This document shows, one piece after another, positions 1-64,000 of a DNA stretch of 64,000 nt. Position 1 is the stretch's first letter. Each line of letters starts with the position of its first letter. Below the pieces are notes generated by a model, which was not told the origin of the DNA, ran no database searches, and saw only the letters and a program-made list of their open reading frames with translations. The stretch is from Luteolibacter pohnpeiensis (GTDB taxonomy: Bacteria > Verrucomicrobiota > Verrucomicrobiia > Verrucomicrobiales > Akkermansiaceae). The DNA is taken from assembly GCF_016595435.1 (NCBI RefSeq), contig NZ_JAENIJ010000017.1:1-64000 (forward strand), given 5' to 3'. Made by a program: the position numbers and the translations under genes.

Positions 1-230
1 TTGATATCGGTGGTGAAGTGAAGGTTTTTCCCCCGGGCAGCGGTGACCACCTCGTCCAAGCCAGGCTCATAAACCGGCAGCACATCGGAATTCCAAGCGG
101 CGATGCGTGCTTCATTGAAATCGCAGACCGTGACTTGGATGTCCGGGCATTTCGCGGCGATCATGGCCATAGTCGGACCGCCGACGTAGCCGGCGCCAAG
201 GCAGCAGATGTTTTTTACGGTGATGCTCAT
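1..230 (-). CDS. ugd: UDP-glucose 6-dehydrogenase, N-terminal part (cut by window edge)
   Basis: Only the first 76 residues are present. They begin with a Rossmann NAD-binding turn GAGYVGG (residues 12-18), an acidic D37 at the end of the second strand, and the family block [11 protein letters not shown] (51-61). The enzyme oxidises UDP-glucose to UDP-glucuronate in the cytoplasm, supplying acidic sugar for exopolysaccharide, which fits the export genes upstream. The first residues ([16 protein letters not shown]-like [17 protein letters not shown]) resemble the animal-type UGDH rather than the short bacterial Ugd. The ATG at 228-230 is the only sensible start. The rest of the gene lies outside the window, so integrity cannot be judged. 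Confidence 0.9.
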
Positions 231-684
231 TCGAAGTTGTTGTTTCAGTTTTGGAGGGATCAATTCTTCACATGATTTTCTACAAAGCGGGGTGCCGAAT
301 TTTTGATGGATCGACTTTTGAGAAAATTCATGAGTAAAAGGCAGTCTTTATCTTGGGGTATCTGATTCATGCTGCCGCCCGTGGTTAATCCTCGCTATTC
401 GAGGAAACCTCATGACTGTCAGTGGATTATGTTTTTATGTCGCGCTAGGGAATTCGACTGGCGAGATGCAGTGCTTGTTGCAATCAGGGTGCCAAAGTTC
501 AAGAAAAAATGAACAAGCAAGCGAAACAGATTTGTTGAAATGGGGGGATTGGAAGTTGGAGGTTGGACCTACAATTTGCCCATCGGACTTTAATGGGATA
601 GCCCAGGGCATGGCCCTGAGTGAGAGGTGCCCACTCCACGTATCAGCCTCAATGGGCGTAAAGTAACGGTTTTTAGCAAGGAAA
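231..684. other. Intergenic region without a convincing gene
   Basis: About 450 bases separate the ugd start from the terminator of the tyrosine-kinase gene. Short frames on both strands (412-666 plus, 435-878 minus) show no family motif, no signal peptide and ordinary-looking noise composition. The region should hold the ugd promoter. A small inverted repeat CAGGGC-ATG-GCCCTG at 604-618 is annotated separately as a possible REP-like remnant. I see nothing else here that I can name. Confidence 0.6.
589..665. repeat. Possible degraded REP-like palindromic unit
   Basis: The block around TAGCCCAGGGCATGGCCCTGA carries a 6-bp stem CAGGGC/GCCCTG with a 3-base loop and is followed by CCTCAATGGGCG. 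It resembles, from memory, the dispersed 'agcccagggc...gccctg' repeats seen near REP-associated (IS200-like) transposases in Verrucomicrobia and Planctomycetes. There is one copy in the window and no transposase, so this remains a weak call. Confidence 0.3.
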
Positions 685-714
685 CGAAAAAGCCCAAGCA
701 TGTCGCTTGGGCTT
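685..714 (-). terminator. Rho-independent terminator of the tyrosine-kinase gene
   Basis: A perfect 10-bp stem AAGCCCAAGC (690-699) / GCTTGGGCTT (705-714) with a 5-base loop. Read on the minus strand it is followed by a T-rich stretch (complement of 681-690). It lies about 50 bases downstream of the BY-kinase stop, ending that transcript before ugd. Confidence 0.85.
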
Positions 715-762
715 GAAATTCGATTGTTGTTAATGGGTATTGGGCAATATCGCGCCACAATT

Positions 763-2928
763 TCAATCTTCGTCCTCGTCTCCATAGGCACCGTAAGAAC
801 CATACGAGCCGTATCCGTAGCGGTACGCTTTTCCGTAGCGGTTCGTTTGATAATTGCCGTAGGAATAGTTGGCACCAATCAACCGTTTTTTCTCAAGGAA
901 GCCGTTGAAAATGATCCCTGCGGGCAGGTTATCATCAGCTCGGAGAAGGGAAATAACACGTCGGATTGCGCCTTTGGGGCCATATTCTGCCCGGGTCACG
1001 ATACAGAAATTATCAACCATTGGAGCCAGGATTCGCGTATCTGGAACCGCGAGAAGTGGCGCGGAGTCCAGGACGACAACGTCGTAATAACTGGTGGCTA
1101 ATTTGAGAAACTCCTCAAGTTTAGTAGCGTTGAGTAGCTCTCCTGGATTCGGGGCTCGTTTTCCAGAAAGGATGATGTGGAGGTTCTTTTCTCCAGTATC
1201 CGTATAAATGGAATCCTCAAATTTGGCCTGGCCTGCGAGAATTTCTGTGGATCCAGAAGGGTGGGTGTCTCTCTGGATTCCGAAATTCTTGTGGACGGAA
1301 GGCTTTCTTAAATCGAGGTCCACCAGAAGGGTACGTTTGCCCTGCTGGGCTGCTGCAATCGCAAAATTGCAGGAAGTTGTTGTTTTGCCTTCTCCCGGGA
1401 GTGCACTGCTGAAGAGAGTCACTTTACGTTTCTTCTCATCCCCCAAAAGAGAAACTGAAGCTCGAAGAACTCGATACATTTCAGCGAAGGTCGTGTTTGA
1501 GGTGCCTTCACGGAACACCAAGTGAGGATCCCAGCGGCGGCGAGCCACAGGGATGGAATCGAGATTCACCTTGCGCTTACGAGTGGCTTGGGAAAGGGCT
1601 TTGGTGGGAATGTCTGGGATCGCCGCGAGAACTGGCAGTCCGGTGACTTGTTCGGCTTGGCCGACGGTGTGGAGCTTGTTGTCCAACCGGGTGAGAATCA
1701 TGGCGATGATCAAGCCAAAGAAGCCACCACCGATAAAGGCAGCACCAAGAATCAGAGGTTTTTTGGGAGAGACAGGGCGTTTTGGCAACTCAGCCAGGGA
1801 GCTGATTTCCATTTCGGATTCTGTCCCTTGTTGGTTGATGTCCTGCTCCTGTTTTCTGGTTAGGATGCTGTTGAAAACATTCGTCTGACTTTCAATTTCA
1901 CTTTCCAGAACGCTTTGGCGGGCAACCAGCAAGCGTCGGGCAACTTGTAGGCGCGAGGCATCATCACTGCCGTTTGCTGTGAGTTCTGAGTTATGATCTT
2001 CCCAGTATTGACGGTCCACGGGGGAACTTCTCACGGAATCAAACTCGGACAGGAATCGTTGCTGGAAGGTATTAAGATCCGACTGTGCAGTGACCATTTT
2101 TGGATGCTTGGCCTTATACTTGCGGGATAAGTCCAAGACTGCTTTTTCACGCAGTTCCAGCTCTTCCAGGGTATCAAGTACCCGTTTGTAGTTGGCTAGA
2201 GCATTTTGTGCCGTTTGCAGATGGGTTCGGGCTTCGTCCGATTCTTTATCCAGAATGCCCATGGAATTCATGCGGCCTTCACTGCGGACTCCTGTCAATT
2301 CTGTCTGATACTCGGTTGCGATTGCATCCGCTAATGCCTGGGCGACTTCCGGTGATGGATGCTCAACGGTAATGTCTACCAAGCGGGTGTTCCGTCTAAC
2401 ATCGACACTAGTCCAATTTCTGATCAAATTTGGTAGAGCGTCGGCAGGGGCTTTTTGAGCTTCAAGCTGCTTTTCTTTTGGGTCTGGGAACCAACCTTGG
2501 GCCCAATGAGGTAGCCAGTTGACTGGTTCCGGAATGATTCCAGGAAGATTCAGGATATCCGGACGGGCTGCGATTTTTTTGAGGAGATCTTGGCGAAGAA
2601 CTCGTTGTGCCACCGTATTCATGGCGTCGTCAGTTCTCAGGTCGATTTCGTCAACTTGATCACTTTTGGCCATCACGGAACCCATTTGCTGTTTCACCAG
2701 CAAGGTGGACTTCGCTGAGTAAATTTCAGGAGCTTTTGAAAGGTAGTAAAAACCGGCAAGAATGCCTAAAATCACAAACAGCGCGACCCAATACCAGCGC
2801 CCGATGAGGTCTTGAACCAATTGGCGGATTTTTTCCTGCCGGATTTCCGTTTCGAAACCGGAACTCGGTTCGTCATCGAAATCATCATAATCGGGTTCCT
2901 GGTGACGGATACGAGTCGGTTTGGGCAT
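763..2928 (-). CDS. Polysaccharide co-polymerase / BY-type tyrosine autokinase (Wzz-Wzc fusion)
   Basis: A 721-residue inner-membrane protein controlling chain length and export of capsule or exopolysaccharide. An acidic N-terminal tail precedes TM1 (about 45-63), then a long periplasmic Wzz region with coiled coil, TM2 near 395-420, and a cytoplasmic kinase: Walker A GEGKT at 512-516, the A' motif LLVDLDLRKP shortly after, and Walker B VVVLDSAP around 617-624. The C-terminal tail (about 685-716) holds ten tyrosines spaced by Gly, Ser, Asn and Arg, the usual autophosphorylation cluster, and ends in an acidic DEDED. Kinase and Wzz parts are fused in one chain as in Proteobacteria. It follows the Wza-like gene on the same strand. 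Confidence 0.95.
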   Translation of the reverse strand: MPKPTRIRHQEPDYDDFDDEPSSGFETEIRQEKIRQLVQDLIGRWYWVALFVILGILAGFYYLSKAPEIYSAKSTLLVKQQMGSVMAKSDQVDEIDLRTDDAMNTVAQRVLRQDLLKKIAARPDILNLPGIIPEPVNWLPHWAQGWFPDPKEKQLEAQKAPADALPNLIRNWTSVDVRRNTRLVDITVEHPSPEVAQALADAIATEYQTELTGVRSEGRMNSMGILDKESDEARTHLQTAQNALANYKRVLDTLEELELREKAVLDLSRKYKAKHPKMVTAQSDLNTFQQRFLSEFDSVRSSPVDRQYWEDHNSELTANGSDDASRLQVARRLLVARQSVLESEIESQTNVFNSILTRKQEQDINQQGTESEMEISSLAELPKRPVSPKKPLILGAAFIGGGFFGLIIAMILTRLDNKLHTVGQAEQVTGLPVLAAIPDIPTKALSQATRKRKVNLDSIPVARRRWDPHLVFREGTSNTTFAEMYRVLRASVSLLGDEKKRKVTLFSSALPGEGKTTTSCNFAIAAAQQGKRTLLVDLDLRKPSVHKNFGIQRDTHPSGSTEILAGQAKFEDSIYTDTGEKNLHIILSGKRAPNPGELLNATKLEEFLKLATSYYDVVVLDSAPLLAVPDTRILAPMVDNFCIVTRAEYGPKGAIRRVISLLRADDNLPAGIIFNGFLEKKRLIGANYSYGNYQTNRYGKAYRYGYGSYGSYGAYGDEDED

Positions 2929-3076
2929 GGGGTTGGCTAGTAAGGAAAAAGGGAAAGATGATCAGAGATCAGGGAAAGCTTAGGTGGTAAAGTCGAAGGA
3001 TAAATGCCGGGTGTAGTCTTGAAGTCGAACCTGGATGAGGGATTACGCTGGGTAGCTTGGGCGACTTAGAGCAAAT

Positions 3077-3898
3077 TCAGAAAATTCGTTGAGGAACTGT
3101 GATGATATCGTCTGGCTGCAAATAATAAGGTTTGGTGCCTTCTTTTTCAGTGTAGTCTCTAAAATCGACTTCCTGAATACGGTTGCCTCGACTGATGCGA
3201 ATTTTGGAGTCTTTAGCGAGGTCGGTCAGGCCTCCTGCCATAGCGATGGCTGAAACCAAATCAAGTTTCCCATCGACTGGGAATTCAACCGCCCCAGGTT
3301 TTTTGACCTGGCCTAGGACCCTGACATATTGATTCACGAAACGACTTTCATTCACAATGACACGGTCCCCGGAATAGAGCTTGGTTCTACCGGCAGAGCC
3401 TTGAATCTGACTAAGGGAATAGGTGGAGGTACTACCAGAAGCTCGGATCAATTGGATGTTATCTTGGTCAGCTGTAGCCAAAAGGCCCTGAGCGGTGGCC
3501 ACTGCAGATCCCAAATCTAGATTGCCAGACAGTGGAATTGGGATCTGACCAGGCTGCTTCACAGCGCCTAAGACTGAGATATAGTCAGTCGCATACTTGT
3601 CGACTGTCAGGGTGATGCGGGGCTCCACGAGAAAATCCTTGGCATACAGATCCTTAATTTTCTTGGTGGCTGCTTCCATGCTGAGTCCCCCGATTTTGAC
3701 GGATTCAATAAGCGGGAAAGCTGCTTCCCCGGTCTTGAGTACGGTGACCTGCACTGAGAGATCCGGTTCTTCGTAGACTAAAAGATTGATCGTGTCATTC
3801 GGCCGGATGATATAGGACGAATCATCATCTTGAGCTTTGGAGGTATTTGGTAGTAACCAACTTATTATGAGCAAGCTGAGAAGAGTGAAGGATTTCAT
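3077..3898 (-). CDS. Wza-like polysaccharide export protein with two SLBB domains
   Basis: A periplasmic/outer-membrane export channel protein of 273 residues. The longest frame starts at 3985, but the ATG at 3896-3898 begins a clear signal peptide (MKSFTLLSLLIISWLLP...SKAQ), so I start there. The polysaccharide export domain follows (YIIRPNDTINLLVYEEPDLS), then two SLBB modules (ISVLGAVKQPGQIPIP and VRVLGQVKKPGAVEFP). There is no lipobox cysteine and no long C-terminal barrel helix, so the chain is a short Wza-type protein rather than full Wza; the neighbouring beta-barrel protein may complete the outer-membrane exit. It sits about 150 bases upstream of the tyrosine kinase. Confidence 0.9.
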   Translation of the reverse strand: MKSFTLLSLLIISWLLPNTSKAQDDDSSYIIRPNDTINLLVYEEPDLSVQVTVLKTGEAAFPLIESVKIGGLSMEAATKKIKDLYAKDFLVEPRITLTVDKYATDYISVLGAVKQPGQIPIPLSGNLDLGSAVATAQGLLATADQDNIQLIRASGSTSTYSLSQIQGSAGRTKLYSGDRVIVNESRFVNQYVRVLGQVKKPGAVEFPVDGKLDLVSAIAMAGGLTDLAKDSKIRISRGNRIQEVDFRDYTEKEGTKPYYLQPDDIITVPQRIF

Positions 3899-4145
3899 AA
3901 GGTGGTCGTTCGATAAATGATTAAAAATTGCCGAGCCTGCTGTTTTTGCCTGAATTGAGGTAAACAAGGAGATGTTTTCGGCCAAGCCTTAAAATTCGGC
4001 GCAACCCATGTTGCGGAATGGCTTTATCCAGAATAGCGGATTCCAAATGATGGAAGCTGTCCATTTCAATGTGGTGATGTGCAAGGCACCTGTAACAGGG
4101 CTGCATCATGCTACCTCTTGAGCGAATGTTGTGCCAAAATGAGCA

Positions 4146-5411
4146 TTAGAATCGGTAACTGAGTCCAATTCCGGTCTGCACGCCATCCCAGGAATTTCCG
4201 TCTCCTTTCGCGCCCAAATCTCGATACCGAATGGATCCTGTCAGGTCCATAGAATCTCCGAAAAATGGGTAGGTGAACGATGTATCGATTGTGAAATAAT
4301 CGTAATCTCTGCCGATACTGCTGGTCACAGTTTCGCCATTCTCAGTGGCTCGGGTTTCATATCCAACGCTCAAGTTCCACTTGCCGCGCAAAATTTTACG
4401 CGAATAGGCAACTTGGAAGCTATTGATTTCACTGAACGAGCCAGTTGAGGATGGGTTTGCTTGAGTGTCTCGATAGTAAGAGAGACTCATTGCCCAAAGG
4501 GGTGAGGCTTGGTATTTGAGACCGATCGAGGAGGAGAATGCCGGATCTCCAGAGCCGGAATCCTCATAAGAGACGAAATCCACTCCTACCCGAGACCTAA
4601 GGGTTACTTTGGAACTAAGTTGATAGTTCAAGTTGAGTGTCGGACCTATCGAAGTGCGATCTTCCTGATTTTCACTAGACCGCAGAGTGTAACGAATGCC
4701 GGGGCCAAAATCGGTGAGAGGGCTATAGTGCCAAAGAGCAGCTAGGCCAAAATCAAAACTTGAAATATCGTTATAATTGGACTGTTTGGCGACGGCTGAA
4801 CTGTATGCTGCGTCACCGACAAGGGAAGTTTTTGGGCTGATGTTATAGCGCCCGATAAATGTCGTGTTGTAGAGTGTTTGCTCCACAAAATCTCCATATA
4901 AGCGATTGTTTCCTCTGCTGGTGGAGACGCTGGTTTTCAGTGTAGCGATCAACTTCCCGCCCCGATATCCTCCAAATGCGGCGAGTTTATGGTTCAATCC
5001 GCTGTATTTGGAATGATCACCATATTCGTCATAGGAGCCGCCATAGTTGGCTCCTGCAATCCACTGAGTACCTTGTCGGATGTAGGAAATTGCAGCTCCG
5101 GGAGAGACGATGAAATCATCTTCCTTGGGTGAATCGGACTTTCCCGATCCCTGGGTGACGTTGGAATCGTAGGTAGTGGCAAAAGTGCCAATGATGGATA
5201 GGCCATCAGTGGTTTTCTCACGGGGAGCACCGTAAATTCCCGAAGCTTGGGAGAAACCGCTAGGTGCTGAAGGAAGATCGACTAGGGCATTTTGAGCGGA
5301 CAGATGACTGCTCAAAGCGATGGCGCTGATTCCGAGGCACTTCAGAAGTGTTCGGGCTTGGTGGGGCCGATTGAAGGAAAGTTCGGCGGACGACGTAGGT
5401 CGGAACTTCAT
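4146..5411 (-). CDS. Outer-membrane beta-barrel protein of the exopolysaccharide locus
   Basis: A 421-residue predicted barrel of the type found in exopolysaccharide clusters (BBP2-like putative porin). The start is placed at the ATG 5409-5411, which opens a signal peptide ending near ALSSHLSAQ; the longer frame would run into the terminator of the upstream gene. The rest is built of alternating strands rich in Tyr, Ser, Gly and Asn (for example YDEYGDHSKYSGLNHK, SSVTLRS-like strands) and ends in the aromatic residue F after GIGLSYRF, typical of outer-membrane insertion signals. Likely role: exit channel or surface anchoring for the polysaccharide. Family membership is inferred from composition and context. 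Confidence 0.8.
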   Translation of the reverse strand: MKFRPTSSAELSFNRPHQARTLLKCLGISAIALSSHLSAQNALVDLPSAPSGFSQASGIYGAPREKTTDGLSIIGTFATTYDSNVTQGSGKSDSPKEDDFIVSPGAAISYIRQGTQWIAGANYGGSYDEYGDHSKYSGLNHKLAAFGGYRGGKLIATLKTSVSTSRGNNRLYGDFVEQTLYNTTFIGRYNISPKTSLVGDAAYSSAVAKQSNYNDISSFDFGLAALWHYSPLTDFGPGIRYTLRSSENQEDRTSIGPTLNLNYQLSSKVTLRSRVGVDFVSYEDSGSGDPAFSSSIGLKYQASPLWAMSLSYYRDTQANPSSTGSFSEINSFQVAYSRKILRGKWNLSVGYETRATENGETVTSSIGRDYDYFTIDTSFTYPFFGDSMDLTGSIRYRDLGAKGDGNSWDGVQTGIGLSYRF

Positions 5412-5509
5412 GTAAGGAAAAATGGAAAAATGCGCGTCAAAGTAAAGCGCGCAGTCACCGGTATGCTTGAATCGGGAAAACCGGAACCGATAAGGATCCA
5501 TCAAATCCT

Positions 5510-5553
5510 AAAAAAACCCCGTGCCTACCAAAGAGAGATGGCGGGCACGGGGG
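5510..5553 (-). terminator. Rho-independent terminator of the PEP-CTERM gene
   Basis: Stem CCCCGTGCC (5517-5525) / GGCACGGGG (5544-5552). Read on the minus strand the stem runs straight into a T tract (complement of the A run at 5510-5516). It isolates the PEP-CTERM gene from the barrel gene, so the latter must have its own promoter between about 5412 and 5510. Confidence 0.9.
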
Positions 5554-5583
5554 AGAATGGTGCGCGTTAGATAAGGAAATACC

Positions 5584-6387
5584 TTAGTTTGAGCGGCGGC
5601 GACGAAGAAGTCCCAAGCCAGCGATACCGCCGAGCAATGCTACGGAAGGCTCAGGAATGACTGCAGTTGCAATGTTGTCGAATATCGCAACGTTGGTGCT
5701 GTTTCCTGCATCCGTTTCGAAATCGGTCTGTGTGTTGGAGATTACGATATCACCAAGTTCAGCGGATGAGTCGAATGAGGTAGTGCTGGTGGCAATGAGT
5801 GAGGACGATTCGCCGTAGCCACCGTAAAACAGTGAAGTGGTGGAATCGTTAAAGTTGAAGTAGAAGCTGTATTCAGCGTTAGCAGTTAATGAGAATGTCG
5901 TTGAACCAGAAGAGCCACCAATCGTGTAGCTAATCGTCCAAAGAGTGCTGTCGCCAGAGTCAGGGGTAAAAATGATTGAGGCTACTGTCGTTGAGGACAA
6001 ATCGGTAATCGCGATTGAGAATGAATCACGAACGGCAGCATCGTTGGCGATTGCGAAATCTAGTGAGACTTGGGAATTCACCAAGCTCGTAGAAGCCGGG
6101 AGGGCGCCAGAAACTGAAGTGGTTGCGTTGAATGGGCTGTTGTTATATGCGGTGCCAAAAACGCCGACTTTATTAGCGGTGCCGAAATAATCGAGAGTTT
6201 CAACCTCGCCAAGTGGTGCTGTGCCATCAACTAGAACCGGGTTGGATTCGCTTTGAGTCCAGCCTGAGACTTCACCATCAAAATAATCGTAATCGGATTC
6301 GGATTGGAAGTCGTAAACTACGGCTGCGCTGAGGGTGCTTGCTGGCAAGAGGGCCAGGGAGAAAAGGGACAATTTGAGTGATTTCAT
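5584..6387 (-). CDS. PEP-CTERM sorting-domain protein
   Basis: A secreted 267-residue protein with an N-terminal signal peptide (MKSLKLSLFSLALLPASTLSA) and a C-terminal sorting signal: PEPS motif, a hydrophobic stretch (VALLGGIAGLGLL) and a basic RRRRSN tail. Exosortase is expected to cleave at this tail and pass the protein to the cell surface. The body is Ser/Thr/Asp-rich and beta-like, with no enzymatic motif that I can see. No exosortase gene is in the window. Its place among exopolysaccharide export genes fits the known link between PEP-CTERM proteins and exopolysaccharide, and it has its own strong terminator. Confidence 0.92.
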   Translation of the reverse strand: MKSLKLSLFSLALLPASTLSAAVVYDFQSESDYDYFDGEVSGWTQSESNPVLVDGTAPLGEVETLDYFGTANKVGVFGTAYNNSPFNATTSVSGALPASTSLVNSQVSLDFAIANDAAVRDSFSIAITDLSSTTVASIIFTPDSGDSTLWTISYTIGGSSGSTTFSLTANAEYSFYFNFNDSTTSLFYGGYGESSSLIATSTTSFDSSAELGDIVISNTQTDFETDAGNSTNVAIFDNIATAVIPEPSVALLGGIAGLGLLRRRRSN

Positions 6388-6455
6388 AAAATCTATGAGT
6401 GTAAGGATAGTGAGCGATGATTCGGGAAAATCTTAGCTCGATGAACTTGGAATCA

Positions 6456-6494
6456 CACCCAAGCTCCCGCGAGCAATGCGTGAGAGCTTGGGTG
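6456..6494. terminator. Stem-loop downstream of the Thr-rich secreted protein gene
   Basis: An 11-bp stem CACCCAAGCTC (6456-6466) / GAGCTTGGGTG (6484-6494) with a 17-base loop, just after the minus-strand stop at 6518. A second small hairpin CGAAATC-TTA-GATTTCG lies at 6500-6516. Neither is followed by a T tract, so termination is only a possibility; transcript stabilisation is another. Confidence 0.45.
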
Positions 6495-6517
6495 GGGTCC
6501 GAAATCTTAGATTTCGA

Positions 6518-6976
6518 TTAGGATTGACTTACTGCTGCACCAGGGCCAGTGGATGGCGGCGGGCCGCTGCTTGGCACTGTTGGTGGAGTGTAATCATTGT
6601 CAATTGTGGTGTTGCTGCTGTTGCTGCCACCTGTAACTTCGCCACCCGAATCTTTCTGGGTAACGACGGTTGTGGTTTGGATTTCCGCAGTAAAACCGCC
6701 ATCGCCGTCTGGGGTAGCGACTTCGACGACCGTAACCGCGACTTCCTCTTTCGTGCCGTCAGTTTGAGTTACGATAGTTTGAGTTACCTTGGTGGTGGTA
6801 ACAACACCATCAACAGTGGTTTGTGTGATTTTGCTGCCTTGGACGGTCTGAGCACCGGTTTCGGAGTCAATCGTTGCGGCAGAGAACGAAATTTTACCGG
6901 TGGGAGGGGTGCCGGCGAGGACTGGGGATGCTGCGAGTGCACCGAATAGCAGGATCTGTGCGAACTTAGTTTTCAT
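6518..6976 (-). CDS. Thr-rich secreted protein of unknown function
   Basis: A 152-residue protein. I start at the ATG 6974-6976 (MKTKFAQILLFGALAASPVLA signal peptide); an ATG 21 bases upstream only adds residues before it. The mature part is dominated by Thr, Val, Gln and Gly (runs such as TTTKVTQTIVTQTDGT) and ends in a Pro/Ser/Gly-rich, disordered tail (SSGPPPSTGPGAAVSQS). There is no PEP-CTERM signal. I recognise no family. It lies between the O-antigen ligase-like gene and the PEP-CTERM gene on the same strand, so a surface or matrix role in the exopolysaccharide locus is plausible but unproven. Confidence 0.75.
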   Translation of the reverse strand: MKTKFAQILLFGALAASPVLAGTPPTGKISFSAATIDSETGAQTVQGSKITQTTVDGVVTTTKVTQTIVTQTDGTKEEVAVTVVEVATPDGDGGFTAEIQTTTVVTQKDSGGEVTGGSNSSNTTIDNDYTPPTVPSSGPPPSTGPGAAVSQS

Positions 6977-7242
6977 GGCGATGGTAGGGTGAAGCATCCG
7001 ACATCGACAGTCAATTCTATTTTAGGTGATTCACGTATCATATTCGTCACCACTGCCTGTAGGCCGGAATGAATGCGATTCAAGCAACTGCTATGCCAAT
7101 TGGGTAACCACTTCAACCCAAGTAAGTAGGTGTATAAAATGGCTAATAGCAGTTTCTGGAATAATTAAAATTGAAACAGAAGTATAAACACGTGCGTTGA
7201 TTCGTAATTTGCCACGGCGCAATTCGATTTGTTGTTCTTATT

Positions 7243-9201
7243 CTACTGATGGGCGCGAATGACTTCGTCCGCCATTTTACGCAACTGGGGATAGCGGTAA
7301 CTCATTCTTCTGATCTCGAAAATGGTGCTCCTTTTGAAGTTGAAGGAACTTTCAAGGTTGTTATCCAACCACGAAGAACGCTGTAAGGCCTCGCTCCATG
7401 CTTCAGCGGAAAGACTAGGATGATTTGCTAAAGCCGTTTCTGCTTGTCGCATGGGAACCTGAACGGAGGTGGGGGATAATGTTCCTTCGATTTCGAATAG
7501 TTTTTTCACTTCGCTCTCATTACCGGCAAACAAGGATGCATAATTGCCGTCAAGTCGGCGCAACCATGGGTCAAGAGGGAGCCTGTCGATGGTAGATTTG
7601 AGCTGATTTCTAGCTGTCGTCAGCTTTTTAAATGTTTCGGTGAAGTCTTCATCTGCTGGCGGATTAGTCACTTCTACAAAAGATTTCCGAGCATTCCCGT
7701 ATTCGTCTGTTCCCATTTGGAGAGCGATAGGATTGCCTGTAGGCCATTTGCCAAGTAGAAGGCATATCCCGAAAAAAATAGGGAAAAGCCCAAACAATTG
7801 GATGCTAAGTCGGACGGATCGATTATTCCGGTGATTTTCCGATTTTCGACTTGGGATGAGCGAAACGGTAAACAATAGGAACGAGGCCAGTGCCAGGGGA
7901 AGCCGATGTCCTGGAACATCAGCGATTCCATGAAGGGGGACCAAGATGGCAGCGATGAGGCATGCGGCTCGGATCGCCCGGTCACGTCCTTTGAAAATGG
8001 ATAATACCCCGTATCCGAGAGCTAGCAGGGTCATTGCCAGAAGAATCAGCGCTGCTCCGATTCCGCATTCACTGATGATCCACAACCAGTCACTTTCTGG
8101 GTGGTAGGCAATCGCGTCATTTACGATCGCAGTCCGCGTCCGATACTGCGGGAATACGTAGACGAATTGTCCTGCGCCGACTCCGGTGAGTGGTGCGTCT
8201 TTGATCATATCCAGGGCGTCCAAGGCCATGGGAACGCGAAAATCAACGCTGCTCAGTGTCGGCGAATTTTCCGATTCGCTGGGTTCGGCTGCGGATGGAT
8301 CTTCGTTTTCGGCGACGGCTGCGATTTTTTCCGATGTGTCACTCAGGCGTTTTTTGACCTGGCTTTCATTCAAAAGATAGCCGCCGATGATGAGGAGTGC
8401 GAGAAGGACAATCGCCTTGCTGCCGTGTTTTCCGAGATAACGGCGGCCGATCATTGGGAGCCAGAGGACGCTGCCGATGGCGATCAGCAGGACTCCCCCG
8501 CGGCTTACCGACCACTGAAACGCAGCCCAGAGGCAAATGCAGGTGCCTAAAATCGAAAGCCCAAGACGCCAGAAATGCCGATCTTTCAGGGATTGTAGAA
8601 TCACGCCAAGTCCGCAGACCGATCCCATGGCGAGGTAGGTGCCCGTATGATTCCGGTTAGGGAAAAATCCGAACTGCGAGCTGTAAATCGCGAGTTCCTT
8701 GCGAAAAATCTCAGCAATCACCGCATACAGGGCAACTCCGAGGACGAAGGCCAGTGCGGTGTTCCGCAATTGCATAGAGGAAGCCCGATGGCCGGCCAGC
8801 CAGAGGCCCGAGAGCAAAATCACTGCGAAAAATCCAATGGTTTCAAGGGCGGGTCGCCATTGGATCACCACATGGCTGCCGGTTTTGACGCCGAGTGATT
8901 CCAAATGCGTTCGCCATTCGGGGATCGGGAACCAGGCCGCAGGCAGGAACGAAGCAAAGCAAAGAACCAGAAAGCTGGTACCGAGAATCCACCACAGTTT
9001 TGGCAGTGCGATTTTTGGCGGAGCGATCAGCATCAGCCCACCTAACAGGCAGGAAAGCAGGCCGGTGTGATCCACCCACGGTGCTCCTGAAATGAAGGCG
9101 CCCAGGAAAACGACGAACCAGACGGCAAGGAAAATGAAGCGATGGCTGCTTTCCCGGACCGCTGGTTCGTAGATTTTGCGGTGGAGCGATTCTGATCTCA
9201 T
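7243..9201 (-). CDS. O-antigen ligase / Wzy-type polymerase family membrane protein
   Basis: A 652-residue inner-membrane protein. Roughly the first 480 residues contain about ten to twelve hydrophobic helices; the central block (WSVSRGGVLLIAIGSVLWLP) and the loop with PLTGVGAGQF match the Wzy_C/O-antigen ligase pattern. The last 170 residues are soluble and helical. It would polymerise repeat units on undecaprenyl diphosphate, or ligate them, on the periplasmic face. It heads the minus-strand exopolysaccharide locus, 245 bases before the next gene. Ligase and polymerase cannot be told apart from sequence; given the export neighbours I favour a polymerase. Confidence 0.85.
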   Translation of the reverse strand: MRSESLHRKIYEPAVRESSHRFIFLAVWFVVFLGAFISGAPWVDHTGLLSCLLGGLMLIAPPKIALPKLWWILGTSFLVLCFASFLPAAWFPIPEWRTHLESLGVKTGSHVVIQWRPALETIGFFAVILLSGLWLAGHRASSMQLRNTALAFVLGVALYAVIAEIFRKELAIYSSQFGFFPNRNHTGTYLAMGSVCGLGVILQSLKDRHFWRLGLSILGTCICLWAAFQWSVSRGGVLLIAIGSVLWLPMIGRRYLGKHGSKAIVLLALLIIGGYLLNESQVKKRLSDTSEKIAAVAENEDPSAAEPSESENSPTLSSVDFRVPMALDALDMIKDAPLTGVGAGQFVYVFPQYRTRTAIVNDAIAYHPESDWLWIISECGIGAALILLAMTLLALGYGVLSIFKGRDRAIRAACLIAAILVPLHGIADVPGHRLPLALASFLLFTVSLIPSRKSENHRNNRSVRLSIQLFGLFPIFFGICLLLGKWPTGNPIALQMGTDEYGNARKSFVEVTNPPADEDFTETFKKLTTARNQLKSTIDRLPLDPWLRRLDGNYASLFAGNESEVKKLFEIEGTLSPTSVQVPMRQAETALANHPSLSAEAWSEALQRSSWLDNNLESSFNFKRSTIFEIRRMSYRYPQLRKMADEVIRAHQ

Positions 9202-9230
9202 GGGGAGTGATGCCAGCAGATCAACTCCTT

Positions 9231-9968
9231 CTAATCAAGGTATTCGCATGCGGCGCGGACTCCGGCTGCGAGCGAGGCGATCCGTGGTTCGAGCGGGCTT
9301 GAGCTGGGGCTTTCAAAAGTGAAAGAAAGCGGGCAGCCTTTTTTGGCCAGATAAATTGCTTCCGGCCAGCTTTCCGGGAGGTCGGGTTCCGCCGAATGAT
9401 AAATCCAGCCGGGTTCATGGCAGGTATGGCCATCGATTTCCGGTCCAGGTTCGGGATGAAACCACGGTGAAACCGCATCCAGAATGCGATGTGCGGTTTC
9501 GGTGGGCGATCCGCTTAGGTTAATCTCGTAGAGGTAAAAGCCGGAGCTTTCCCAATCTTCATGGAGGGATACGAACAAGGCTGGAGTTGGCTGGCGATCC
9601 AGCCACGCGGCGTGGCAGCGGGCTTCTTCACTCTTGAATGCCAAATAATCCCGGTTCAGATCGTGGCCGTCCGCGTTTTCCCGGACGTGGCATGCCAACC
9701 CGTTGGGATTCAGTGCTGGGCAAATGAGCCAGTGATGATCCGTGGCAAAAAAACCTTCCTTGAGCAGGCGCAGCATGGCCATTGGCCCGGCAGGCTCGTC
9801 ACCGTGGATGCCTGCTGAAAGGTAAACCACGGGTCCATGGCCCGGGCGTTCCCAGGCGTGGATCGGGCCACTTTCGGTTTCGTGCAATAGAGTCGGCGAA
9901 AATCCCGCAGCTGTCGCTTCGCGATGAAATTCCGGCAAAAACGCCGGCCAGTCAAAAACATCGCTCAT
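9231..9968 (-). CDS. M14-family zinc carboxypeptidase/amidase (MpaA-like)
   Basis: A 245-residue cytoplasmic enzyme without signal peptide. Zinc ligands of the M14 fold are visible: H55 and E58 in GIHGDEP, and H136 in SLHED. Substrate-carboxylate residues appear in NPNG...R96 and DLNRDY (R106). A Glu in TFES near residue 226 fits the catalytic base. Short length and the GIHGDEPAG form resemble murein peptide amidase A, which trims gamma-D-Glu-meso-Dap peptides during wall recycling; succinylglutamate desuccinylase-like activity is the alternative. It starts 29 bases from the end of the reading frame of its minus-strand neighbour, the O-antigen ligase-like gene. Confidence 0.85.
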   Translation of the reverse strand: MSDVFDWPAFLPEFHREATAAGFSPTLLHETESGPIHAWERPGHGPVVYLSAGIHGDEPAGPMAMLRLLKEGFFATDHHWLICPALNPNGLACHVRENADGHDLNRDYLAFKSEEARCHAAWLDRQPTPALFVSLHEDWESSGFYLYEINLSGSPTETAHRILDAVSPWFHPEPGPEIDGHTCHEPGWIYHSAEPDLPESWPEAIYLAKKGCPLSFTFESPSSSPLEPRIASLAAGVRAACEYLD

Positions 9969-10016
9969 GATGAATCGGGGGAATGCGTGGCAGAGAAGGA
10001 GGGATCGAGGCTGGAA

Positions 10017-10805
10017 TCATTTACCTGCGAAAATTTCGGCAAAGAAATCTTTCATCGCCTGCCAAGACCTGCGGTCAGAGGCTTCATGGTAAGCAGCGCC
10101 TTTGGAAGGATCATTGCCAGCCATCTTTTGGGTGAAACTATGCACCGTCCCGCTGTAAGAAATGAACTGCCAATCGGCTCCAGCCTCGCTGAATTCTTTC
10201 TGGAATGCTTTCACCTGTTCTTCCGGCGCGTAGGGATCGTCCGCGCCTTGCAGGACCAGGACTTTGGTGTGAACTCCGTCTTTTTTCGCGCGATAGTCGG
10301 GATCTGAACTCAGATCGCCATGAAAGGAAACGACACCTGCGATGTCCGCGCCGGAGCGAGCGAGTTCCAAAACGCCGCCGCCACCAAAGCAGTAGCCGAT
10401 GGCTGCGATGCGTGATGGGTCGGTGAGATTGTCCGATTTCAATTGTTGGAGTCCGGCATCCAGGCGCTCGCGGTAGAGTTTGCGATCGGCTTTGTATTTT
10501 CCGGAAACTTTCGCGGCTTCCGGGACTTGAGGGCGAATGCCCTTGCCGTAGATATCCGCAGCGAAAACGTTGTAGCCCATTTCCGCAAGCTGCCGGGCCC
10601 GGCCTTTTTCGTAGTCGGTGAGTCCGGTCCACTGGTGGATGATCAAAATTCCAGGCCGTTTGCCCGTCGTCGCGTCATCGTAGACATGGAAGCCTTCCAG
10701 AGTTTGGCCACCTTGTTCATAATCCACGGTTTTCTCGATCAATTTTGCTTGGGCAGCAAATGGCAGCGAAAGCAACGATACGAGCGCCAACAACGGTGTT
10801 TTCAT
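10017..10805 (-). CDS. Secreted dienelactone hydrolase-family protein
   Basis: A 262-residue alpha/beta-hydrolase. The ATG at 10803-10805 opens a signal peptide (MKTPLLALVSLLSLPFAAQA), so it is preferred over 10841. The nucleophile is the Cys in GYCFGGG, the acid lies in GADDPYAP and the His in GTVHSFT, the Cys-Asp-His triad typical of dienelactone hydrolases. Export to the periplasm is unusual for a true catabolic enzyme but common for this branch. The natural substrate is unknown. The 5' side borders a long inverted repeat. Confidence 0.88.
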   Translation of the reverse strand: MKTPLLALVSLLSLPFAAQAKLIEKTVDYEQGGQTLEGFHVYDDATTGKRPGILIIHQWTGLTDYEKGRARQLAEMGYNVFAADIYGKGIRPQVPEAAKVSGKYKADRKLYRERLDAGLQQLKSDNLTDPSRIAAIGYCFGGGGVLELARSGADIAGVVSFHGDLSSDPDYRAKKDGVHTKVLVLQGADDPYAPEEQVKAFQKEFSEAGADWQFISYSGTVHSFTQKMAGNDPSKGAAYHEASDRRSWQAMKDFFAEIFAGK

Positions 10806-10855
10806 GCGGTCCACTCTGACCGCGCTGAGATGTGGTGTCAAATGGTGGGATTTGG

Positions 10856-10993
10856 AAGTGCCGAGTGATCAGTTAGCAGTGATCAGTGCAGACTGCGCAG
10901 GCAATAGCCTGCGGTGATTTACTCCTGAAAACTGAACACTGAAAACTAGCAAACTCTTCCCACTGATCACTGCTAACTGATCACTCGGCACTT
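10856..10993. repeat. Dispersed inverted-repeat element, copy 1
   Basis: Two 33-base arms (10856-10888 and 10961-10993) are exact reverse complements, starting AAGTGCCGAGTGATCAG. Between them lie a 7-bp hairpin CGCAGGC-AATA-GCCTGCG (10896-10913) and short repeats around CTGAAAACTGAACACTGAAAAC. Copy 2 at 39137-39246 shares the outer GTGCCGAGTGAT/ATCACTCGGCAC ends and the bases just before and after the right arm. The element sits between divergent genes, so a terminator role is unlikely; a non-autonomous mobile or REP-like element fits better. Confidence 0.8.
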
Positions 10994-11036
10994 TCTGGCA
11001 CTTTCTCACACTTTTCTTCTGCTCCTGCTGGAAAAA

Positions 11037-12023
11037 ATGAAAATGTGGCTACAGTCCTCCATGGCCCGGCCGAAATTTTCCAACCCTTGGCATCACGAAG
11101 ATCATGGCATCCTCGATATCCTGAAGTGGAAATTCAAAATCGGCCCACAGGAGCAACCACTCATTCCCGAGGCGCCGGATGAACCGGCTGCAGTCGTTCC
11201 ATTGAAACCGGAGAAGATAAGGGAAGCTCCAGCAAAAGGTTGGCGCGTTGCGTGGCTCGGACATGCTTCGTTTTTAGTTCAGGGATGTGGGTTATCGATT
11301 CTGATCGATCCGGTCTTCTCAGAATTTTGCGCGCCGTTTGAGATGAAATCGTTCCGACGCCGAGCACCGTTACCGATTTCCCCCTCGGATTTACCGCGAA
11401 TCGATGTCGTGCTTTTAACTCATGGCCATTACGATCATCTGGATCTCGCCGCGCTGAAAGCGTTGCCGGGCGAGCCGAGATGGGTGATTGCTGAGGGCCA
11501 CGCAGATTGGCTGGAGAAGCGGCTTTCGAAGAAATGCCAGGAAGTCGCCTGGCATGAAAAAGTGGAATTGGCGGCAGATGTCACGGTCATGGCGACGCCA
11601 GCGCAGCATTTCACCGCGAGAACTCCGTTTGATCGAAATCGCGGCCATTGGTGTGGATGGTTGATCGAAGGCGGTGGCTGCAAAGTTTGGCACGCAGGCG
11701 ATAGTGCCTACTGCGCGGCATTCCCGGAAATCGGCGAATTTTACGGGCCGATTGATTTCGGCATGATTCCAATCGGGGCCTACCAACCGCGGAAAATCAT
11801 GAAGCCGATGCACATGAATCCCGAGGAGGCGGTGCAGGTTTTTTCGGATACGCGCTGCCGTCGCGCAGTGGGCATGCATTGGGGAACTTTCACCCTGACC
11901 GATGAGCCGATGCAGGAGCCGGCTCTCAGATTGCGCCGGGAAATGGGGCGGCGCGGACTCGACTTGGATGCTTTCACCGCAGAGCCGATCGGGTCGCAAT
12001 GGAATGTCACCGCGCAAGTGTGA
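11037..12023 (+). CDS. Metallo-beta-lactamase-fold hydrolase (NAPE-PLD/UlaG-like)
   Basis: A 328-residue protein of the metallo-beta-lactamase superfamily. The metal site THGHYDHLD gives H129, H131, D133 and H134; WHAGDSAYC supplies the later Asp and MHWGTF the final His. The domain starts at WLGHASFLVQ (about 73) with IDPVFSEF, the pattern of N-acylphosphatidylethanolamine phospholipase D-like and UlaG-like enzymes. The N-terminal 70 residues (NPWHHEDHGILDILKWK) also match the bacterial NAPE-PLD-like group. Substrate is unknown; a phospholipid or lactone ester is possible. An internal ATG at 11058 is a reasonable alternative start. Confidence 0.88.
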   Translation: MKMWLQSSMARPKFSNPWHHEDHGILDILKWKFKIGPQEQPLIPEAPDEPAAVVPLKPEKIREAPAKGWRVAWLGHASFLVQGCGLSILIDPVFSEFCAPFEMKSFRRRAPLPISPSDLPRIDVVLLTHGHYDHLDLAALKALPGEPRWVIAEGHADWLEKRLSKKCQEVAWHEKVELAADVTVMATPAQHFTARTPFDRNRGHWCGWLIEGGGCKVWHAGDSAYCAAFPEIGEFYGPIDFGMIPIGAYQPRKIMKPMHMNPEEAVQVFSDTRCRRAVGMHWGTFTLTDEPMQEPALRLRREMGRRGLDLDAFTAEPIGSQWNVTAQV

Positions 12024-12099
12024 ATTTTGCTGAGTGGAATGATCGCTTCTCATCATCTTCTCATGAAAACAGGGTAGGCTGAGACACAACCTGCCTGAT

Positions 12100-12645
12100 A
12101 TGAAAGCGTTTACCTTCATTGCCGCGCTGGCACTTTTCCCGGTCGTTGCGCAGGCTGATCGACTGGAAGTGGATCAGACGAAAAGCAGAATCCAAGTGGA
12201 TGCAAAGGCGACCGGCCATGCCTTCACCGGAACGCTGCAGAAATACACCAGCGTTGTCACCGGGGACACTGCAACGAATTTGCCCACCGGATTCACCCTG
12301 AACTGGGCTTTTAGTGATCTAAAAACCGGTGAGGCAAAGCGCGATAAGGAAATGATCACCTGGCTCGGCGGCGGCAATCCAAAGGGCAGCTTCGTTTTCA
12401 CCAAAACCTGGAATGACAAAAAGTCCGGCAAGGATTACGCGATGGGCGAGCTGACCATCAATGGAGTCGCTAAAACCATTTCGTTTCCGTTCACCGTGAA
12501 GCGCGATGGCGATTGGGTGACGATTGATGGTGAAGCGGCGATGAATTATAAAAACCACGGACTGCCGTTAATCCGGGCGATGGCCATCATGACGGTCGAG
12601 CCACAGCTCAAAGTTCGATTTCATCTGGTAGGAGAGTTGAAATGA
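12100..12645 (+). CDS. YceI-family periplasmic lipid-binding protein
   Basis: A 181-residue protein with signal peptide (MKAFTFIAALALFPVVAQA) followed by the YceI fold: SRIQVDAKATGHAFTG near the start, LTINGVAKTISFPF late, and a final strand pair. YceI proteins are lipocalin-like barrels; characterised members hold polyisoprenoids or ubiquinone-like molecules. It is the first gene of the plus-strand operon and overlaps the polyprenyl synthase gene by four bases (ATGA), which makes an isoprenoid ligand likely here. The usual HA(F)TG block is kept. Confidence 0.88.
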   Translation: MKAFTFIAALALFPVVAQADRLEVDQTKSRIQVDAKATGHAFTGTLQKYTSVVTGDTATNLPTGFTLNWAFSDLKTGEAKRDKEMITWLGGGNPKGSFVFTKTWNDKKSGKDYAMGELTINGVAKTISFPFTVKRDGDWVTIDGEAAMNYKNHGLPLIRAMAIMTVEPQLKVRFHLVGELK

Positions 12646-13592
12646 GTGCTGATTTCCCCCCGCGAGACCTTTCATGGAAGCATCGTGTCCATTGCGCCCA
12701 TGCGCTGATGGCCAGCAGTTTCACTCACGGCATCGGCCGGTTGAATGGAGTTGAGCCACGGCTGGCGGCAGCGCTTTGCAATGTGCTTTCCCGTCCGGGT
12801 TCGCTGGTGCGCGCGGTTTCCTCCTATCTGGTCGGACTTTCCATGGGGATGACCGAGGAAGGTGCGCGCTCGCTCGGTTGCGGCATTGAATATCTTCATA
12901 CGGCATCACTGATTTTTGATGACTTCCCGGCCATGGATGATGCCAAGTTGCGACGGGATGCGCCATGCCTGCACGTCAGCCATGGAGAAGCGGTCGCCAC
13001 CTTGGCAGCCCTGGCACTGATCAATCGTGGCTACACTCTGATCTGGCAGACCATTCATCAGGCCGCGCCGTCGAGGCGGGCCGAAGCCGGGAATTGGGTG
13101 GATTCCAAACTGGGAGTGCATGGCTTATTGGGCGGTCAGGCGTGGGATTTGCATGGCTGGGACGATCACCAAACCGCTGCGGAAGTCAGCGAGATTGCCG
13201 CCCGAAAGACCGCCGATTTGTTGCGGTTGACCTTGGTGTTGCCTGCGATTGTCGGGCATGGCACCCGCCGTGAAATCCGCTTGTTAGACCGCTTGGCGTT
13301 GTTGCGTGGCTTGGCCTATCAAGCTGCGGATGATGTGAAAGACCTTTACGCGGATGAATTTTGCTCGGGTAAAACCGGAGGGCGCGATCAAGAGCTTGGA
13401 CGCCCCAATTTGGTGGTGGCTGAAGGATTAACAGCTGCCACCGCTCGATGTGCGCGACTCGTTTCGATGGGGGACCGGGTTCAGCACGCGCTTCCTGGCG
13501 CTGCGCACCGCTGGAACATGCTGGATCTCATCCGGGTGCCCGCGCCTCGGCAAGTCATGGGATCGCTTGAGCGGTTGCCGGCAGTGGTCTAA
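12642..13592 (+). CDS. Polyprenyl (farnesyl/geranylgeranyl) diphosphate synthase
   Basis: A 316-residue prenyl chain elongase. The first Asp-rich motif DDFPAMD (D93-D99) and the following RRD, and the second motif ADDVKD (D230-D234), provide the Mg-diphosphate sites; the residues before the first motif (HTASLIFDD) are typical of the family. Product length cannot be fixed from sequence alone; short-chain (C15-C20) is suggested by overall form. The start overlaps the YceI stop. Being inside an operon for an exporter and cytochromes, rather than beside dxs or quinone genes, is unusual and suggests a dedicated isoprenoid product. Confidence 0.88.
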   Translation: MSADFPPRDLSWKHRVHCAHALMASSFTHGIGRLNGVEPRLAAALCNVLSRPGSLVRAVSSYLVGLSMGMTEEGARSLGCGIEYLHTASLIFDDFPAMDDAKLRRDAPCLHVSHGEAVATLAALALINRGYTLIWQTIHQAAPSRRAEAGNWVDSKLGVHGLLGGQAWDLHGWDDHQTAAEVSEIAARKTADLLRLTLVLPAIVGHGTRREIRLLDRLALLRGLAYQAADDVKDLYADEFCSGKTGGRDQELGRPNLVVAEGLTAATARCARLVSMGDRVQHALPGAAHRWNMLDLIRVPAPRQVMGSLERLPAVV

Positions 13593-13610
13593 TTCTATAA
13601 TGATCTTCGA

Positions 13611-14723
13611 ATGAGCCTTTGGCGAATGATATGGACGAACTTGCGCAGGCATCGCGTGCGCACGGGCATCGGTGCGGCAGGTATTGCGCTTGGAGTTGCT
13701 ACGATGCTCAGCGTAGTTGGGCTGCTTGGAGGCGCGGTGAAAATGTTCGAGCGCATTCTGCGGACTGATGCGGAGATGGTCGTTTTCGAAAAGAATGCCT
13801 CCGACCTCTTTTTCAGCAATGTCCCGGTCAGCTTGGCAGACGAGCTGGAGAAAACGCCGTTTGTGAAAGAGGCCCGCCCGGTATTGTTCGCGATTGTCAG
13901 CGCACCGGATCGGCCGATCGTCACCTGCTTTGGGATCGAGTCCGGTGACGGCAGATTGCGCAAAGGCCAATGGCTGCGCGGCAATCCAAAGAATTTCAAA
14001 GACGATGCCCGGGCAGTGGTGCTCGGTGAGCGCGCGGCGGATTTTGTCGACATCGGCCCGGATGGCGAAGTGGAGCTTGGCCATGAAAGATATCCGGTGG
14101 CTGGAGTGGTGCGCCTTGAAAATGGATTCGAAAATGGCGGTGTCTTCATGCCGCTCGCGGCTTGCCAGGAGGCATTCCACAAATCAGGTGCGTGCTCCGT
14201 GGTGACAGTCGCTCTGGCAAAAGGGCACGATTCCAAAGAAGTGAAATCCTGGATGGCGAGCAGGCATCCGCAACTAACCGCGCTGGAAAACGAAGAATTC
14301 AGCCGCAGTTATTCTCAATTCCAAATTTTGAAAACCACCGCCTGGGTTGTGGGTGGATGTGCGTTTTTGTTAGGAGGATTGAGTGTCACCAACACGATGA
14401 TCCTTTCTGTTTTTGGAAGAATCAAAGAGCTGGCGATCGCTCGCGTATGTGGATTTTCGCGGGCTCAAATTGCCGGTATGATTTTCGGTGAATCCCTATT
14501 GGTATCCGCAATCGGCACCATGGTCGGGTGGGGGCTGAGCGGGTTAGGACTGCAGTTGTTGAAGGCCATCCCGCAGATGCAGGGATACATTGAGCCGAGA
14601 ATCGGTTGGATGGAAATCGCCGGGGCGATGGCGCTGGCAGCGATCACGGCGCTCGCAGGAGCCATGTATCCGGCGTGGTATGCGGCGAAGTTGAACCCGG
14701 CACAGGCACTAAGATTTGAATAA
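13611..14723 (+). CDS. ABC transporter permease, MacB/LolC type (FtsX domain)
   Basis: A 370-residue membrane protein with the MacB/FtsX layout: one N-terminal helix (about 18-40, ALGVATMLSVVGLLGGAV), a periplasmic MacB-PCD-like domain (about 42-235) and three C-terminal helices forming the FtsX domain (from TTAWVVGGCAFLLGG to the end ...NPAQALRFE). The coupling segment RIKELAIARVCGFSRAQI is clear. Such permeases move lipids, lipoproteins or peptides out of the inner membrane by mechanotransmission rather than through a channel. Eighteen bases separate it from the prenyl synthase and eleven from its ATPase. Confidence 0.9.
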   Translation: MSLWRMIWTNLRRHRVRTGIGAAGIALGVATMLSVVGLLGGAVKMFERILRTDAEMVVFEKNASDLFFSNVPVSLADELEKTPFVKEARPVLFAIVSAPDRPIVTCFGIESGDGRLRKGQWLRGNPKNFKDDARAVVLGERAADFVDIGPDGEVELGHERYPVAGVVRLENGFENGGVFMPLAACQEAFHKSGACSVVTVALAKGHDSKEVKSWMASRHPQLTALENEEFSRSYSQFQILKTTAWVVGGCAFLLGGLSVTNTMILSVFGRIKELAIARVCGFSRAQIAGMIFGESLLVSAIGTMVGWGLSGLGLQLLKAIPQMQGYIEPRIGWMEIAGAMALAAITALAGAMYPAWYAAKLNPAQALRFE

Positions 14724-14734
14724 AGGAGGATGCG

Positions 14735-15406
14735 ATGAAGAGTCACGTTTCGATCAAAGATGTATGGAAAAGTTTCGATGCCGGCCGGATCCAGGTCCTG
14801 AAAGGAGTCGGGCTTGAGGTGCCAGCAGGGGATGTGGTCGCGCTTTGTGGCACGTCCGGTTGCGGCAAATCCACCTTGCTCAACGTGATCTCCGGGTTGG
14901 AGGAAGTGGATCGCGGTGAGGTGTTTCTTTCAGGCAGGGATGTGGTGAATGAATCGACACGAGTGGACCTCCTCCGGCATCACATCGGTTATGTCTTTCA
15001 GTTCCATCATTTGATGCCGGATTTGACATTGGCTGAAAATTGCATGGTTCCGGTCATCGCAGCAGGCGGGAGTCGAGCCGCGGCGCTGGAACGATTGAAC
15101 GAGCTCGCCGAGGCGACCGGGGTTGCGCATCGGTTGAAGCAGCGCGTGCGGGAATTATCCGGTGGCGAGCGTCAACGCGGCGCTTTGGTGAGATCACTGA
15201 TGAATGATCCGGAATTGCTGTTGTGTGACGAGCCGACGGGCGCGTTGGATGAGTCGAACCGGGAGCGGGTTTTTGAAATCCTCGTCGATCTCGTGCGCAG
15301 GCGCGGACGCACCTTGATCATGGCCACTCACGATCTTGAGTTGGCAAAGCGTTGCGACCGCACCATCAAGATGCGCGATGGGCGGATGGAAGGTGAAATT
15401 TTGTGA
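14735..15406 (+). CDS. ABC transporter ATP-binding protein, LolD/MacB type
   Basis: A 223-residue ATPase partner of the preceding permease. Walker A is CGTSGCGKST, the Q loop is in GYVFQFHHLMP, the signature is LSGGERQRGALVRSL and Walker B plus catalytic Glu is LLLCDEPTGALDE, with switch His in MATHDLE. LolD-type length and motifs fit. The signature departs slightly from the usual LSGGEQQRVAIARAL. Its TGA stop overlaps the GTG start of the oxidase-like gene, so translation of exporter and cytochrome parts is coupled. Confidence 0.92.
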   Translation: MKSHVSIKDVWKSFDAGRIQVLKGVGLEVPAGDVVALCGTSGCGKSTLLNVISGLEEVDRGEVFLSGRDVVNESTRVDLLRHHIGYVFQFHHLMPDLTLAENCMVPVIAAGGSRAAALERLNELAEATGVAHRLKQRVRELSGGERQRGALVRSLMNDPELLLCDEPTGALDESNRERVFEILVDLVRRRGRTLIMATHDLELAKRCDRTIKMRDGRMEGEIL

Positions 15407-16629
15407 GCACACAGGAACATGGCGGAGTTGTATGCGCGGCACGGCATGCCTTGGCGTGGCTGGTGGTTGGCAACAGCGTCGGGCTTTTATTATCGACTTT
15501 ACTACTAGAACCATCGTGGCAGCCCGGTGAATTTACCTATGGGCACTGGGTTCCGGTTCACCTGAATAGCCAGCTCTATGGTTGGACGGCCTTGCCGCTG
15601 GTCGCTTGGTTGCTTTCGATGTATGAGGTGGATTTATCGCGATTCCGCCGATGGGGTGCTGCAGTCATCGCTGCCTGGTCTGCTGCCTTGGCAGCTTCCT
15701 GTCTGTTCTGGCTGCGGGGAGATACCTCCGGAAAAATCTTCCTCGATTGGCGGAATGGATCGCTTTGGGCATTTCTAACAGCACTCATCGTTCTGTGGAT
15801 ATTGCTTTGCGCTTCATTTCGTGATCGAGCTCAGAGCTGGAGGAAAATCCGCCGCCGCTTGTCGTTGATCGGCTTGATCGTTTTGGCTGCGGTTCCCGGG
15901 GTCATGGTGGTGGCGGCTTCGCCGAAGACCTACCCGCCGATCGATCCTACCACCGGCGGGCCGACAGGATCGAGTTTGTTGGGTTCAACCCTTTCGGTCA
16001 TTGGATTGATGCTGTTGCTGCCGAGAGTCACCGGGCTGGCGGGACGAGGCAAAGCCGGTCTGGCTACCTGGATTTTCTTCGTGGTTTCCTGGTTGGTATT
16101 CGCAGTGACCGAGTCGATCGGAGGCGGTCATTTCGATTTCTGGCAAATCGGCGCCATGCTGATGTTGCTCCCATGGGCGTGGTTGATTCCACGGGATTGG
16201 AAAGGATATGCCTGGCCTCAAAAGGTGAGAATCTGGCGCAACGGCATGCTGTTCTGGTGGGGGATGCTGGTTCTGACAGGCGTATCGATGTATGCGCCGG
16301 GCGTTCTGGATTGCTTGAAATTTACCCAAGGCCTGGTCGGTCATTCGCATCTGGCGATGGCGGGATTTACGACCTCTTTTTGTGCCGTGCTGATCACCCT
16401 GCTAACCAATCGGGCGGTCGGCGGAACCCGGTCAATCTATGCGTGGCATTTGGCGGTAGCGATCATGATCCTTGCTCTGGTGGCGATGGGCTGGCGTGAA
16501 GGTCAAAGCCCGGAATGGATGATCGTGCATGCCACCTGGAGGCAGCTCGGTTTTGTCGTGCGTGCATCGTGTGGTTTGGTGATGCTGGCTGCATCTGTTG
16601 ATTGGTTGATCCGCTTTACAAAATCATGA
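15403..16629 (+). CDS. Heme-copper oxidase subunit I-like membrane protein lacking CuB ligands
   Basis: A 408-residue polytopic protein starting at a GTG that overlaps the ATPase stop. About eleven to twelve helices. H53 in PVHLNSQLYGW fits the low-spin heme b ligand of helix II, and the pair H314/H316 in GHSHLAMAGF matches the HxH of CcoN that binds both hemes. I cannot find the CuB ligands: the CcoN WYGHN helix aligns best with FWQIGAMLML, which has no His, and no HH pair follows. It therefore looks like a heme b-binding relative of cbb3/NOR subunit I without the oxygen-reducing copper site. The downstream CcoO-type cytochrome supports a paired complex. Function is unknown. Confidence 0.7.
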   Translation: MSTQEHGGVVCAARHALAWLVVGNSVGLLLSTLLLEPSWQPGEFTYGHWVPVHLNSQLYGWTALPLVAWLLSMYEVDLSRFRRWGAAVIAAWSAALAASCLFWLRGDTSGKIFLDWRNGSLWAFLTALIVLWILLCASFRDRAQSWRKIRRRLSLIGLIVLAAVPGVMVVAASPKTYPPIDPTTGGPTGSSLLGSTLSVIGLMLLLPRVTGLAGRGKAGLATWIFFVVSWLVFAVTESIGGGHFDFWQIGAMLMLLPWAWLIPRDWKGYAWPQKVRIWRNGMLFWWGMLVLTGVSMYAPGVLDCLKFTQGLVGHSHLAMAGFTTSFCAVLITLLTNRAVGGTRSIYAWHLAVAIMILALVAMGWREGQSPEWMIVHATWRQLGFVVRASCGLVMLAASVDWLIRFTKS

Positions 16630-17024
16630 ACCGTCTACGTTTTCTTCGACTTTGGAGCCTTGCGGTGGGAGCGATGGATGCATCCACCGGATTGCTATTG
16701 GTAACAGCTCCAGTTGTGACTTTGAAATGGATGGGGATACCGCCATTGGATCAAGCCGCATGGGTGTTCCTGAGCTGGATCGGGGTTTTTGTGGCAGCTG
16801 TAGGGCTGAGTTATGGTTGGGTTTTCCGGGGGGAGCGTGAAGGTGAAACGGTCTGGTTTTTCACCGGGCTGGTTCGCTTGTTAGTGGCGGTTTTTCTTGT
16901 GGTGAAAATCCTTGGTGGCGCACTGCCCATGGCGTGGATCACCGTGGCCATCACGGATGCGGTGGTTGGCGCTGGCCAATGGTTTTTCGTGCGCGCTGGT
17001 TGGTGGAGAGGGGGAGACGGATGA
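16626..17024 (+). CDS. Small four-helix membrane protein of unknown function
   Basis: A 132-residue protein. The ATG at 16626 overlaps the stop of the oxidase-like gene (ATGA), so it is preferred over the frame start at 16602. Four hydrophobic stretches are visible (SLAVGAMDASTGLLLV, WVFLSWIGVFVAAVGLSYGW, LVRLLVAVFLVVKILGG, VAITDAVVGAGQWFF). No heme-binding CxxCH and no recognised domain. Its position, coupled on both sides to cytochrome genes, suggests a small subunit or assembly factor of the same complex. Its stop overlaps the next start. Confidence 0.75.
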   Translation: MNRLRFLRLWSLAVGAMDASTGLLLVTAPVVTLKWMGIPPLDQAAWVFLSWIGVFVAAVGLSYGWVFRGEREGETVWFFTGLVRLLVAVFLVVKILGGALPMAWITVAITDAVVGAGQWFFVRAGWWRGGDG

Positions 17025-18817
17025 GAGGACTTGCGTGGCGGGCATCCTGTTTGGTGGCTGCGGTCTATGGGTATTTCCTCATCTTCGCCCAATTTGCCTG
17101 GGTCGAATTGATTCGCAGCGCAGGCGGACAGGAAAAGCCGATGCTCGGAGCGATGGCTGTCGCTGGAATGGCTGCTGGATTCTGGATCGCGTGGAAGGGC
17201 GTGACCGCTGGAAAAATCCGCATTGGTTTGGCCTTGGCGGCACTTGCATCTGCTCTGGCACCACTGGCTGATGGCATGATGTCCATGCTGACGGTTTCCA
17301 TTCTAACAGGAATTGGTGTCGGTATGTCGACCGTCGGCCTGGCAACCTTGCTGCCATCATGGTGCGGCTTGTTCTGGGTCGGATTGGGAACCGGGGTGGG
17401 TTACGCCTGCTGCAATTTGCCGATCGTTTTTCAGCAATCCTCGGCACACCAGGCATGGATCGGGTCGGTGTTCGCTGTGGTTGGTCTGCTGGTGTTTCCA
17501 GGGAATCAAAATACTCACCATGAGGAACCGCCACGGCGCGAAATTCCCTTTGTGAGTGTGCTGGTTTTGTTCACCGCGCTGGTTTGGTTAGACAGCGCTG
17601 CGTTTTTCATCATCCAACACGCAGTCGATCTGAAATCCGGCACTTGGGGCAGTGGATTGCTGTGGCGGAATGCTGCTTTGCATTTGGCGGCAGCCATCGC
17701 GAGTGGAGTTTGGTTGAAAAGTTGCCGACGAACATTCGTGCCCGCATCGGCTTGGGGGCTACTCGCAGTGGCCGCTTTAGCAGTGAACCACGAAACATCC
17801 CGTTCTGTTGCAGGGTGGCTTTATCCGGTTGGTGTCTCACTCTACTCGGTTGCATTGGTTGCATGGCCCGGCTGGTTTTCGGGAGCGCGTGCGCAACATT
17901 CTATCGGCTGGCGCGCTGCTTGGCTGTTCGCCATCGCCGGTTGGTTTGGATCCGCCAATGGGATCGGCATGGCCGAAACATTACAGAGAGTTCCGGTAAC
18001 TTTTATTCTGATTTCTGGCGTGTGCGTGCTTGGGGTTTTGGTGAGTTCCAATCGACTCTCGTGGAGAGTTTTGACCGCTGCTGCGATCGTGTGGGTTGTC
18101 GCATTTCTGGGTGAGAAAAAAGCGGATGTTCCGGAGACGGATTCAGTGGCACTGGGAAAGCAAGTGTATCTCGCCGAAGGTTGCATCCATTGCCACTCGC
18201 AGTATGTCCGGCCCGGTTCGCTGGACGAGTTGAATTGGGGCCCGGTGCGCACGGATAGCTTGAAAGGCAAGCCGGTGGTCATCGGCAATCGCCGCCAGGG
18301 ACCCGATCTAACCGATGTTGGCGCCCGTCGATCCGCGACTTGGTTGAAATTGCATTTTATCAATCCACAAGCGTTCTCTCCGGGTAGTCCGATGCCATCG
18401 TATGCTTATCTTTTCAAAGATCGTCGTGGAGATGACTTGGTGCATTATCTCCAGGCAAACGGTTTGGATGGAATGACTGATGTCTTTCAAAAAGCAATGA
18501 CCTGGCAGCCGGAATCAAGCCAGTCTGCAGGTCGTGGAGCGGAGCTATTTCAAAATCATTGCGCTGTCTGTCATGGAGCGAGTGGCAAGGGTGATGGGGA
18601 AATGTCAGGTTTACTGACAAAAGCTCCGGCAAATCTCGTCGATGGCCCATTTGTCTGGTCGTCAGCGGGAACCGGGAGGATCCGGCAAATCATCAAGTTT
18701 GGCATACCAGGGACGGATATGCCTGGGCACGAAACGCTCAAGGATGAGCAAATTGTTGCTCTTGAAGAATTCGTATCATGCCTCAGGAAATTAGCTTCCG
18801 AAACGGGACGAGAATAG
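17021..18817 (+). CDS. MFS-like membrane domain fused to CcoO-type and second c-type cytochrome domains
   Basis: A 598-residue fusion. The ATG at 17021 overlaps the upstream stop and opens the first helix; a longer frame from 16934 has no support. Residues 1 to about 360 hold ten to twelve helices with an MFS-like look. Then comes a CcoO/FixO domain with heme motif C388-I-H-C-H392 followed by SQYVRP, the axial Met region PGSPMPSYAYL, and finally a second cytochrome c domain with C514-A-V-C-H518 and Met in GTDMPGHE. CcoO normally has a single N-terminal anchor, so the polytopic front is unusual. It probably passes electrons to or from the oxidase-like protein two genes upstream. Its 3' end overlaps the convergent deacetylase gene by 35 bases. 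Confidence 0.85.
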   Translation: MRGLAWRASCLVAAVYGYFLIFAQFAWVELIRSAGGQEKPMLGAMAVAGMAAGFWIAWKGVTAGKIRIGLALAALASALAPLADGMMSMLTVSILTGIGVGMSTVGLATLLPSWCGLFWVGLGTGVGYACCNLPIVFQQSSAHQAWIGSVFAVVGLLVFPGNQNTHHEEPPRREIPFVSVLVLFTALVWLDSAAFFIIQHAVDLKSGTWGSGLLWRNAALHLAAAIASGVWLKSCRRTFVPASAWGLLAVAALAVNHETSRSVAGWLYPVGVSLYSVALVAWPGWFSGARAQHSIGWRAAWLFAIAGWFGSANGIGMAETLQRVPVTFILISGVCVLGVLVSSNRLSWRVLTAAAIVWVVAFLGEKKADVPETDSVALGKQVYLAEGCIHCHSQYVRPGSLDELNWGPVRTDSLKGKPVVIGNRRQGPDLTDVGARRSATWLKLHFINPQAFSPGSPMPSYAYLFKDRRGDDLVHYLQANGLDGMTDVFQKAMTWQPESSQSAGRGAELFQNHCAVCHGASGKGDGEMSGLLTKAPANLVDGPFVWSSAGTGRIRQIIKFGIPGTDMPGHETLKDEQIVALEEFVSCLRKLASETGRE

Positions 18818-19580
18818 CATGGGCATTCCGGAGATCTGCTTCGAATGCATCGCTGGAGAGATAATCATATTCAACCGTTCTCGCATTCGGAATCGGGTCA
18901 TCGGGATCGTTGCATCGATGTCCTGGATGGCACATGATGAGTGTGGAATCCGGCACATTCCGAATCCAGTTTTTCATGTGAACCTCAAAATCCGACGGGC
19001 GATCTAACAGGTAGATGCCAGCAAACCAGGGATTTCCCGGATAAGTGTGTGAGAGTGCCGGCTCGCCAATCTGCGACAAGAATTGAAGGATCGCTCGTTT
19101 CACCAGCAACTTTGGATGCCAGGAGAACGTGGCGGATGGTTTGGCAATTCTTCGAACTGGAAATGCCTCGGGCGCGCCGAGTCGACCCAGAGTGTCGGCG
19201 ATGATTTCGCTGACTCCCGGGAGAATGTGAACATGTTGGTGTCCGTCCAAATAGTCCGGGCTTTTGCCGAGGACTTGTTCAAAGTTCCGCCACTGTGAGA
19301 TCAGCGCCTCCCGAATTTCAGAGGCGTTGAGTTTGCCTCGTAAAGAATCGCCGATCCACTTTTCGAGTGGCTTGCCGGTTTGATGGGTGAGGTTGAAGTG
19401 GAGACCTGTGTCGAAGTTTCCTGAACACGATTGCAGCAACTTTCCTTCGTAGGGCCAGTGTTCGGTCGTGGTGAAACAACTCACGGCGGAAATACGCCCA
19501 CTTTTCGCCAATTCCCGAATGCCATGTGAGATCCCGGGGTTTTGAGCGTAATCGTCGGCGCAGAGCGTGAGGCGTTTCAT
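18783..19580 (-). CDS. YdjC/ChbG-family sugar deacetylase (NaxD-like)
   Basis: A 265-residue cytoplasmic metal-dependent deacetylase. The start is the ATG 19578-19580, giving the family N-terminus MKRLTLCADDYAQN (metal Asp pair D9/D10) and overlapping the GtrA stop by four bases. Later metal/active-site residues are in LDGHQHVHILPGV (D112, H114, H116, H118) and MCHPGH. The ChbG/YdjC family removes acetyl groups from N-acetyl sugars; NaxD members act on undecaprenyl-phosphate-linked hexosamine before its transfer to lipid A. Its place behind ArnT-, GT2- and GtrA-type genes strongly favours the NaxD role over chitooligosaccharide breakdown. It converges on, and overlaps, the cytochrome fusion gene. 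Confidence 0.85.
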   Translation of the reverse strand: MKRLTLCADDYAQNPGISHGIRELAKSGRISAVSCFTTTEHWPYEGKLLQSCSGNFDTGLHFNLTHQTGKPLEKWIGDSLRGKLNASEIREALISQWRNFEQVLGKSPDYLDGHQHVHILPGVSEIIADTLGRLGAPEAFPVRRIAKPSATFSWHPKLLVKRAILQFLSQIGEPALSHTYPGNPWFAGIYLLDRPSDFEVHMKNWIRNVPDSTLIMCHPGHRCNDPDDPIPNARTVEYDYLSSDAFEADLRNAHAILVPFRKLIS

Positions 19581-19996
19581 GGCGCCTTCCGATGAAATAC
19601 CCAAAACCGGCAAAGTAGGAAAGTCGATGCTGCCACGGTTCCCAACACCAGGAGCAGGGCGAGTCGCGGAGGCAGATTGGTGAAGTGGAGAAGTAGCGCG
19701 TAGAGCATTTCGTTTCCTGCAAATCCGGCCAGGGCGGTGGCCGCGAAACGCGGAAGGCTCGAGCGGTCCCACTCTCCCTGACTTGCAAAGCTCCACTTGA
19801 GATGACCCGCGTAGCTGACGGGAAATGCTGTTAGAAATGCCCCAACATTGGCGATCAAAGGCGGCACCCCCAAGGCCATCCACAATGAGGCCGCGATGAA
19901 GTGCACGGTCATCGCAAGTATGCCGACAACGATGAAGCGGATGGCTTGGGTGCTGATTTCTTTTTGTGAGCTAATCAACTCAGGCAGTAGTCTCAT
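19577..19996 (-). CDS. GtrA-family small membrane protein
   Basis: A 139-residue protein with four transmembrane helices (FIVVGILAMTVHFIAASLWMAL, IANVGAFLTAFPVSYAGH, FAATALAGFAGNEMLYALLL, LLLVLGTVAASTFLLCRFWVF) and the GtrA sign FxxxRxWVF-like CRFWVFHRK near the end. GtrA proteins are thought to flip undecaprenyl-phosphate-linked sugars. It overlaps the GT2 gene upstream by 17 bases and the deacetylase gene downstream by four, so all are one transcript. It may play the part that ArnE/ArnF play in enterobacteria. Confidence 0.88.
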   Translation of the reverse strand: MRLLPELISSQKEISTQAIRFIVVGILAMTVHFIAASLWMALGVPPLIANVGAFLTAFPVSYAGHLKWSFASQGEWDRSSLPRFAATALAGFAGNEMLYALLLHFTNLPPRLALLLVLGTVAASTFLLCRFWVFHRKAP

Positions 19997-21047
19997 GATA
20001 GCGTGTAGGTCCCGAGTCGTTTGCGACGATGTAAATAGGGCGTCCTTTCACTTCCTCGAAAATCCTGCCGACATACTCCCCTAGAATTCCGATGAATAGC
20101 AACTGGATCCCGCCTAAAAACAGAATGGCTGTGGTGAGAGTCGCCCAACCCGGAACGGCATTGCCGAAAATCAGGGTTTTTCCGGCGACCCAGGTCGCAT
20201 ACAACATCGAACAAACCGAAATCGCGGCTCCGGCCATGGTGGCGAAACGAAGCGGAACCTGTGAGAAAGAGGTGAGCCCGGTAATCGCCAGGCCGATGAG
20301 GCGTGGAAAGTTGTAGCGTGATTTGCCCGCTCCACGCACCAGCGGCTGGAATGGAACGGCGATGCTTTTAAAGCCTACCCAATGGTAAAGGCCTTTCATG
20401 AATCGGTTATTCTCTGGCAGGGCTCGCAGAGCATCGGCAACCTTGCGATCGATCAGGCGGAAATCTGTGGCATCGGGTGGAATCGGGACGCTGGATAGCC
20501 TTCCCAGAATTTGATAAAACATCCGGGCGGCCTGCCGTTTGGCATTCGTTTCATCGCTGCGATTACTACGAACGCCGTAGACCATGTCATTGCCTTCTTT
20601 CCAAAGTCGGATGAACTCAGGAATCAGATCGAGAGGGTGCTGAAGGTCTGCGTCAATGATGATCACCGCATCGCCCCGGGCGACATTGATCCCTGCGGAC
20701 ATCGCTCGCTCTTTGCCGAAATTTCGGGAAAGGCGCAGCAGTCGCAGGGGTAAATGATCCAGCAATTGGGTGACGACCGCGACGGTTTCATCCCGGCTGC
20801 CATCGTCGATGATGATGATTTCACAGCGATAGCCAAGCTGCTTGCTGGTCTCGGTGAGACCTTTGCACAACGTCGGCAGGTTGCCTGCTTCGTTGTAAGC
20901 CGGGACGACGAAACTGAGCTCGGTATGGGCCACTTCCACTCGGTGAAGAAGGTCGGATGCAGGTTGGTGAAATCGGACAGGCCCTGATTTGCGGGTGCGC
21001 TTGAGAGCGGGGCCTCTCAGGGTGACGATGTTAGTGGGTTGAGGCAT
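19980..21047 (-). CDS. GT2 glycosyltransferase making undecaprenyl-phosphate sugar (GtrB/ArnC/FlmF2-like)
   Basis: A 355-residue family-2 glycosyltransferase. The GT-A domain starts at LSFVVPAYNEAGN (about 45), with IIDDGSRDE, the DXD-like IIIDADLQHP, and the acceptor loop around QILGRLS...IPPDATDFRLIDR. Two C-terminal helices (RFATMAGAAISVCSMLYATWV and ATLTTAILFLGGIQLLFIGILGEYVGRI) anchor it as in ArnC and GtrB. It transfers a sugar from a nucleotide to undecaprenyl phosphate at the inner face of the membrane. The 40-residue lead before the domain is basic. Overlap with the ArnT-like gene is 17 bases. Confidence 0.9.
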   Translation of the reverse strand: MPQPTNIVTLRGPALKRTRKSGPVRFHQPASDLLHRVEVAHTELSFVVPAYNEAGNLPTLCKGLTETSKQLGYRCEIIIIDDGSRDETVAVVTQLLDHLPLRLLRLSRNFGKERAMSAGINVARGDAVIIIDADLQHPLDLIPEFIRLWKEGNDMVYGVRSNRSDETNAKRQAARMFYQILGRLSSVPIPPDATDFRLIDRKVADALRALPENNRFMKGLYHWVGFKSIAVPFQPLVRGAGKSRYNFPRLIGLAITGLTSFSQVPLRFATMAGAAISVCSMLYATWVAGKTLIFGNAVPGWATLTTAILFLGGIQLLFIGILGEYVGRIFEEVKGRPIYIVANDSGPTRYHETTA

Positions 21048-22530
21048 TTGCAGGCAGGTGTTCGGGTTTTTCAGCCAATAAAGTTTCGTTGCCGATGGTG
21101 GTGACTTCGTCGAAGCGCTGACCGACCAGCTTGCGTATTTTTTCGCGATCCTTGCTGCGGATCACCACCAAGTCCTGAGTCTGGTTTGCGGTGAGCGGTG
21201 GCAGATCGGCATCCGAGATGAATTCGATTTGTTTGCCGTGATAGAACACAGCGGAATAAGCGGTCGGCCTACGGTAATAGAGAGTGTAATTCTGATACTC
21301 CGGGTGGCTTTGGATGAAGCCGATCATTCGCTTTTCCGAATCCTTCGGTGCGAGATTCGGGAACTTCTGATAGATGACCCAAATGCCAGCCATCAAAATG
21401 ATGGCGAAGGCGGTGCCGGAACGAAGCAACACTTTGATCCGGTCCGGGCGGAAGCTCAGTCTCCATGCTTCCAGGATGAGAATCGCCGCAGCGGGCATCC
21501 CGGTGATGGGGTAGGTGGAAATGATATTTCTTGAGAAGGTGAAAAAGACCCACGGCGCCAAGGACCAGCACAGCAGGTAAGGCAACCAGCGGTCGCGATC
21601 TGTGGAGAACGCTTCACGAACTTTGCTCTTGCTCCGGAAACATCCTGGGATCGAAACAAACAATGAGATCGACCATGGCATCAGCGCCATCATTGCAAAA
21701 AACCAGATCATGCCTCGCGCTGCCGGATGGGCGTGGCCATACATGTCGCCTTTCCAGCCCTTGATCAGAAAGCGTCCGAAATGTTCACCGAGGATGAAAT
21801 AGTTGAGAAATCCCGGAGTCTTGATTTCCGCTGCTGCATACCAGGGGGCGGCAATGGCGAGAGCGAGCAAGCCGCCCGTGATCCAGGGAACTCGCTTCCA
21901 CACCGCCGGGATCTGACGCGTCCACAGGGTCCAGATGCCAATCGGGAGCATGGTCAGAACCGTGGACACCGGACCTTTTGCGAGCAGTCCCAACCCGATG
22001 CCGACAAAGAATAAATACCCCCAAAGTCGAGTCCTTGATGGACCATGCATGGCATTCCAGAAGGCAATCATGCAAAACGTCGTCGATGCCATCATGGCCA
22101 GATCGGTCATGACCGTGCCGGAGGTGACGATGAAGAGAACCGAAGTGAAGAGGATGAAAGAAGATGCCAAGGCGAAGTCCGCGCCTCGGATTTTTTTCAC
22201 CCATTGATACAGCAGCGCGACGACTGCGACTGCTGTGAGGAAGATGAGAATGCGTGCGCCGAATTCGTTGGCGCCAAAGATTTCGATGCCGCCAGCAGCG
22301 AGCCACATCGAGAGCGGAGGTTTCGCCCAAAATGGATTTCCAGGGGTGATTTGCGGAGTGATCCAATCGTGGGAAACGGTCATCCACCGTGCCATTTCCG
22401 CGTAGCGGGACTCGCTATTGTCGGTGAAGGGGATCTGAAAGAGCATCGCAATCCGCATCAGGAAAACGATGACGAATGCGGCGAGAATACCTCGCTTCGT
22501 TCGGGTAGTGAATGAGTAGGACTGCTGCAT
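21031..22530 (-). CDS. ArnT/GT39-type lipid A glycosyltransferase
   Basis: A 499-residue membrane enzyme of the GT-C fold, with about twelve helices and a C-terminal periplasmic domain. The first periplasmic loop DNSESRYAEMARW (from D37) carries the acidic and Arg residues conserved in ArnT, and PFWAKPPLSMWL continues the family block. ArnT moves a sugar from undecaprenyl phosphate to lipid A. First gene of the four-gene operon with GT2, GtrA and YdjC-type genes. A direct-repeat operator lies 46 bases upstream of its start, and a hairpin separates it from the sensor-kinase gene, so it has its own promoter. Confidence 0.9.
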   Translation of the reverse strand: MQQSYSFTTRTKRGILAAFVIVFLMRIAMLFQIPFTDNSESRYAEMARWMTVSHDWITPQITPGNPFWAKPPLSMWLAAGGIEIFGANEFGARILIFLTAVAVVALLYQWVKKIRGADFALASSFILFTSVLFIVTSGTVMTDLAMMASTTFCMIAFWNAMHGPSRTRLWGYLFFVGIGLGLLAKGPVSTVLTMLPIGIWTLWTRQIPAVWKRVPWITGGLLALAIAAPWYAAAEIKTPGFLNYFILGEHFGRFLIKGWKGDMYGHAHPAARGMIWFFAMMALMPWSISLFVSIPGCFRSKSKVREAFSTDRDRWLPYLLCWSLAPWVFFTFSRNIISTYPITGMPAAAILILEAWRLSFRPDRIKVLLRSGTAFAIILMAGIWVIYQKFPNLAPKDSEKRMIGFIQSHPEYQNYTLYYRRPTAYSAVFYHGKQIEFISDADLPPLTANQTQDLVVIRSKDREKIRKLVGQRFDEVTTIGNETLLAEKPEHLPANASTH

Positions 22531-22576
22531 CGTGGACCACCCTGCCGAAGGGTATGTTCACGAAACTAGCCACTTT

Positions 22577-22594
22577 TGATGAGAATCTCATGAG
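22577..22594 (-). promoter_or_regulatory. Predicted response-regulator box of the ArnT operon
   Basis: Direct repeats TGATGAG (22577-22583) and TCATGAG (22588-22594), four bases apart, giving an 11-bp period. On the coding strand they read CTCATGA-N4-CTCATCA, 46 bases before the ArnT start. The same layout occurs before the neighbouring response-regulator gene. OmpR-family dimers bind head-to-tail half-sites 10-11 bp apart, as in the PmrA box. Prediction only. Confidence 0.6.
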
Positions 22595-22600
22595 ATGGCC

Positions 22601-22619
22601 GCGCTTTTCCGAAAAGCGC
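22601..22619 (-). terminator. Stem-loop after the sensor-kinase gene
   Basis: A perfect 8-bp stem GCGCTTTT/AAAAGCGC with a 3-base loop lying directly against the stop codon of the histidine-kinase gene. No separate T tract follows on the minus strand, so it may be a weak terminator or a 3'-end stabiliser. Confidence 0.5.
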
Positions 22620-24056
22620 TCAGGCCGGTAGCTCGAATTGAAAAGTCACGGCATTGGGGTCCTCAAACAAAACCTTCAAGTTGCCACCGAGCATGGTGGC
22701 AATTTCACGCGCGAGTGAAAGGCCGATCCCGGCACCCGGGCTGTCGGCATTGGCTTGTGGCCCGCGTTGAAACGGCTCGAACAGACGATTCGAATTTTCC
22801 GCCGAGAGCGAGCCCCGGTCGTTGGAGATGGATAGCGCGAATCGTTCCTGGGTGCTCAGGAGTTTGACGGTGATTTTTCCACCCTTCGGACTGTGGCGAA
22901 ATGCGTTTTCGATGAGATTGGTCGCGAGAATATTGAACAAACCAAGATCGGTAAAAATCGGCACGAGCTCATCGGATTCCCTGATGATTTCTGCTAGATG
23001 CGAGCTCTGATCGGTTTCCTGCTCCATCTCGATGATGCGGCTGATCAGGTCCTCCGGTGGAAATTTCTGTTTGCTGATGCGCTCAAGGCCACCTCTCAGC
23101 CGGGCCATGCGCATTAGGCTGTTGATCACCACTCGCATGCTGGAGGTGATCTCCATTGCCGCTTCCATGCGTTTGCGCAAATCGAGTGTTTCGCGAGGTC
23201 GATGCAGCGCCGCTTCGAGAGTGGAGTGAATGCCGGCGATGGGTGTCCGGAGTTCATGCGCCGCGTGCAGTGCGAAGTCCCTCTCATGCTCGCGCGCGGC
23301 TTCGATTTTGGTGAGAGTGGTATTGAACGCTTCGGCCAGTGGCACCAGTTCGCTCGGAAGGTCGACGGGGATTTCGAGCGGTGGATTCTTTTCCTGTGTG
23401 GTCCGCTTCAACAAGGCGGATGACAAATGGCCGATGGGAGCCAGGGTGCGTTTGGAAATGAAGATGATTGCCAGCCACAGGGTGGTGACTGTTGCGAGTG
23501 TGGCGAGCAGAAGGTGCTTGCGGATGGAGAACAGCTGCTTTTCCAACGATGAGGTCTCACGGGCGGTGACCAGAATTTGAGGCAGCTCTTCGACTTTGCG
23601 GTCGATGCCAAGCCGTGCCATTTCGGCTTTTCCTTCTTCGTCCAGGAATGGCAGATGCATGAGACCGACCGCACGTCCCGCGCGACCGTCGGCGAATTTA
23701 ATATCGCGAATCACCGGTTGATTCAGCGCTCCGTGAAACTTTGGCAGGTTTTCCGATTTTAAATCGGGTGAACGCAGGGTTGTGTTCGAATTGATGTCCC
23801 AGAACTGGAAGACACCGCTGATGCCGGGACCGTCGCCGGATTCCATCGCTTCATGCCATTCATAAACCACTTTTCCGCCTTCCAACTCGGAGTATTTGGA
23901 TAGAATCGAAGCGCTTTGGAAAAGCTGGAGATCCAGTTCATGCCGCAACGATCTGGCTATCGCTTGATAGACGCTGAAATTCGCGATCGCCAGGACGAGC
24001 GCGGTGAGCAGGCAACTTCCGAGTATCAGGCGTTTGCGGATCGATGGATGCTTCAT
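22620..24056 (-). CDS. Sensor histidine kinase (HAMP, HisKA, HATPase)
   Basis: A 478-residue inner-membrane sensor. TM1 is near residues 11-32, a periplasmic sensor segment follows (about 33-180), TM2 is LLLATLATVTTLWLAIIFI near 190, then HAMP, the dimerisation domain with phospho-acceptor H267 in HAAHELRTPIAG, and the ATPase domain with N box NLIENAFRHSPKGG and G boxes NDRGSLS and GAGIGLSLA. Domain order matches PmrB/QseC-type kinases. The start overlaps the response-regulator stop by four bases, so the pair is co-translated. The periplasmic part has acidic and basic patches, but I cannot name the signal. Confidence 0.93.
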   Translation of the reverse strand: MKHPSIRKRLILGSCLLTALVLAIANFSVYQAIARSLRHELDLQLFQSASILSKYSELEGGKVVYEWHEAMESGDGPGISGVFQFWDINSNTTLRSPDLKSENLPKFHGALNQPVIRDIKFADGRAGRAVGLMHLPFLDEEGKAEMARLGIDRKVEELPQILVTARETSSLEKQLFSIRKHLLLATLATVTTLWLAIIFISKRTLAPIGHLSSALLKRTTQEKNPPLEIPVDLPSELVPLAEAFNTTLTKIEAAREHERDFALHAAHELRTPIAGIHSTLEAALHRPRETLDLRKRMEAAMEITSSMRVVINSLMRMARLRGGLERISKQKFPPEDLISRIIEMEQETDQSSHLAEIIRESDELVPIFTDLGLFNILATNLIENAFRHSPKGGKITVKLLSTQERFALSISNDRGSLSAENSNRLFEPFQRGPQANADSPGAGIGLSLAREIATMLGGNLKVLFEDPNAVTFQFELPA

Positions 24057-24730
24057 GAATTCGGTGGGCCTAATGCATAGCCATAACCGCGACGAGTATG
24101 GATCAGATCAGGCTTGTCGCCATCATTGAGTTTTTTCCGCAGGTATCCAATATAAACATCGACGGCATTGCTGGATCCGCCGGTGTGATCTTCATAAACA
24201 TGCTCCCAAATATCGGTGCGGGACACCGGTTCGCCCGCGCGTTGGGCAAGGTATTCCAAGAGGTGATATTCGCGGCGTGTTAGATCGATTTCTGTTTTGC
24301 CCCGTGTGACTTTCTTGTGGACGCAATCGATCTTGAGATCCGCGATTTTCAGAATGGATGACTCGTTGCCATACGAGCGGCGGCTGAGCGCGCGGATGCG
24401 GGCCACCAGCTCCGCAAGATCGAAGGGTTTGACCAAATAATCATCGGCCCCCGCATCCAGTCCTTCGATCCGTTGCGATACGGAATCCCGCGAGCTGACC
24501 ACGAGAACGGCGGTCTTGTCCTGCAGTTCACGCAGCTTTCTCAGAATCGTCAGGCCATCGATTTCCGGCAGCATGATATCGAGAATGATCACATCATACG
24601 GATGATTCCGTGCATACCACAGCCCTTCGTCACCCGTTGCGCTGCTGTCCACGGCGTAGCCTTCTTCGCGTAAGTATTCCTCCACATTGTGGCGGAGTGG
24701 CGTGTAATCTTCGATTAATAGGCAGCGCAT
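24053..24730 (-). CDS. OmpR-family response regulator
   Basis: A 225-residue regulator. Receiver domain 1-120 with acidic pocket E7/D8, phospho-acceptor D51 (IILDIMLP), conserved Ser/Thr near 79-80 and K101 (LVKPF). The winged-helix output domain (about 128-222) ends with VDVYIGYLRKKL and IHTRRGYGYAL, typical of PmrA/QseB/PhoP. First gene of the two-gene operon with the kinase. Direct repeats 34 bases upstream suggest autoregulation, and the similar box before the ArnT operon names its likely target. Confidence 0.95.
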   Translation of the reverse strand: MRCLLIEDYTPLRHNVEEYLREEGYAVDSSATGDEGLWYARNHPYDVIILDIMLPEIDGLTILRKLRELQDKTAVLVVSSRDSVSQRIEGLDAGADDYLVKPFDLAELVARIRALSRRSYGNESSILKIADLKIDCVHKKVTRGKTEIDLTRREYHLLEYLAQRAGEPVSRTDIWEHVYEDHTGGSSNAVDVYIGYLRKKLNDGDKPDLIHTRRGYGYALGPPNS

Positions 24731-24764
24731 GATTTGGTGATTTCAGATTAACGAAGCATGCCAA

Positions 24765-24782
24765 TCATGAGAGAATCATGAG
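24765..24782 (-). promoter_or_regulatory. Predicted response-regulator box of the two-component operon
   Basis: Two identical half-sites TCATGAG at 24765-24771 and 24776-24782, four bases apart (11-bp period); coding strand CTCATGA-N4-CTCATGA. The nearer edge is 34 bases before the response-regulator ATG, close to where a promoter would sit. The same order and orientation occur before the ArnT operon, so autoregulation plus target control is proposed. Confidence 0.6.
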
Positions 24783-24801
24783 GGAAGAGCACGATAAATA
24801 A

Positions 24802-24833
24802 CCGCTCTGACAGAATTCAATCTGTCAGAGCGG
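24802..24833 (-). terminator. 12-bp perfect stem-loop, probable minus-strand terminator
   Basis: CCGCTCTGACAG (24802-24813) and CTGTCAGAGCGG (24822-24833) pair without mismatch around an 8-base loop. On the minus strand it is followed by TTATTTAT, a moderate T-rich tail. It would end transcription coming from the acetyltransferase gene about 190 bases upstream and insulate the response-regulator promoter. Confidence 0.65.
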
Positions 24834-24984
24834 CGACACATACAACTCCTTCTGTTGAGGGGTTTCCGATTCGTTTGTTGGGGCGTCACAGGATGGCTGG
24901 CCCCGTTCCCCTGGCGCCATCACCATCCAGTTCCACTTCCATCATCCTGTCTGTTGGAAACTTGAGTGATATCTACTCTGAGTT

Positions 24985-25002
24985 TGATGATAGTTTGATG
25001 AT
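24985..25002 (-). promoter_or_regulatory. Third 11-bp-spaced direct repeat of the same form
   Basis: TGATGAT at 24985-24991 and 24996-25002, part of an exact tandem 11-mer AGTTTGATGAT (24981-25002). Spacing and orientation match the two boxes at 22577 and 24765 but the last base differs. It lies about 255 bases upstream of the response-regulator start. It may be a second operator or a chance tandem duplication. Confidence 0.35.
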
Positions 25003-25023
25003 AAATCAATGGTCGCGATCACA

Positions 25024-25569
25024 TCATCGATGCGCACCTGGTGGTTTCGATTCGGCAAAGCATATCAAAGATGCTGATCCCCGGCTGAAGGGGGGATCGA
25101 CGTGTTTTGTTAGAATGGTCGTGCCATCAGGCCGCTCCGAGGAAACAAATCCATATTTTTCGTAGAAGCGAATGGCCCGCAGATTGCCGGGAGTCACTTC
25201 CGCTTGGACTACCGAAAATTCATTGGCTCCCGCCCATCGGAAAATTTCTTCTAGCAACGTCGATGCCCAGTGATTGCCGCGCAGAGCCGGAGATACCCAC
25301 ATTTGCAGTAGATCGCCGGTTTCCGGATGGATCTCACTCCGATATAAAGCCGCAAGTCCTAGCGCGCCTTGAGTGGAGTCGACGAGTATGAATGTCGCCC
25401 TGTCCGGGCCTGTTGCGCTTGAGTGGGTCTGAGATTCCCAACTTTCATCAGTCCGCAGCAGTGCATCCGCGTAAGTGGAGGCAAAAGCTTCGGGCGATTC
25501 CTGAAGCGATTCGAGCCGAAGGGCACGATAGAGCGGCCGATCATCGGTTGTTAGACGGCGGATATTCAT
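25024..25569 (-). CDS. GNAT-family N-acetyltransferase
   Basis: A 181-residue acetyltransferase. I start at ATG 25567-25569 (MNIRRLTTDDRPLYRALRLE), the usual GNAT opening; the longer frame from 25611 adds residues without support. The acetyl-CoA loop is at VSPALRGNHWASTLLEE, a degenerate R/QxxGxG/A form in which the second glycine is replaced, and the C-terminal strand NLRAIRFYEKYGFVSSE is typical. The acceptor substrate is unknown. About fifteen residues after the fold are unordered. Confidence 0.85.
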   Translation of the reverse strand: MNIRRLTTDDRPLYRALRLESLQESPEAFASTYADALLRTDESWESQTHSSATGPDRATFILVDSTQGALGLAALYRSEIHPETGDLLQMWVSPALRGNHWASTLLEEIFRWAGANEFSVVQAEVTPGNLRAIRFYEKYGFVSSERPDGTTILTKHVDPPFSRGSASLICFAESKPPGAHR

Positions 25570-25682
25570 CGCATCGGATGGTTGGAAGGAGAGGCAAGCG
25601 CCACGAATCATGAGATTAAGCTTTCAAAACACGGTTCGTGGACGTTGTTTTGAATCGATCATTCCATCAATCCCCAAAACCG

Positions 25683-26042
25683 ATGCGATTTCTGCCGCTC
25701 ATTGCAGCCCTGCCATTTCTTGCCTGCAACCGTGCTCCGCAAGCCCGTCATCGGGTGGAAAAGTATACCCGGCTCTCGGTGCCTGAACTTTCGAAGTCGG
25801 TCTGGACGTATCAACCGATCCGCGAATGGAAGAGTTCCTCACCGTCAAAAGGGGCTTCGGGTTATCTTGTGGGCGAGTTGAATGCCGGGGATCGGGTGGT
25901 GTTGGAAAGCGGCACCTCGATTGGGTTCAACGGCAAGCACTTGACCATCGATGGGCGACCCGTCCCAACGGAAGTTCGCAATGTTTACATCGATGGTGCC
26001 GGCCATCAGGTGAATCACACGTTTATCCGAACCTTTGATTGA
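25683..26042 (+). CDS. Small lipoprotein of unknown function
   Basis: A 119-residue predicted lipoprotein. Start at ATG 25683, which gives the signal sequence MRFLPLIAALPFLAC with the lipobox Cys at position 15; the frame begins further upstream at 25638. The mature part is short and beta-like (GYLVGELNAGDRVVLESG, GFNGKHLTIDGRPVP) with no domain I can name. It is convergent with the trypsin-like lipoprotein gene, 20 bases away. LspA, needed to process such proteins, is encoded in this window. Confidence 0.75.
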   Translation: MRFLPLIAALPFLACNRAPQARHRVEKYTRLSVPELSKSVWTYQPIREWKSSSPSKGASGYLVGELNAGDRVVLESGTSIGFNGKHLTIDGRPVPTEVRNVYIDGAGHQVNHTFIRTFD

Positions 26043-26062
26043 GTCGTGACGGAATGGAGATC

Positions 26063-27469
26063 TCAGTTCGCAAGTCCCTCGTAGTGACTCCTGAGAATTT
26101 GAATGGCCTTTTCTCTCCATTGGAGAGAATCCTGCCCGGCATTTCTGAGGAACCAACTCATCCGTGATGGATCGAAATTTGCTCCCTGGCGATTGACGTC
26201 CGAGATGGCGCTGGAAAGCATGCTGCGGAAATTCTTGCGCAAGTCGGCATCGCTGGAGCGGATTCGCCGCGACGCAAGATCGGTATTCATTTCCAGGATT
26301 TTGGTGACAATGGGCATTTCCTGGGCGTCGGTTAGAATGGAAAGTGCGGTTTGATTCTCCGACAGTTGAGTGTCGAACCGCAGGCCGGCAGAGGTTGGGT
26401 TCAAGGTGCCGATGGCAAAAGCAACCCGTGTCATCCGGTCATATTCCGCGACCTCTTGCGCCTGGGCGAGGAAGGTGGAGAGAGGGATTTCGGTCCATTT
26501 CCAGGTCCGATCCAACCGGCAGGCAAAGCGGCGGACTTTGCCAAAGCGAGTTCCCTGCGACCAAATATCATCGCGTTTGGCGGTTAGATAGCTTGCCAAT
26601 CCAACCACGCGGCGGGTTTTGTTCACGACCACCGGGCCGCCGCTATCGCCTTGGATCATTTTGGCGCTGACCTCGACGGTATCGTTGTTAAGGCCCAGAA
26701 TTTTCCCATATTCTGCCGCTACGACTCCTGCGCCGCCGCCATTTCCGAGGACTGAAATTGGAGTGCCGACGGAGATCTGGTTTTCCGGCCCGACGATTTC
26801 CAGGAACGGACCCGGATCGTCTTCGAAGACCTGTAGACGAACCAGATCAATGCCCTCCGCTGCTTGCAAATCACCGAATTTGGTAAACTTGCGGCCCTTG
26901 GTGTTCACCACCGACAAGTGGGTGTTTCCGGCTAAAACATGGGCTGCGGTGTAGAGGTAGTATTTCTGGCCATCGCGAATGATGCACCCCGTGCCCTGGG
27001 ATTGGTCGCCCTTGATGACCACTACGGCATCGACTGCGGAAGCATCCGCTTCACCGGTTTTTGGGGTAGGAGCTGGATTATTGAGCGGGGTAGAGCGGCT
27101 GCCAAATGCTGGTGATGCTTCTGGCGCGGGTCTGTTGTCGCTGCCAATCGACGCTTGTGAGGTTTCGGCGGCGTCTGGCTCAACCTCAACACTGTGGCCA
27201 TGGAGTGCTTCGAGTTGGGCGTTTGCTTTTTTGAGTGCCCGCTCCAGATCCGCGATTTTCCAGGAACTTTGTGATTCCAGATCGTCGCGGCGGAGTCGGG
27301 CTTTCGCCAGCTCTTCGGCACGTTGTTCGGCGCTTTTGCCCAGCTGGAGTTTGAGCGAACGGACTTCGCGCTCCAGAGACTCGATTTTATCCCGATCCGA
27401 CTTGTCTTGGCAGCCTGTGCTACTGATCAGAGCGAGGCAGAGGAATAGTCGAATCGGGAATTGTTTCAC
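26063..27469 (-). CDS. Trypsin-like serine protease lipoprotein with coiled-coil stem
   Basis: A 468-residue predicted lipoprotein. The longest frame starts at a TTG inside dapL; the GTG at 27467-27469 gives a normal lipoprotein signal ending LISSTGC and leaves 4 bases after the dapL stop, so I prefer it. A charged coiled coil (about 22-90, KIESLEREVRSLKLQL) is followed by a Pro/Ala-rich linker and a trypsin-like domain: His in YTAAHVL, Asp in EGIDLVRLQV, Ser in IQGDSGGPVV. The complete triad suggests activity. No PDZ domain is seen, unlike HtrA/DegP. The last 150 residues are helical. Likely tail of a dapL transcript. Confidence 0.85.
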   Translation of the reverse strand: MKQFPIRLFLCLALISSTGCQDKSDRDKIESLEREVRSLKLQLGKSAEQRAEELAKARLRRDDLESQSSWKIADLERALKKANAQLEALHGHSVEVEPDAAETSQASIGSDNRPAPEASPAFGSRSTPLNNPAPTPKTGEADASAVDAVVVIKGDQSQGTGCIIRDGQKYYLYTAAHVLAGNTHLSVVNTKGRKFTKFGDLQAAEGIDLVRLQVFEDDPGPFLEIVGPENQISVGTPISVLGNGGGAGVVAAEYGKILGLNNDTVEVSAKMIQGDSGGPVVVNKTRRVVGLASYLTAKRDDIWSQGTRFGKVRRFACRLDRTWKWTEIPLSTFLAQAQEVAEYDRMTRVAFAIGTLNPTSAGLRFDTQLSENQTALSILTDAQEMPIVTKILEMNTDLASRRIRSSDADLRKNFRSMLSSAISDVNRQGANFDPSRMSWFLRNAGQDSLQWREKAIQILRSHYEGLAN

Positions 27470-27473
27470 GAAC

Positions 27474-28706
27474 TTAAGCAATCAAAGCTTTAAGTCGATT
27501 GCAAACCTCCTCGACGTTTGCCCGGGAATTAAACGCAGAAATGCGGAAGTAACCTTCGCCTGCGGAGCCGAAGCCGGAGCCAGGGGTGATGACGACTTGG
27601 GCTTCCTGCAGCATTTTATCGAACATGTCCCATGAGCTGAGGCCCTTCGGGCATCCAACCCAGACGTAGGGTGCGTTTTTACCGCCGAAAACTTGCAGTC
27701 CGGCAGCAGTTGCGGCTTCGATCAAAAGCTTCGCGTTGCCCATGTAATGTTCGATCAGCTCATTGACCTGGGCCTTTCCTTCCTCGGAAAAGACTGCGGC
27801 AGCAGCTTTTTGAACCGGGTAGCTGGCACCGTTGAACTTGGTGCTGTGGCGGCGGGACCAGAGCTGGTGAAGCGGGATGCGCTCACCGGTTTCAGTTTTG
27901 CCGGTCACGGTTTTAGGAATGACGACGTAGGCGCAGCGCACGCCGGTGAATCCGCCGTTTTTCGAGAATGAACGGAACTCGATGCAGCAATCCTTGGCTC
28001 CCTCGATTTCGAAAATGGAGTGTGGAATCTCCGGATCCTGGATGAATGCCTCATAGGCCGCGTCGAACAGGATGATGGCATCATTTGCTTTCGCGTAGGC
28101 GACCCATGCTTCAAGTTGCGCGCGGGTGGCGACGGAACCCGTCGGGTTGTTGGGGAAGCAAAGGTAGATCAAATCCGCCTTTTCGGTGGGAACATCGGCT
28201 ACGAAACCGTTTTCCGCATTGCAGGGGAGGTAGAGCAGACCTTCGTAAGCGCCTTTCGCATCAGCATCGCCCGTGTTGCCGGCCATGACGTTGGTATCGA
28301 CATACACCGGATAAACCGGGTCGGTGATGGCGATGGTGTTGCCTTTGCCAAAGATGTCCAGGATGTTGCCGGTATCGCACTTGGATCCATCCGAGATGAA
28401 AACTTCGTCGGCGGAGATGCCAAGGTCGGCAAATTGATTGTCGACGATGGCTTGGCGGAGGAACTCGTAGCCTTGCTCAGGGCCATAGCCATGGAAGGTT
28501 TCGCGATGCGCCAGCTCATCGACACCCTCGTGCATTGCTTTGACGATGGCTGGAGGCAGAGCCTCGGTAACATCGCCGATGCCGCAGCGGATGATGCGTG
28601 CAGCCTTGTCCGGGTTGGCTTCGGTGTAGGCTTTGACCCGGCGGCCAATTTCAGGGAATAGGTAGCCGGCTTTTAGTTTCAGGAAGTTCGCGTTGATCGT
28701 GGCCAT
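27474..28706 (-). CDS. dapL: LL-diaminopimelate aminotransferase
   Basis: A 410-residue PLP enzyme turning tetrahydrodipicolinate directly into LL-diaminopimelate for lysine and peptidoglycan. The ATG 28704-28706 gives the family start [20 protein letters not shown]. Visible marks: [15 protein letters not shown], the substrate loop [38 protein letters not shown], and the Schiff-base Lys K249 in [10 protein letters not shown]. DapL is the route used by Chlamydiae and Verrucomicrobia, which supports the phylum call. It lies between a MECR-like reductase gene and the protease gene on one strand. Confidence 0.96.
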
Positions 28707-28764
28707 GGGAGCGGAGTGTTTAGCCAACGATCCCGGGCCGCGCAAGGGCGGATCGGGGGTGGAT

Positions 28765-29745
28765 TCAAGGAATGAAAAGCACCTTTCCCTGGCGGTCAGG
28801 AGCGTTCAGGCGGGCAATGGCATCCGCGTGGCGCTCCAAGGGGAAGGTTGCATCGACCGCTTGGCGGACCGTCCCTGCCATCAGCCGCCCTGAAAGATCG
28901 AAGTAAAGACGGTGCGCCTCCGCATCATCCGCCTGATCCAGCCACCGGGTGATCCACAGACCGCGAATGTGGATGTCTTTGAAAATAAGCAGCCCATTTG
29001 GGACGGTCAGCGGTTTGCGCCCCATCGCGCCGTAGGTGATGTGCGATCCTCCCTCGCGAATCAGTTTCATCAGTCCGAGCGCGCTATCGCCGCCGACGGC
29101 GTTGAACGCGAGTGCTGCATTTGCTCCGCCGAGCACTTCTTTGGCAGCAGCATGGCCATCTTTATCATCGAGAAACACATGATCCGCGCCGAGCCCCTGC
29201 AACTCCTTGATCAACTCAGGTCTCCGCAGAAACGAAATGGTGCGCACGCCCAAGCTGGCCGCGAGTTGGATGACACATCGCCCCACACCGGAGTTAGCTG
29301 CGTTCTGGACGATCCAATCGCCCGGTTTCAGCTGGCCGAAGCCATTCAAAAGTCTCCAAGCGGTTGCTGGATTGACCTTGAGCATGGCTGCCTGGATCGG
29401 ATCGATATCCTTCGGTAGCTTGAATAAGCTTGAAGCCGGCATGACCGTGTGAGTTGCCCAGGTCCCGGCACGACGCAGGAAAAGCACTTCATCACCCGGT
29501 TTGAAATCGGGAGACTCGCTGATTTCAACCACGCCGCTGCCCTCGATACCCGGAGTTGCGGGGAGATCGAGTTTGATCCCATACGTTCCTTCAATCGTGT
29601 TCAGGTCCGCCGGGTTGATGGGAGCGGCAAGCATTCGCACCAAAACCTCGCCAGCTGCGGGCTTCGGAATTTCAAAGGATTCCAATTCGAGAACCTCCGC
29701 TGGGTCTCCGAGTTGTTTCAGGATGATGCGCTTGCCTGTTGCCAT
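28765..29745 (-). CDS. MDR-family reductase, MECR/enoyl-ACP reductase-like
   Basis: A 326-residue medium-chain oxidoreductase without the structural zinc Cys cluster. The ATG 29743-29745 ([15 protein letters not shown]) is preferred to 29778. [14 protein letters not shown] places the Tyr found in mitochondrial trans-2-enoyl-CoA/ACP reductases (human INPSDINMIQGNYG), and [15 protein letters not shown] is the NADPH-binding loop; the domain continues to [14 protein letters not shown]. It may reduce enoyl-ACP in fatty acid synthesis, which would suit the neighbouring lpxA, but a quinone reductase role remains possible. Confidence 0.8.
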
Positions 29746-29787
29746 GGGCAAACATGCAACGGATTGAGCGTCTTCCAAATGAAAAAT

Positions 29788-30561
29788 CTAGCGGCTGACG
29801 CCGCGCTTCGAATTTTCGATGAAGTGAATCAGGTGAGCGACTTGCGGGGTTGAGGCTGCACTGAGTGCTTTCAGCGAGCTGATCGATGTCGCCAGGTTGC
29901 CATCCTTGTGGAGAAACAGTTTTTTGTAAGCCACCTTGAGGGCACGAACGTCATCCTCCGGGAAACCACGGCGTTGCAGGCCGACCAAGTTCAAGCCGCG
30001 AGTCGTGCCTGGATTGCCATCAACAATCATGAATGGGGCGACGTCCTGAACGATTTTTGCCGCGCCTCCAACAATGGAATGTGCACCGATTCTGACGAAT
30101 TGGTGCACGGCTGCCAGACCGGAGACAATGGCGTGATTTTCCACCTCAACGTGGCCGGCCAGGCCGACACTGTTGGAAAGAATGATGTGGTCACCCAGTT
30201 GGCAATCGTGAGCTACGTGGGAATAGCAAAGGAAGAGATTGTTCGAGCCGATACGGGTCGGGATGTCTTCCATGGTGCCGCGGTGGACCGTGGTATTCTC
30301 GCGGAACACGTTGTGATCGCCAATTTCCAGATAGGTTGGCTCCCCGATGTATTTCAGGTCCTGGGTTTTCCCACCGATCGCTGCAAACGGGAAAAACTCG
30401 TTGCCACGGCCGATCTTGCTAGGGCCCTCCAACACCACATGGGAATGGAGAACGCAATCGTCACCGAGCTCGACTCCGGCCCCGACGATCGAAAACGGTC
30501 CGATGCGGACGTTGGTGCCGATCTTGGCTAGAGGGGAAACTATGGCGGTTGGATGGATCAC
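29788..30561 (-). CDS. lpxA: Acyl-ACP:UDP-N-acetylglucosamine O-acyltransferase
   Basis: A 257-residue enzyme for the first step of lipid A synthesis, with a left-handed beta-helix of hexapeptide repeats (IGPFSIVGAGVELGDDCVLH). The catalytic His is in YSHVAHDC, followed by VGLAGHVEVENHAIVSGLAAVHQF and a C-terminal helical domain. Length equals the E. coli enzyme (262). The start codon is GTG. It shows the organism makes lipid A. Other lpx genes are not adjacent, so it has left the usual fabZ-lpxA-lpxB order; instead it follows the DevB-type gene by 90 bases. Confidence 0.96.
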   Translation of the reverse strand: MIHPTAIVSPLAKIGTNVRIGPFSIVGAGVELGDDCVLHSHVVLEGPSKIGRGNEFFPFAAIGGKTQDLKYIGEPTYLEIGDHNVFRENTTVHRGTMEDIPTRIGSNNLFLCYSHVAHDCQLGDHIILSNSVGLAGHVEVENHAIVSGLAAVHQFVRIGAHSIVGGAAKIVQDVAPFMIVDGNPGTTRGLNLVGLQRRGFPEDDVRALKVAYKKLFLHKDGNLATSISSLKALSAASTPQVAHLIHFIENSKRGVSR

Positions 30562-30651
30562 GCCGCAATCACGCCGGACTGGCGATAAAATGACGAGTGA
30601 AAATTTCAGGCTCGCAGCGTGTGCCGGGACTGGCCTGCGTGAGTTGCCCGA

Positions 30652-31608
30652 TCAGGATTCCGGAGCCTCGATGAAGATATCGACCTGTTGGCCGACGTAG
30701 AGCGGCGGATTTTCCGGCCGATCCAGTGAGTAAATCACTTGCAACACCCGCGTGTCCACGCGCTCGGTGCTCGCTCCAGTCAGCGAAACCTTCGGAATGA
30801 CATAGGGTTCAACGCGGATGAAATGAAGCGGAAAGGTGACACTCGGATCGCCCTTCAAATAACCGTAAGCCTGCTGCCCTGGGCGGATGCGGATCGCGTT
30901 TTGCTCATCCACGTCAGCACGCACTTGCAGCTTGTCGGTATCCCCCAAGATCATCGGCGCTTCCTGAGGTGAAGTGGCGGCGTATTCTCCGGCACGGATA
31001 TTCATCTGGATGATGGTGCCGTCACGCGGGGCGCGGACGGTGAGGCGGCTGATCAGCAGATCGATCCGCTTGAGCGAGGTTTCAGTGGCGGCGAGACTTG
31101 CCTTGGCTGCTTCCAATTGCGCTTTGTAGACGTCGACATCCTGGCGCCGGTTTTCGACATCATCCCGGCTGAAGGCCTGACTATCGCCGACGGAGCTGAT
31201 GCGTTGATACTGGGCGGCGGCCTTGGCCAATTGCGCTTCGCTGACGCCAACCTGTGCTTGGTCGATCTTTTGTTGCGCAACGGAGGAAAGCCGCTCTGCC
31301 TGGAGCTCACGGTCGTCGAGCGAAAACAGGCGATCTCCTTTTTTTACGGAATCATTCACCTTTACGAAAACCTCCGTCACCAGACCGGGCGAGGGGACGC
31401 CGATGGTGACGTTTTCGCTCAGCGCCTCGAGAATTCCCGTCGCTGCCACCGCATCGGTGAAGGGTTTGGGCGGCGGATTGACCGGAGGGTTTTCCGCCTT
31501 TGGCATTTCGCGCTCCGCCTGGGTGCGGGAAACCATGAAAACAGATGCCAGACCGATCAGGGCAACCAGAATGGTGCCGAAGCGAACAAGTTTAGAGGAA
31601 AGATTCAT
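30652..31608 (-). CDS. devB: DevB-like membrane-fusion protein (HlyD family)
   Basis: A 318-residue periplasmic adaptor. One N-terminal helix (ILVALIGLASVFMV), a lipoyl/barrel-sandwich half (ATGILEALSENVTIGVPSPGLVTEVFVKVNDSVKKGD), a coiled-coil hairpin rich in Gln, Ala and Lys (about 105-185), then the second lipoyl half (LTVRAPRDGTIIQMNIRAGEYA) and a beta-barrel. It bridges the DevCA ABC transporter to an outer-membrane channel. In cyanobacteria DevBCA exports envelope glycolipids. The outer-membrane partner is not encoded beside it. Confidence 0.85.
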   Translation of the reverse strand: MNLSSKLVRFGTILVALIGLASVFMVSRTQAEREMPKAENPPVNPPPKPFTDAVAATGILEALSENVTIGVPSPGLVTEVFVKVNDSVKKGDRLFSLDDRELQAERLSSVAQQKIDQAQVGVSEAQLAKAAAQYQRISSVGDSQAFSRDDVENRRQDVDVYKAQLEAAKASLAATETSLKRIDLLISRLTVRAPRDGTIIQMNIRAGEYAATSPQEAPMILGDTDKLQVRADVDEQNAIRIRPGQQAYGYLKGDPSVTFPLHFIRVEPYVIPKVSLTGASTERVDTRVLQVIYSLDRPENPPLYVGQQVDIFIEAPES

Positions 31609-31617
31609 CGGTTACCT

Positions 31618-32370
31618 TCAGTGAGGGGTTTCGTGTTCGAAGTGAGGGGTTTGCTGGTGGTCCTGCTCGGTGGTTTCCACGATTTGACCGTCGTCCATCC
31701 GGGAGATCCGGTCTGCGTAGGAAAAAATCCGACTATCGTGGGTGACGATGATCACGGCACGGTCTGGTGAGCAGGCTGCTTTGCGAAACAAATCCAGAAC
31801 GATTTCACCACTCTTGGCATCGAGAGAAGCGGTCGGTTCATCGCAAATGATGAGAGGTGGTTCGTGGACCAAGGCGCGGGCAATGGCGACGCGTTGTTGC
31901 TGGCCGCCGGATAATTTGTTGGGTCGTTCTTTCCAGCGATCTCCAAGGCCGACTTTTTCAAGGGCCTCTCTGGAGCGTTTGAGCGCTTTACCACTTGAGA
32001 CGCCTTGGATGCGCAAGGGAACTCCGACATTTTCCGCAACCGACAAAGTCGGGATGAGATTGAATTGCTGGAAGATGAACCCGATGGTGTTTGAGCGGAA
32101 ACGGGTGAGCGCACCGCCGGACATTTTTTCCAGCGAATGGTCAAATACGCGGATGGTGCCATTATCGATGCTCAAGGTGCCGGCCAGGGCGCTGAGAAGA
32201 GTCGTTTTGCCACATCCGGATGGACCGACAAGCATGGTGATTTCGCCGGTGCGGGCGGTAAAATCGACCTGCTTCAAAACACGGATGCGATTGGGGCCGT
32301 CGCCGAAACTTTTTTCAACGCTGCGCGCGTCAACGACAACTTGTGATGGAGATGAGGAGGGAGGCGTCAT
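31618..32370 (-). CDS. devA: DevA-like ABC transporter ATP-binding protein
   Basis: A 250-residue ATPase: Walker A VGPSGCGKTT, Q loop GFIFQQFNLIPTL, signature LSGGQQQRVAIARAL, Walker B IICDEPTASLD and switch His in VTHDSRIF. It is of the LolD/MacB/DevA group, fitting the MacB-like permease just upstream and the HlyD-type adaptor just downstream. The C-terminal 20 residues are His- and Gln-rich (TEQDHQQTPHFEHETPH), an unusual tail that might bind metal or be disordered. Confidence 0.9.
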   Translation of the reverse strand: MTPPSSSPSQVVVDARSVEKSFGDGPNRIRVLKQVDFTARTGEITMLVGPSGCGKTTLLSALAGTLSIDNGTIRVFDHSLEKMSGGALTRFRSNTIGFIFQQFNLIPTLSVAENVGVPLRIQGVSSGKALKRSREALEKVGLGDRWKERPNKLSGGQQQRVAIARALVHEPPLIICDEPTASLDAKSGEIVLDLFRKAACSPDRAVIIVTHDSRIFSYADRISRMDDGQIVETTEQDHQQTPHFEHETPH

Positions 32371-32373
32371 CGG

Positions 32374-33540
32374 TTAGGCGCGGAAAACCATGGCGGGTTC
32401 GTAAAGGCTCAGGCGGATGATCCCCATCATCGCGGCGAGCATGCAGATGCCTTGGATCACGAAAAATGCGACCACAGGGATCTGCCACGGCATGTAAAAG
32501 GGCATGCGTTGTTGGAATGCGATGGCGGCGAATCCCGAGGTGGCTAGCAGGCCCATGCCAAAGCCGATCGTGCCGACAGTGAGGGCCTGGAGAATCAGCA
32601 TGACGCTCAGTCTGGCATTGGACGTGCCCATCGCTTTCAAGGCACCGAGGTGCTTCAGGTTATCCAACACGAAAGAATAAAAGGTTTGGCAGCAAATGGC
32701 GATGCCGACAATGAATCCGATGATCACCGTAGTTCCGAATGAGATCGGGATGCCTGTGTTTCTCACATACCACCACACGGTGGAGGTGTTGAAATCCTTT
32801 TGGTTTTTGTTGAACCCCCGATTGACGTAGGCGCGCAGGCCTGTGTTTTTTTCGATCTCAAGTGCCGCTTGGTCCGCCGTCATGCCATCGATTGGAGCGG
32901 CGATGACTGCGGATAACATCTTGCGCTGCGCCGGGCTGTATTGGAGCGCGCGCTCGTAAGTGGTCCAGATGTATGGGCCACCGGTGAAGGATTTGGCAGC
33001 CTTGCAGATGCCGACCACACGGGCCTCAATATCGTTGATTTCAAATCGATCGCCGATTTTGACCCGCTTGCTCGGGTCCTTGGAATCGGACGAAAGGCGT
33101 GACGTTGCCAATTCATCAATGATCACAGTATTTGGCAACCGCAGATCTTCGAGCCTGCCCTCGACCATTCGTTGCGGCGCACCAGCCAGTGATGCGGCAT
33201 CAATCCCGACTAATTGAATCGACTTGTAACTTCCATCCTCCAGTCGTGCTCGTTGAAGGCCGCTGTAAAGTGGCATTGCCCAGCGGACTGCAGACACCGA
33301 GCGCACGCGGGCGACGTCTGTATCACGCATCGGGTTGGTTTCATTGATTTGCTCCACCCTTTCTTCGACCACATAGATCGGCGCGGAAACGTTCTTCAAT
33401 GTCGAAGTGGTCCAGCGGATCAGTCCGCAGAACACCGACGACTGCTGGACCATCAAAAACGTGGCGAAGAAAAGTCCGGCGACCAGCATCAGATACTTGG
33501 CCGTATCTCCGAACAGCATTTTGAGAGCGAGCCCGATCAT
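32374..33540 (-). CDS. devC: DevC-like ABC transporter permease
   Basis: A 388-residue permease with one N-terminal helix (YLMLVAGLFFATFLMVQQ), a large periplasmic domain and three C-terminal helices of the FtsX type (TTVIIGFIVGIAICCQTFYSF, LMILQALTVGTIGFGMGLLATSG, VAFFVIQGICMLAAMMGIIRL). The block VLDNLKHLGALKAMGTSNARL is the cytoplasmic coupling segment. The ATG at 33538-33540 (MIGLALKMLFGDTAKYL) matches the DevC beginning; the frame extends to 33591. First gene of devCAB. The 140-base gap to the U32 gene contains an AT-rich stretch (33624-33650) suited to a promoter. Confidence 0.85.
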   Translation of the reverse strand: MIGLALKMLFGDTAKYLMLVAGLFFATFLMVQQSSVFCGLIRWTTSTLKNVSAPIYVVEERVEQINETNPMRDTDVARVRSVSAVRWAMPLYSGLQRARLEDGSYKSIQLVGIDAASLAGAPQRMVEGRLEDLRLPNTVIIDELATSRLSSDSKDPSKRVKIGDRFEINDIEARVVGICKAAKSFTGGPYIWTTYERALQYSPAQRKMLSAVIAAPIDGMTADQAALEIEKNTGLRAYVNRGFNKNQKDFNTSTVWWYVRNTGIPISFGTTVIIGFIVGIAICCQTFYSFVLDNLKHLGALKAMGTSNARLSVMLILQALTVGTIGFGMGLLATSGFAAIAFQQRMPFYMPWQIPVVAFFVIQGICMLAAMMGIIRLSLYEPAMVFRA

Positions 33541-33680
33541 GCGTTGAGAAAGTTGAATGCGACGATTCCTCGGGTGGAATGACCGCGGCAACCTCCGTTC
33601 AATCGGGCAAAATGGCGAGTCCTAATTTTTAAAATTTAAAATTAAACGACTAAAACAAACGATGATTTCACAAGGGAAAA

Positions 33681-36167
33681 TCAGCTCTCCACCAAGGTTC
33701 CTTCCGTAACTCCGAGTTTCTCAAAAGCCCTCACATTATCGAGCAGGGTTTCCGCATCGGAGCGGCCGGAAAGCAGATTTTGGTAGGCTTGAATGGTGCG
33801 GAGGGAACCGAGATCATCTTCATCCAAAAGCTCTACCCGGAAGCGCGATAGGCCGGTGCTACGAAGTTCATCGTAGAAGCGGGCACCGGTTTGAGCGCGG
33901 CCGTTGAACAGGGTGTTGCGGCAACCGACATCCGCTTGGAGACGGTGCAGCTGGCCGACCCGATCCCGCAAGTGCACGACATGATTTTCACACGGCCTTC
34001 CGCAATCCTTATACGTCGTCCCGCTGCTGAGGAAGGTGCAGAACACGCAGTGCTCCATATGAAACATGGGCATGTGTTGATGCAATGTCAGCTCGAACCA
34101 ATGATTGGGAACGCCATCCAGCAAGTCGAGCACTTGGCCGATGTTCAAATCATAGGAAACGGTGAGGTGATCCAGTGAGGCATTTTCCATCAATAACTTC
34201 GCCGTGATCGGGTTGGCAACGTTGAGGGAGAAATCTCCGATTTTGATCAGGTCACTACGATCTTTGTAGTAATGGAGCGAAGCGAGATTGCGCAGCAGCA
34301 GGCCATCCGGCTCGGCTCGCTCGATGAGTTTGAGGTAGCCGGTTTCACCCGGTTTGAGAATGCGCGGGGTGGCGAGATGGATTTTTGCCTCCGGAGTGGT
34401 GGATTGCTCGCGGAAAAGGCTCACCGCCTCTTTGTATCGCCGTGGATCCTCAAAATCACAGTAAACGGATGTCACTCCGGAATCGATGGCGGCATTTACC
34501 TGAACCATGCTGCGGCAGAGGACGGACAAGCTCGGCGGTGCAGGCGTCTCATCATGAATGATGCTGGGAAGGAGATCCCGGAAAGTGGTGGCGATCTGCG
34601 GAGATGGGGGAGCCTCAGTGACGGTGGAGTCGAGTTTTTCCACCAGATCCCGGCGAAGTTGATTCAGTGCCGACAGCGGAAAGTGGCAATCGCCATGCAG
34701 TTGATTGTCGAGCGATGCGAGTTCGTAGGGAGTGTCGCCAAGCCGCGATAATTGTGCGGTTAGAACCTCCGTGTCCAATGGACGCTTCTCGGCGATGCCT
34801 AACAACGTTTCCGAACGAACCGAATGACTTCCGTGGCGGAGCGTGATCGGCTCGCCTGGTGAGCCGGATACCGTTAGATGCAGCGGGGTCTTGCGCTGGG
34901 CTGGTTTTGCGTTTTGCCAGAATCGGCGGATTTCCGATTCAAGTTTTGGATCGGATGTTTTGTAGAGAGTGTGACCGGGCTGGATGCGTGAGAAATTGAT
35001 GCCGCTGTAGGTGCGATGGAAAATGAGACGGTCGCCCTCGATTTTCCAAATGCGGGCACCTTGCTCGAGATCACGATTTTCCCCAGCATCAAACACAACG
35101 CCATCACCCGCTGCAATCGGGACGCCTGTGGTGTTCTTGAGGGTGATCCAGCCATGGCCGCAGGCTTCGATTTCGCCGAGCACGGGGCCGCGCTTTTTGC
35201 CGAACCGGCCGTGAGTTAGGTAGGGGTGATTGGTTCCCGCAAGCCAGCCGGTGGTGAGGCCACGCGAGAAGGTCATCTCAAGCTCGTAGCGGTCCGATGG
35301 GGTGATCGGATTCGGTTGGTCGGAAAGAGCTGCATCAATGGCTTTCCGATAAACACGTGTGACTGCGGCGACATATTCCGGTGACTTCAGACGACCTTCG
35401 ATTTTGAAGGATTTCACTCCAGCTTTCACCAAACCGGGAATCAAATCAGCCGCTGCGAGATCTTGCGGGCTCAGCAGATAGCGATGCTCTCCCATGTCGC
35501 GCGTTTCGCCATCGACCACCAGTTCATAGGGCATGCGGCAGGCTTGAGCGCATTCGCCGCGGTTCGCACTGCGTTGGCCCAGTGATTCGCTTGTTAGACA
35601 TTGCCCGGAGTAGGCCACGCAGAGCGCGCCGTGGACAAAAACCTCCAGCGGAGTTTTCAAATTCAGGGACTCGATGCTTGCCGCATGGAAGCGTTCGATT
35701 TCCTTCAAGGAAAGTTCTCTGGCCAATACCGCGCGCTCCATCGGAAAAAGGGATTCGACGAAGGCGAGCCCTTCAGGCGAGGTGATGGTCATTTGAGTCG
35801 ATGCATGAAGCTCGACATTCGGGGCCACCGTGCGTGCCAGTTTGGCCAATCCGAGATCCTGGATAATCAGCGCGTCGACTCCGGCTTCAGCGATTTTGCG
35901 GAGTTGTTTTTCAGCCGATTCCAATTCGCCGGTGAAGATGAGCGTGTTCATCGTGACGAATCCCTTCACACCGTGCCGATGCAAAAAATCCATCAACTCC
36001 GGCAGGTCATCATCGGTGAAATTGTCCGCGCGCAACCTGGCGTTAAACCTTGGTAATCCGAAGAAAATGGCATCCGCACCAGCGGCAACCGCGGCGCGCG
36101 CACAGTCCCAATTTCCCGCAGGGGAAAGTAGTTCAGGAGTGGAATTTGGCTCAGTGGCGCGTGGCAT
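33681..36167 (-). CDS. Peptidase U32-family protein, RlhA-like
   Basis: An 828-residue protein. The ATG 36165-36167 (MPRATEPNSTPELLSPAGNWD) begins the family; the frame continues upstream through the divergent promoter region without support. U32 signature: VHGALCVAYSGQCLTS...NRGECAQACR around residues 175-210, with four Cys that bind an iron-sulfur cluster in RlhA. A central DUF3656-like part follows, and a second Cys cluster near the C-terminus (CVFCTFLSSGTTYKDCGRPC). E. coli RlhA (YdcP) hydroxylates C2501 of 23S rRNA using U32 and DUF3656 domains. I infer the same role; the chain is longer than the enterobacterial protein. Confidence 0.82.
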   Translation of the reverse strand: MPRATEPNSTPELLSPAGNWDCARAAVAAGADAIFFGLPRFNARLRADNFTDDDLPELMDFLHRHGVKGFVTMNTLIFTGELESAEKQLRKIAEAGVDALIIQDLGLAKLARTVAPNVELHASTQMTITSPEGLAFVESLFPMERAVLARELSLKEIERFHAASIESLNLKTPLEVFVHGALCVAYSGQCLTSESLGQRSANRGECAQACRMPYELVVDGETRDMGEHRYLLSPQDLAAADLIPGLVKAGVKSFKIEGRLKSPEYVAAVTRVYRKAIDAALSDQPNPITPSDRYELEMTFSRGLTTGWLAGTNHPYLTHGRFGKKRGPVLGEIEACGHGWITLKNTTGVPIAAGDGVVFDAGENRDLEQGARIWKIEGDRLIFHRTYSGINFSRIQPGHTLYKTSDPKLESEIRRFWQNAKPAQRKTPLHLTVSGSPGEPITLRHGSHSVRSETLLGIAEKRPLDTEVLTAQLSRLGDTPYELASLDNQLHGDCHFPLSALNQLRRDLVEKLDSTVTEAPPSPQIATTFRDLLPSIIHDETPAPPSLSVLCRSMVQVNAAIDSGVTSVYCDFEDPRRYKEAVSLFREQSTTPEAKIHLATPRILKPGETGYLKLIERAEPDGLLLRNLASLHYYKDRSDLIKIGDFSLNVANPITAKLLMENASLDHLTVSYDLNIGQVLDLLDGVPNHWFELTLHQHMPMFHMEHCVFCTFLSSGTTYKDCGRPCENHVVHLRDRVGQLHRLQADVGCRNTLFNGRAQTGARFYDELRSTGLSRFRVELLDEDDLGSLRTIQAYQNLLSGRSDAETLLDNVRAFEKLGVTEGTLVES

Positions 36168-36309
36168 ATCGGAGTGAAGCACGCGCTCCAATGAAACAAC
36201 AGTCGCGATTTGCAAGCCGATAGATCGCAAGGTCAACCCAGGCAAATGCGTAACGAAGGGAAACTTTACCTGCGTGGTGGGGTTTGAGTGTGTATCATCC
36301 AATATTGCC

Positions 36310-37776
36310 ATGTTCCCGAAAGCTAACGACTCTTGGACGATTTTTGAGGCCGCGCATTTGTTGAATCGCGCGGGTTTTGGCGGTGACCCGGAGCAAATCA
36401 AGCGCATCCATCAGCTGGGGCGATCCGCAGCGGTGGAGTGGTTGTTAGATCCTGAGGAAAATATCGAAGCGTTTCCGCTGCCACCGTGGTGCGCTCCAGA
36501 TGCCGTGGCCGAGCGCATGAAAGAACAGGCCGCTGCCATCAGTGCGGTGCGGATGAATTCGGGTGATCAGTCTGCGGAAAAAGTGGACATGAAATTGCGC
36601 GATACCCGGCGTGAATTTCAAAAAGAAAGCCGTGAGCAAGGCATCGAGGCGCGGGCTTGGTGGTTTCGGCGAATGCTGCTCACGAAAGCTCCGTTGCGTG
36701 AAAAAATGACGTTGTTCTGGCATGACCATTTTCCATCCTCGGATCAGAAGGTCAAAGAACCCGCTTTGCTCATGCGGCAAAACCAGTTGTTCCGCGAGCA
36801 TGCGTTGGGAAATTTCAAGGCGCTGACACATGCGGTCACGGATGATCCGGCGATGATGCTTTATTTGGATGCGCAGAATTCGAAGAAGGACCAGCCTAAC
36901 GAAAATTACGCCCGTGAATTGATGGAATTGTTCACGCTCGGCGTCGGTCATTACACGGAGGACGATGTGCATGATGCCGCGCGGGCCTTCACCGGACGCC
37001 GCTTGAACCGGGAGACTGGTGAAGTCGTTCAATTGCGTCGACAGTGGGATGCGGGCAGGAAGACACTGTTCGGGAAAAGTGGTAAATACGACGCCAGCCA
37101 AGTGGTGGATCTGATTTTTCAACAAGGTCAGACCGCCCGGTTCATGGTGAATAAACTTTGGGAATATTTTGCCTATGACAATCCCTCCACGGATCTAACC
37201 GATTGGTTGGCGCACCAGTTCCGTGACTCCGATTATGAGATCAAGCCGCTACTTCGTCAGATGTTTCTTTCGGAGGAATTTTATGGTGAAGCGTCCATGC
37301 GGACCCAGATCAAATGCCCGGTGCAATTTCTGGTTCAGTTGATGAAGCAATTGGAAATCCATCGCCCGCCGGCTGGTGTTCCGCTGGATGGTCAACGCGA
37401 ACTCGGGCAGATTTTGTTCACCCCGCCGAACGTTGCAGGCTGGGATTGGGGGAAAGCCTGGATCAACACCAATACCTTGCTCGCCCGCTACAACCTTGCG
37501 GGAGTTCTAACAAAAAGCACCCAGCAGAACAAGAGGATGACCCGCGATTGGCCGGGACCTGATTTCAAGGAAATCGCTCCGATGAACACCCGGAAGGATC
37601 CGCAAGCACTGGTTGATTCGTTGGTGTTCCGTTTTTTCCAGGGAACTGTCCCTGACAAGGCCCGTATCTCTTTCATCGAGTATGCAACCTCCAAGGCGGA
37701 AGGGAAATTTACCGATACCGAAATTGGCGAGCTCTGCCATTTGATGCTGAGCACGCCGTATTATCAACTCACCTGA
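36310..37776 (+). CDS. DUF1800 family protein
   Basis: A 488-residue protein starting at ATG 36310 (MFPKANDSWTIFEAAHLLNRAGFGG), where the DUF1800 motif HLLNRAGFGGDPEQI begins; 36274 is a less likely start. Further family blocks are REKMTLFWHDHFPSS and NENYARELMELFTLGVGHYTEDDV, and DAARAFTG. Function is not established; these proteins are nearly always encoded with a DUF1501 protein and are abundant in Planctomycetes and Verrucomicrobia. No signal peptide. The DUF1501 gene follows after nine bases. Confidence 0.92.
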   Translation: MFPKANDSWTIFEAAHLLNRAGFGGDPEQIKRIHQLGRSAAVEWLLDPEENIEAFPLPPWCAPDAVAERMKEQAAAISAVRMNSGDQSAEKVDMKLRDTRREFQKESREQGIEARAWWFRRMLLTKAPLREKMTLFWHDHFPSSDQKVKEPALLMRQNQLFREHALGNFKALTHAVTDDPAMMLYLDAQNSKKDQPNENYARELMELFTLGVGHYTEDDVHDAARAFTGRRLNRETGEVVQLRRQWDAGRKTLFGKSGKYDASQVVDLIFQQGQTARFMVNKLWEYFAYDNPSTDLTDWLAHQFRDSDYEIKPLLRQMFLSEEFYGEASMRTQIKCPVQFLVQLMKQLEIHRPPAGVPLDGQRELGQILFTPPNVAGWDWGKAWINTNTLLARYNLAGVLTKSTQQNKRMTRDWPGPDFKEIAPMNTRKDPQALVDSLVFRFFQGTVPDKARISFIEYATSKAEGKFTDTEIGELCHLMLSTPYYQLT

Positions 37777-37785
37777 TTCACGATC

Positions 37786-39111
37786 ATGAAAACTCGCCGC
37801 GACTTTTTGCGTTCCACGGTCCTCGGGGCTTCCGCAGCCTGGACGATCCCGATGTTTATCGATCGGACGTTCGCTCAACTGCATGAAGAATCCAAGGATC
37901 TGGCCATCCAGCCTGTCACCGGAAAAGATGATACGATACTTGTCGTACTTCAGCTGGCTGGCGGGAACGATGGATTGAATACCCTGGTTCCCTACGCGGA
38001 TGATGCCTACTATCGCGCCAGACCGAAGATCGGAAAGAAGGCGAAGGAGATCATCAAGCTGGACGATCATGTCGGCCTCAATGCCTCGATGCCCTATTTG
38101 GGCTCTTTGTTCAAAGAAGGTGGCCTTGGGGTGATTCAGGGAGTTGGTTACCCGAACCCGAATCGATCCCACTTTGTATCGACTTCCATTTGGGAAACGG
38201 CTGACCCGTCGCATCGCGCAAACACCGGGTGGCTCGGTCGGTATTTCGATCACGCATGCCAAGGCGCGGATCCAACGGTTGGCATCAGCTTCAACAAAAC
38301 CCAGCCGGAAAGTTTCGGTGCTTTGAGAAATCCGGGAATTTGTCTGCACACCCCGGAGTTGTATCAATGGTTGCACGGTGGATCGGACAAGGCGCAGGCC
38401 GAGGAGTTTTTCGCCAGTTTGAACCAGCCGGAAAAGACGACCGACGCGGATGATGAACCTAGTGGTGGTGCATCAATCGGCATGGCGGCAGGTGGTAAAA
38501 CCGGTGGAATTGCCGGCGAGTCGAACATTTCGTTCCTGGAACGCGTGGCGTTGGATGCGCGAGTTAGCTCGAAGCAAATTCTCGAGCTTGCGGCCAAGCA
38601 CAAAACCAAGGTTCGTTATGATGGAACGCCGATTGCGCGTAATCTCAATCTGGTGGCGCGAATGGTTGCCGGTGGCATGCCGACCCGGGTTTATTATGTC
38701 AGCCACGGTGGCTTTGATACCCATAACCAGCAGGTGAATTCACACGACCGTTTGTTAGGCCAGCTTGATAGCGCTCTCAAATCGTTCTTCAGCGATCTGA
38801 AGGAGCAAGGAAATGCGGATCGTGTCACGCTGATGACCTTTTCAGAATTTGGAAGGCGCGTTTCGGAAAACGCCAGCGCTGGAACAGACCACGGCAAAGC
38901 TTCGTGCATGTTCGTAGCCGGGCCATCGATTCAAAGCGGTTTGCATGGCGTTTATCCTAGCCTGACAGATTTGTCGGAAGGGGATCTTCGCCATTCAGTC
39001 GATTTCCGCAGCGTTTATGCAACGGTTCTCGAAGATTGGCTCAAAGCCCCCTCCGCATCGCAGATCTTAGGAGCGACCTACCCCAAGATGGGCTTGGTCC
39101 GGCGAGTTTAG
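37786..39111 (+). CDS. Tat-exported DUF1501 family protein
   Basis: A 441-residue protein with a Tat signal (R4-R5-D-F-L, then STVLGASAAWTIPMFIDRTFA). The fold is sulfatase/phosphatase-like: VLQLAGGNDGLNTLVPY near the start, SHFVSTSIWETADP, SHGGFDTHNQQ and TFSEFGRRVSENASAGTDHGKA, giving a possible metal site of Asp and His residues. Enzymatic activity is unproven for this family. It is co-transcribed with the DUF1800 gene. Just downstream lies copy 2 of the inverted-repeat element. Confidence 0.92.
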   Translation: MKTRRDFLRSTVLGASAAWTIPMFIDRTFAQLHEESKDLAIQPVTGKDDTILVVLQLAGGNDGLNTLVPYADDAYYRARPKIGKKAKEIIKLDDHVGLNASMPYLGSLFKEGGLGVIQGVGYPNPNRSHFVSTSIWETADPSHRANTGWLGRYFDHACQGADPTVGISFNKTQPESFGALRNPGICLHTPELYQWLHGGSDKAQAEEFFASLNQPEKTTDADDEPSGGASIGMAAGGKTGGIAGESNISFLERVALDARVSSKQILELAAKHKTKVRYDGTPIARNLNLVARMVAGGMPTRVYYVSHGGFDTHNQQVNSHDRLLGQLDSALKSFFSDLKEQGNADRVTLMTFSEFGRRVSENASAGTDHGKASCMFVAGPSIQSGLHGVYPSLTDLSEGDLRHSVDFRSVYATVLEDWLKAPSASQILGATYPKMGLVRRV

Positions 39112-39136
39112 GTTCAGCCCGCCCATAGCGGAGCTG

Positions 39137-39246
39137 GTGCCGAGTGATTTGATCCGGGTGGATGATGGATCTGTGAGTCAGGTGCCCTGTCGATTGAAAA
39201 CAGGTAAACCTTTCCCACGGATTACCGCCATCGGATCACTCGGCAC
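39137..39246. repeat. Dispersed inverted-repeat element, copy 2
   Basis: Ends GTGCCGAGTGAT (39137-39148) and ATCACTCGGCAC (39235-39246) are exact reverse complements, with looser pairing inside. Outside and within the right arm it matches copy 1 (10856-10993) closely: both read AAAC..TTCCCAC before it and CACTTT...CTCAC.CTTCTTCT after it, so they are related by descent. The element separates the convergent DUF1501 and recA genes and could also stop transcription from both sides. Confidence 0.75.
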
Positions 39247-39258
39247 TTTGCGCTTTTC

Positions 39259-40302
39259 TCACTTCTTCTTCTTACTGTTCTCGAGGCCTTCTTTCACCTT
39301 GGTCTCGATTTCCTGATAAAGCGCCTCATCGTTCTTGAGGGCGTCTTTTGCGGCATCGCGGCCTTGGGCCAGTTGGTTGCCGTTATAGGAGAACCACGAA
39401 CCACGTTTTTGCACGATCTCAAGCTCCAGGGCCAGGTCGAGCAATGAGCCGGTATTCGAAATGCCTTCGTTATAGACGATGTCGAATTCTGCCTCGGTGA
39501 ATGGAGGGGCAACCTTGTTTTTGACGATTTTGATTTTGGTCCGGCTACCGGTGACGGAGCCATCGGTTGCTTTGATTTGACCGATGCGGCGGATGTCGAT
39601 CCGAACCGATGAGAAGAATTTCAGGGCGCGGCCACCAGGGGTGGTTTCCGGGTTACCAAACATGACGCCGATTTTTTCACGGATCTGGTTGGTGAAAATG
39701 CAGACGGTGCGGGCCTTGGAAATGAGCGCGGTGAGTTTCCGCATCGCGGCGCTCATGAGGCGGGCCTGGGCACCGACGGTGGAGTCGCCGATTTCGCCAT
39801 CGAGTTCTTGTTTGGTCACCAATGCGGCGACCGAATCGAGAACGATCACGTCGATGGCATTGGAGCGCACCAAGGCTTCGCAGATTTGCAGGGCTTCTTC
39901 ACCGGAGGAGGGCTGGGAAACGAGAAGGTCGTCGATATTGACGCCAAGTTTCTTCGCATATTGAGGATCGAGCGCGTGTTCCACGTCGATGAAAGCGGCA
40001 AGGCCGCCTTTTTTCTGCGCCTGGGCGATCGCAGTGAGTGTGAGAGTGGTTTTACCGGAGGATTCAGGGCCGAACACTTCGACGATACGGCCGCGTGGGA
40101 AACCGCCTACGCCCAGAGCCCGGTCGATCAGCAGGTTGCCGGTCGGGATGACATCCACGTCCACTCGGTGGCCGTCCCCCATGCGCATGATGGCAGCTTC
40201 GCCGAATTCCTTCTGAATGCTGGAGATGGCGAGGTCGAGGTTGCGCTTGCGTGCTTCTGCAACTTTGTCTGCTGCGGTGTCTTCGGTAGATTTGGCGGCC
40301 AT
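39259..40302 (-). CDS. recA: Recombinase RecA
   Basis: A 347-residue recombinase for homologous recombination and SOS induction. Walker [10 protein letters not shown] is at 78-86, Walker [12 protein letters not shown] near 138-148, then the L1 loop region ending [19 protein letters not shown] and the L2 loop around [19 protein letters not shown]. The C-terminal tail is Lys-rich (ENSKKKK) rather than acidic as in E. coli, which may affect regulation. Usual length. A LexA-type palindrome lies 57 bases upstream. Confidence 0.98.
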
Positions 40303-40359
40303 AAGGGATCTTGTGTTGATTAGAGCATTTCAGGATGTGGGAAATTAGCAATAAAAAGA

Positions 40360-40373
40360 TGTTCTCTCGAACA
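40360..40373 (-). promoter_or_regulatory. LexA (SOS) box of recA
   Basis: TGTTCTCTCGAACA, a perfect TGTTC-N4-GAACA palindrome, 57 bases before the recA ATG. This is the LexA-binding motif described for Verrucomicrobia and differs from the E. coli (CTGT-N8-ACAG) motif. It is also near the plus-strand TPM gene start at 40457, but recA is the natural target. Confidence 0.85.
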
Positions 40374-40456
40374 AAAAAGTGCCTCAACCAACAGTGTTGG
40401 GATTCGCGCAATCGCGGCTTGCCAAGTCCTGCTGTGGGTGGGGATAGTTGCCACCG

Positions 40457-41242
40457 GTGAAACGTTGGAAGGCTTGGTTTTTCGGATGGTTGATGATGCT
40501 GGTGGCGGGAATTTCCTGCTACGGGCAAGAGGCACCATCGTGGATTGACCAGGAGGATTTGCCGCAACCTCCAGCCTTCGGGGTCTTGGATGAAGCCGGG
40601 TTGTATACCCGAAATCCAGAGGGGCTTAGGAGGATTTCCGATCTGGTGCGAGGTCTTGAACAACGCCATGGGTTCAAAATTTACGTGGTGATCGAGACGG
40701 TTTTGGATTCGGAGGGGAATCCAGGCGAACGGGCGATGAAGCTCTATCGGGCATGGCTGCCGAAGGGAAATGGTCTGGTGGTGGTTTTCCAGAGAGACAC
40801 GAAAATTCTGGGATTTGGCCGCGATTCCGAAGTCGCCGAAGATCCGGATTTTCTCAAACAGCTGGTGCCGTCGTATGAGACGACAAAGATACTGTGGGAT
40901 GAGTGGAACGGATTTGATCGATCCGAGGCAGCGGAGGTGTCTTTGGAGAATCTGGTGCAAAGCCTGGTCACCAAGTATGAGCGGTATTTTCAGAGTTTGG
41001 AGCAGCCGCCGCCCAAATGGCGGGCTTTCCGACTCTGGCTCATGGCGATCGGCGGGATATCCGTGCTGGCGCTCGCTGCATTTGCCTTGGTGTGGTTGGT
41101 GCGGCGGTTGGGAATTGATGCACCCCAGCAGTTTCATTTTCCGGAAATGGAGGTGCCGGAGCGATTGGGGGCGCCGTATGGGGGCGGCATGGTTAGCTCG
41201 CGTCGCTTTGACGGCGGCGCTGCCGACGATCTTCCGCGTTGA
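40457..41242 (+). CDS. TPM-domain membrane-anchored periplasmic protein
   Basis: A 261-residue protein. The frame opens with a TTG at 40448, but GTG at 40457 gives a clean signal sequence (MKRWKAWFFGWLMMLVAGISCYGQ); I prefer it. The TPM domain (about 40-150) runs from VLDEAGLYTRNPEGLRRISDL through a strand FKIYVVIETV to NGLVVVFQRDTKILGFGRDSEV. One C-terminal helix (LWLMAIGGISVLALAAFALVWLV) anchors it. TPM proteins include thylakoid phosphatase-like and photosystem-repair factors; the bacterial role is unclear. Its last 50 bases overlap the convergent DUF2062 gene. Confidence 0.8.
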   Translation: MKRWKAWFFGWLMMLVAGISCYGQEAPSWIDQEDLPQPPAFGVLDEAGLYTRNPEGLRRISDLVRGLEQRHGFKIYVVIETVLDSEGNPGERAMKLYRAWLPKGNGLVVVFQRDTKILGFGRDSEVAEDPDFLKQLVPSYETTKILWDEWNGFDRSEAAEVSLENLVQSLVTKYERYFQSLEQPPPKWRAFRLWLMAIGGISVLALAAFALVWLVRRLGIDAPQQFHFPEMEVPERLGAPYGGGMVSSRRFDGGAADDLPR

Positions 41243-41852
41243 GGCGGCTTTTGCGAACCGGCAGGTGCTGGGGCAGCAGGGCGGAGAACAAATGGACCAA
41301 TGGGTAAGCGCATAGGGCTAGCAGCACCCCGCTGGTGAGAAATCCGAGCGTGAAGTCAGCCGCTTTTGGTCCCAGAAATGGAGGTTTCGGCACGTTGAGG
41401 CTATCGTGCATCCATTGACCGAGCTTGAATTGCGCTGAAAAGACAAACGGAATGGTCAGTGGATTGGTGATCCAGCAAGCGGCGACGGCAAAAGGGACAT
41501 TTGCCTTCGCCTTCATCGCGATCAGGGCGGATGGAATCGTCTGGAACGGGATCGGCATCATCGAGAAAAACAAGCCGATGGCGATGCCGCTGGCGACGGT
41601 GTCCCGGCAGGGGACCCAGAGGTTGCGATTGAATAACGGCCTGGTGAGGGTTCGCCACCAAGCGAGATTGCGGAGGCGACGGTGGCGCAAGGCGCGGAAT
41701 GTTCTCCGCACCAACCTCAGATACCGAATTTTCAAGGTGATCTTGATGCCGCTACGTTTTGTCCGGGATTCGCACGAATCAACCGTAAATACCTTGCCGT
41801 AGTTAATTTCTCCTAACAGTCTTGCCGCATCTTGAACATGGAACCTTGGCAA
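41193..41852 (-). CDS. DUF2062 membrane protein
   Basis: A 219-residue protein with the DUF2062 core: RDTVASGIAIGLFFSMMPIPFQT, a glycine/proline-bounded helix pair, and CWITNPLTIPFVFSAQFKLGQW, followed by a further helix pair and a basic tail. Found fused to or near envelope glycosyltransferases in other bacteria; function unknown. No ATG precedes the domain: the only start in frame before it is the TTG at 41850-41852, inside the uppP start region, so the exact N-terminus is uncertain. The 3' end overlaps the TPM gene. Confidence 0.8.
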   Translation of the reverse strand: MPRFHVQDAARLLGEINYGKVFTVDSCESRTKRSGIKITLKIRYLRLVRRTFRALRHRRLRNLAWWRTLTRPLFNRNLWVPCRDTVASGIAIGLFFSMMPIPFQTIPSALIAMKAKANVPFAVAACWITNPLTIPFVFSAQFKLGQWMHDSLNVPKPPFLGPKAADFTLGFLTSGVLLALCAYPLVHLFSALLPQHLPVRKSRLNAEDRRQRRRQSDAS

Positions 41853-42722
41853 GCATTTCTCCTCGGTATTATTGAAGGCATTACCGAGTATCTTCCCGTC
41901 AGTTCAACCGGCCATTTGGTGGTGGCCCAGCGATTGATGGGCATCGGAACGGTCGATTCTTTAGACAAAATGGCGGCGGATGCATTCGCCATCTGCATTC
42001 AGGGTGGCGCGATTCTCGCGGTGCTCGGACTTTATTACAAGCGAGTTCTGCAGATGATCATGGGCGTTCTGGGGAAGGACCCGGAAGGCTTGAAATTGGC
42101 AATCGCGATCATCGCCGGGTTCATACCGGCGGCGATTTTGGGCATGCTTTTCAATGACTGGATCGAAGAAAAACTGTTCTCCCTCTGGCCGATCATTTTC
42201 GCCCTGATTGTCGGCGGAGCTGCGATTCTTGGAACCAGCTGGTGGCGTAAAAAACACCCGGCGGTCGGCGGCGGGAAGGATTTGATCGATCTCACCTGGA
42301 AGATGGCGGTGATCATCGGCCTGATGCAATGCGTGGCCATGTGGCCTGGCACCAGCCGAAGCCTGATGACGATCGTCGGAGGCGTGCTGGTCGGCTTATC
42401 GCTGCGGGCTGCGGTGGAATACTCGTTCCTGCTCGGCGTGTTGACCTTGACTGCCGCGACCGTGAAGAAGGCGGTCTGGAAGGTGGATGGTTTTGGCGGC
42501 CAATATGATACGCTCTTCGGCGGCACCAAGTTGATGTGGGAACACTACGGCACGGTGCCGTTATTGATCGGCATTGTGGCTGCTGCGGTTTCGGCGGCGA
42601 TTGCGGTGAAATGGTTGGTAAGCTACCTCCAAAGCCACGGCCTCACCCTCTTTGGCTGGTATCGCATCGCGATCGGACTGCTGATCGGCGGTTTGGTCGC
42701 CAGCGGGGTTTTCTCAGCCTGA
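41838..42722 (+). CDS. uppP: Undecaprenyl-diphosphatase (UppP/BacA)
   Basis: A 294-residue membrane enzyme that recycles undecaprenyl diphosphate to the monophosphate carrier used for wall, polysaccharide and lipid A modifications encoded here. Catalytic block EGITEYLPVSSTGH at 13-26 and the second block WPGTSRS in the middle are intact. ATG 41838 is chosen; a TTG six bases earlier is in frame. About eight helices. A strong terminator follows. The start overlaps the divergent DUF2062 start by 15 bases. Confidence 0.96.
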   Translation: MEPWQAFLLGIIEGITEYLPVSSTGHLVVAQRLMGIGTVDSLDKMAADAFAICIQGGAILAVLGLYYKRVLQMIMGVLGKDPEGLKLAIAIIAGFIPAAILGMLFNDWIEEKLFSLWPIIFALIVGGAAILGTSWWRKKHPAVGGGKDLIDLTWKMAVIIGLMQCVAMWPGTSRSLMTIVGGVLVGLSLRAAVEYSFLLGVLTLTAATVKKAVWKVDGFGGQYDTLFGGTKLMWEHYGTVPLLIGIVAAAVSAAIAVKWLVSYLQSHGLTLFGWYRIAIGLLIGGLVASGVFSA

Positions 42723-42755
42723 GGATTTCCGGCTTCGAAATTTCTGAATTCAAAT

Positions 42756-42799
42756 AAGGCGGGGTAAGCGGATTACGCTAATCCCGCCTTTTTCTTTTT
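42756..42799 (+). terminator. Rho-independent terminator of uppP overlapping the lspA 3' end
   Basis: AAGGCGGG (42756-42763) pairs with CCCGCCTT (42783-42790), with an inner AGCG/CGCT stem, and is followed by TTTCTTTTT on the plus strand. The right arm includes the last codons and stop of the convergent lspA gene. The minus-strand side has only a short T-rich stretch, so it may serve both genes with unequal strength. Confidence 0.85.
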
Positions 42800-43351
42800 C
42801 GTTTCCTCATACAGGCCGCCGATGAACAGCAAGCATGCGGCCGTGCAGATGCAGGAATCGGCAACATTGAAAGTCGGCCACCAGCCACCGCTGGCTGGGA
42901 CGATTTTGTCGTAGAACGGCAGCTTGATGGAGATGAAATCCACCACGTAGCCGGCTGATAGTTTGCTCCAGAAGCTGGCACCCTGCATTTCCGGCAAGCG
43001 GAAGCCTTGGACCAATCGATCCGTGAGATTGCCGAAAATGCCGCTGATCAATAAGGCCACGGCAATTTTCGAAATCAGCAAATGGAACGCGCCCCGTTTC
43101 CAAAAAAACGCGATCGCTGAAATCGCGATGATCGGGACGAACAGGAAAACGATCGGAGCCCAGGCGCTGCCGTTGCCGAAGCCGAAGGCAACGCCCTGGT
43201 TATGAACACGAATCCATTTGAAGAATCCTTCCGCAATGACGATCCCCTGGCCGTCGTAAGGAGATAGATGGTTGACCGTCCAAAACTTCGTTATCTGATC
43301 GACAACGTAGAGCGGGAGGGTGATCGCCAGAAATAATTTTGGGAAGGACAT
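42773..43351 (-). CDS. lspA: Lipoprotein signal peptidase (signal peptidase II)
   Basis: A 192-residue four-helix aspartic protease cutting prolipoproteins before the lipobox Cys. Motifs: NQGVAF (51-56), GNLTDR (107-112), catalytic D138 in YVVDFI and D165 in FNVADS. The chain is slightly longer than E. coli LspA because of an insertion between the third motif and DFI (LPEMQGASFWSKLSAG) and a Lys-rich tail (ETKKKKAGLA). It follows ileS by twelve bases, the common ileS-lspA operon order. Confidence 0.96.
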   Translation of the reverse strand: MSFPKLFLAITLPLYVVDQITKFWTVNHLSPYDGQGIVIAEGFFKWIRVHNQGVAFGFGNGSAWAPIVFLFVPIIAISAIAFFWKRGAFHLLISKIAVALLISGIFGNLTDRLVQGFRLPEMQGASFWSKLSAGYVVDFISIKLPFYDKIVPASGGWWPTFNVADSCICTAACLLFIGGLYEETKKKKAGLA

Positions 43352-43363
43352 GGGGCGGATTGG

Positions 43364-46111
43364 TTAAGCAACTACTCGGCCAGAAATGACATCGTCGCAA
43401 CGCTCACAAAGTCCGCTTTCCAGCAGTGGCTCATGCTTGCGGCAGCGTGGGCAAAGCTGGAGTTCGGTCTTGCGGGCAGTGGCCGATAGCTCATCGCCAG
43501 CGACCGTTTTCAGCTCGGCGACGATGAAGAACTCGGTGGCGAAATCGCGATCGTTCAGCAGATCGAGCAGCGGCTCATCGGCTGGGATCGTCAGCGTCAC
43601 ATCCGCCTCATTGTTGCGGGTGAACGCCTTGGCCTGGATTTGCGATTCGATCGCGGTCTGGATCGCACTCTTGATTTCAAAAAGCCGCTCGACCTTCTGG
43701 ATCGCATCGCCTGGCGCGAATTTTGGATTCGGCTCCGGGAAATCCTGTTCGTGGATGGTTCCCTCGGTGAAAGTCGCATGCTCCCAGGCCTCGTCAGCGG
43801 TGTAAGCGAGAATCGGTGCCAGCAGTTTCGACAACGCGACGAAAACCTCATGCATCGCCGCTTGCGAAGCGATCCGGCGCGGTGAACTCGGTGCGTCGCA
43901 ATACATCCGGTCTTTCAGTGCGTCGATGTAGATCGCGGAAAGATCGGCGGTGCAGAACTGGTTCAGCGAGTTGAATACCTTGCGGAATTCGTAGGTTTCG
44001 TAGGCCTTGCGGCACTCAGCAACCACCTCGTGCAGACGCTCGAGAATCCAACGGTCCAGCAAAGTGTAGGCCGGTTCGGCAGGCGCGGTTGCCGGATCGA
44101 ATCCATCGAGGTTGCCGAGCAGAATCCGCAGCGTGTTGCGCAGGCGGCGGTAGGGTTCCGCGACCTGCTTGAACAATTCCTCGCCGAACGGCACTTCGTT
44201 TTGCCAGTCCACCGACGACACCCAGAGGCGCACGATGTCGGCGCCGTATTGGTTGTAGAAATGCGCGGCATCGATCGGCTTGCCGGCTTTTTCCGCTTCG
44301 GATTTGGAGAGCTTTTTCTTGTCCTTATCGACCACGAACCCGTGGGTCATCACCGATTTGTAAGGTGCGCTGCCGCGGTAGGCAGTGCTGAGCATCAACG
44401 AGCTCTGGAACCAACCGCGGTGCTGGTCGGTCGCCTCAAGATAAAGATCGGCCGGTGCGTGCAGCTGGGAATTTTGTTCCAGCACGGCGACGTGCGAGCA
44501 GCCGGAATCGATCCAGACGTCCAGCGTGTCGCGGCATTTTTTCACGCCTTCCGGCAGACCGAGAAGCGCGGCGAGTTCGGCGTCGGATTTCTCGAACCAG
44601 AGGTTGGTGCCTTCTTTTTCCACCAGATCGGCGATCTTGCACGCAAGCTCGGCGGAAAGGATGGCCTTGTTGTCCTGGTCGAAGAAAACCGGCAATGGTA
44701 CGCCCCAGGTGCGCTGGCGTGAGATGCACCAGTCAGGCCGGGATTCGACGGTTCCGTAGATGCGATTGCGACCCCATGCAGGCAGCCACTCGACCTTGTC
44801 GATTTCGGTGAGTGCTTGACCGCGAAGGGTTTCCAGCGAGATGAAGAATTGCTCCACCGCGCGGAAAATGATCGGCGTTTTTGAGCGCCAGCAATACGGG
44901 TAGGAGTGGCTATAGACTTCCTGGCCGAGCAGCATGCCTTTGTCCGTGAGGATTTCGATGATGCGCTCGTTCGATTTGAAAACGTGGCGGCCGACCAGTT
45001 CCGGCATGCCGACTTCGTCGGTGTAGTTGCCTTCGTCATCGACCGGGGAAAGCACGCCCAGGCCGTTTTGTTGGCCGGCGACGTAGTCGTCCGCGCCGTG
45101 TCCTGGGGCGATGTGAACCGCGCCGGTTCCCGCGTCGGTGGTGACGAAATTGGCGAGGATCAGTTTTGAAGTTCGCTCAAGGAAAGGATGTTGCGCGAGC
45201 AATCCTTCAAATTCGCGGCCTTTGATTTCTCCGAGTGTCTCCGCCAGGGCAAAGCCGGTTTTTTCAGCGAACAGCTCGACCAATTCGGGGACGATGACCA
45301 AGGTTTCGACCTGATCGTCCTTAAGGAATTTGCCGATGATGTAAGTGAATTCCGGATGCAGCGCGATGCCGAGGTTGGACGGCAAGGTCCATGGGGTGGT
45401 GGTCCAGATGACCATCGAGGCGTCCGCCAACGCAGGCGAAACCGCTTCGCCGGCTTGCAGCGGGAATTTGACGAAAATGGCCGGGCTTTGCTTGTCGTGG
45501 TATTCCACTTCGGCTTCAGCCAGAGCGGTTTGCGCGCCGTAGGACCACTGGACCGGCTTCTTCGATTGGTAAACGCAGCCGCCTTCGACGAGCTTCGCAA
45601 AAACTCGGAGAATATCGGCTTCGTAGCCGGGATTCATCGTCAAATACGGGTTTTGCCAGTCGCCGAACACGCCAAGACGGCGGAATGAGGCGCGCTGGAT
45701 GTCGATGAATTTGCTGGCGAATTCGGTGCAACGGCGGCGGATTTCGCCCGGCTCAAGACCGGCGGCTTCCTTGACGACTTTGAATTCGATCGGCAGGCCG
45801 TGACAATCCCAGCCGGGGATAAATGGCGCGGTGAATCCGGCCATGGTCTTGGATTTAACCACCAGATCCTTAAGCACTTTGTTCAGTGCGGTGCCCATGT
45901 GGACGTCGCCGTTGGCGAACGGAGGGCCGTCATGGAGGATGAATTCCGGCGCATTTTGACTGCGGCGGCGGGCAATAATTTTTTCGTAAAGTCCGTCGTT
46001 TTCCCAACGCTCAAGGCGTTTCGGTTCGTTCTTCACCAAGTCCCCGCGCATCGGAAATGTCGTTTGCGGCAGGGTCAGCGTGTCTTTGTAGTTCGGGGCG
46101 GCGGCGCTCAT
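43364..46111 (-). CDS. ileS: Isoleucyl-tRNA synthetase
   Basis: A 915-residue class I synthetase. HIGH-type motif HMGT at 71-74 in GDVHMGTALNKVLKDL, KMSKS-type KLSKS at 600-604, the editing domain between (MVIWTTTPWTLPSNLGI, GTGAVHIAPGHGADD), and a C-terminal zinc finger of four Cys (CPRCRKH...CERC). The zinc finger and length mark the bacterial, mupirocin-sensitive-type form. It is the first gene of the ileS-lspA operon. Confidence 0.98.
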   Translation of the reverse strand: MSAAAPNYKDTLTLPQTTFPMRGDLVKNEPKRLERWENDGLYEKIIARRRSQNAPEFILHDGPPFANGDVHMGTALNKVLKDLVVKSKTMAGFTAPFIPGWDCHGLPIEFKVVKEAAGLEPGEIRRRCTEFASKFIDIQRASFRRLGVFGDWQNPYLTMNPGYEADILRVFAKLVEGGCVYQSKKPVQWSYGAQTALAEAEVEYHDKQSPAIFVKFPLQAGEAVSPALADASMVIWTTTPWTLPSNLGIALHPEFTYIIGKFLKDDQVETLVIVPELVELFAEKTGFALAETLGEIKGREFEGLLAQHPFLERTSKLILANFVTTDAGTGAVHIAPGHGADDYVAGQQNGLGVLSPVDDEGNYTDEVGMPELVGRHVFKSNERIIEILTDKGMLLGQEVYSHSYPYCWRSKTPIIFRAVEQFFISLETLRGQALTEIDKVEWLPAWGRNRIYGTVESRPDWCISRQRTWGVPLPVFFDQDNKAILSAELACKIADLVEKEGTNLWFEKSDAELAALLGLPEGVKKCRDTLDVWIDSGCSHVAVLEQNSQLHAPADLYLEATDQHRGWFQSSLMLSTAYRGSAPYKSVMTHGFVVDKDKKKLSKSEAEKAGKPIDAAHFYNQYGADIVRLWVSSVDWQNEVPFGEELFKQVAEPYRRLRNTLRILLGNLDGFDPATAPAEPAYTLLDRWILERLHEVVAECRKAYETYEFRKVFNSLNQFCTADLSAIYIDALKDRMYCDAPSSPRRIASQAAMHEVFVALSKLLAPILAYTADEAWEHATFTEGTIHEQDFPEPNPKFAPGDAIQKVERLFEIKSAIQTAIESQIQAKAFTRNNEADVTLTIPADEPLLDLLNDRDFATEFFIVAELKTVAGDELSATARKTELQLCPRCRKHEPLLESGLCERCDDVISGRVVA

Positions 46112-46148
46112 GACGGGGCGCGGACGCTAGCAACCACGGCGGACCGGG

Positions 46149-47432
46149 TCAACCACGGGGAATGTCCGCGTTTGCAATGGGATTTCCGCGGAATCGCCTC
46201 CAGACCCAGGCGAGGATCAGCGGAATGGCGACCAAAGTCACCGGCCACAATGCATCCAGCGGGGCGGTTTTCTCTCCCTGACTGAGCCGATCGATGAAAA
46301 ATCCGATCAGCGGTGCCCAAATGGCTGCGACTAAAGAGCTGGCTTGGGACTCAATGCTGAGGGTGGTCGCCGCCCGGCTTTCGTTGCCATCGCGATCGAA
46401 TCTGCCGATGTGGATCGGGCGCCAGAGGTTCTGAAGAATGCCGAGAAAGATGAAAATCGAGATCGCCAGCCAGCCGACGCCAGTGACCAGAGCCAAGCCG
46501 AGAATCATCATGGAGGCGATGGAAAGGAGAAAGATGCGATCGATGGCCGGCTCGACTCCACCGCTGGAGGATTCAAAACGATGTGCCGATTTCGACGCCT
46601 TGCTGGCGAGAAAATGCAACACCGCGTAGGAAAGTCCGCTGAAAACCGCAGTCCGCTGCTCGCCGCTGAGAGAAAGTCCTAGCGGTAGGGCGATGACCGA
46701 TGCCTGCACCACGATTTGCAGGTAATCCTTCACCACTGGATAGCCGCCTTCGAATGCGATGCTATCCATGACCAAGCGACGCACCGAACTTCGGGAGATC
46801 ACCTCCTTGAAGCCATCGACCAGGTGGCGGTAGGCTTGTTTCAGACCGCCGCCGGGTGCAATTCCGGCATCGAGCGATGCTGGATAGGTGGCGAGGTTGA
46901 TCAGATTCAGAAATGCTGGGATGGCACTGAGCAGGAACACCGTGGAGAAATTTCCGGTGATGAAAACCAGCACGGCAGCAATCAGGGATGAAAGCGCGGA
47001 GCCCATTTTTGACCAGGATCGGGTGTAGCCGTAAATCTTGGTTCGCTCGTTTTCACGTCCTTGTTGGCGCAGCCACGTGTAGATCAAGGTTTTGTGAGTG
47101 CCATCGCGGAAAGCGTCGGCAGTGCCGTAGAAAACCATCGCAAAAACCAGTAGCCAGGACTGGGCAGATAGCCCGAGTGCGAGGTAGGAGATGACGTAAC
47201 AGGCCATGCTGACGACCATGCAGCGACGGCGGCCGAAGGCATCGGCCAAGGCGCCTGAGGGGATCTGGCTGAGGTGACTGGCAACTTCTCGAACCGCGAT
47301 CAAGCCGCCGATGCCCAGGAAATCGATTCCTCGCTCGCGCAATGCCAACAGCAGGAATGCATCAAAGAACCGGAGGTTCTTGAGAAAGCCATAAAGTGAA
47401 AAGCGGGCGAGCATGGCGACGGGCCGAGGCAT
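46149..47432 (-). CDS. Major facilitator superfamily transporter
   Basis: A 427-residue transporter with about twelve helices. The loop between helices 2 and 3 reads SGALADAFGRRRCMVV, the MFS signature, and GYTRSWSKMGSALSSLIAAVLVF resembles the helix 5 region. The central loop (FEGG...LASKASKSAHRFESSSGG) is long. Alternative start at an internal ATG (47414) is possible. Divergent from the TonB siderophore receptor gene with 97 bases between; export of a siderophore is a reasonable guess, but many MFS roles fit. Confidence 0.85.
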   Translation of the reverse strand: MPRPVAMLARFSLYGFLKNLRFFDAFLLLALRERGIDFLGIGGLIAVREVASHLSQIPSGALADAFGRRRCMVVSMACYVISYLALGLSAQSWLLVFAMVFYGTADAFRDGTHKTLIYTWLRQQGRENERTKIYGYTRSWSKMGSALSSLIAAVLVFITGNFSTVFLLSAIPAFLNLINLATYPASLDAGIAPGGGLKQAYRHLVDGFKEVISRSSVRRLVMDSIAFEGGYPVVKDYLQIVVQASVIALPLGLSLSGEQRTAVFSGLSYAVLHFLASKASKSAHRFESSSGGVEPAIDRIFLLSIASMMILGLALVTGVGWLAISIFIFLGILQNLWRPIHIGRFDRDGNESRAATTLSIESQASSLVAAIWAPLIGFFIDRLSQGEKTAPLDALWPVTLVAIPLILAWVWRRFRGNPIANADIPRG

Positions 47433-47467
47433 AGCGTGGATACCGACATTTCATCGACGAAATTCTT

Positions 47468-47520
47468 GGAGTCTCGAATTTTTTGCCTATGACTCCAATT
47501 GCTTCGCCTCAATCGGAGTC
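47468..47520 (+). promoter_or_regulatory. Leader with mutually exclusive stem-loops before the TonB receptor gene
   Basis: Three blocks GGAGTC (47468-47473), GACTCC (47491-47496) and GGAGTC (47515-47520) are arranged so that the middle one can pair with either neighbour. The second pairing is extended by ATTG/CAAT around an 8-base loop and ends nine bases before the ATG at 47530, so it could cover the ribosome-binding region. This is an attenuator-like layout. No known riboswitch consensus is visible, and the transcription start is unknown. Confidence 0.4.
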
Positions 47521-47529
47521 AGATTTGTC

Positions 47530-49665
47530 ATGAAACCGAAAACCCGCCAGATATTGAGCTTCCGTTCGTTGAAACCGTCCCTTGCCGCTGTAGTCGGTGG
47601 CGTTGGATCTTGTTTGTTGATCCAAACAGGTGGCGCACAGGAGGTTTCGAGTCCGGATGCGCTCAAAACCCTGGTGGTGACCGCCGAGAAACAAGACGAG
47701 AGCTATCCCGTCAAAGAGGCAAGCACCGCAACGCGCAGCGACACGCCAATTGCGAAAACCCCGGTTTCCGTTCAGGTCATCCCGCGCTCGGTTTTCGTCG
47801 ATCAGGGGGTGTTCCGATTGAAGGATGTTTATCGAAATGTCAGCGGGGTTTCCGCCGTGAAGACGGAGGGCCTGGGGATTCAGTTTGAGAATTCCATGAT
47901 CCGTGGCTTTTCCCAGCTGGCATCGCTGGATGGCGTGAACCTCTACACCATGGCGCCGATGAATCTGGCGGGAGTCAGCAGGGTGGAAGTGTTGAAAGGC
48001 CCTGCGTCGTCACTTTATGGCGCGATCGAGCCGGGTGGGTTGATCAACGTGATGCCCCAGGTGGCGACGGCCACTCAGAAGAACGAAGTGTATGCCGAAT
48101 ATGGCAGCTACGATTATTATCAGGCCGGATTTGTCATGAACTCGCCGATTGGGGATGACGCGGCTTTGAGGATCGCTGGCGATTATCAGGATCAGGAATC
48201 ATTCCGCGATTTCCTGCACAATCAATCGACCTTTTTCTCGCCGTCATTCACTTGGAATATCTCGCCGCAGACCCGGTTGACGACCTGGTTGTGGTATCAG
48301 GATCTGGAACGTCCGCACGACAATGGCGTGGTCTTCACCAGCGATGGCAAGCCAACGGGCTCAATCTATCGCAACCTCGCCGGATTCGGTCATACGACAC
48401 AGGATATCGAGGATTTTGTGTATAGCCTGCAGCTGGAACACGATCTCAATCAGGATCTGACCCTGCGCGGGAAGGTGTTGGTGCATAACTTCGAAGCGGA
48501 GAATGATGCCATCCGGTGGTCGCCCGGGTCCGTTTCTGGAACGGTTAATAATTACCTGGATGCTTCCGAATTTGATAACTGGCAGTATAACTTTTTAGTC
48601 GACGGCATTTATAAATTCGACGTCGGCCCAACCAAGCATCAGTTCATCGCCGGGATTCAAGGTGATGTGAATGATTATAACTATCACCGCGTCACCGCGG
48701 CATTGCCGGTGATCGATGCCACGAATCCGGTCTATCCGACGGGTCCTTACAATTTCGTCGAAGGCTATGCGGATCAAAAGACGCTGACGAAATCCTTGGG
48801 TGGATACATCCAGGAGCAAATGGACGCCTTGGATGACCGGCTGCATGTCCTGTTAGGGGGGCGGGTGGATTACATCGATCAGTTTTACCGTCGTTTTTCT
48901 GATGGTAGAGAATTCAACCAATACGACACCGGATACACCGGGCGTTTCGGCGTTGCTTATGATCTAACACCTTGGCTGACGACCTACACGAATGTTTGCC
49001 GCTCCTTCAATCCCAATACCGCGGGAGGTAGCCTCGATTACAATGGCAATTCGATCGATCCGACCACCGGCTTGCAATACGAGGCCGGTGTGAAGCTGTC
49101 TCTGCTGGATGACCGGTTGGCGATCACCAGCTCGGTTTATCAGATCACCAAGGACAACGTGCCGGTTTCTGATCCGGATCACACCGGTTTCAGCGTGAAT
49201 GGCGGTGAGCTCCGCAGCCAAGGATTCGAACTGGATATGCTGGGTCAACTCACCCGGAATCTTCAGTTGATCGCGAGTTATTCTTACACCGACACGGAGG
49301 TGCTCGATTCCTCAAGCCTGCCGGTTGGTGCGAGGTTCGCTGGCGTTCCCCTGCAATCGGGAAGTTTGTGGCTGAAATATGATTTCACCTCCGGACCGTT
49401 GGAAAACTTCGGCGTGGGTGCGGGTATTTTTGCCGTCAGTTCCAGACCGGTTGATAATAACAATACTTTCGATCTGGCTGGCTATGCGAGATTCGACACC
49501 GCGATGTGGTATCGCAGGAATCTGAACGATGGCAAGCAACTGAAGCTTCAGCTGAATGTGCTCAACTTGTTCGATACCGAATACTATGAATCCGCATTCA
49601 GCACCGCCAGTGTGCAGCCTGGAACCCCTTGCGCCGCTTATGTCAAATGCAGCCTGACGTTTTGA
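47530..49665 (+). CDS. TonB-dependent siderophore receptor
   Basis: A 711-residue outer-membrane receptor. ATG 47530 gives signal MKPKTRQILSFRSLKPS...GGAQ; the longer frame from 47413 runs through the promoter. A TonB box-like DALKTLVVTAE follows, then the plug (AKTPVSVQVIPRSVFVDQG, SMIRGFS, VEVLKGPASSLYGAIEPGGLINV) and a 22-strand barrel. The C-terminus is YVKCSLTF with final Phe. The plug form is that of ferric-siderophore receptors (FhuA/FpvA type). First gene of an iron-uptake operon running to 53545. No classic Fur box is seen upstream. Confidence 0.94.
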   Translation: MKPKTRQILSFRSLKPSLAAVVGGVGSCLLIQTGGAQEVSSPDALKTLVVTAEKQDESYPVKEASTATRSDTPIAKTPVSVQVIPRSVFVDQGVFRLKDVYRNVSGVSAVKTEGLGIQFENSMIRGFSQLASLDGVNLYTMAPMNLAGVSRVEVLKGPASSLYGAIEPGGLINVMPQVATATQKNEVYAEYGSYDYYQAGFVMNSPIGDDAALRIAGDYQDQESFRDFLHNQSTFFSPSFTWNISPQTRLTTWLWYQDLERPHDNGVVFTSDGKPTGSIYRNLAGFGHTTQDIEDFVYSLQLEHDLNQDLTLRGKVLVHNFEAENDAIRWSPGSVSGTVNNYLDASEFDNWQYNFLVDGIYKFDVGPTKHQFIAGIQGDVNDYNYHRVTAALPVIDATNPVYPTGPYNFVEGYADQKTLTKSLGGYIQEQMDALDDRLHVLLGGRVDYIDQFYRRFSDGREFNQYDTGYTGRFGVAYDLTPWLTTYTNVCRSFNPNTAGGSLDYNGNSIDPTTGLQYEAGVKLSLLDDRLAITSSVYQITKDNVPVSDPDHTGFSVNGGELRSQGFELDMLGQLTRNLQLIASYSYTDTEVLDSSSLPVGARFAGVPLQSGSLWLKYDFTSGPLENFGVGAGIFAVSSRPVDNNNTFDLAGYARFDTAMWYRRNLNDGKQLKLQLNVLNLFDTEYYESAFSTASVQPGTPCAAYVKCSLTF

Positions 49666-50420
49666 AATCTGATCCGGTGGCGACTCTCAGCGCCGCTGAA
49701 CTCAAGGCCGTGTTTCAGCGCGGCTGGAACAATCCACAACGTGTGGAGGGTTGGGTGAGCGCCGGGTTGAATGCGGAGTTTCTCGATCCGGAATGTCGAG
49801 AAGCCTGGAAGAATTTGCTCCATCAAGCCACTGACAATGTCCCTCCAGGGCCGTTGTTAGATGTGGGTTCCGGTCCGGGAACTCTGGCGTTGATGTGGGC
49901 GGAACTTGGATTCGCAGTGACCGGGGTGGATTTTTCTCCCGCCATGATTGCGATGGCCCGGCGCATCGCCTCCGAACGCGGCGTGCGTGCGACTTTCGTG
50001 GAAGGCGATGCGGAATCATTGCCGTTTGAGGGTGAGCAATTCAGCGTCATCTCCACCCGCTTTGTGCTCTTCACGCTGCCGCATCCGGGCTATGCGGTTC
50101 GGCAGTGGGTTGATTTGCTGCAGCCTGGTGGATTACTCGTGATCGTGGGGCATACCATGCCGCCGGGCGAAAAACACCAGCCGTCGAAACAGGAAATCAG
50201 ACCGCGATGGGAGCCGGACGAGAATTATAAAAACGCACTGAGCCAATTGCCGTTCCTCGATCACAAGGAATCGCATGTCCGGGTGGTGATGGAGGCGGCA
50301 GGGCTGCGTGATATCACTTCCTTGCCCATGGAGGATCTTCTTGAGGTTCGGGAAGAGTATCGCACCCGAAATGAAAGTCTCTCCACCTCGATCCCCTACG
50401 TTCTGGTTGGGAGGAAATGA
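49647..50420 (+). CDS. Class I SAM-dependent methyltransferase
   Basis: A 257-residue methyltransferase. ATG 49647 lies inside the receptor gene end (19-base overlap) and starts MQPDVLKSDPVATLSA; a TTG at 49629 is an alternative. Motif I is LLDVGSGPGTLAL, followed by VTGVDFSPAMIAMAR, GDAESLPFEGEQF and LLQPGGLLVIVGH, a UbiE/ArsM-like Rossmann enzyme. Placed between receptor and importer genes, it may modify the imported iron ligand or its product, but there is no direct evidence of substrate. Confidence 0.88.
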   Translation: MQPDVLKSDPVATLSAAELKAVFQRGWNNPQRVEGWVSAGLNAEFLDPECREAWKNLLHQATDNVPPGPLLDVGSGPGTLALMWAELGFAVTGVDFSPAMIAMARRIASERGVRATFVEGDAESLPFEGEQFSVISTRFVLFTLPHPGYAVRQWVDLLQPGGLLVIVGHTMPPGEKHQPSKQEIRPRWEPDENYKNALSQLPFLDHKESHVRVVMEAAGLRDITSLPMEDLLEVREEYRTRNESLSTSIPYVLVGRK

Positions 50421-50440
50421 ACTTTGATTTCTAACAGGTC

Positions 50441-51652
50441 GTGTCGCTAAAGCTGAAACAGATTTTGTGCATCGCTGCCATCGCCTTGGTCGCGCTCGCC
50501 GGTTTGACGACACTGCTGATCAATCGGGGTGAGGGCGATGCGCCTTGGCGGACCAAGGATCGTGGGATGAGCGCCTCGGGTTACGACGTTGATTTGTCAC
50601 CCACCGGCAAGGTTCATTTTGATCGGGTGCCAGAGCGAGTCGTGACGATGGATGCCAACTACAATGACATGCTGGTGGCACTTGGTGAAGATCGCAAACT
50701 CGTGGCTACCGGTTATCAGGATAATGATTACGATGGCTTCTATCACGCGCTCAGCGGCTATCAGCCGGCAGATCGCCAACATGCATTGACTTATCTATCC
50801 ACTCCTGGAGGTGGCATGTTTGATAAAGAATTGCTCTATGCGTTAAGGGCGGATGTTCATCACATCGACCCCCTGCAGCTGGCAGCAAGCCGGGGATGGA
50901 GCGAGCGCGATGTCGATGAGATCGCCGCAAACGTCGGGCCGTTTTTGGCAAACCGCTATAGCCGGGATCATCACTATCCGGGAGCCGAACCGTATGAGTA
51001 TTATGACCTTTGGTCACTTTCGGAAAAGATCGGCGAGGTCTATCAGAGAACCGGTGCGATCCAGCTTCTCAAGCAAGTTGGCGATCGGATGGTCGCATCC
51101 ATCCAGGCGAAACTCCCTCCAGAATCCGAACGGCCGCGCGTGGGTTTGGTTTATTATAACAATGGGAAATACACCATTTACAGCCTGGCGAATGAAGGGT
51201 TCGGGCAAGTTCAATATCGCGAGCTGGGAGTGCGAGATGCGTTTGCTTCGATCGCGGATCGTGCCTACGGCGGCTCGCAAGGGCCGGTAGGCACACCACT
51301 GGATGCTGAAGGCTTGCTGTCGATGAATCCCGATGTGCTGATCATGCCATTCGCCATCAATTCCGGATCGGCAGCGATGAATTTTGAGCGGATGCAGGCG
51401 TTGAAGGATGATCCATTGTTAGGCCGGGTGAATGCTTTCAAAAACGGTCGCGTCTACCCGGGCGGAACTCCACTGCAGGGGCCGATTTTCTATCTGTTCC
51501 AACTGGAAATGGCGGCCAAGCAAATCTATCCGACGCTCTTCGGCGAGTTTCGCAAGGATCACCTGTATCCAAAGTCCGAACAACTCTTTGATCGCGATGA
51601 AGTCGTCCGGATCCTGAAAAAGCAAACGGAGTTGGATCATGCGAAGCAATGA
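50441..51652 (+). CDS. Iron-siderophore ABC transporter substrate-binding protein
   Basis: A 403-residue binding protein with GTG start and an uncleaved-looking N-terminal helix (QILCIAAIALVALAGLTTLLI) without lipobox Cys, so it may stay membrane-tethered in the periplasm. The FecB/BtuF-type fold is seen in RVVTMDANYNDMLVALG, LSEKIGEVYQRTGA, PRVGLVYYNNGKYTIY and GLLSMNPDVLIM. It receives ferric-chelate from the receptor and gives it to the permease. It overlaps the permease gene by 14 bases. Confidence 0.88.
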   Translation: MSLKLKQILCIAAIALVALAGLTTLLINRGEGDAPWRTKDRGMSASGYDVDLSPTGKVHFDRVPERVVTMDANYNDMLVALGEDRKLVATGYQDNDYDGFYHALSGYQPADRQHALTYLSTPGGGMFDKELLYALRADVHHIDPLQLAASRGWSERDVDEIAANVGPFLANRYSRDHHYPGAEPYEYYDLWSLSEKIGEVYQRTGAIQLLKQVGDRMVASIQAKLPPESERPRVGLVYYNNGKYTIYSLANEGFGQVQYRELGVRDAFASIADRAYGGSQGPVGTPLDAEGLLSMNPDVLIMPFAINSGSAAMNFERMQALKDDPLLGRVNAFKNGRVYPGGTPLQGPIFYLFQLEMAAKQIYPTLFGEFRKDHLYPKSEQLFDRDEVVRILKKQTELDHAKQ

Positions 51653-52736
51653 GCAACGCCGTTATGCGCTCGCTTGGGTGATCGGGGTCTCGATGCTGGT
51701 CATCGTCATTTTCGCGTTGATCCAGCTGACGGCCGGTTCCTTTGGCATGACCTGGCAACGGGCATTTGCCGCGATCTTTGATCCCCAAGTTTGGAAATCT
51801 CCGACGACCTTGGGGCACTTTTTGTTAGGCGATGCGGGAGCTTCTGCCGTGGGGCTCGAGTCAACCCGGGCGCTGACCACTGAGACTTTGATCGTTTGGA
51901 ATGTGCGGCTTCCTCGAGTGTTGGTGGCGGTTTTTGTGGGGATCAACTTGAGTGTTTCGGGATCGATCTTGCAGGCGGTGACGCGCAATGAAATGGCGAG
52001 TCCGTTTTTGTTAGGCGTGAGTTCCGGCGCGGGACTGGCGGTGATCCTGATTCTGGTGCTCTTTCCCATGCTCGCGCCACTTTTGCCGGTCATGGCGATG
52101 TTGGGCGGAGGTTTGGCCTTTCTGATCGTGTATGCGATTGCCTGGAATCGCGGAACCAGTCCGGTTCGATTGGTTCTGGCCGGCGTGGTGGTGGCTGCGA
52201 TCGCGGGGTCGATCCAGACCGGATTATTTCTGATGGCGAAGGAAATCAGTGTGGTGCAAAACGCGCTCGCTTGGACGACCGGTTCTCTCACTGGAGTCGG
52301 CTGGCAGCAAGTCCGGCAAATTGCGCCTTGGACTTTGGTGAGCAGTATGATCGCGCTTCTAACAACCCGGCAATTGGATGTGCTGCAGCTCGGTGATCCT
52401 GCGGCGCGCAGCCTTGGCATGCGGGTGGAATGGGTGCGCTTCTGGCTGTCGGCGAATGCGATTATCGCCGCAGGTTCCGCCGTGGCAGTCGCCGGGTTGA
52501 TCGGCTTCGTCGGACTGATTGTTCCGCATGTGGTGAGAAATTTGGTAGGCGGAACGCACCGGCGGTTGTTGATCGGTTGCTTATTTTCAGGACCAGCGCT
52601 TCTAGTTTGCGCGGACGCAGGCGCGCGCTTGTTGGTGCAGCCGATGCAATTGCCCGTGGGGATCATCACGGGGTGCCTTGGCGGTGGATTCTTTCTTTAC
52701 ATCATGCGGCGGCGTCCGGAAATCGGGAAACTATGA
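51639..52736 (+). CDS. FecCD-family iron ABC transporter permease
   Basis: A 365-residue permease with about ten helices. RLPRVLVAVFVGINLSVSGSILQAVTRNEMASPFLLGVSSGAGLAV is split across the FecCD signature region, and later blocks are TTRQLDVLQLGDPAARSLG, IGFVGLIVPHVVRNLVGG and LPVGIITGCLGGGFFLYIM. It imports ferric-siderophore across the inner membrane, working as a dimer with the following ATPase, whose start overlaps its stop by four bases. Confidence 0.94.
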   Translation: MRSNEQRRYALAWVIGVSMLVIVIFALIQLTAGSFGMTWQRAFAAIFDPQVWKSPTTLGHFLLGDAGASAVGLESTRALTTETLIVWNVRLPRVLVAVFVGINLSVSGSILQAVTRNEMASPFLLGVSSGAGLAVILILVLFPMLAPLLPVMAMLGGGLAFLIVYAIAWNRGTSPVRLVLAGVVVAAIAGSIQTGLFLMAKEISVVQNALAWTTGSLTGVGWQQVRQIAPWTLVSSMIALLTTRQLDVLQLGDPAARSLGMRVEWVRFWLSANAIIAAGSAVAVAGLIGFVGLIVPHVVRNLVGGTHRRLLIGCLFSGPALLVCADAGARLLVQPMQLPVGIITGCLGGGFFLYIMRRRPEIGKL

Positions 52737-53545
52737 AGCCTCCCGAAACAGACTCACGCGGATTGTCTGCGGAGAAGTTGGCGGTGCGCTATGATCGGAG
52801 ACTGCCATGGATTCTGGATGGGACGACCTTGCAAATTCCCGAAGGCAAGATCACGGCCATGATCGGGCCCAATGGATCAGGCAAAAGCACGTTGCTCAAA
52901 ACGCTGGCAAGACAGCTTAACCCCGAGGCGGGCCGGGTGATCTTGGACGGCGGCGATCTGCGGCAATTGCCAGTGCGTGAGTTGGCGCATCGGCTGGGCA
53001 TATTGTTTCAAGAGCATCCTGTCCCGGGAGAAATCCTGGTGGAAGACTTGGTGCGTCACGGCCGATATTCGCATTGTGGATTTCTCCAAGGACTTTCGGA
53101 AAATGATTTGGAGGCGATCGAGCTGGCGCTCCGGTTGACGGATCTAACGGATTTACGGCATCGTCCGGTTTCCGGATTGAGTGGCGGACAACGCCAGTTG
53201 GTGTGGATTGCGATGGCTCTGGCCCAGCAGCCTCAATATCTGTTTTTAGACGAACCGACGACCTTCCTCGATCTGTCGCATCAATTCGAATTGATGGAGC
53301 TCATGGTCAGATTGAATCGAGAGCACGGCAAAACAATCGTTCTGGTCTTGCACGATCTCAATCTCGCCGCCCGCTACGCCGATCATCTGATTGTGATGCA
53401 ACAGGGGAAAATCGTGGCCGAGGGGCCGCCGGTGTCGATCTTGACGCCAGCGCGGCTACGCGAGGTTTTCGAAATCGAAGCTCAAATTTTCCACAGCGAC
53501 CAAGGTTGGCTGCAATGCCTGCCGATCGGGAAAGTTCAGCATTAG
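52733..53545 (+). CDS. FecE/FepC-type ABC transporter ATP-binding protein
   Basis: A 270-residue ATPase starting at the ATGA overlap with the permease. Walker [12 protein letters not shown] loop GILFQEHPVPG, signature LSGGQRQLVWIAMAL, Walker B YLFLDEPTTFLD and switch His in VLHDLNLAARYAD. Length and motifs match siderophore-transport ATPases. In the last 60 residues, GPPVSILTPARLREVFEIEAQI is the usual FepC-type tail. Last gene of the uptake operon. Confidence 0.95.
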   Translation: MKPPETDSRGLSAEKLAVRYDRRLPWILDGTTLQIPEGKITAMIGPNGSGKSTLLKTLARQLNPEAGRVILDGGDLRQLPVRELAHRLGILFQEHPVPGEILVEDLVRHGRYSHCGFLQGLSENDLEAIELALRLTDLTDLRHRPVSGLSGGQRQLVWIAMALAQQPQYLFLDEPTTFLDLSHQFELMELMVRLNREHGKTIVLVLHDLNLAARYADHLIVMQQGKIVAEGPPVSILTPARLREVFEIEAQIFHSDQGWLQCLPIGKVQH

Positions 53546-53601
53546 CGGACGGAGTGTGGCTTGTAGCGCCGTCATCGGATTTCTGAATTTTCCTAAAAAT
53601 T

Positions 53602-53616
53602 GAATTAGAATAATTC
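53602..53616 (+). promoter_or_regulatory. Palindrome before the Fur-family gene
   Basis: GAATTA-GAA-TAATTC, 38 bases before the start of the Fur-family regulator gene, inside an AT-rich stretch. It resembles the AT-rich inverted repeats bound by Fur/PerR-type regulators and may serve autoregulation of the fur-sufCBD unit. The exact Fur box (GATAATGATAATCATTATC-like) is not matched. Confidence 0.4.
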
Positions 53617-53653
53617 TTGATATTACTCCTGGCTGGCTGAATGGTGCGGCCAG

Positions 53654-54088
53654 ATGCACGACCACTCTTCCAAGCCAATCGCTGATGCGGACATTCCCGA
53701 TGAAATTCGGGGGCTGCGCATGACGCGCCAGCGCAAGGAGGTGTATCGGACGCTGATCAGCGATCGAAATCACCCGACGGCAAACGATGTCTTCATGCGT
53801 GTGAAGGATCGCCTGCCGAGTATCTCGCTGGCGACCGTCTACAACTGCCTGGAAGTGCTGGTCCAGCACGATGTCGTGCGTCAGGTGAATTTTGACCGGG
53901 AACCATCCCGCTATTGTTCCAATCGCGATGACCATGGTCATTTCCACGATAAATCATCAGGCGTGATTCACGATGTCCATTTCAAGCCGGGCGTGAATCT
54001 GGCCGATTTGCTCGACCTTCCTGCGGGTGCGCTGATCGACGAAATCGAGATCACCCTCCGCGGTCAAATCCCTCAATCCTCCAACTAA
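53654..54088 (+). CDS. Fur-family transcriptional regulator without the CxxC zinc motif
   Basis: A 144-residue regulator. The winged helix covers residues 20-85 (RMTRQRKEVYRTLI, HPTANDVFMRVKDRLPSISLATVYNCLEVLV). The hinge motif, normally HHxHFxCxxCG, reads DDHGHFHDKSSG (92-103): the two Cys positions are Asp99 and Ser102. The structural zinc site is thus missing while His94, His96, His98 and His106 remain as possible ligands. The second C-terminal CxxC is also absent. It is 21 bases before sufC, so it probably senses iron, peroxide or heme for Fe-S cluster assembly. Confidence 0.88.
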   Translation: MHDHSSKPIADADIPDEIRGLRMTRQRKEVYRTLISDRNHPTANDVFMRVKDRLPSISLATVYNCLEVLVQHDVVRQVNFDREPSRYCSNRDDHGHFHDKSSGVIHDVHFKPGVNLADLLDLPAGALIDEIEITLRGQIPQSSN

Positions 54089-54109
54089 CCAATTTCCCTT
54101 TTTCTTAAC

Positions 54110-54862
54110 ATGAGCCTGCAAATCAAAGACCTCCACGCCACTCTCGAAGACGGCACCGAAATTCTGAAAGGTGTCACCTTGGAAATTCCGAAGGGCGAAG
54201 TCCATGCCATCATGGGTCCGAACGGGTCCGGGAAATCGACACTTTCGAAAGTCATTTCGGGCCACGAAGGCTACGTCGTGACTTCCGGATCGGTGACCAT
54301 GGATGGCGAAAACTTGCTGGAAATGGAAGTCGACGAACGCTCACGCGCCGGCATTTTCCTCGCTTTCCAATATCCGTCGGAAGTTCCGGGTGTGTCGAAT
54401 GCGAACTTCATCCGCGCCGCGCTCCAGGCTCGTTTGCCCAAAGGTGAAGAGATCGATGCGGTTGCCTATTACAAGCATCTCTATTCAAAGATGGATTTGC
54501 TGGAAATGGACCGCAAGTTCACGGCTCGCGCGGTGAACGAAGGCTTCTCCGGTGGTGAGAAAAAGCGCAACGAAATCCTGCAAATGATCATGCTGGAGCC
54601 GAAGTATGCGTTGCTCGACGAAACCGATTCCGGACTGGATATCGACGCACTGAAAATCGTCGCCAAGGGTGTGAATTCCATGCGCTCGGAAGATCGCGGC
54701 TTCCTCCTCATCACCCACTATCAGCGCCTGCTCGACTACATCAAACCGGACCACGTTCACGTGATGTCCGCAGGGCGCATCGTCCGTTCCGGAGGCCCGG
54801 AACTGGCATTGGAACTGGAAGAAACCGGTTACGATTTCCTGAAAGAATTGGCACCTGCCTAA
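54110..54862 (+). CDS. sufC: Fe-S assembly ATPase SufC
   Basis: A 250-residue ABC-type ATPase of the SufBCD scaffold. Walker [10 protein letters not shown], the SufC-specific block [20 protein letters not shown], signature [14 protein letters not shown], Walker [17 protein letters not shown] and switch His in [11 protein letters not shown]. Typical length. Order here is fur, sufC, sufB, sufD with spacings of about 20-35 bases, one operon. Confidence 0.97.
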
Positions 54863-54882
54863 TCCTTACCCGCTACATTTCT

Positions 54883-56319
54883 ATGTCCTACGAAGATACA
54901 TCCGTTCTCGATGACGGTACTCGTCAAGCGATCGATATCGACCGCAGCCGGGGCGATTTCACTTTCCCGGAGCGCAACAAGTTTGATGCCGGGCGTGGTC
55001 TTTCCGAAAAGACAGTCGATTACATCTCGGACGTGAAAAGCGATCCGGATTGGGTCCGCGAATTCCGCCACAAGGCGCTCAAGGTGTTCCTCGATAAACC
55101 GATGCCCACCAACTGGGCGACGAGCGACCTGAACAACATCGATTTCGACGCGATCCGCTACTACCTTTCCGACGGTGAAAAGCCAAAGCGTTCCTGGGAT
55201 GAAGTCCCGCCCGATGTTTTGGAAACCTTTGAACGACTTGGAATTCCAGAGCAAGAGCGCGCATTCCTCGCCGGCGTGGAAGCTCAGTTCGACTCCGAAG
55301 CGGCCTATTCGAACGTTAAGGAAGAACTCAGCAAGCAAGGCGTGATTTTTGTGAACTCGACCGAAGGGTTGAAAGAGCACGAAGAAATTTTTCGACCTTG
55401 GTTTGGTAAAGTCATTCCAACTGGCGACAACAAATTCTCCGCGCTGAATTCAGCGGTGTTTTCCGGTGGTTCGTTCATCTACATCCCGAAAGGCGTGAAG
55501 CTGAAGCAACCGCTGCAAGCATACTTCCGGATCAATTCCGAAAACTTCGGCCAGTTCGAGCGCACACTCATCATCGCCGACGAAGGTGCGGAAGTGATGT
55601 ACATGGAAGGCTGCACCGCACCGAAGTTCGAAACGTCGACACTCCACTCCGCCGTGGTTGAGCTGGTCGCTCTGAAAGGCGCGAAGATCCAATACGTCAC
55701 CGTGCAAAACTGGTCGTCGAACGTTTTCAACCTCGTCACCAAACGTGGCTTGGCGATGGAAGACGCGGAAGTCCGCTGGATCGATTGCAACATCGGTTCG
55801 CGTCTGACGATGAAATACCCGGGCGTGATCATGAAAGGTCGCCGCGCTCGTGGTGAGGTGATCTCGATCGCTCTCGCCAACAACGGTCAGCATCAGGACA
55901 CCGGTGCGAAGATGATCCACGCAGCGGACGAAACGACTTCGAACATCGTGTCGAAATCGATTTCCGTTGGCGAAGGTCGTTCGACCTACCGTGGCCAAGT
56001 TCACATTCCGAAGCATCTGAAGGGTTGCAAAAACAACACCGAGTGCGACGCGCTTCTCATCAACAGCAACAGCCGCACCGATACCTATCCGGCGATCACG
56101 GTGAAGGGAAACCGTCACTCGACCCAGCACGAAGCGTCGGTTTCGCAGGTTTCCGAAGACATGCTGTTCTATCTGATGCAACGCGGCTTGAGCGAAGGTC
56201 AGGCCATGTCACTCGCCGTGAACGGCTTCATCAACGATCTGGTGCGCGAGTTCCCGATGGAATATTCCGTCGAGTTGAAGCGCCTGATCGATCTCGAAAT
56301 GGAAGGTTCGGTGGGCTGA
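54883..56319 (+). CDS. sufB: Fe-S assembly scaffold SufB
   Basis: A 478-residue beta-helix protein on which the nascent cluster is built. Family blocks: [43 protein letters not shown], and the C-terminal core with C388 in [11 protein letters not shown], corresponding to the essential Cys of E. coli SufB (QCDS). [15 protein letters not shown] is also typical. It forms a SufB-SufC2-SufD complex with its neighbours. Confidence 0.97.
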
Positions 56320-56354
56320 TCCACCGATTGTTAGATTATTAGTTTTATTTGTTT

Positions 56355-57644
56355 ATGTCCGCTGTCATCGAACCCACCCCGGATCTGTCCGCTACCTTTC
56401 CCGCTTGGTTCAACGAGCGCCAAAAGGCCGCCCGGGAGTTGTATGAATCCACCCCTACGCCGAAACGAGGCGATGAGGAGTGGAGATTTGCCAATATCAA
56501 ACAGCTCGATTTTTCCGCTTATGCGCCGAGTGGATTTGATGGCGATGCGACTGATATGATCGCTCGCTCAGTGGGGGTGGAAGCTCCATTGGCAAAGCTG
56601 GTTTTCATCAATGACACGCTGGTATTGTCCGAATCGAATGTACCGACAGGACTGATCTGCCTGCCATTGGCTGAGGCCTTGGTTTCCCATTCGGAGCTGG
56701 TCGAGAAGCATTTCATGCAGCAGGAAACCCGGTTGGGCTCCGCGAAATTCTCGGCTCTGCACGCTGCCTCGGTCATCAATGGTTTGTTCGTCTTCGTCCC
56801 AGACAAGTTGGAAGTCGAAGGCACCATCGAAGTGCATCATTGGATTTCTGGCGAAAACACGCTGGTGTTTCCTCACACGCTGATCGTCACCGGTCGCCAT
56901 TCGAAGGTGCGCGTGGTTGATATGTTCCGCTCCGCCAATGATTCGGATTCGGGGCTGGCCATCGCGTTCAACGACCTTTCCGCAGGCCCTGGCTCGAAGC
57001 TGGATTACGTGGCGATCCAGGCGCTGAACGAAAAATCGCGCATGGTGCAAATCAACGAAACGTCTGCAGACCGCGATGCTTCAACCACCGGATTCATCCT
57101 GAATACCGGATCGACCTGGGCACGCAATGAGTCGCTGACCCGCCTCGAAGGTCCGGGTTCGCGCTCGGACATGCTGTCGGTCTCCATTCCGTATCAGGAT
57201 CAGGAATACGATCAACGCACGTTCCAGCATCACGTTTCCGAAGGAGCTTACTCGGATTTGTTATATAAAAACTCGTTGTATGATGAATCGAAGACCGTGT
57301 TCTCAGGACTGATCTTTGTCGACGAAGGGGCGCACCATACCGATGCCTACCAGACTTGTCGTAACTTGCTGATGAGTGACACCTGCGAAGCGAATTCCAT
57401 GCCCGGCTTGGAGATCAACGCGGATCAGGTGAAGTGCTCACACGGCAGCACTTCATCACAAATCAGCGATGAGGAGATCTTTTACCTGCGTGCCCGCGGC
57501 ATCGATCCAGTTCGCGCCCGCCAACTGATTGCCCGTGGTTTCTCGGTTGAGGTGGTGGAGCGTTTGAACGACGAAGCGGTTGAAAGCCTCGTGCTTCAAT
57601 TCATCGACGAAAAGTTCGCGAAGATTGCTACTGGCGGTGCTTGA
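56355..57644 (+). CDS. sufD: Fe-S assembly protein SufD
   Basis: A 429-residue partner of SufB and SufC. The real start is ATG 56355 (MSAVIEPTPDL), not the TTG six bases earlier. Marks: the N-terminal DEEWRFANIKQLDFSAY, the beta-helix core with GLIFVDEGAHHTDAYQTCRNLLMSD, and the C-terminal CSHGSTSSQISDEEIFYLRARGI, which contains the conserved His region. No cysteine desulfurase (SufS) or SufE/SufU gene follows, so sulfur donation must be encoded elsewhere. Confidence 0.95.
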   Translation: MSAVIEPTPDLSATFPAWFNERQKAARELYESTPTPKRGDEEWRFANIKQLDFSAYAPSGFDGDATDMIARSVGVEAPLAKLVFINDTLVLSESNVPTGLICLPLAEALVSHSELVEKHFMQQETRLGSAKFSALHAASVINGLFVFVPDKLEVEGTIEVHHWISGENTLVFPHTLIVTGRHSKVRVVDMFRSANDSDSGLAIAFNDLSAGPGSKLDYVAIQALNEKSRMVQINETSADRDASTTGFILNTGSTWARNESLTRLEGPGSRSDMLSVSIPYQDQEYDQRTFQHHVSEGAYSDLLYKNSLYDESKTVFSGLIFVDEGAHHTDAYQTCRNLLMSDTCEANSMPGLEINADQVKCSHGSTSSQISDEEIFYLRARGIDPVRARQLIARGFSVEVVERLNDEAVESLVLQFIDEKFAKIATGGA

Positions 57645-57728
57645 TCGATCCGCGGACTGAGTTGCGTCCTGTTCGATTGAATATTGGACTGTCCATTTTC
57701 TGCCCGGTTGGGTTAGGTTGGTGCGGAA

Positions 57729-58700
57729 ATGAATCGCATCGACCGCCTGACGGGGATGATCCTGTTGCTGCAAAGCCACCGTGTGATCACGGCGGAAAAG
57801 ATTGCGGCGCATTTTGAGATCAGCGTCCGCACGGTTTATCGGGATTTGGCAGCGCTCGGGGAAGCGGGTGTCCCTATCATCGGCGAAGCCGGGATGGGCT
57901 ACAGCCTGATGCGCGGTTATCACGTGCCGCCGGTGATGTTCACGGAGAACGAAGCGGCCGCCCTTTTTCTGAGTGGCGAAGTGACGGAGCAGATTGCCGA
58001 CGAATCACTGCGTGATGCCTTGCGCGATGCATTGATGAAAATCCGCGCGGTTCTTCCTACCGAGCGCCGGGATTACTTGAATCGTCTATCGCGGTCCATC
58101 CGGGTTTCACTTCCATTGCTATCGGGCAGTGACGAGGACCGGCAATCGCTGATGCCTTTGCAGCAAGCGGTGGTGCGCAAGCAATGCGTCGCCCTGACCT
58201 ACGATGCAGGCCGTAGAGGAGAGATTACCAAGCGTGTGGTCGAGCCACTTGGCTTGGTGTTTTACGGCCGCCAGTGGCATTTGATCGCGCATTGCCAATT
58301 GCGGAATGCGACGCGTGATTTCCGACTGGACCGGATGAACGAATGGGAGGTGCTGGCGCAGCAGTTCAGCGGACATGATGATTTCTCACTGAAGGAATTC
58401 CTCGCTGAAGAAATCGCAGCCAGTCAGGTGATTCCCACGGTGATCGATTTTGCAGCTGGGGTGATGGAGCGGGTGAGAACCGAGCTTTATTCATCGTCCT
58501 TATCCGAAACGAAGCTGCCGGATGGCCGGGTGCGGGTTGAATGTCTGGTTTCTTGCACGCGCTGGATGGCCTCCTGGTTGATGAGTTACGGCCTTGATGC
58601 GGAAGTCGTGGCACCGCCGGAACTGCGGCAGGAGATGCTCACGGTGGCGGTGCAAATCCAGCAGCGTTATCGGGACGCAGAAGTTTTTTCCAGCTACTGA
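57729..58700 (+). CDS. WYL-domain transcriptional regulator (YafY type)
   Basis: A 323-residue regulator with an HTH (residues 1-60, ITAEKIAAHFEISVRTVYRDLAAL), a central linker, and a WYL domain (about 140-215, CVALTYDAGRRGEITKRVVEPLGLVFYGRQWHLIAHC) with the C-terminal WCX-like part. The motif is here GRQWHLIAHC instead of WYL itself. Ligand unknown. It is followed by the VOC gene after 82 bases, a pairing often found with YafY-type regulators, so the VOC gene may be its target. Confidence 0.9.
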   Translation: MNRIDRLTGMILLLQSHRVITAEKIAAHFEISVRTVYRDLAALGEAGVPIIGEAGMGYSLMRGYHVPPVMFTENEAAALFLSGEVTEQIADESLRDALRDALMKIRAVLPTERRDYLNRLSRSIRVSLPLLSGSDEDRQSLMPLQQAVVRKQCVALTYDAGRRGEITKRVVEPLGLVFYGRQWHLIAHCQLRNATRDFRLDRMNEWEVLAQQFSGHDDFSLKEFLAEEIAASQVIPTVIDFAAGVMERVRTELYSSSLSETKLPDGRVRVECLVSCTRWMASWLMSYGLDAEVVAPPELRQEMLTVAVQIQQRYRDAEVFSSY

Positions 58701-58782
58701 CATAGGGTTGTCAGTGGCATCGGTTTGAATGCGGTTGTCTTCGGCACACGGCCGGGGGCGCTAACCAAACTCCATTCAATCG

Positions 58783-59151
58783 ATGAAAAACAATGCAATC
58801 AACTGGTTCGAAATCATGGTATCCGATTTCGACCGCGCCCATCAATTCTATCAAACCATCCTCGGCACTTCGATGGACACCTTCGACGGTGAGGATAAAA
58901 TGGCACTATTCCCAGCCGAGTATGACCAGGGAGTTGGCGGCGCGCTGACCCTCAGAAAAGGCGGAACTCCTGGCCCGGGAGGATCTCTGATTTATCTTAA
59001 TGTTGAAGGCGATCTCGATGGTGTACTTGCCAGAATTCCCGAAGCAGGTGGGGAGGTGATCAAGTCACGGACAGCGATTCCGCCGCACGGCTTCATTGGC
59101 ATTTTCAAGGATTCCGAAGGCAACATCGTGGGGCTGCACAGCATGTCTTGA
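58783..59151 (+). CDS. VOC-family (glyoxalase-like) protein
   Basis: A 122-residue single-domain protein of the vicinal oxygen chelate superfamily. It starts NAINWFEIMVSDFDRAHQFYQTILG and ends SRTAIPPHGFIGIFKDSEGNIVGLHSM, covering both beta-alpha-beta modules. Putative metal ligands such as E16 (WFEIMV) and the terminal H near LHSM are partly kept. Substrate unknown. Confidence 0.88.
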   Translation: MKNNAINWFEIMVSDFDRAHQFYQTILGTSMDTFDGEDKMALFPAEYDQGVGGALTLRKGGTPGPGGSLIYLNVEGDLDGVLARIPEAGGEVIKSRTAIPPHGFIGIFKDSEGNIVGLHSMS

Positions 59152-59205
59152 GTGAGCTTTCTCGGAACTTTGATTCTCGTTGCTAATTTGATACGGAATT
59201 TGTAG

Positions 59206-60471
59206 ATGGCTAGTCCTGTGAAATGCGGGGCAATCATCTTCATCGTCACCTTGATCGTCGGGGCAGGCATGGGCTTGCTCCCGCGATCCGAGGGTAGATC
59301 GACCAAATCTCAAGCGACCTCAAAAGCCCGGCCCACTGGTTCGAGGGATCGGTCACGAGAAAACCGCCCGAGGTGGAGCAGTGAAGACTTTCTCAAACGT
59401 GCACAAGATACAGTTGAGGCGCGGGCACATCCATTGGCAACCGAGCTGGCAAACTGGACCGATGCGGAAATCGAGGTCGCGCTCAATGAGACTCTGTCAA
59501 AACCGGAGTGGCTGCTTGAGGGCAGCCCGCTGAGCAAGGTCGCGTTCGAGCTTCTCACGGAATGGATGAAACGAGACTTCGATGCGGCCTATGCTTGGTT
59601 CATGGGCATTCAAGGTGGGAAAGCGAAGAATACTTTGGCTGGATGCTTGGCCGCACATTGGCCCAAGGATCGACCGGCAGAAGGCCTGGCGTTGCTACGA
59701 ATTTATCCAGATCTAGCCACTCAGTTTGGGTGGGAGCGGGGACAGTTCAGTCTTCGCGGGCTGCAGGATGTGGCTGCGAAGGATGGGGCGATGGGGGTTG
59801 CTCAGCTGCTTCGGGAGATGAAAGAGGAGGATCAGTTGAACCAGCCTGGTTATTCCGAAGCTCTGAAGCTCCCGGATGGATTCGATTTCAACGCACTCGC
59901 GGCTACCGATGCCTTTAAGGAGGGTTGGGGAAGTCTGGAGGTACACAGACTGATGATTGAATGGCTTGAGACCGACAAGGAAACAGCACTGAAATGGCTG
60001 CTCGATTCGAAGGGTCCGGCTGGTGTGTATGACGTGATCTCTCACGGCGGATTATCCACTGCTGCGTCCTACGTTGTTGGTCAGATCGGTACCTGGTCGC
60101 AGTCAGACCGCAGTGAATTTCTAACCGCATCAGCAAGAAAAATGAGTGAGATGGAATACTACCGTACTGCTTCTCAAATTTCTAGGTGGGCGAAAGCTAC
60201 GGGCAACCCGGTTGCAGCGGATGAGATCCGTGCCCTCGGCATCCAGGGGATTTTCTATGGCCAGGCAGCAAATATGTTACCCCTGCTTAACGATATGGAG
60301 CAAGAGCGAAGGGTGGATGCCCTCCTGGAGGCAACGCCTATTGCGGGAAACTCCGGCAGGGGTATGCGAACATTTACAGAATCCGATGAAGCACTTTTCC
60401 GGAAACAACTGAGTGAGTGGGAGGTGCCATCTGAGCAGGCAGATGAGATTATTCAACGATTCAAGCCATGA
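59206..60471 (+). CDS. Membrane-anchored helical-repeat protein A1, unknown function
   Basis: A 421-residue protein of unknown function. One N-terminal helix (CGAIIFIVTLIVGAGMGLL) acts as signal anchor, followed by a basic, disordered stretch (about 25-60) and a helical body. Repeated marks of the form [DE]xAxxW occur (FDAAYAWFMG, KETALKWLL), related to the WA-xx-D-xx-AA repeat known from Verrucomicrobia. The C-terminus is EQADEIIQRFKP. It is closely related to A2 (residues about 75-105 nearly identical: WTDAEIE, ALNETLSKPEWLL). The stop overlaps the B1 start by four bases. Probably periplasmic. Confidence 0.8.
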   Translation: MASPVKCGAIIFIVTLIVGAGMGLLPRSEGRSTKSQATSKARPTGSRDRSRENRPRWSSEDFLKRAQDTVEARAHPLATELANWTDAEIEVALNETLSKPEWLLEGSPLSKVAFELLTEWMKRDFDAAYAWFMGIQGGKAKNTLAGCLAAHWPKDRPAEGLALLRIYPDLATQFGWERGQFSLRGLQDVAAKDGAMGVAQLLREMKEEDQLNQPGYSEALKLPDGFDFNALAATDAFKEGWGSLEVHRLMIEWLETDKETALKWLLDSKGPAGVYDVISHGGLSTAASYVVGQIGTWSQSDRSEFLTASARKMSEMEYYRTASQISRWAKATGNPVAADEIRALGIQGIFYGQAANMLPLLNDMEQERRVDALLEATPIAGNSGRGMRTFTESDEALFRKQLSEWEVPSEQADEIIQRFKP

Positions 60472-61724
60472 GAAAGTTAAGCATCTACATTGCCTTGGGT
60501 TGTTTCGGTTTTGGACTTGGATTCGTTCTTACACATTCCGTAAATTCAGGATTATCATCTCATGAAAAAGCGCGAGAGTTGACCCGGCAGACGCGGGAGG
60601 TTGCGAGATTTTCTGCAAATGCGGAGACGGAACGCAAAGGCCTGGATCGGTTGATGCGTGATTGGGATTTGGCGAAGAAAAAATCGGATCTTCGCCATGA
60701 GTTGGAACGCTTGAGTTTAGATGAACTCAGGAGTGAGATGGTTGAGATATCGAAACTTAAAATATCAGGCGATCTACAATTGGAGACGTATATTCATGTT
60801 ATGAGTGAGTTCGGCGCGGAGTTCTATCGCCGAGAGGGAGAGGATGCTCTGGAATGGGCGATGCAGCAGGATGGGGAATGGAAAGGTTCCTACCGCGGAG
60901 TCCTCGCCCCGGTCTTGAACGAAGCAGCTGCCACTTCGCCAACGATTCTGAAACGCTGGCTGGATCGATTGTCGGAGGATGTTGATTTTAGAGCATCGGC
61001 ACATCAATTTTCCCAACTCGCGATGGATCGTGCGGCGGAGAGGGGCACGGACGATTGGATCGCAGCAGCGAAAGCTTTAGACAATTACTGGGTAGCCGGG
61101 AGCATGGCGAGTGCTCCATTTTACTCGGACGATTTTGATTTCTCACGGATGCTCAAAGAGGTTCCCGAGGGTCCAGGAGTGGGCGATGCAGTGGGCTACT
61201 GGGCGGCGCAGGACAAAGACGCGGCATGGTCTAGCTTGAAGGAGTTTTATGACTCGAAAAATCCAGATGGGACTTTTTATCTGGGTGCTCTCTGGCAAGG
61301 GGTTGCCACTACCACCGAAAGCCAAGCCGCGATCGGTTGGACTGTTTCACGGCTGGATTTGATACCTGATGAAATGAGGGATATGTCGGTATACAGCCTC
61401 ATTGTTGCAGGAGCCGACCGGTCAGAAGAATTCGAGCCACTGCTGAAGTCTCTGCCTCGGGAATCGGACCGAATTACTGCGGCTCAACATATGTTGGAAA
61501 CTCAAACCAATGCGAAGCAGCTGAAACTCGCGATGAACAGTTTGCCGAGGCAGGAGCAAATGGCCGCAGTTTTATCAATGGCGGAATCCTATCGTAAGTC
61601 CTTCCAGAGCGGAGATGAATATCAAGCCGCTGGGATTGCCAAAAGATTGGAGAAACCGATGAAAATCCTAGAGCTCAGCGACGAAGAGAAGGCGCAAGTG
61701 ATGAGTCGAGTGGGTGATCCGTGA
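60468..61724 (+). CDS. Membrane-anchored helical-repeat protein B1, unknown function
   Basis: A 418-residue protein with an N-terminal helix (LSIYIALGCFGFGLGFVL), a charged coiled-coil-like stretch (about 45-95, KSDLRHELERLSLDELRSEM) and a helical body with repeats such as EDALEWAMQQD, YWAAQDKDAAWSSL and QAAIGWTVSRLD. The YWAAQDKDAAW block is a clear member of the WA-xx-D-xx-AA repeat. Start ATG overlaps the A1 stop, so the two are co-translated and may form a complex. No enzymatic motif. Related to B2 at the end of the window. Confidence 0.8.
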   Translation: MRKLSIYIALGCFGFGLGFVLTHSVNSGLSSHEKARELTRQTREVARFSANAETERKGLDRLMRDWDLAKKKSDLRHELERLSLDELRSEMVEISKLKISGDLQLETYIHVMSEFGAEFYRREGEDALEWAMQQDGEWKGSYRGVLAPVLNEAAATSPTILKRWLDRLSEDVDFRASAHQFSQLAMDRAAERGTDDWIAAAKALDNYWVAGSMASAPFYSDDFDFSRMLKEVPEGPGVGDAVGYWAAQDKDAAWSSLKEFYDSKNPDGTFYLGALWQGVATTTESQAAIGWTVSRLDLIPDEMRDMSVYSLIVAGADRSEEFEPLLKSLPRESDRITAAQHMLETQTNAKQLKLAMNSLPRQEQMAAVLSMAESYRKSFQSGDEYQAAGIAKRLEKPMKILELSDEEKAQVMSRVGDP

Positions 61725-61782
61725 GACTTTCCTGTCGGGTCATGGATTGTTTCATGTTGCTATTCGAACACAAAGTTTGTAG

Positions 61783-63054
61783 ATGGCTTGTTCTGTGAAA
61801 AGAGGAGCGATCATCTTCATCATCGCGATGACTGTAGGTGCAGGCTTCGGCTTGCTCGCACGATCCAACGGAAGAGCTGGAAAATCGGCAATTGCTGAAA
61901 AATCCCAGGCGACTCGACCTCATGAGCGCGATCAGCAGCGCGCGGATCACCCGAAGTGGAGCACTGAAGATTTAATCAAGCGTGCTAAAGAAACAGCAGA
62001 GGCGCGGAAACATCCATTGGCTGCAAATCTGGAGAGTTGGACTGATGCGGAAATCGAGGCAGCTCTTAATGAGACTTTGTCGAAACCGGAGTGGTTGCTT
62101 AGTAGTCTAACTGAACCGAACGCAACGAGCGAGGCGGCGTTTGAGCTTCTCAGGGTATGGATGAGGCGTGACTTTGATGCGGCGTTTGCCTGGTTTAGTG
62201 GAGTTCAAGATGGTATTGCGAAGGAGCAATTGGCGGTATGCTTGGGCGAAAATTGGCCGGACGATCGGGCTTCCGAAGGTTTTGCGTTGTTACGCATCTA
62301 TCCGGAGATTTTCCCCGTGGGTAATCCGGCTCGAGGCAAGTTCAACATTCAGGGCTTGCAGGATGAAGCCGCCAAGGGCGGCGCCGTTGGACTTGGTGCG
62401 TTGCTGGCAGAGATGCATGCTGAGCAACTATTATATAATCGTGGCTTTACCCCAGGACCTGAGCTGCCGGATGATTTCGATTTTGACGCACTTGCAGCAA
62501 CGGATGCGCTAAAAGACGGATGGGGAACAACGGAAGTCCGCGGATTGGTCTCCCAATGGATGGCAAATGACGCTGAGTCGGCTGTGGCTTGGGTTCTGAA
62601 GACGGAGGGACCGAGCGGTGTTTATAATGTGATTGAGTATGGATGCTATACCAATACTTTAAATGCCATCGGCGAGCAAATAGAGAACTGGTCAGAGGAA
62701 GATCGTAGCGAATTTCTCGACACGATTGAGAAGCAAGTAGCGGGGCAATTATATACGCCATCGTCTGTGATTTCGGGATTGGCGAAAGGAATGTCAGATC
62801 CGGCGGTTGCAGACGAAATCCGGGAAGTTGGCATTCAAGGAATGTTCGCAGGCAAAACATCAGCTGTGCTGCCGGTGCTGGATGAAATGGATCCAGCGCG
62901 AAGGGTGGATGCTTTGCTGACGGCTACCTTAGACGTGCCAAATGGTCGGCGGAATTTCGGTCAGTCGGATGAAGAGTTGCTGCGTAAAAAACTCAATGAG
63001 TGGCAGGTCTCTGCAGAACAAACGGAAGAAATCGTCCAACGGTTCAAACCATGA
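61783..63054 (+). CDS. Membrane-anchored helical-repeat protein A2, unknown function
   Basis: A 423-residue paralog of A1. The anchor RGAIIFIIAMTVGAGFGLL, the block HPLAANLESWTDAEIE, ALNETLSKPEWLL, and the end EQTEEIVQRFKP align with A1 without large gaps; a short insertion (SLTEPNATS) follows EWLL. Repeat marks FDAAFAWFSG and ESAVAWVLKT are at the same places. Codon use looks less GC-rich than in the housekeeping genes of the window. The stop overlaps the B2 start. Confidence 0.8.
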   Translation: MACSVKRGAIIFIIAMTVGAGFGLLARSNGRAGKSAIAEKSQATRPHERDQQRADHPKWSTEDLIKRAKETAEARKHPLAANLESWTDAEIEAALNETLSKPEWLLSSLTEPNATSEAAFELLRVWMRRDFDAAFAWFSGVQDGIAKEQLAVCLGENWPDDRASEGFALLRIYPEIFPVGNPARGKFNIQGLQDEAAKGGAVGLGALLAEMHAEQLLYNRGFTPGPELPDDFDFDALAATDALKDGWGTTEVRGLVSQWMANDAESAVAWVLKTEGPSGVYNVIEYGCYTNTLNAIGEQIENWSEEDRSEFLDTIEKQVAGQLYTPSSVISGLAKGMSDPAVADEIREVGIQGMFAGKTSAVLPVLDEMDPARRVDALLTATLDVPNGRRNFGQSDEELLRKKLNEWQVSAEQTEEIVQRFKP

Positions 63055-64000
63055 AAACTTTGATCATTCGCATCACGTTGGTGATTTTTGGAGCAGGCTT
63101 GGGATTTATCCTGGTCGCGGGATCCTCAACTTCAATTTCTAAGTCGCTGGTATCCGACCAATTACCCCAATCACGACGGAGAAATGTCGTGCGAGCTTCG
63201 GCATCAGCTGGAACCGAGCGCAAAGACCTGCAGTGTTTGATCCGCAACTTACGGGAAGATCGTCAGAAATCAGACATTCGTCGCGAGTTGGAACGCATGA
63301 GCCCAGATGAACTGCGGAGCGGTATGTTAGAACTGATGGAAGTGAGGCGAAAGGACGGAACATCATCAACCCAATTTCTCTTCGATGAATTTGGAGCAGA
63401 GCTCTATCGTCGTGAAGGTGAGGCTGCGCTAGAGTGGGCTGAGATGCAGGACACCGTTGCAACCAGATTCTATGAATCGGCGATGTGCTCCATTTTGAAA
63501 GCTGTCGCGGCTTCATCTCCATCGGTGCTGAAGCGTTGGGTTGGGCGGTTGCCGGACAATCTTCAGCAAGCGGAATTATCTCAGCATTACACTATAGCAA
63601 TTAATTCAGCAGCAGAGCGAGGTACGGACGACTGGATCAAGGCTGCGCAGCTTCCTATTCAATTCTGGCAAGGTGCCTCATCCTACTCGGATGATTTTGA
63701 TTTCTCACGCATGCTCAAAGAAGTTCCGAATGGTTCAGGGGTAAACGATGCTCTCAGCTATTGGGCGGCTCAAGATAAGGAAGCGGCGTGGGATAGCTTG
63801 AAGACGATTTATGATGGAGGAGCGCAAGGTGAAGAGTTCTTCCTTGGGTCCTTGTGGAAAGGCGTTGCGTCTACTGAGGGGAGCCAGCCAGCGCTTGACT
63901 GGGTGGTTTCCCATCTTGATCAAATTCCAGAAAGTTCCCGAGAGTCAGCAATTGAAGGGCTGGCTCGGGAAGTGAGGAACCGTCCCGAAGATTTTGGGGC
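63051..64000 (+). CDS. Membrane-anchored helical-repeat protein B2 (3' end outside window)
   Basis: The first 316 residues of a B1 paralog. ATG overlaps the A2 stop. Visible: N-terminal helix (IIRITLVIFGAGLGFILVAG), TERKDLQCLIRN, KSDIRRELERMSPDELRSGM, EGEAALEWAEMQD, DDFDFSRMLKEVPNGSGV and YWAAQDKEAAWDSL, each matching B1. The block SRMLKEVP is identical in both. The frame is open to the window end. Function unknown; same predicted location as B1. Confidence 0.8.
   Translation, partial: MKTLIIRITLVIFGAGLGFILVAGSSTSISKSLVSDQLPQSRRRNVVRASASAGTERKDLQCLIRNLREDRQKSDIRRELERMSPDELRSGMLELMEVRRKDGTSSTQFLFDEFGAELYRREGEAALEWAEMQDTVATRFYESAMCSILKAVAASSPSVLKRWVGRLPDNLQQAELSQHYTIAINSAAERGTDDWIKAAQLPIQFWQGASSYSDDFDFSRMLKEVPNGSGVNDALSYWAAQDKEAAWDSLKTIYDGGAQGEEFFLGSLWKGVASTEGSQPALDWVVSHLDQIPESSRESAIEGLAREVRNRPEDFG

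Follow-up and report, generated by a model that had tools for sequence, protein, structure and literature searches.

On the minus strand of the window, by which we mean the whole 64,000-nucleotide stretch of DNA that was analysed, six genes follow one another in the order response regulator (RR), sensor histidine kinase, ArnT-like glycosyltransferase of the PMT family, GT2 glycosyltransferase, GtrA-like protein and YdjC-type deacetylase. The RR (24053..24730) is a member of the OmpR/PhoB family with a receiver and a winged-helix domain (Pfam Response_reg and Trans_reg_C), and its best NCBIfam model is cztR_silR_copR (222.9 bits, below the cut-off of 279.2). The kinase (22620..24056) carries Pfam HisKA and HATPase_c, a HAMP domain just under the Pfam cut-off and a weak, below-cut-off match to 2CSK_N; its best NCBIfam model is of the CopR/CusR type (136.5 bits, below the cut-off of 292.55).

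The ArnT-like protein (21031..22530, minus strand; Pfam PMT) matches the solved ArnT 5ezm with an E value of 1.7e-21 and reaches 105.8 bits with the ArnT equivalog model, whose cut-off is 567. It is related to ArnT, yet lies far under the equivalog cut-off. Downstream on the same strand are the GT2 gene (19980..21047; domain and NCBIfam models), the product of which probably makes a polyprenyl-phosphate sugar, the substrate being assigned by inference, a gene for a GtrA-like membrane protein (19577..19996; domain search) and the YdjC-family deacetylase gene (18783..19577; Pfam YdjC), the start of which was set at the ATG at 19577. None of arnA, arnB and arnD is among the six operon genes examined. 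Since the ArnT-like protein falls below the equivalog cut-off and a YdjC deacetylase is encoded in the operon, the transferred sugar would more likely be a deacetylated hexosamine than L-Ara4N. The FlmF2-FlmK-NaxD pathway of Francisella is likewise made up of a GT2 enzyme, an ArnT-type transferase and a deacetylase, NaxD, which we take to belong to the YdjC family. The same Pfam families are found here in one operon, as a predicted pathway, with the difference that they are accompanied by GtrA and adjoined by a two-component system.

Directly after the kinase stop codon lies a hairpin, GCGCTTTTCGGAAAAGCGC (22601..22619, minus strand), which has no T-run; the 35-nt stretch around it folds at -16.4 kcal/mol. 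The original prediction let this hairpin separate the two transcription units. The hairpin is real, but because the T-run is absent the separation is not established, and the terminator scan did not list positions 22601-22619. No Rfam family reached its gathering threshold in the 64-kb window.

Direct repeats upstream of the RR and ArnT-like genes

Two direct-repeat sites on the minus strand precede the two operons: CTCATGATTCTCTCATGA (24765..24782) lies 34 nt before the RR ATG at 24730, and CTCATGAGATTCTCATCA (22577..22594) lies 46 nt before the ArnT-like ATG at 22530. They had been predicted as CTCATGA-N4-CTCATGA and CTCATGA-N4-CTCATCA at these distances and in one common orientation, and both positions and the shared orientation toward the genes were borne out. 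Each site consists of two half-sites that point in the same direction and are about 11 bp, i.e. one helical turn, apart. Exact matches to CTCATGANNNNCTCATSA number two in the 64 kb, namely these repeats. Allowing up to three mismatches gave 10 matches against a shuffle mean of 12.26; matches at this level were rejected as evidence, and only near-perfect copies are thus meaningful. The direct repeat common to both 150-nt upstream stretches agrees at 13 of 14 positions. A shared repeat of at least 13/14 occurred in none of 20,000 dinucleotide-shuffled pairs of the upstream stretches, and one of 13/14 in a single case among 19,905 random pairs of window stretches.

Using CTCATGA-N4-CTCATGA with a maximum of one mismatch, four places were found in the whole 4.67-Mb genome. 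Three of these are inside the window, 33, 34 and 46 nt before start codons on the same strand, whereas the fourth (C176, L004) falls inside two open frames, 153 and 100 codons long, and appears to be a chance match. The site 33 nt upstream, CTCATCATCTTCTCATGA (12049..12066, plus strand), is new relative to the two repeats of the original prediction and precedes a gene for a YceI-domain protein (12100..12645, plus strand; Pfam YceI, E 3.1e-11), which is followed by a polyprenyl synthetase gene (12642..13592, plus strand; model searches).

The motif that had been proposed for a genome scan, TSATGAK, did not hold in this form. While the repeat itself is real, the bases 3' of CAT vary and TCTCAT is kept, so that the conserved core is TCTCAT with a period of 11. 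The repeat would have been discounted if it were as frequent inside genes as upstream of them. This check came out in its favour: all three exact TCTCAT-N5-TCTCAT copies in the genome are situated 22, 35 and 48 nt before start codons, one of which belongs to an unproven 46-aa ORF.

A possible degenerate site, TATCATCAAACTATCAT (24987..25003, minus strand), can be listed tentatively. It has two mismatches from the core and TAGATA 11 nt downstream; comparative support for it was not found. On the minus strand, this repeat with its TAGATA (24970-25003) is followed by a region with a 33-aa ORF (24825-24926) and a strong, terminator-like hairpin (24801-24834) before the RR promoter, an arrangement that possibly corresponds to a short separate transcript.

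Sites elsewhere in the genome and in the family

When one mismatch to TCTCAT-N5-TCTCAT was allowed, the genome of the organism yielded 19 matches, 14 of which, including the RR site, have no TA 10 or 11 nt downstream. Of the five matches with a TA, one (L195) stands before a frame that by eye resembles an antisense artefact, and the other four precede the YceI gene, an ArnT gene, a TolC-like gene and the 46-aa ORF. Altogether, sites in this genome are found before the RR, the ArnT-like gene, YceI, a second ArnT, a TolC-like/RND operon and the 46-aa ORF. The second ArnT (C110:1979-3487) is 48% identical to the first and has CTCATCACAACATCATGA 45 nt before its ATG. The operon at C110 9020-3567 encodes a TolC-like protein and an RND protein (Pfam OEP and ACR_tran) with a middle ORF between them for which no significant Pfam match was obtained.

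At L206 (15117-15293, minus strand), an exact site has TATCGA 11 nt downstream; the 46-aa ORF, which contains one hydrophobic stretch, follows 5 nt beyond this. No clear homologues of this ORF were detected in 260 family genomes. Weak matches (E 0.009-0.036) appeared in 3 of the 259 other family genomes, with no site copy of fewer than two mismatches near them, and conservation of the ORF as a small protein was not upheld.

Candidate -10 elements, assigned from the spacing, are TAGTTT (22563..22568, minus strand) at the ArnT-like promoter and TAGGCT (12075..12080, plus strand) at the YceI promoter, both 10 nt after the second CAT. Of 27 sites that had not been selected for TA, 13 have a TA at a distance of exactly 11 nt from the second CAT. 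Among the 27 is L176, which a mis-set start truncates so that no TA can be seen; a further 6 of the original 33 sites were dropped, as they had been chosen with or partly by TA. These spacings agree with a fixed distance to a putative -10 element, the RR site of this genome excepted. Frequent continuations are TAGGCA, TAGGTT and TAGGCT. The site and the start codon are separated by 25-26 nt in several relatives, for which almost leaderless transcripts are therefore predicted. The promoter scan reported no sigma-70-type -35/-10 promoter at these sites.

To compare relatives, 260 genomes of the family were searched. The kinase was matched at E <= 1e-60 in 35 genomes, with the best six candidates per genome scored, and ArnT-like genes were matched at E <= 1e-80 in 34 genomes at 35 places. 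Loci were available for 31 of these places (all except those of G108, G083, G079 and G157), and a G009 promoter detected in a kinase locus was added, which gave 32 ArnT-like promoters; each was scored by the best match to the 12 positions of TCTCAT-N5-TCTCAT within 250 nt upstream. All 16 promoters from genomes with a kinase match (15 genomes, 4 genera) scored 10-12, whereas the 16 from genomes without one (16 genomes) scored 6-9, none of them reaching 10. Sites like CTCATGAGATTCTCATCA are thus kept upstream of ArnT-like genes in relatives with the two-component system. As the genomes are related and six ArnT sites of g6, all reading CTCACCGGATTCTCAT, are nearly the same sequence, these counts cannot be treated as independent. 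The ArnT-like gene of G043 carries the repeat although the two-component system is on a different contig, which makes this a case in trans. The ArnT-like promoters of G051 and G170 have six and four half-sites, respectively, in 11-bp steps. The split of 16/16 against 0/16, the G043 case and the second ArnT of the organism itself support the earlier claim that the repeats are shared sites of an OmpR-family regulator.

Sites like CTCATGATTCTCTCATGA are also present in RR promoters of relatives, 11 of 46 of which reach 10 of 12; one of these sites (L152) is far upstream and doubtful. For several ArnT-linked RRs a site on the same strand is missing or the site is reversed; the RR-proximal sites are reversed in G152, G153, G155, G161, G233 and G234. 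Autoregulation of the RR was consequently not upheld as a general rule. The reversed site of G233 and G234 faces a small ORF and a gene (DUF3570 domain in the G233 copy). In G153 the RR is preceded by two sites, at L214 (1653-1752, minus strand), that face away from the gene; both have TA at 11 nt, and no gene that would account for them was found on their strand. The recognition helix is the same in RRs that lack a promoter site, and one operator may therefore serve several paralogues. A contig scan with the RR as query yielded only relatives of at most 52% identity, which were left out of the footprinting.

The pattern combined with the -10 element, at one mismatch or fewer, gave 36 matches in 15 genomes with the system (16 already known sites and 20 new ones) and none in the backwards control; these genomes are 15 of the 35 with a kinase match and were chosen where sites had mostly been seen already. 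In 15 genomes without the system there were 18 matches (control 2), 14 of them from one 11-bp tandem array in G028. This array, TCTCATTTCGG, lies at two contig ends (L251, L253-L265) and is a source of false matches. A site in G012 (L249), a genome with no kinase match at E <= 1e-60, is located 60 nt before an ORF that is PMT-like by eye and does not fit the split between genomes with and without the kinase. Exact matches to the pattern were restricted to 17 of 386 genomes of the order, i.e. 17 of 227 in the own family (control 2) versus 0 of 159 in other families (control 3). One of the 17, in G027, is inside an open frame and may be due to chance.

Some relatives have sites at further kinds of genes. 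Related TolC-like, middle and RND genes stand behind the ArnT-like operon on the same strand in G156, and the TolC-like gene of G009 has a site of its own. In G004 and G009 (L268, L241), the site is followed by a 49- or 61-aa ORF with one hydrophobic stretch and then by a sulfatase-fold gene. G045 has a site before remote relatives of GT2 and ArnT, both with 27% identity. In G043 and G155 the distance from the site to the YceI gene downstream is 594 and 710 nt, respectively, and the interval contains a gene on the opposite strand (L228, L221), which a transcript started at the site would cross in antisense. Sites also precede methyltransferase-like genes (L224, L244, L217 6854-7636) in G161, with two copies, and G154, this assignment being based on Pfam for the G154 copy and on likeness by eye for the others.

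Proposed regulation and alternative readings

Since related bacteria keep the repeat before the same kinds of genes, it is very probably where the encoded regulator binds to control them. OmpR/PhoB regulators bind as tandem dimers to direct repeats, and PhoP uses a strict 7-bp motif with a 4-bp spacer and binds three or four motifs in a row more tightly (PMC4832192). Because the repeats here have this form, we take them as predicted activator sites of the RR encoded between them, with autoregulation in this genome, and hold this reading with high confidence on the basis of sequence comparison. Two RR molecules would occupy TTCTCAT half-sites at a spacing of 11 bp, arranged head to tail, and cover the -35 position, and RNA polymerase would be recruited to a -10 element that lies some 11 nt further downstream; a TA at this distance is the layout expected, by analogy, of an OmpR/PhoB-type activator. 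The RR would thereby switch on its own RR-kinase operon and the ArnT-like/GT2/GtrA/YdjC operon, and the other sites would extend the regulon to YceI-polyprenyl synthetase, the second ArnT, the RND efflux operon and the 46-aa ORF. The output would likely be the transfer of an amino sugar onto lipid A or another outer-membrane glycolipid, together with efflux. The sequences themselves show the sites, how they are conserved, that they occur together with the two-component system, and the -10 spacing; from these we infer binding by the RR, activation as opposed to repression, the sugar and the stimulus.

It is unlikely, though of the alternatives this one fares best, that the RR binds these sites as a repressor or that its effect at its own gene is repression. 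The lack of TA at 10 or 11 nt from the RR site of this genome and the reversed RR-proximal sites in the six genomes named above would suit such a role, whereas the fixed 11-nt distance to TA at the ArnT-like genes has the layout of an activator site, and repression is also at odds with the negative sigma-70 promoter scan.

Still less probable is that the repeats are bound by a different OmpR/PhoB regulator, which could be PhoB or a paralogous RR whose recognition helix is the same, and that the encoded RR acts on other targets. In favour of this, RRs with no site in their promoters have almost the same recognition helix, and exact matches to the pattern also occur in G004, G034 and G045, whose kinases are more distant. 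Against this, the sites precede the RR gene in G000 and its relatives, and at ArnT-like genes they track the presence of the kinase. The PhoB box, CTGTCAT-N4-CTGTCAT, has the same layout of 7 + 4; this genome has no exact copy of it and 12 places with one or two mismatches, none of them at these promoters. A chance similarity of the two upstream stretches can practically be dismissed: at three mismatches shuffles contain the motif at least as often, and the same core occurs in the unrelated array of G028, but none of the 20,000 shuffles reproduced the repeat, which is kept before ArnT-like genes in four genera.

Relation to known regulons

The predicted sites of the encoded RR resemble the operators of PhoB and Mycobacterium PhoP (PMC4832192) in having 7 bp plus 4 bp, head to tail, with longer arrays possible, and differ from them in half-site letters and targets. 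For PmrA of Acinetobacter baumannii at pmrC and naxD, the repeat is given as TTTAAG-N5-TTTAAG, with an 11-bp period (PMC10927774). PmrA (BasR) is also an OmpR/PhoB-family RR with a direct repeat of this period, and it governs envelope-sugar genes including a deacetylase of the YdjC-family type. However, its half-site is TTTAAG, whereas the core conserved here is TCTCAT and not of the TTAAG type, and the RR and kinase remain below the cut-offs of the PmrA (184.3 of 330 bits) and PmrB (97.4 of 314 bits) models. Among the residues of PmrA that contact bases according to PMC4660055, those at positions 195 and 196 are replaced in the RR (H to G and N to Y) in an alignment with the solved BasR chain 4s04, presumably the protein of that study. 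The likeness to PmrA that had been proposed stands for the direct-repeat form; the RR scores best against a CopR/CusR-type model and passes neither cut-off, and PmrA is therefore to be regarded as an analogy. The CopR/CusR/CzcR heavy-metal systems provide the best NCBIfam models for both RR and kinase and share an RND efflux operon with the predicted regulon, but both proteins lie below the cut-offs and the targets here include ArnT-like genes.

We describe a predicted new regulon of a known kind, the half-site of which was not found in print: among the matches listed, no open-access paper describes a TTCTCAT/TCTCAT operator of this sort. A wider reading, which we put forward tentatively and with somewhat less than even confidence, is that a CopR/CusR-like system of a single family has independently assembled a PmrA-like envelope-defence regulon with a half-site of its own, TTCTCAT, at a fixed distance from the -10. 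Its members would be ArnT-type transfer, a sulfatase-fold (EptA/LtaS-like) transferase, RND efflux, YceI-polyprenyl synthetase and short membrane peptides with one helix, and the small distance between site and start codon would often leave the mRNA almost leaderless. The peptides of 46-61 aa behind some sites would act in feedback, much as MgrB or PmrR do.

For the outer-membrane sugar modification of these bacteria, the analysis supplies a candidate operator, a likely regulator and a list of targets. If the interpretation is right, polymyxin-type defence regulons would exist outside the PmrA lineage that follow the same logic with other operator letters.
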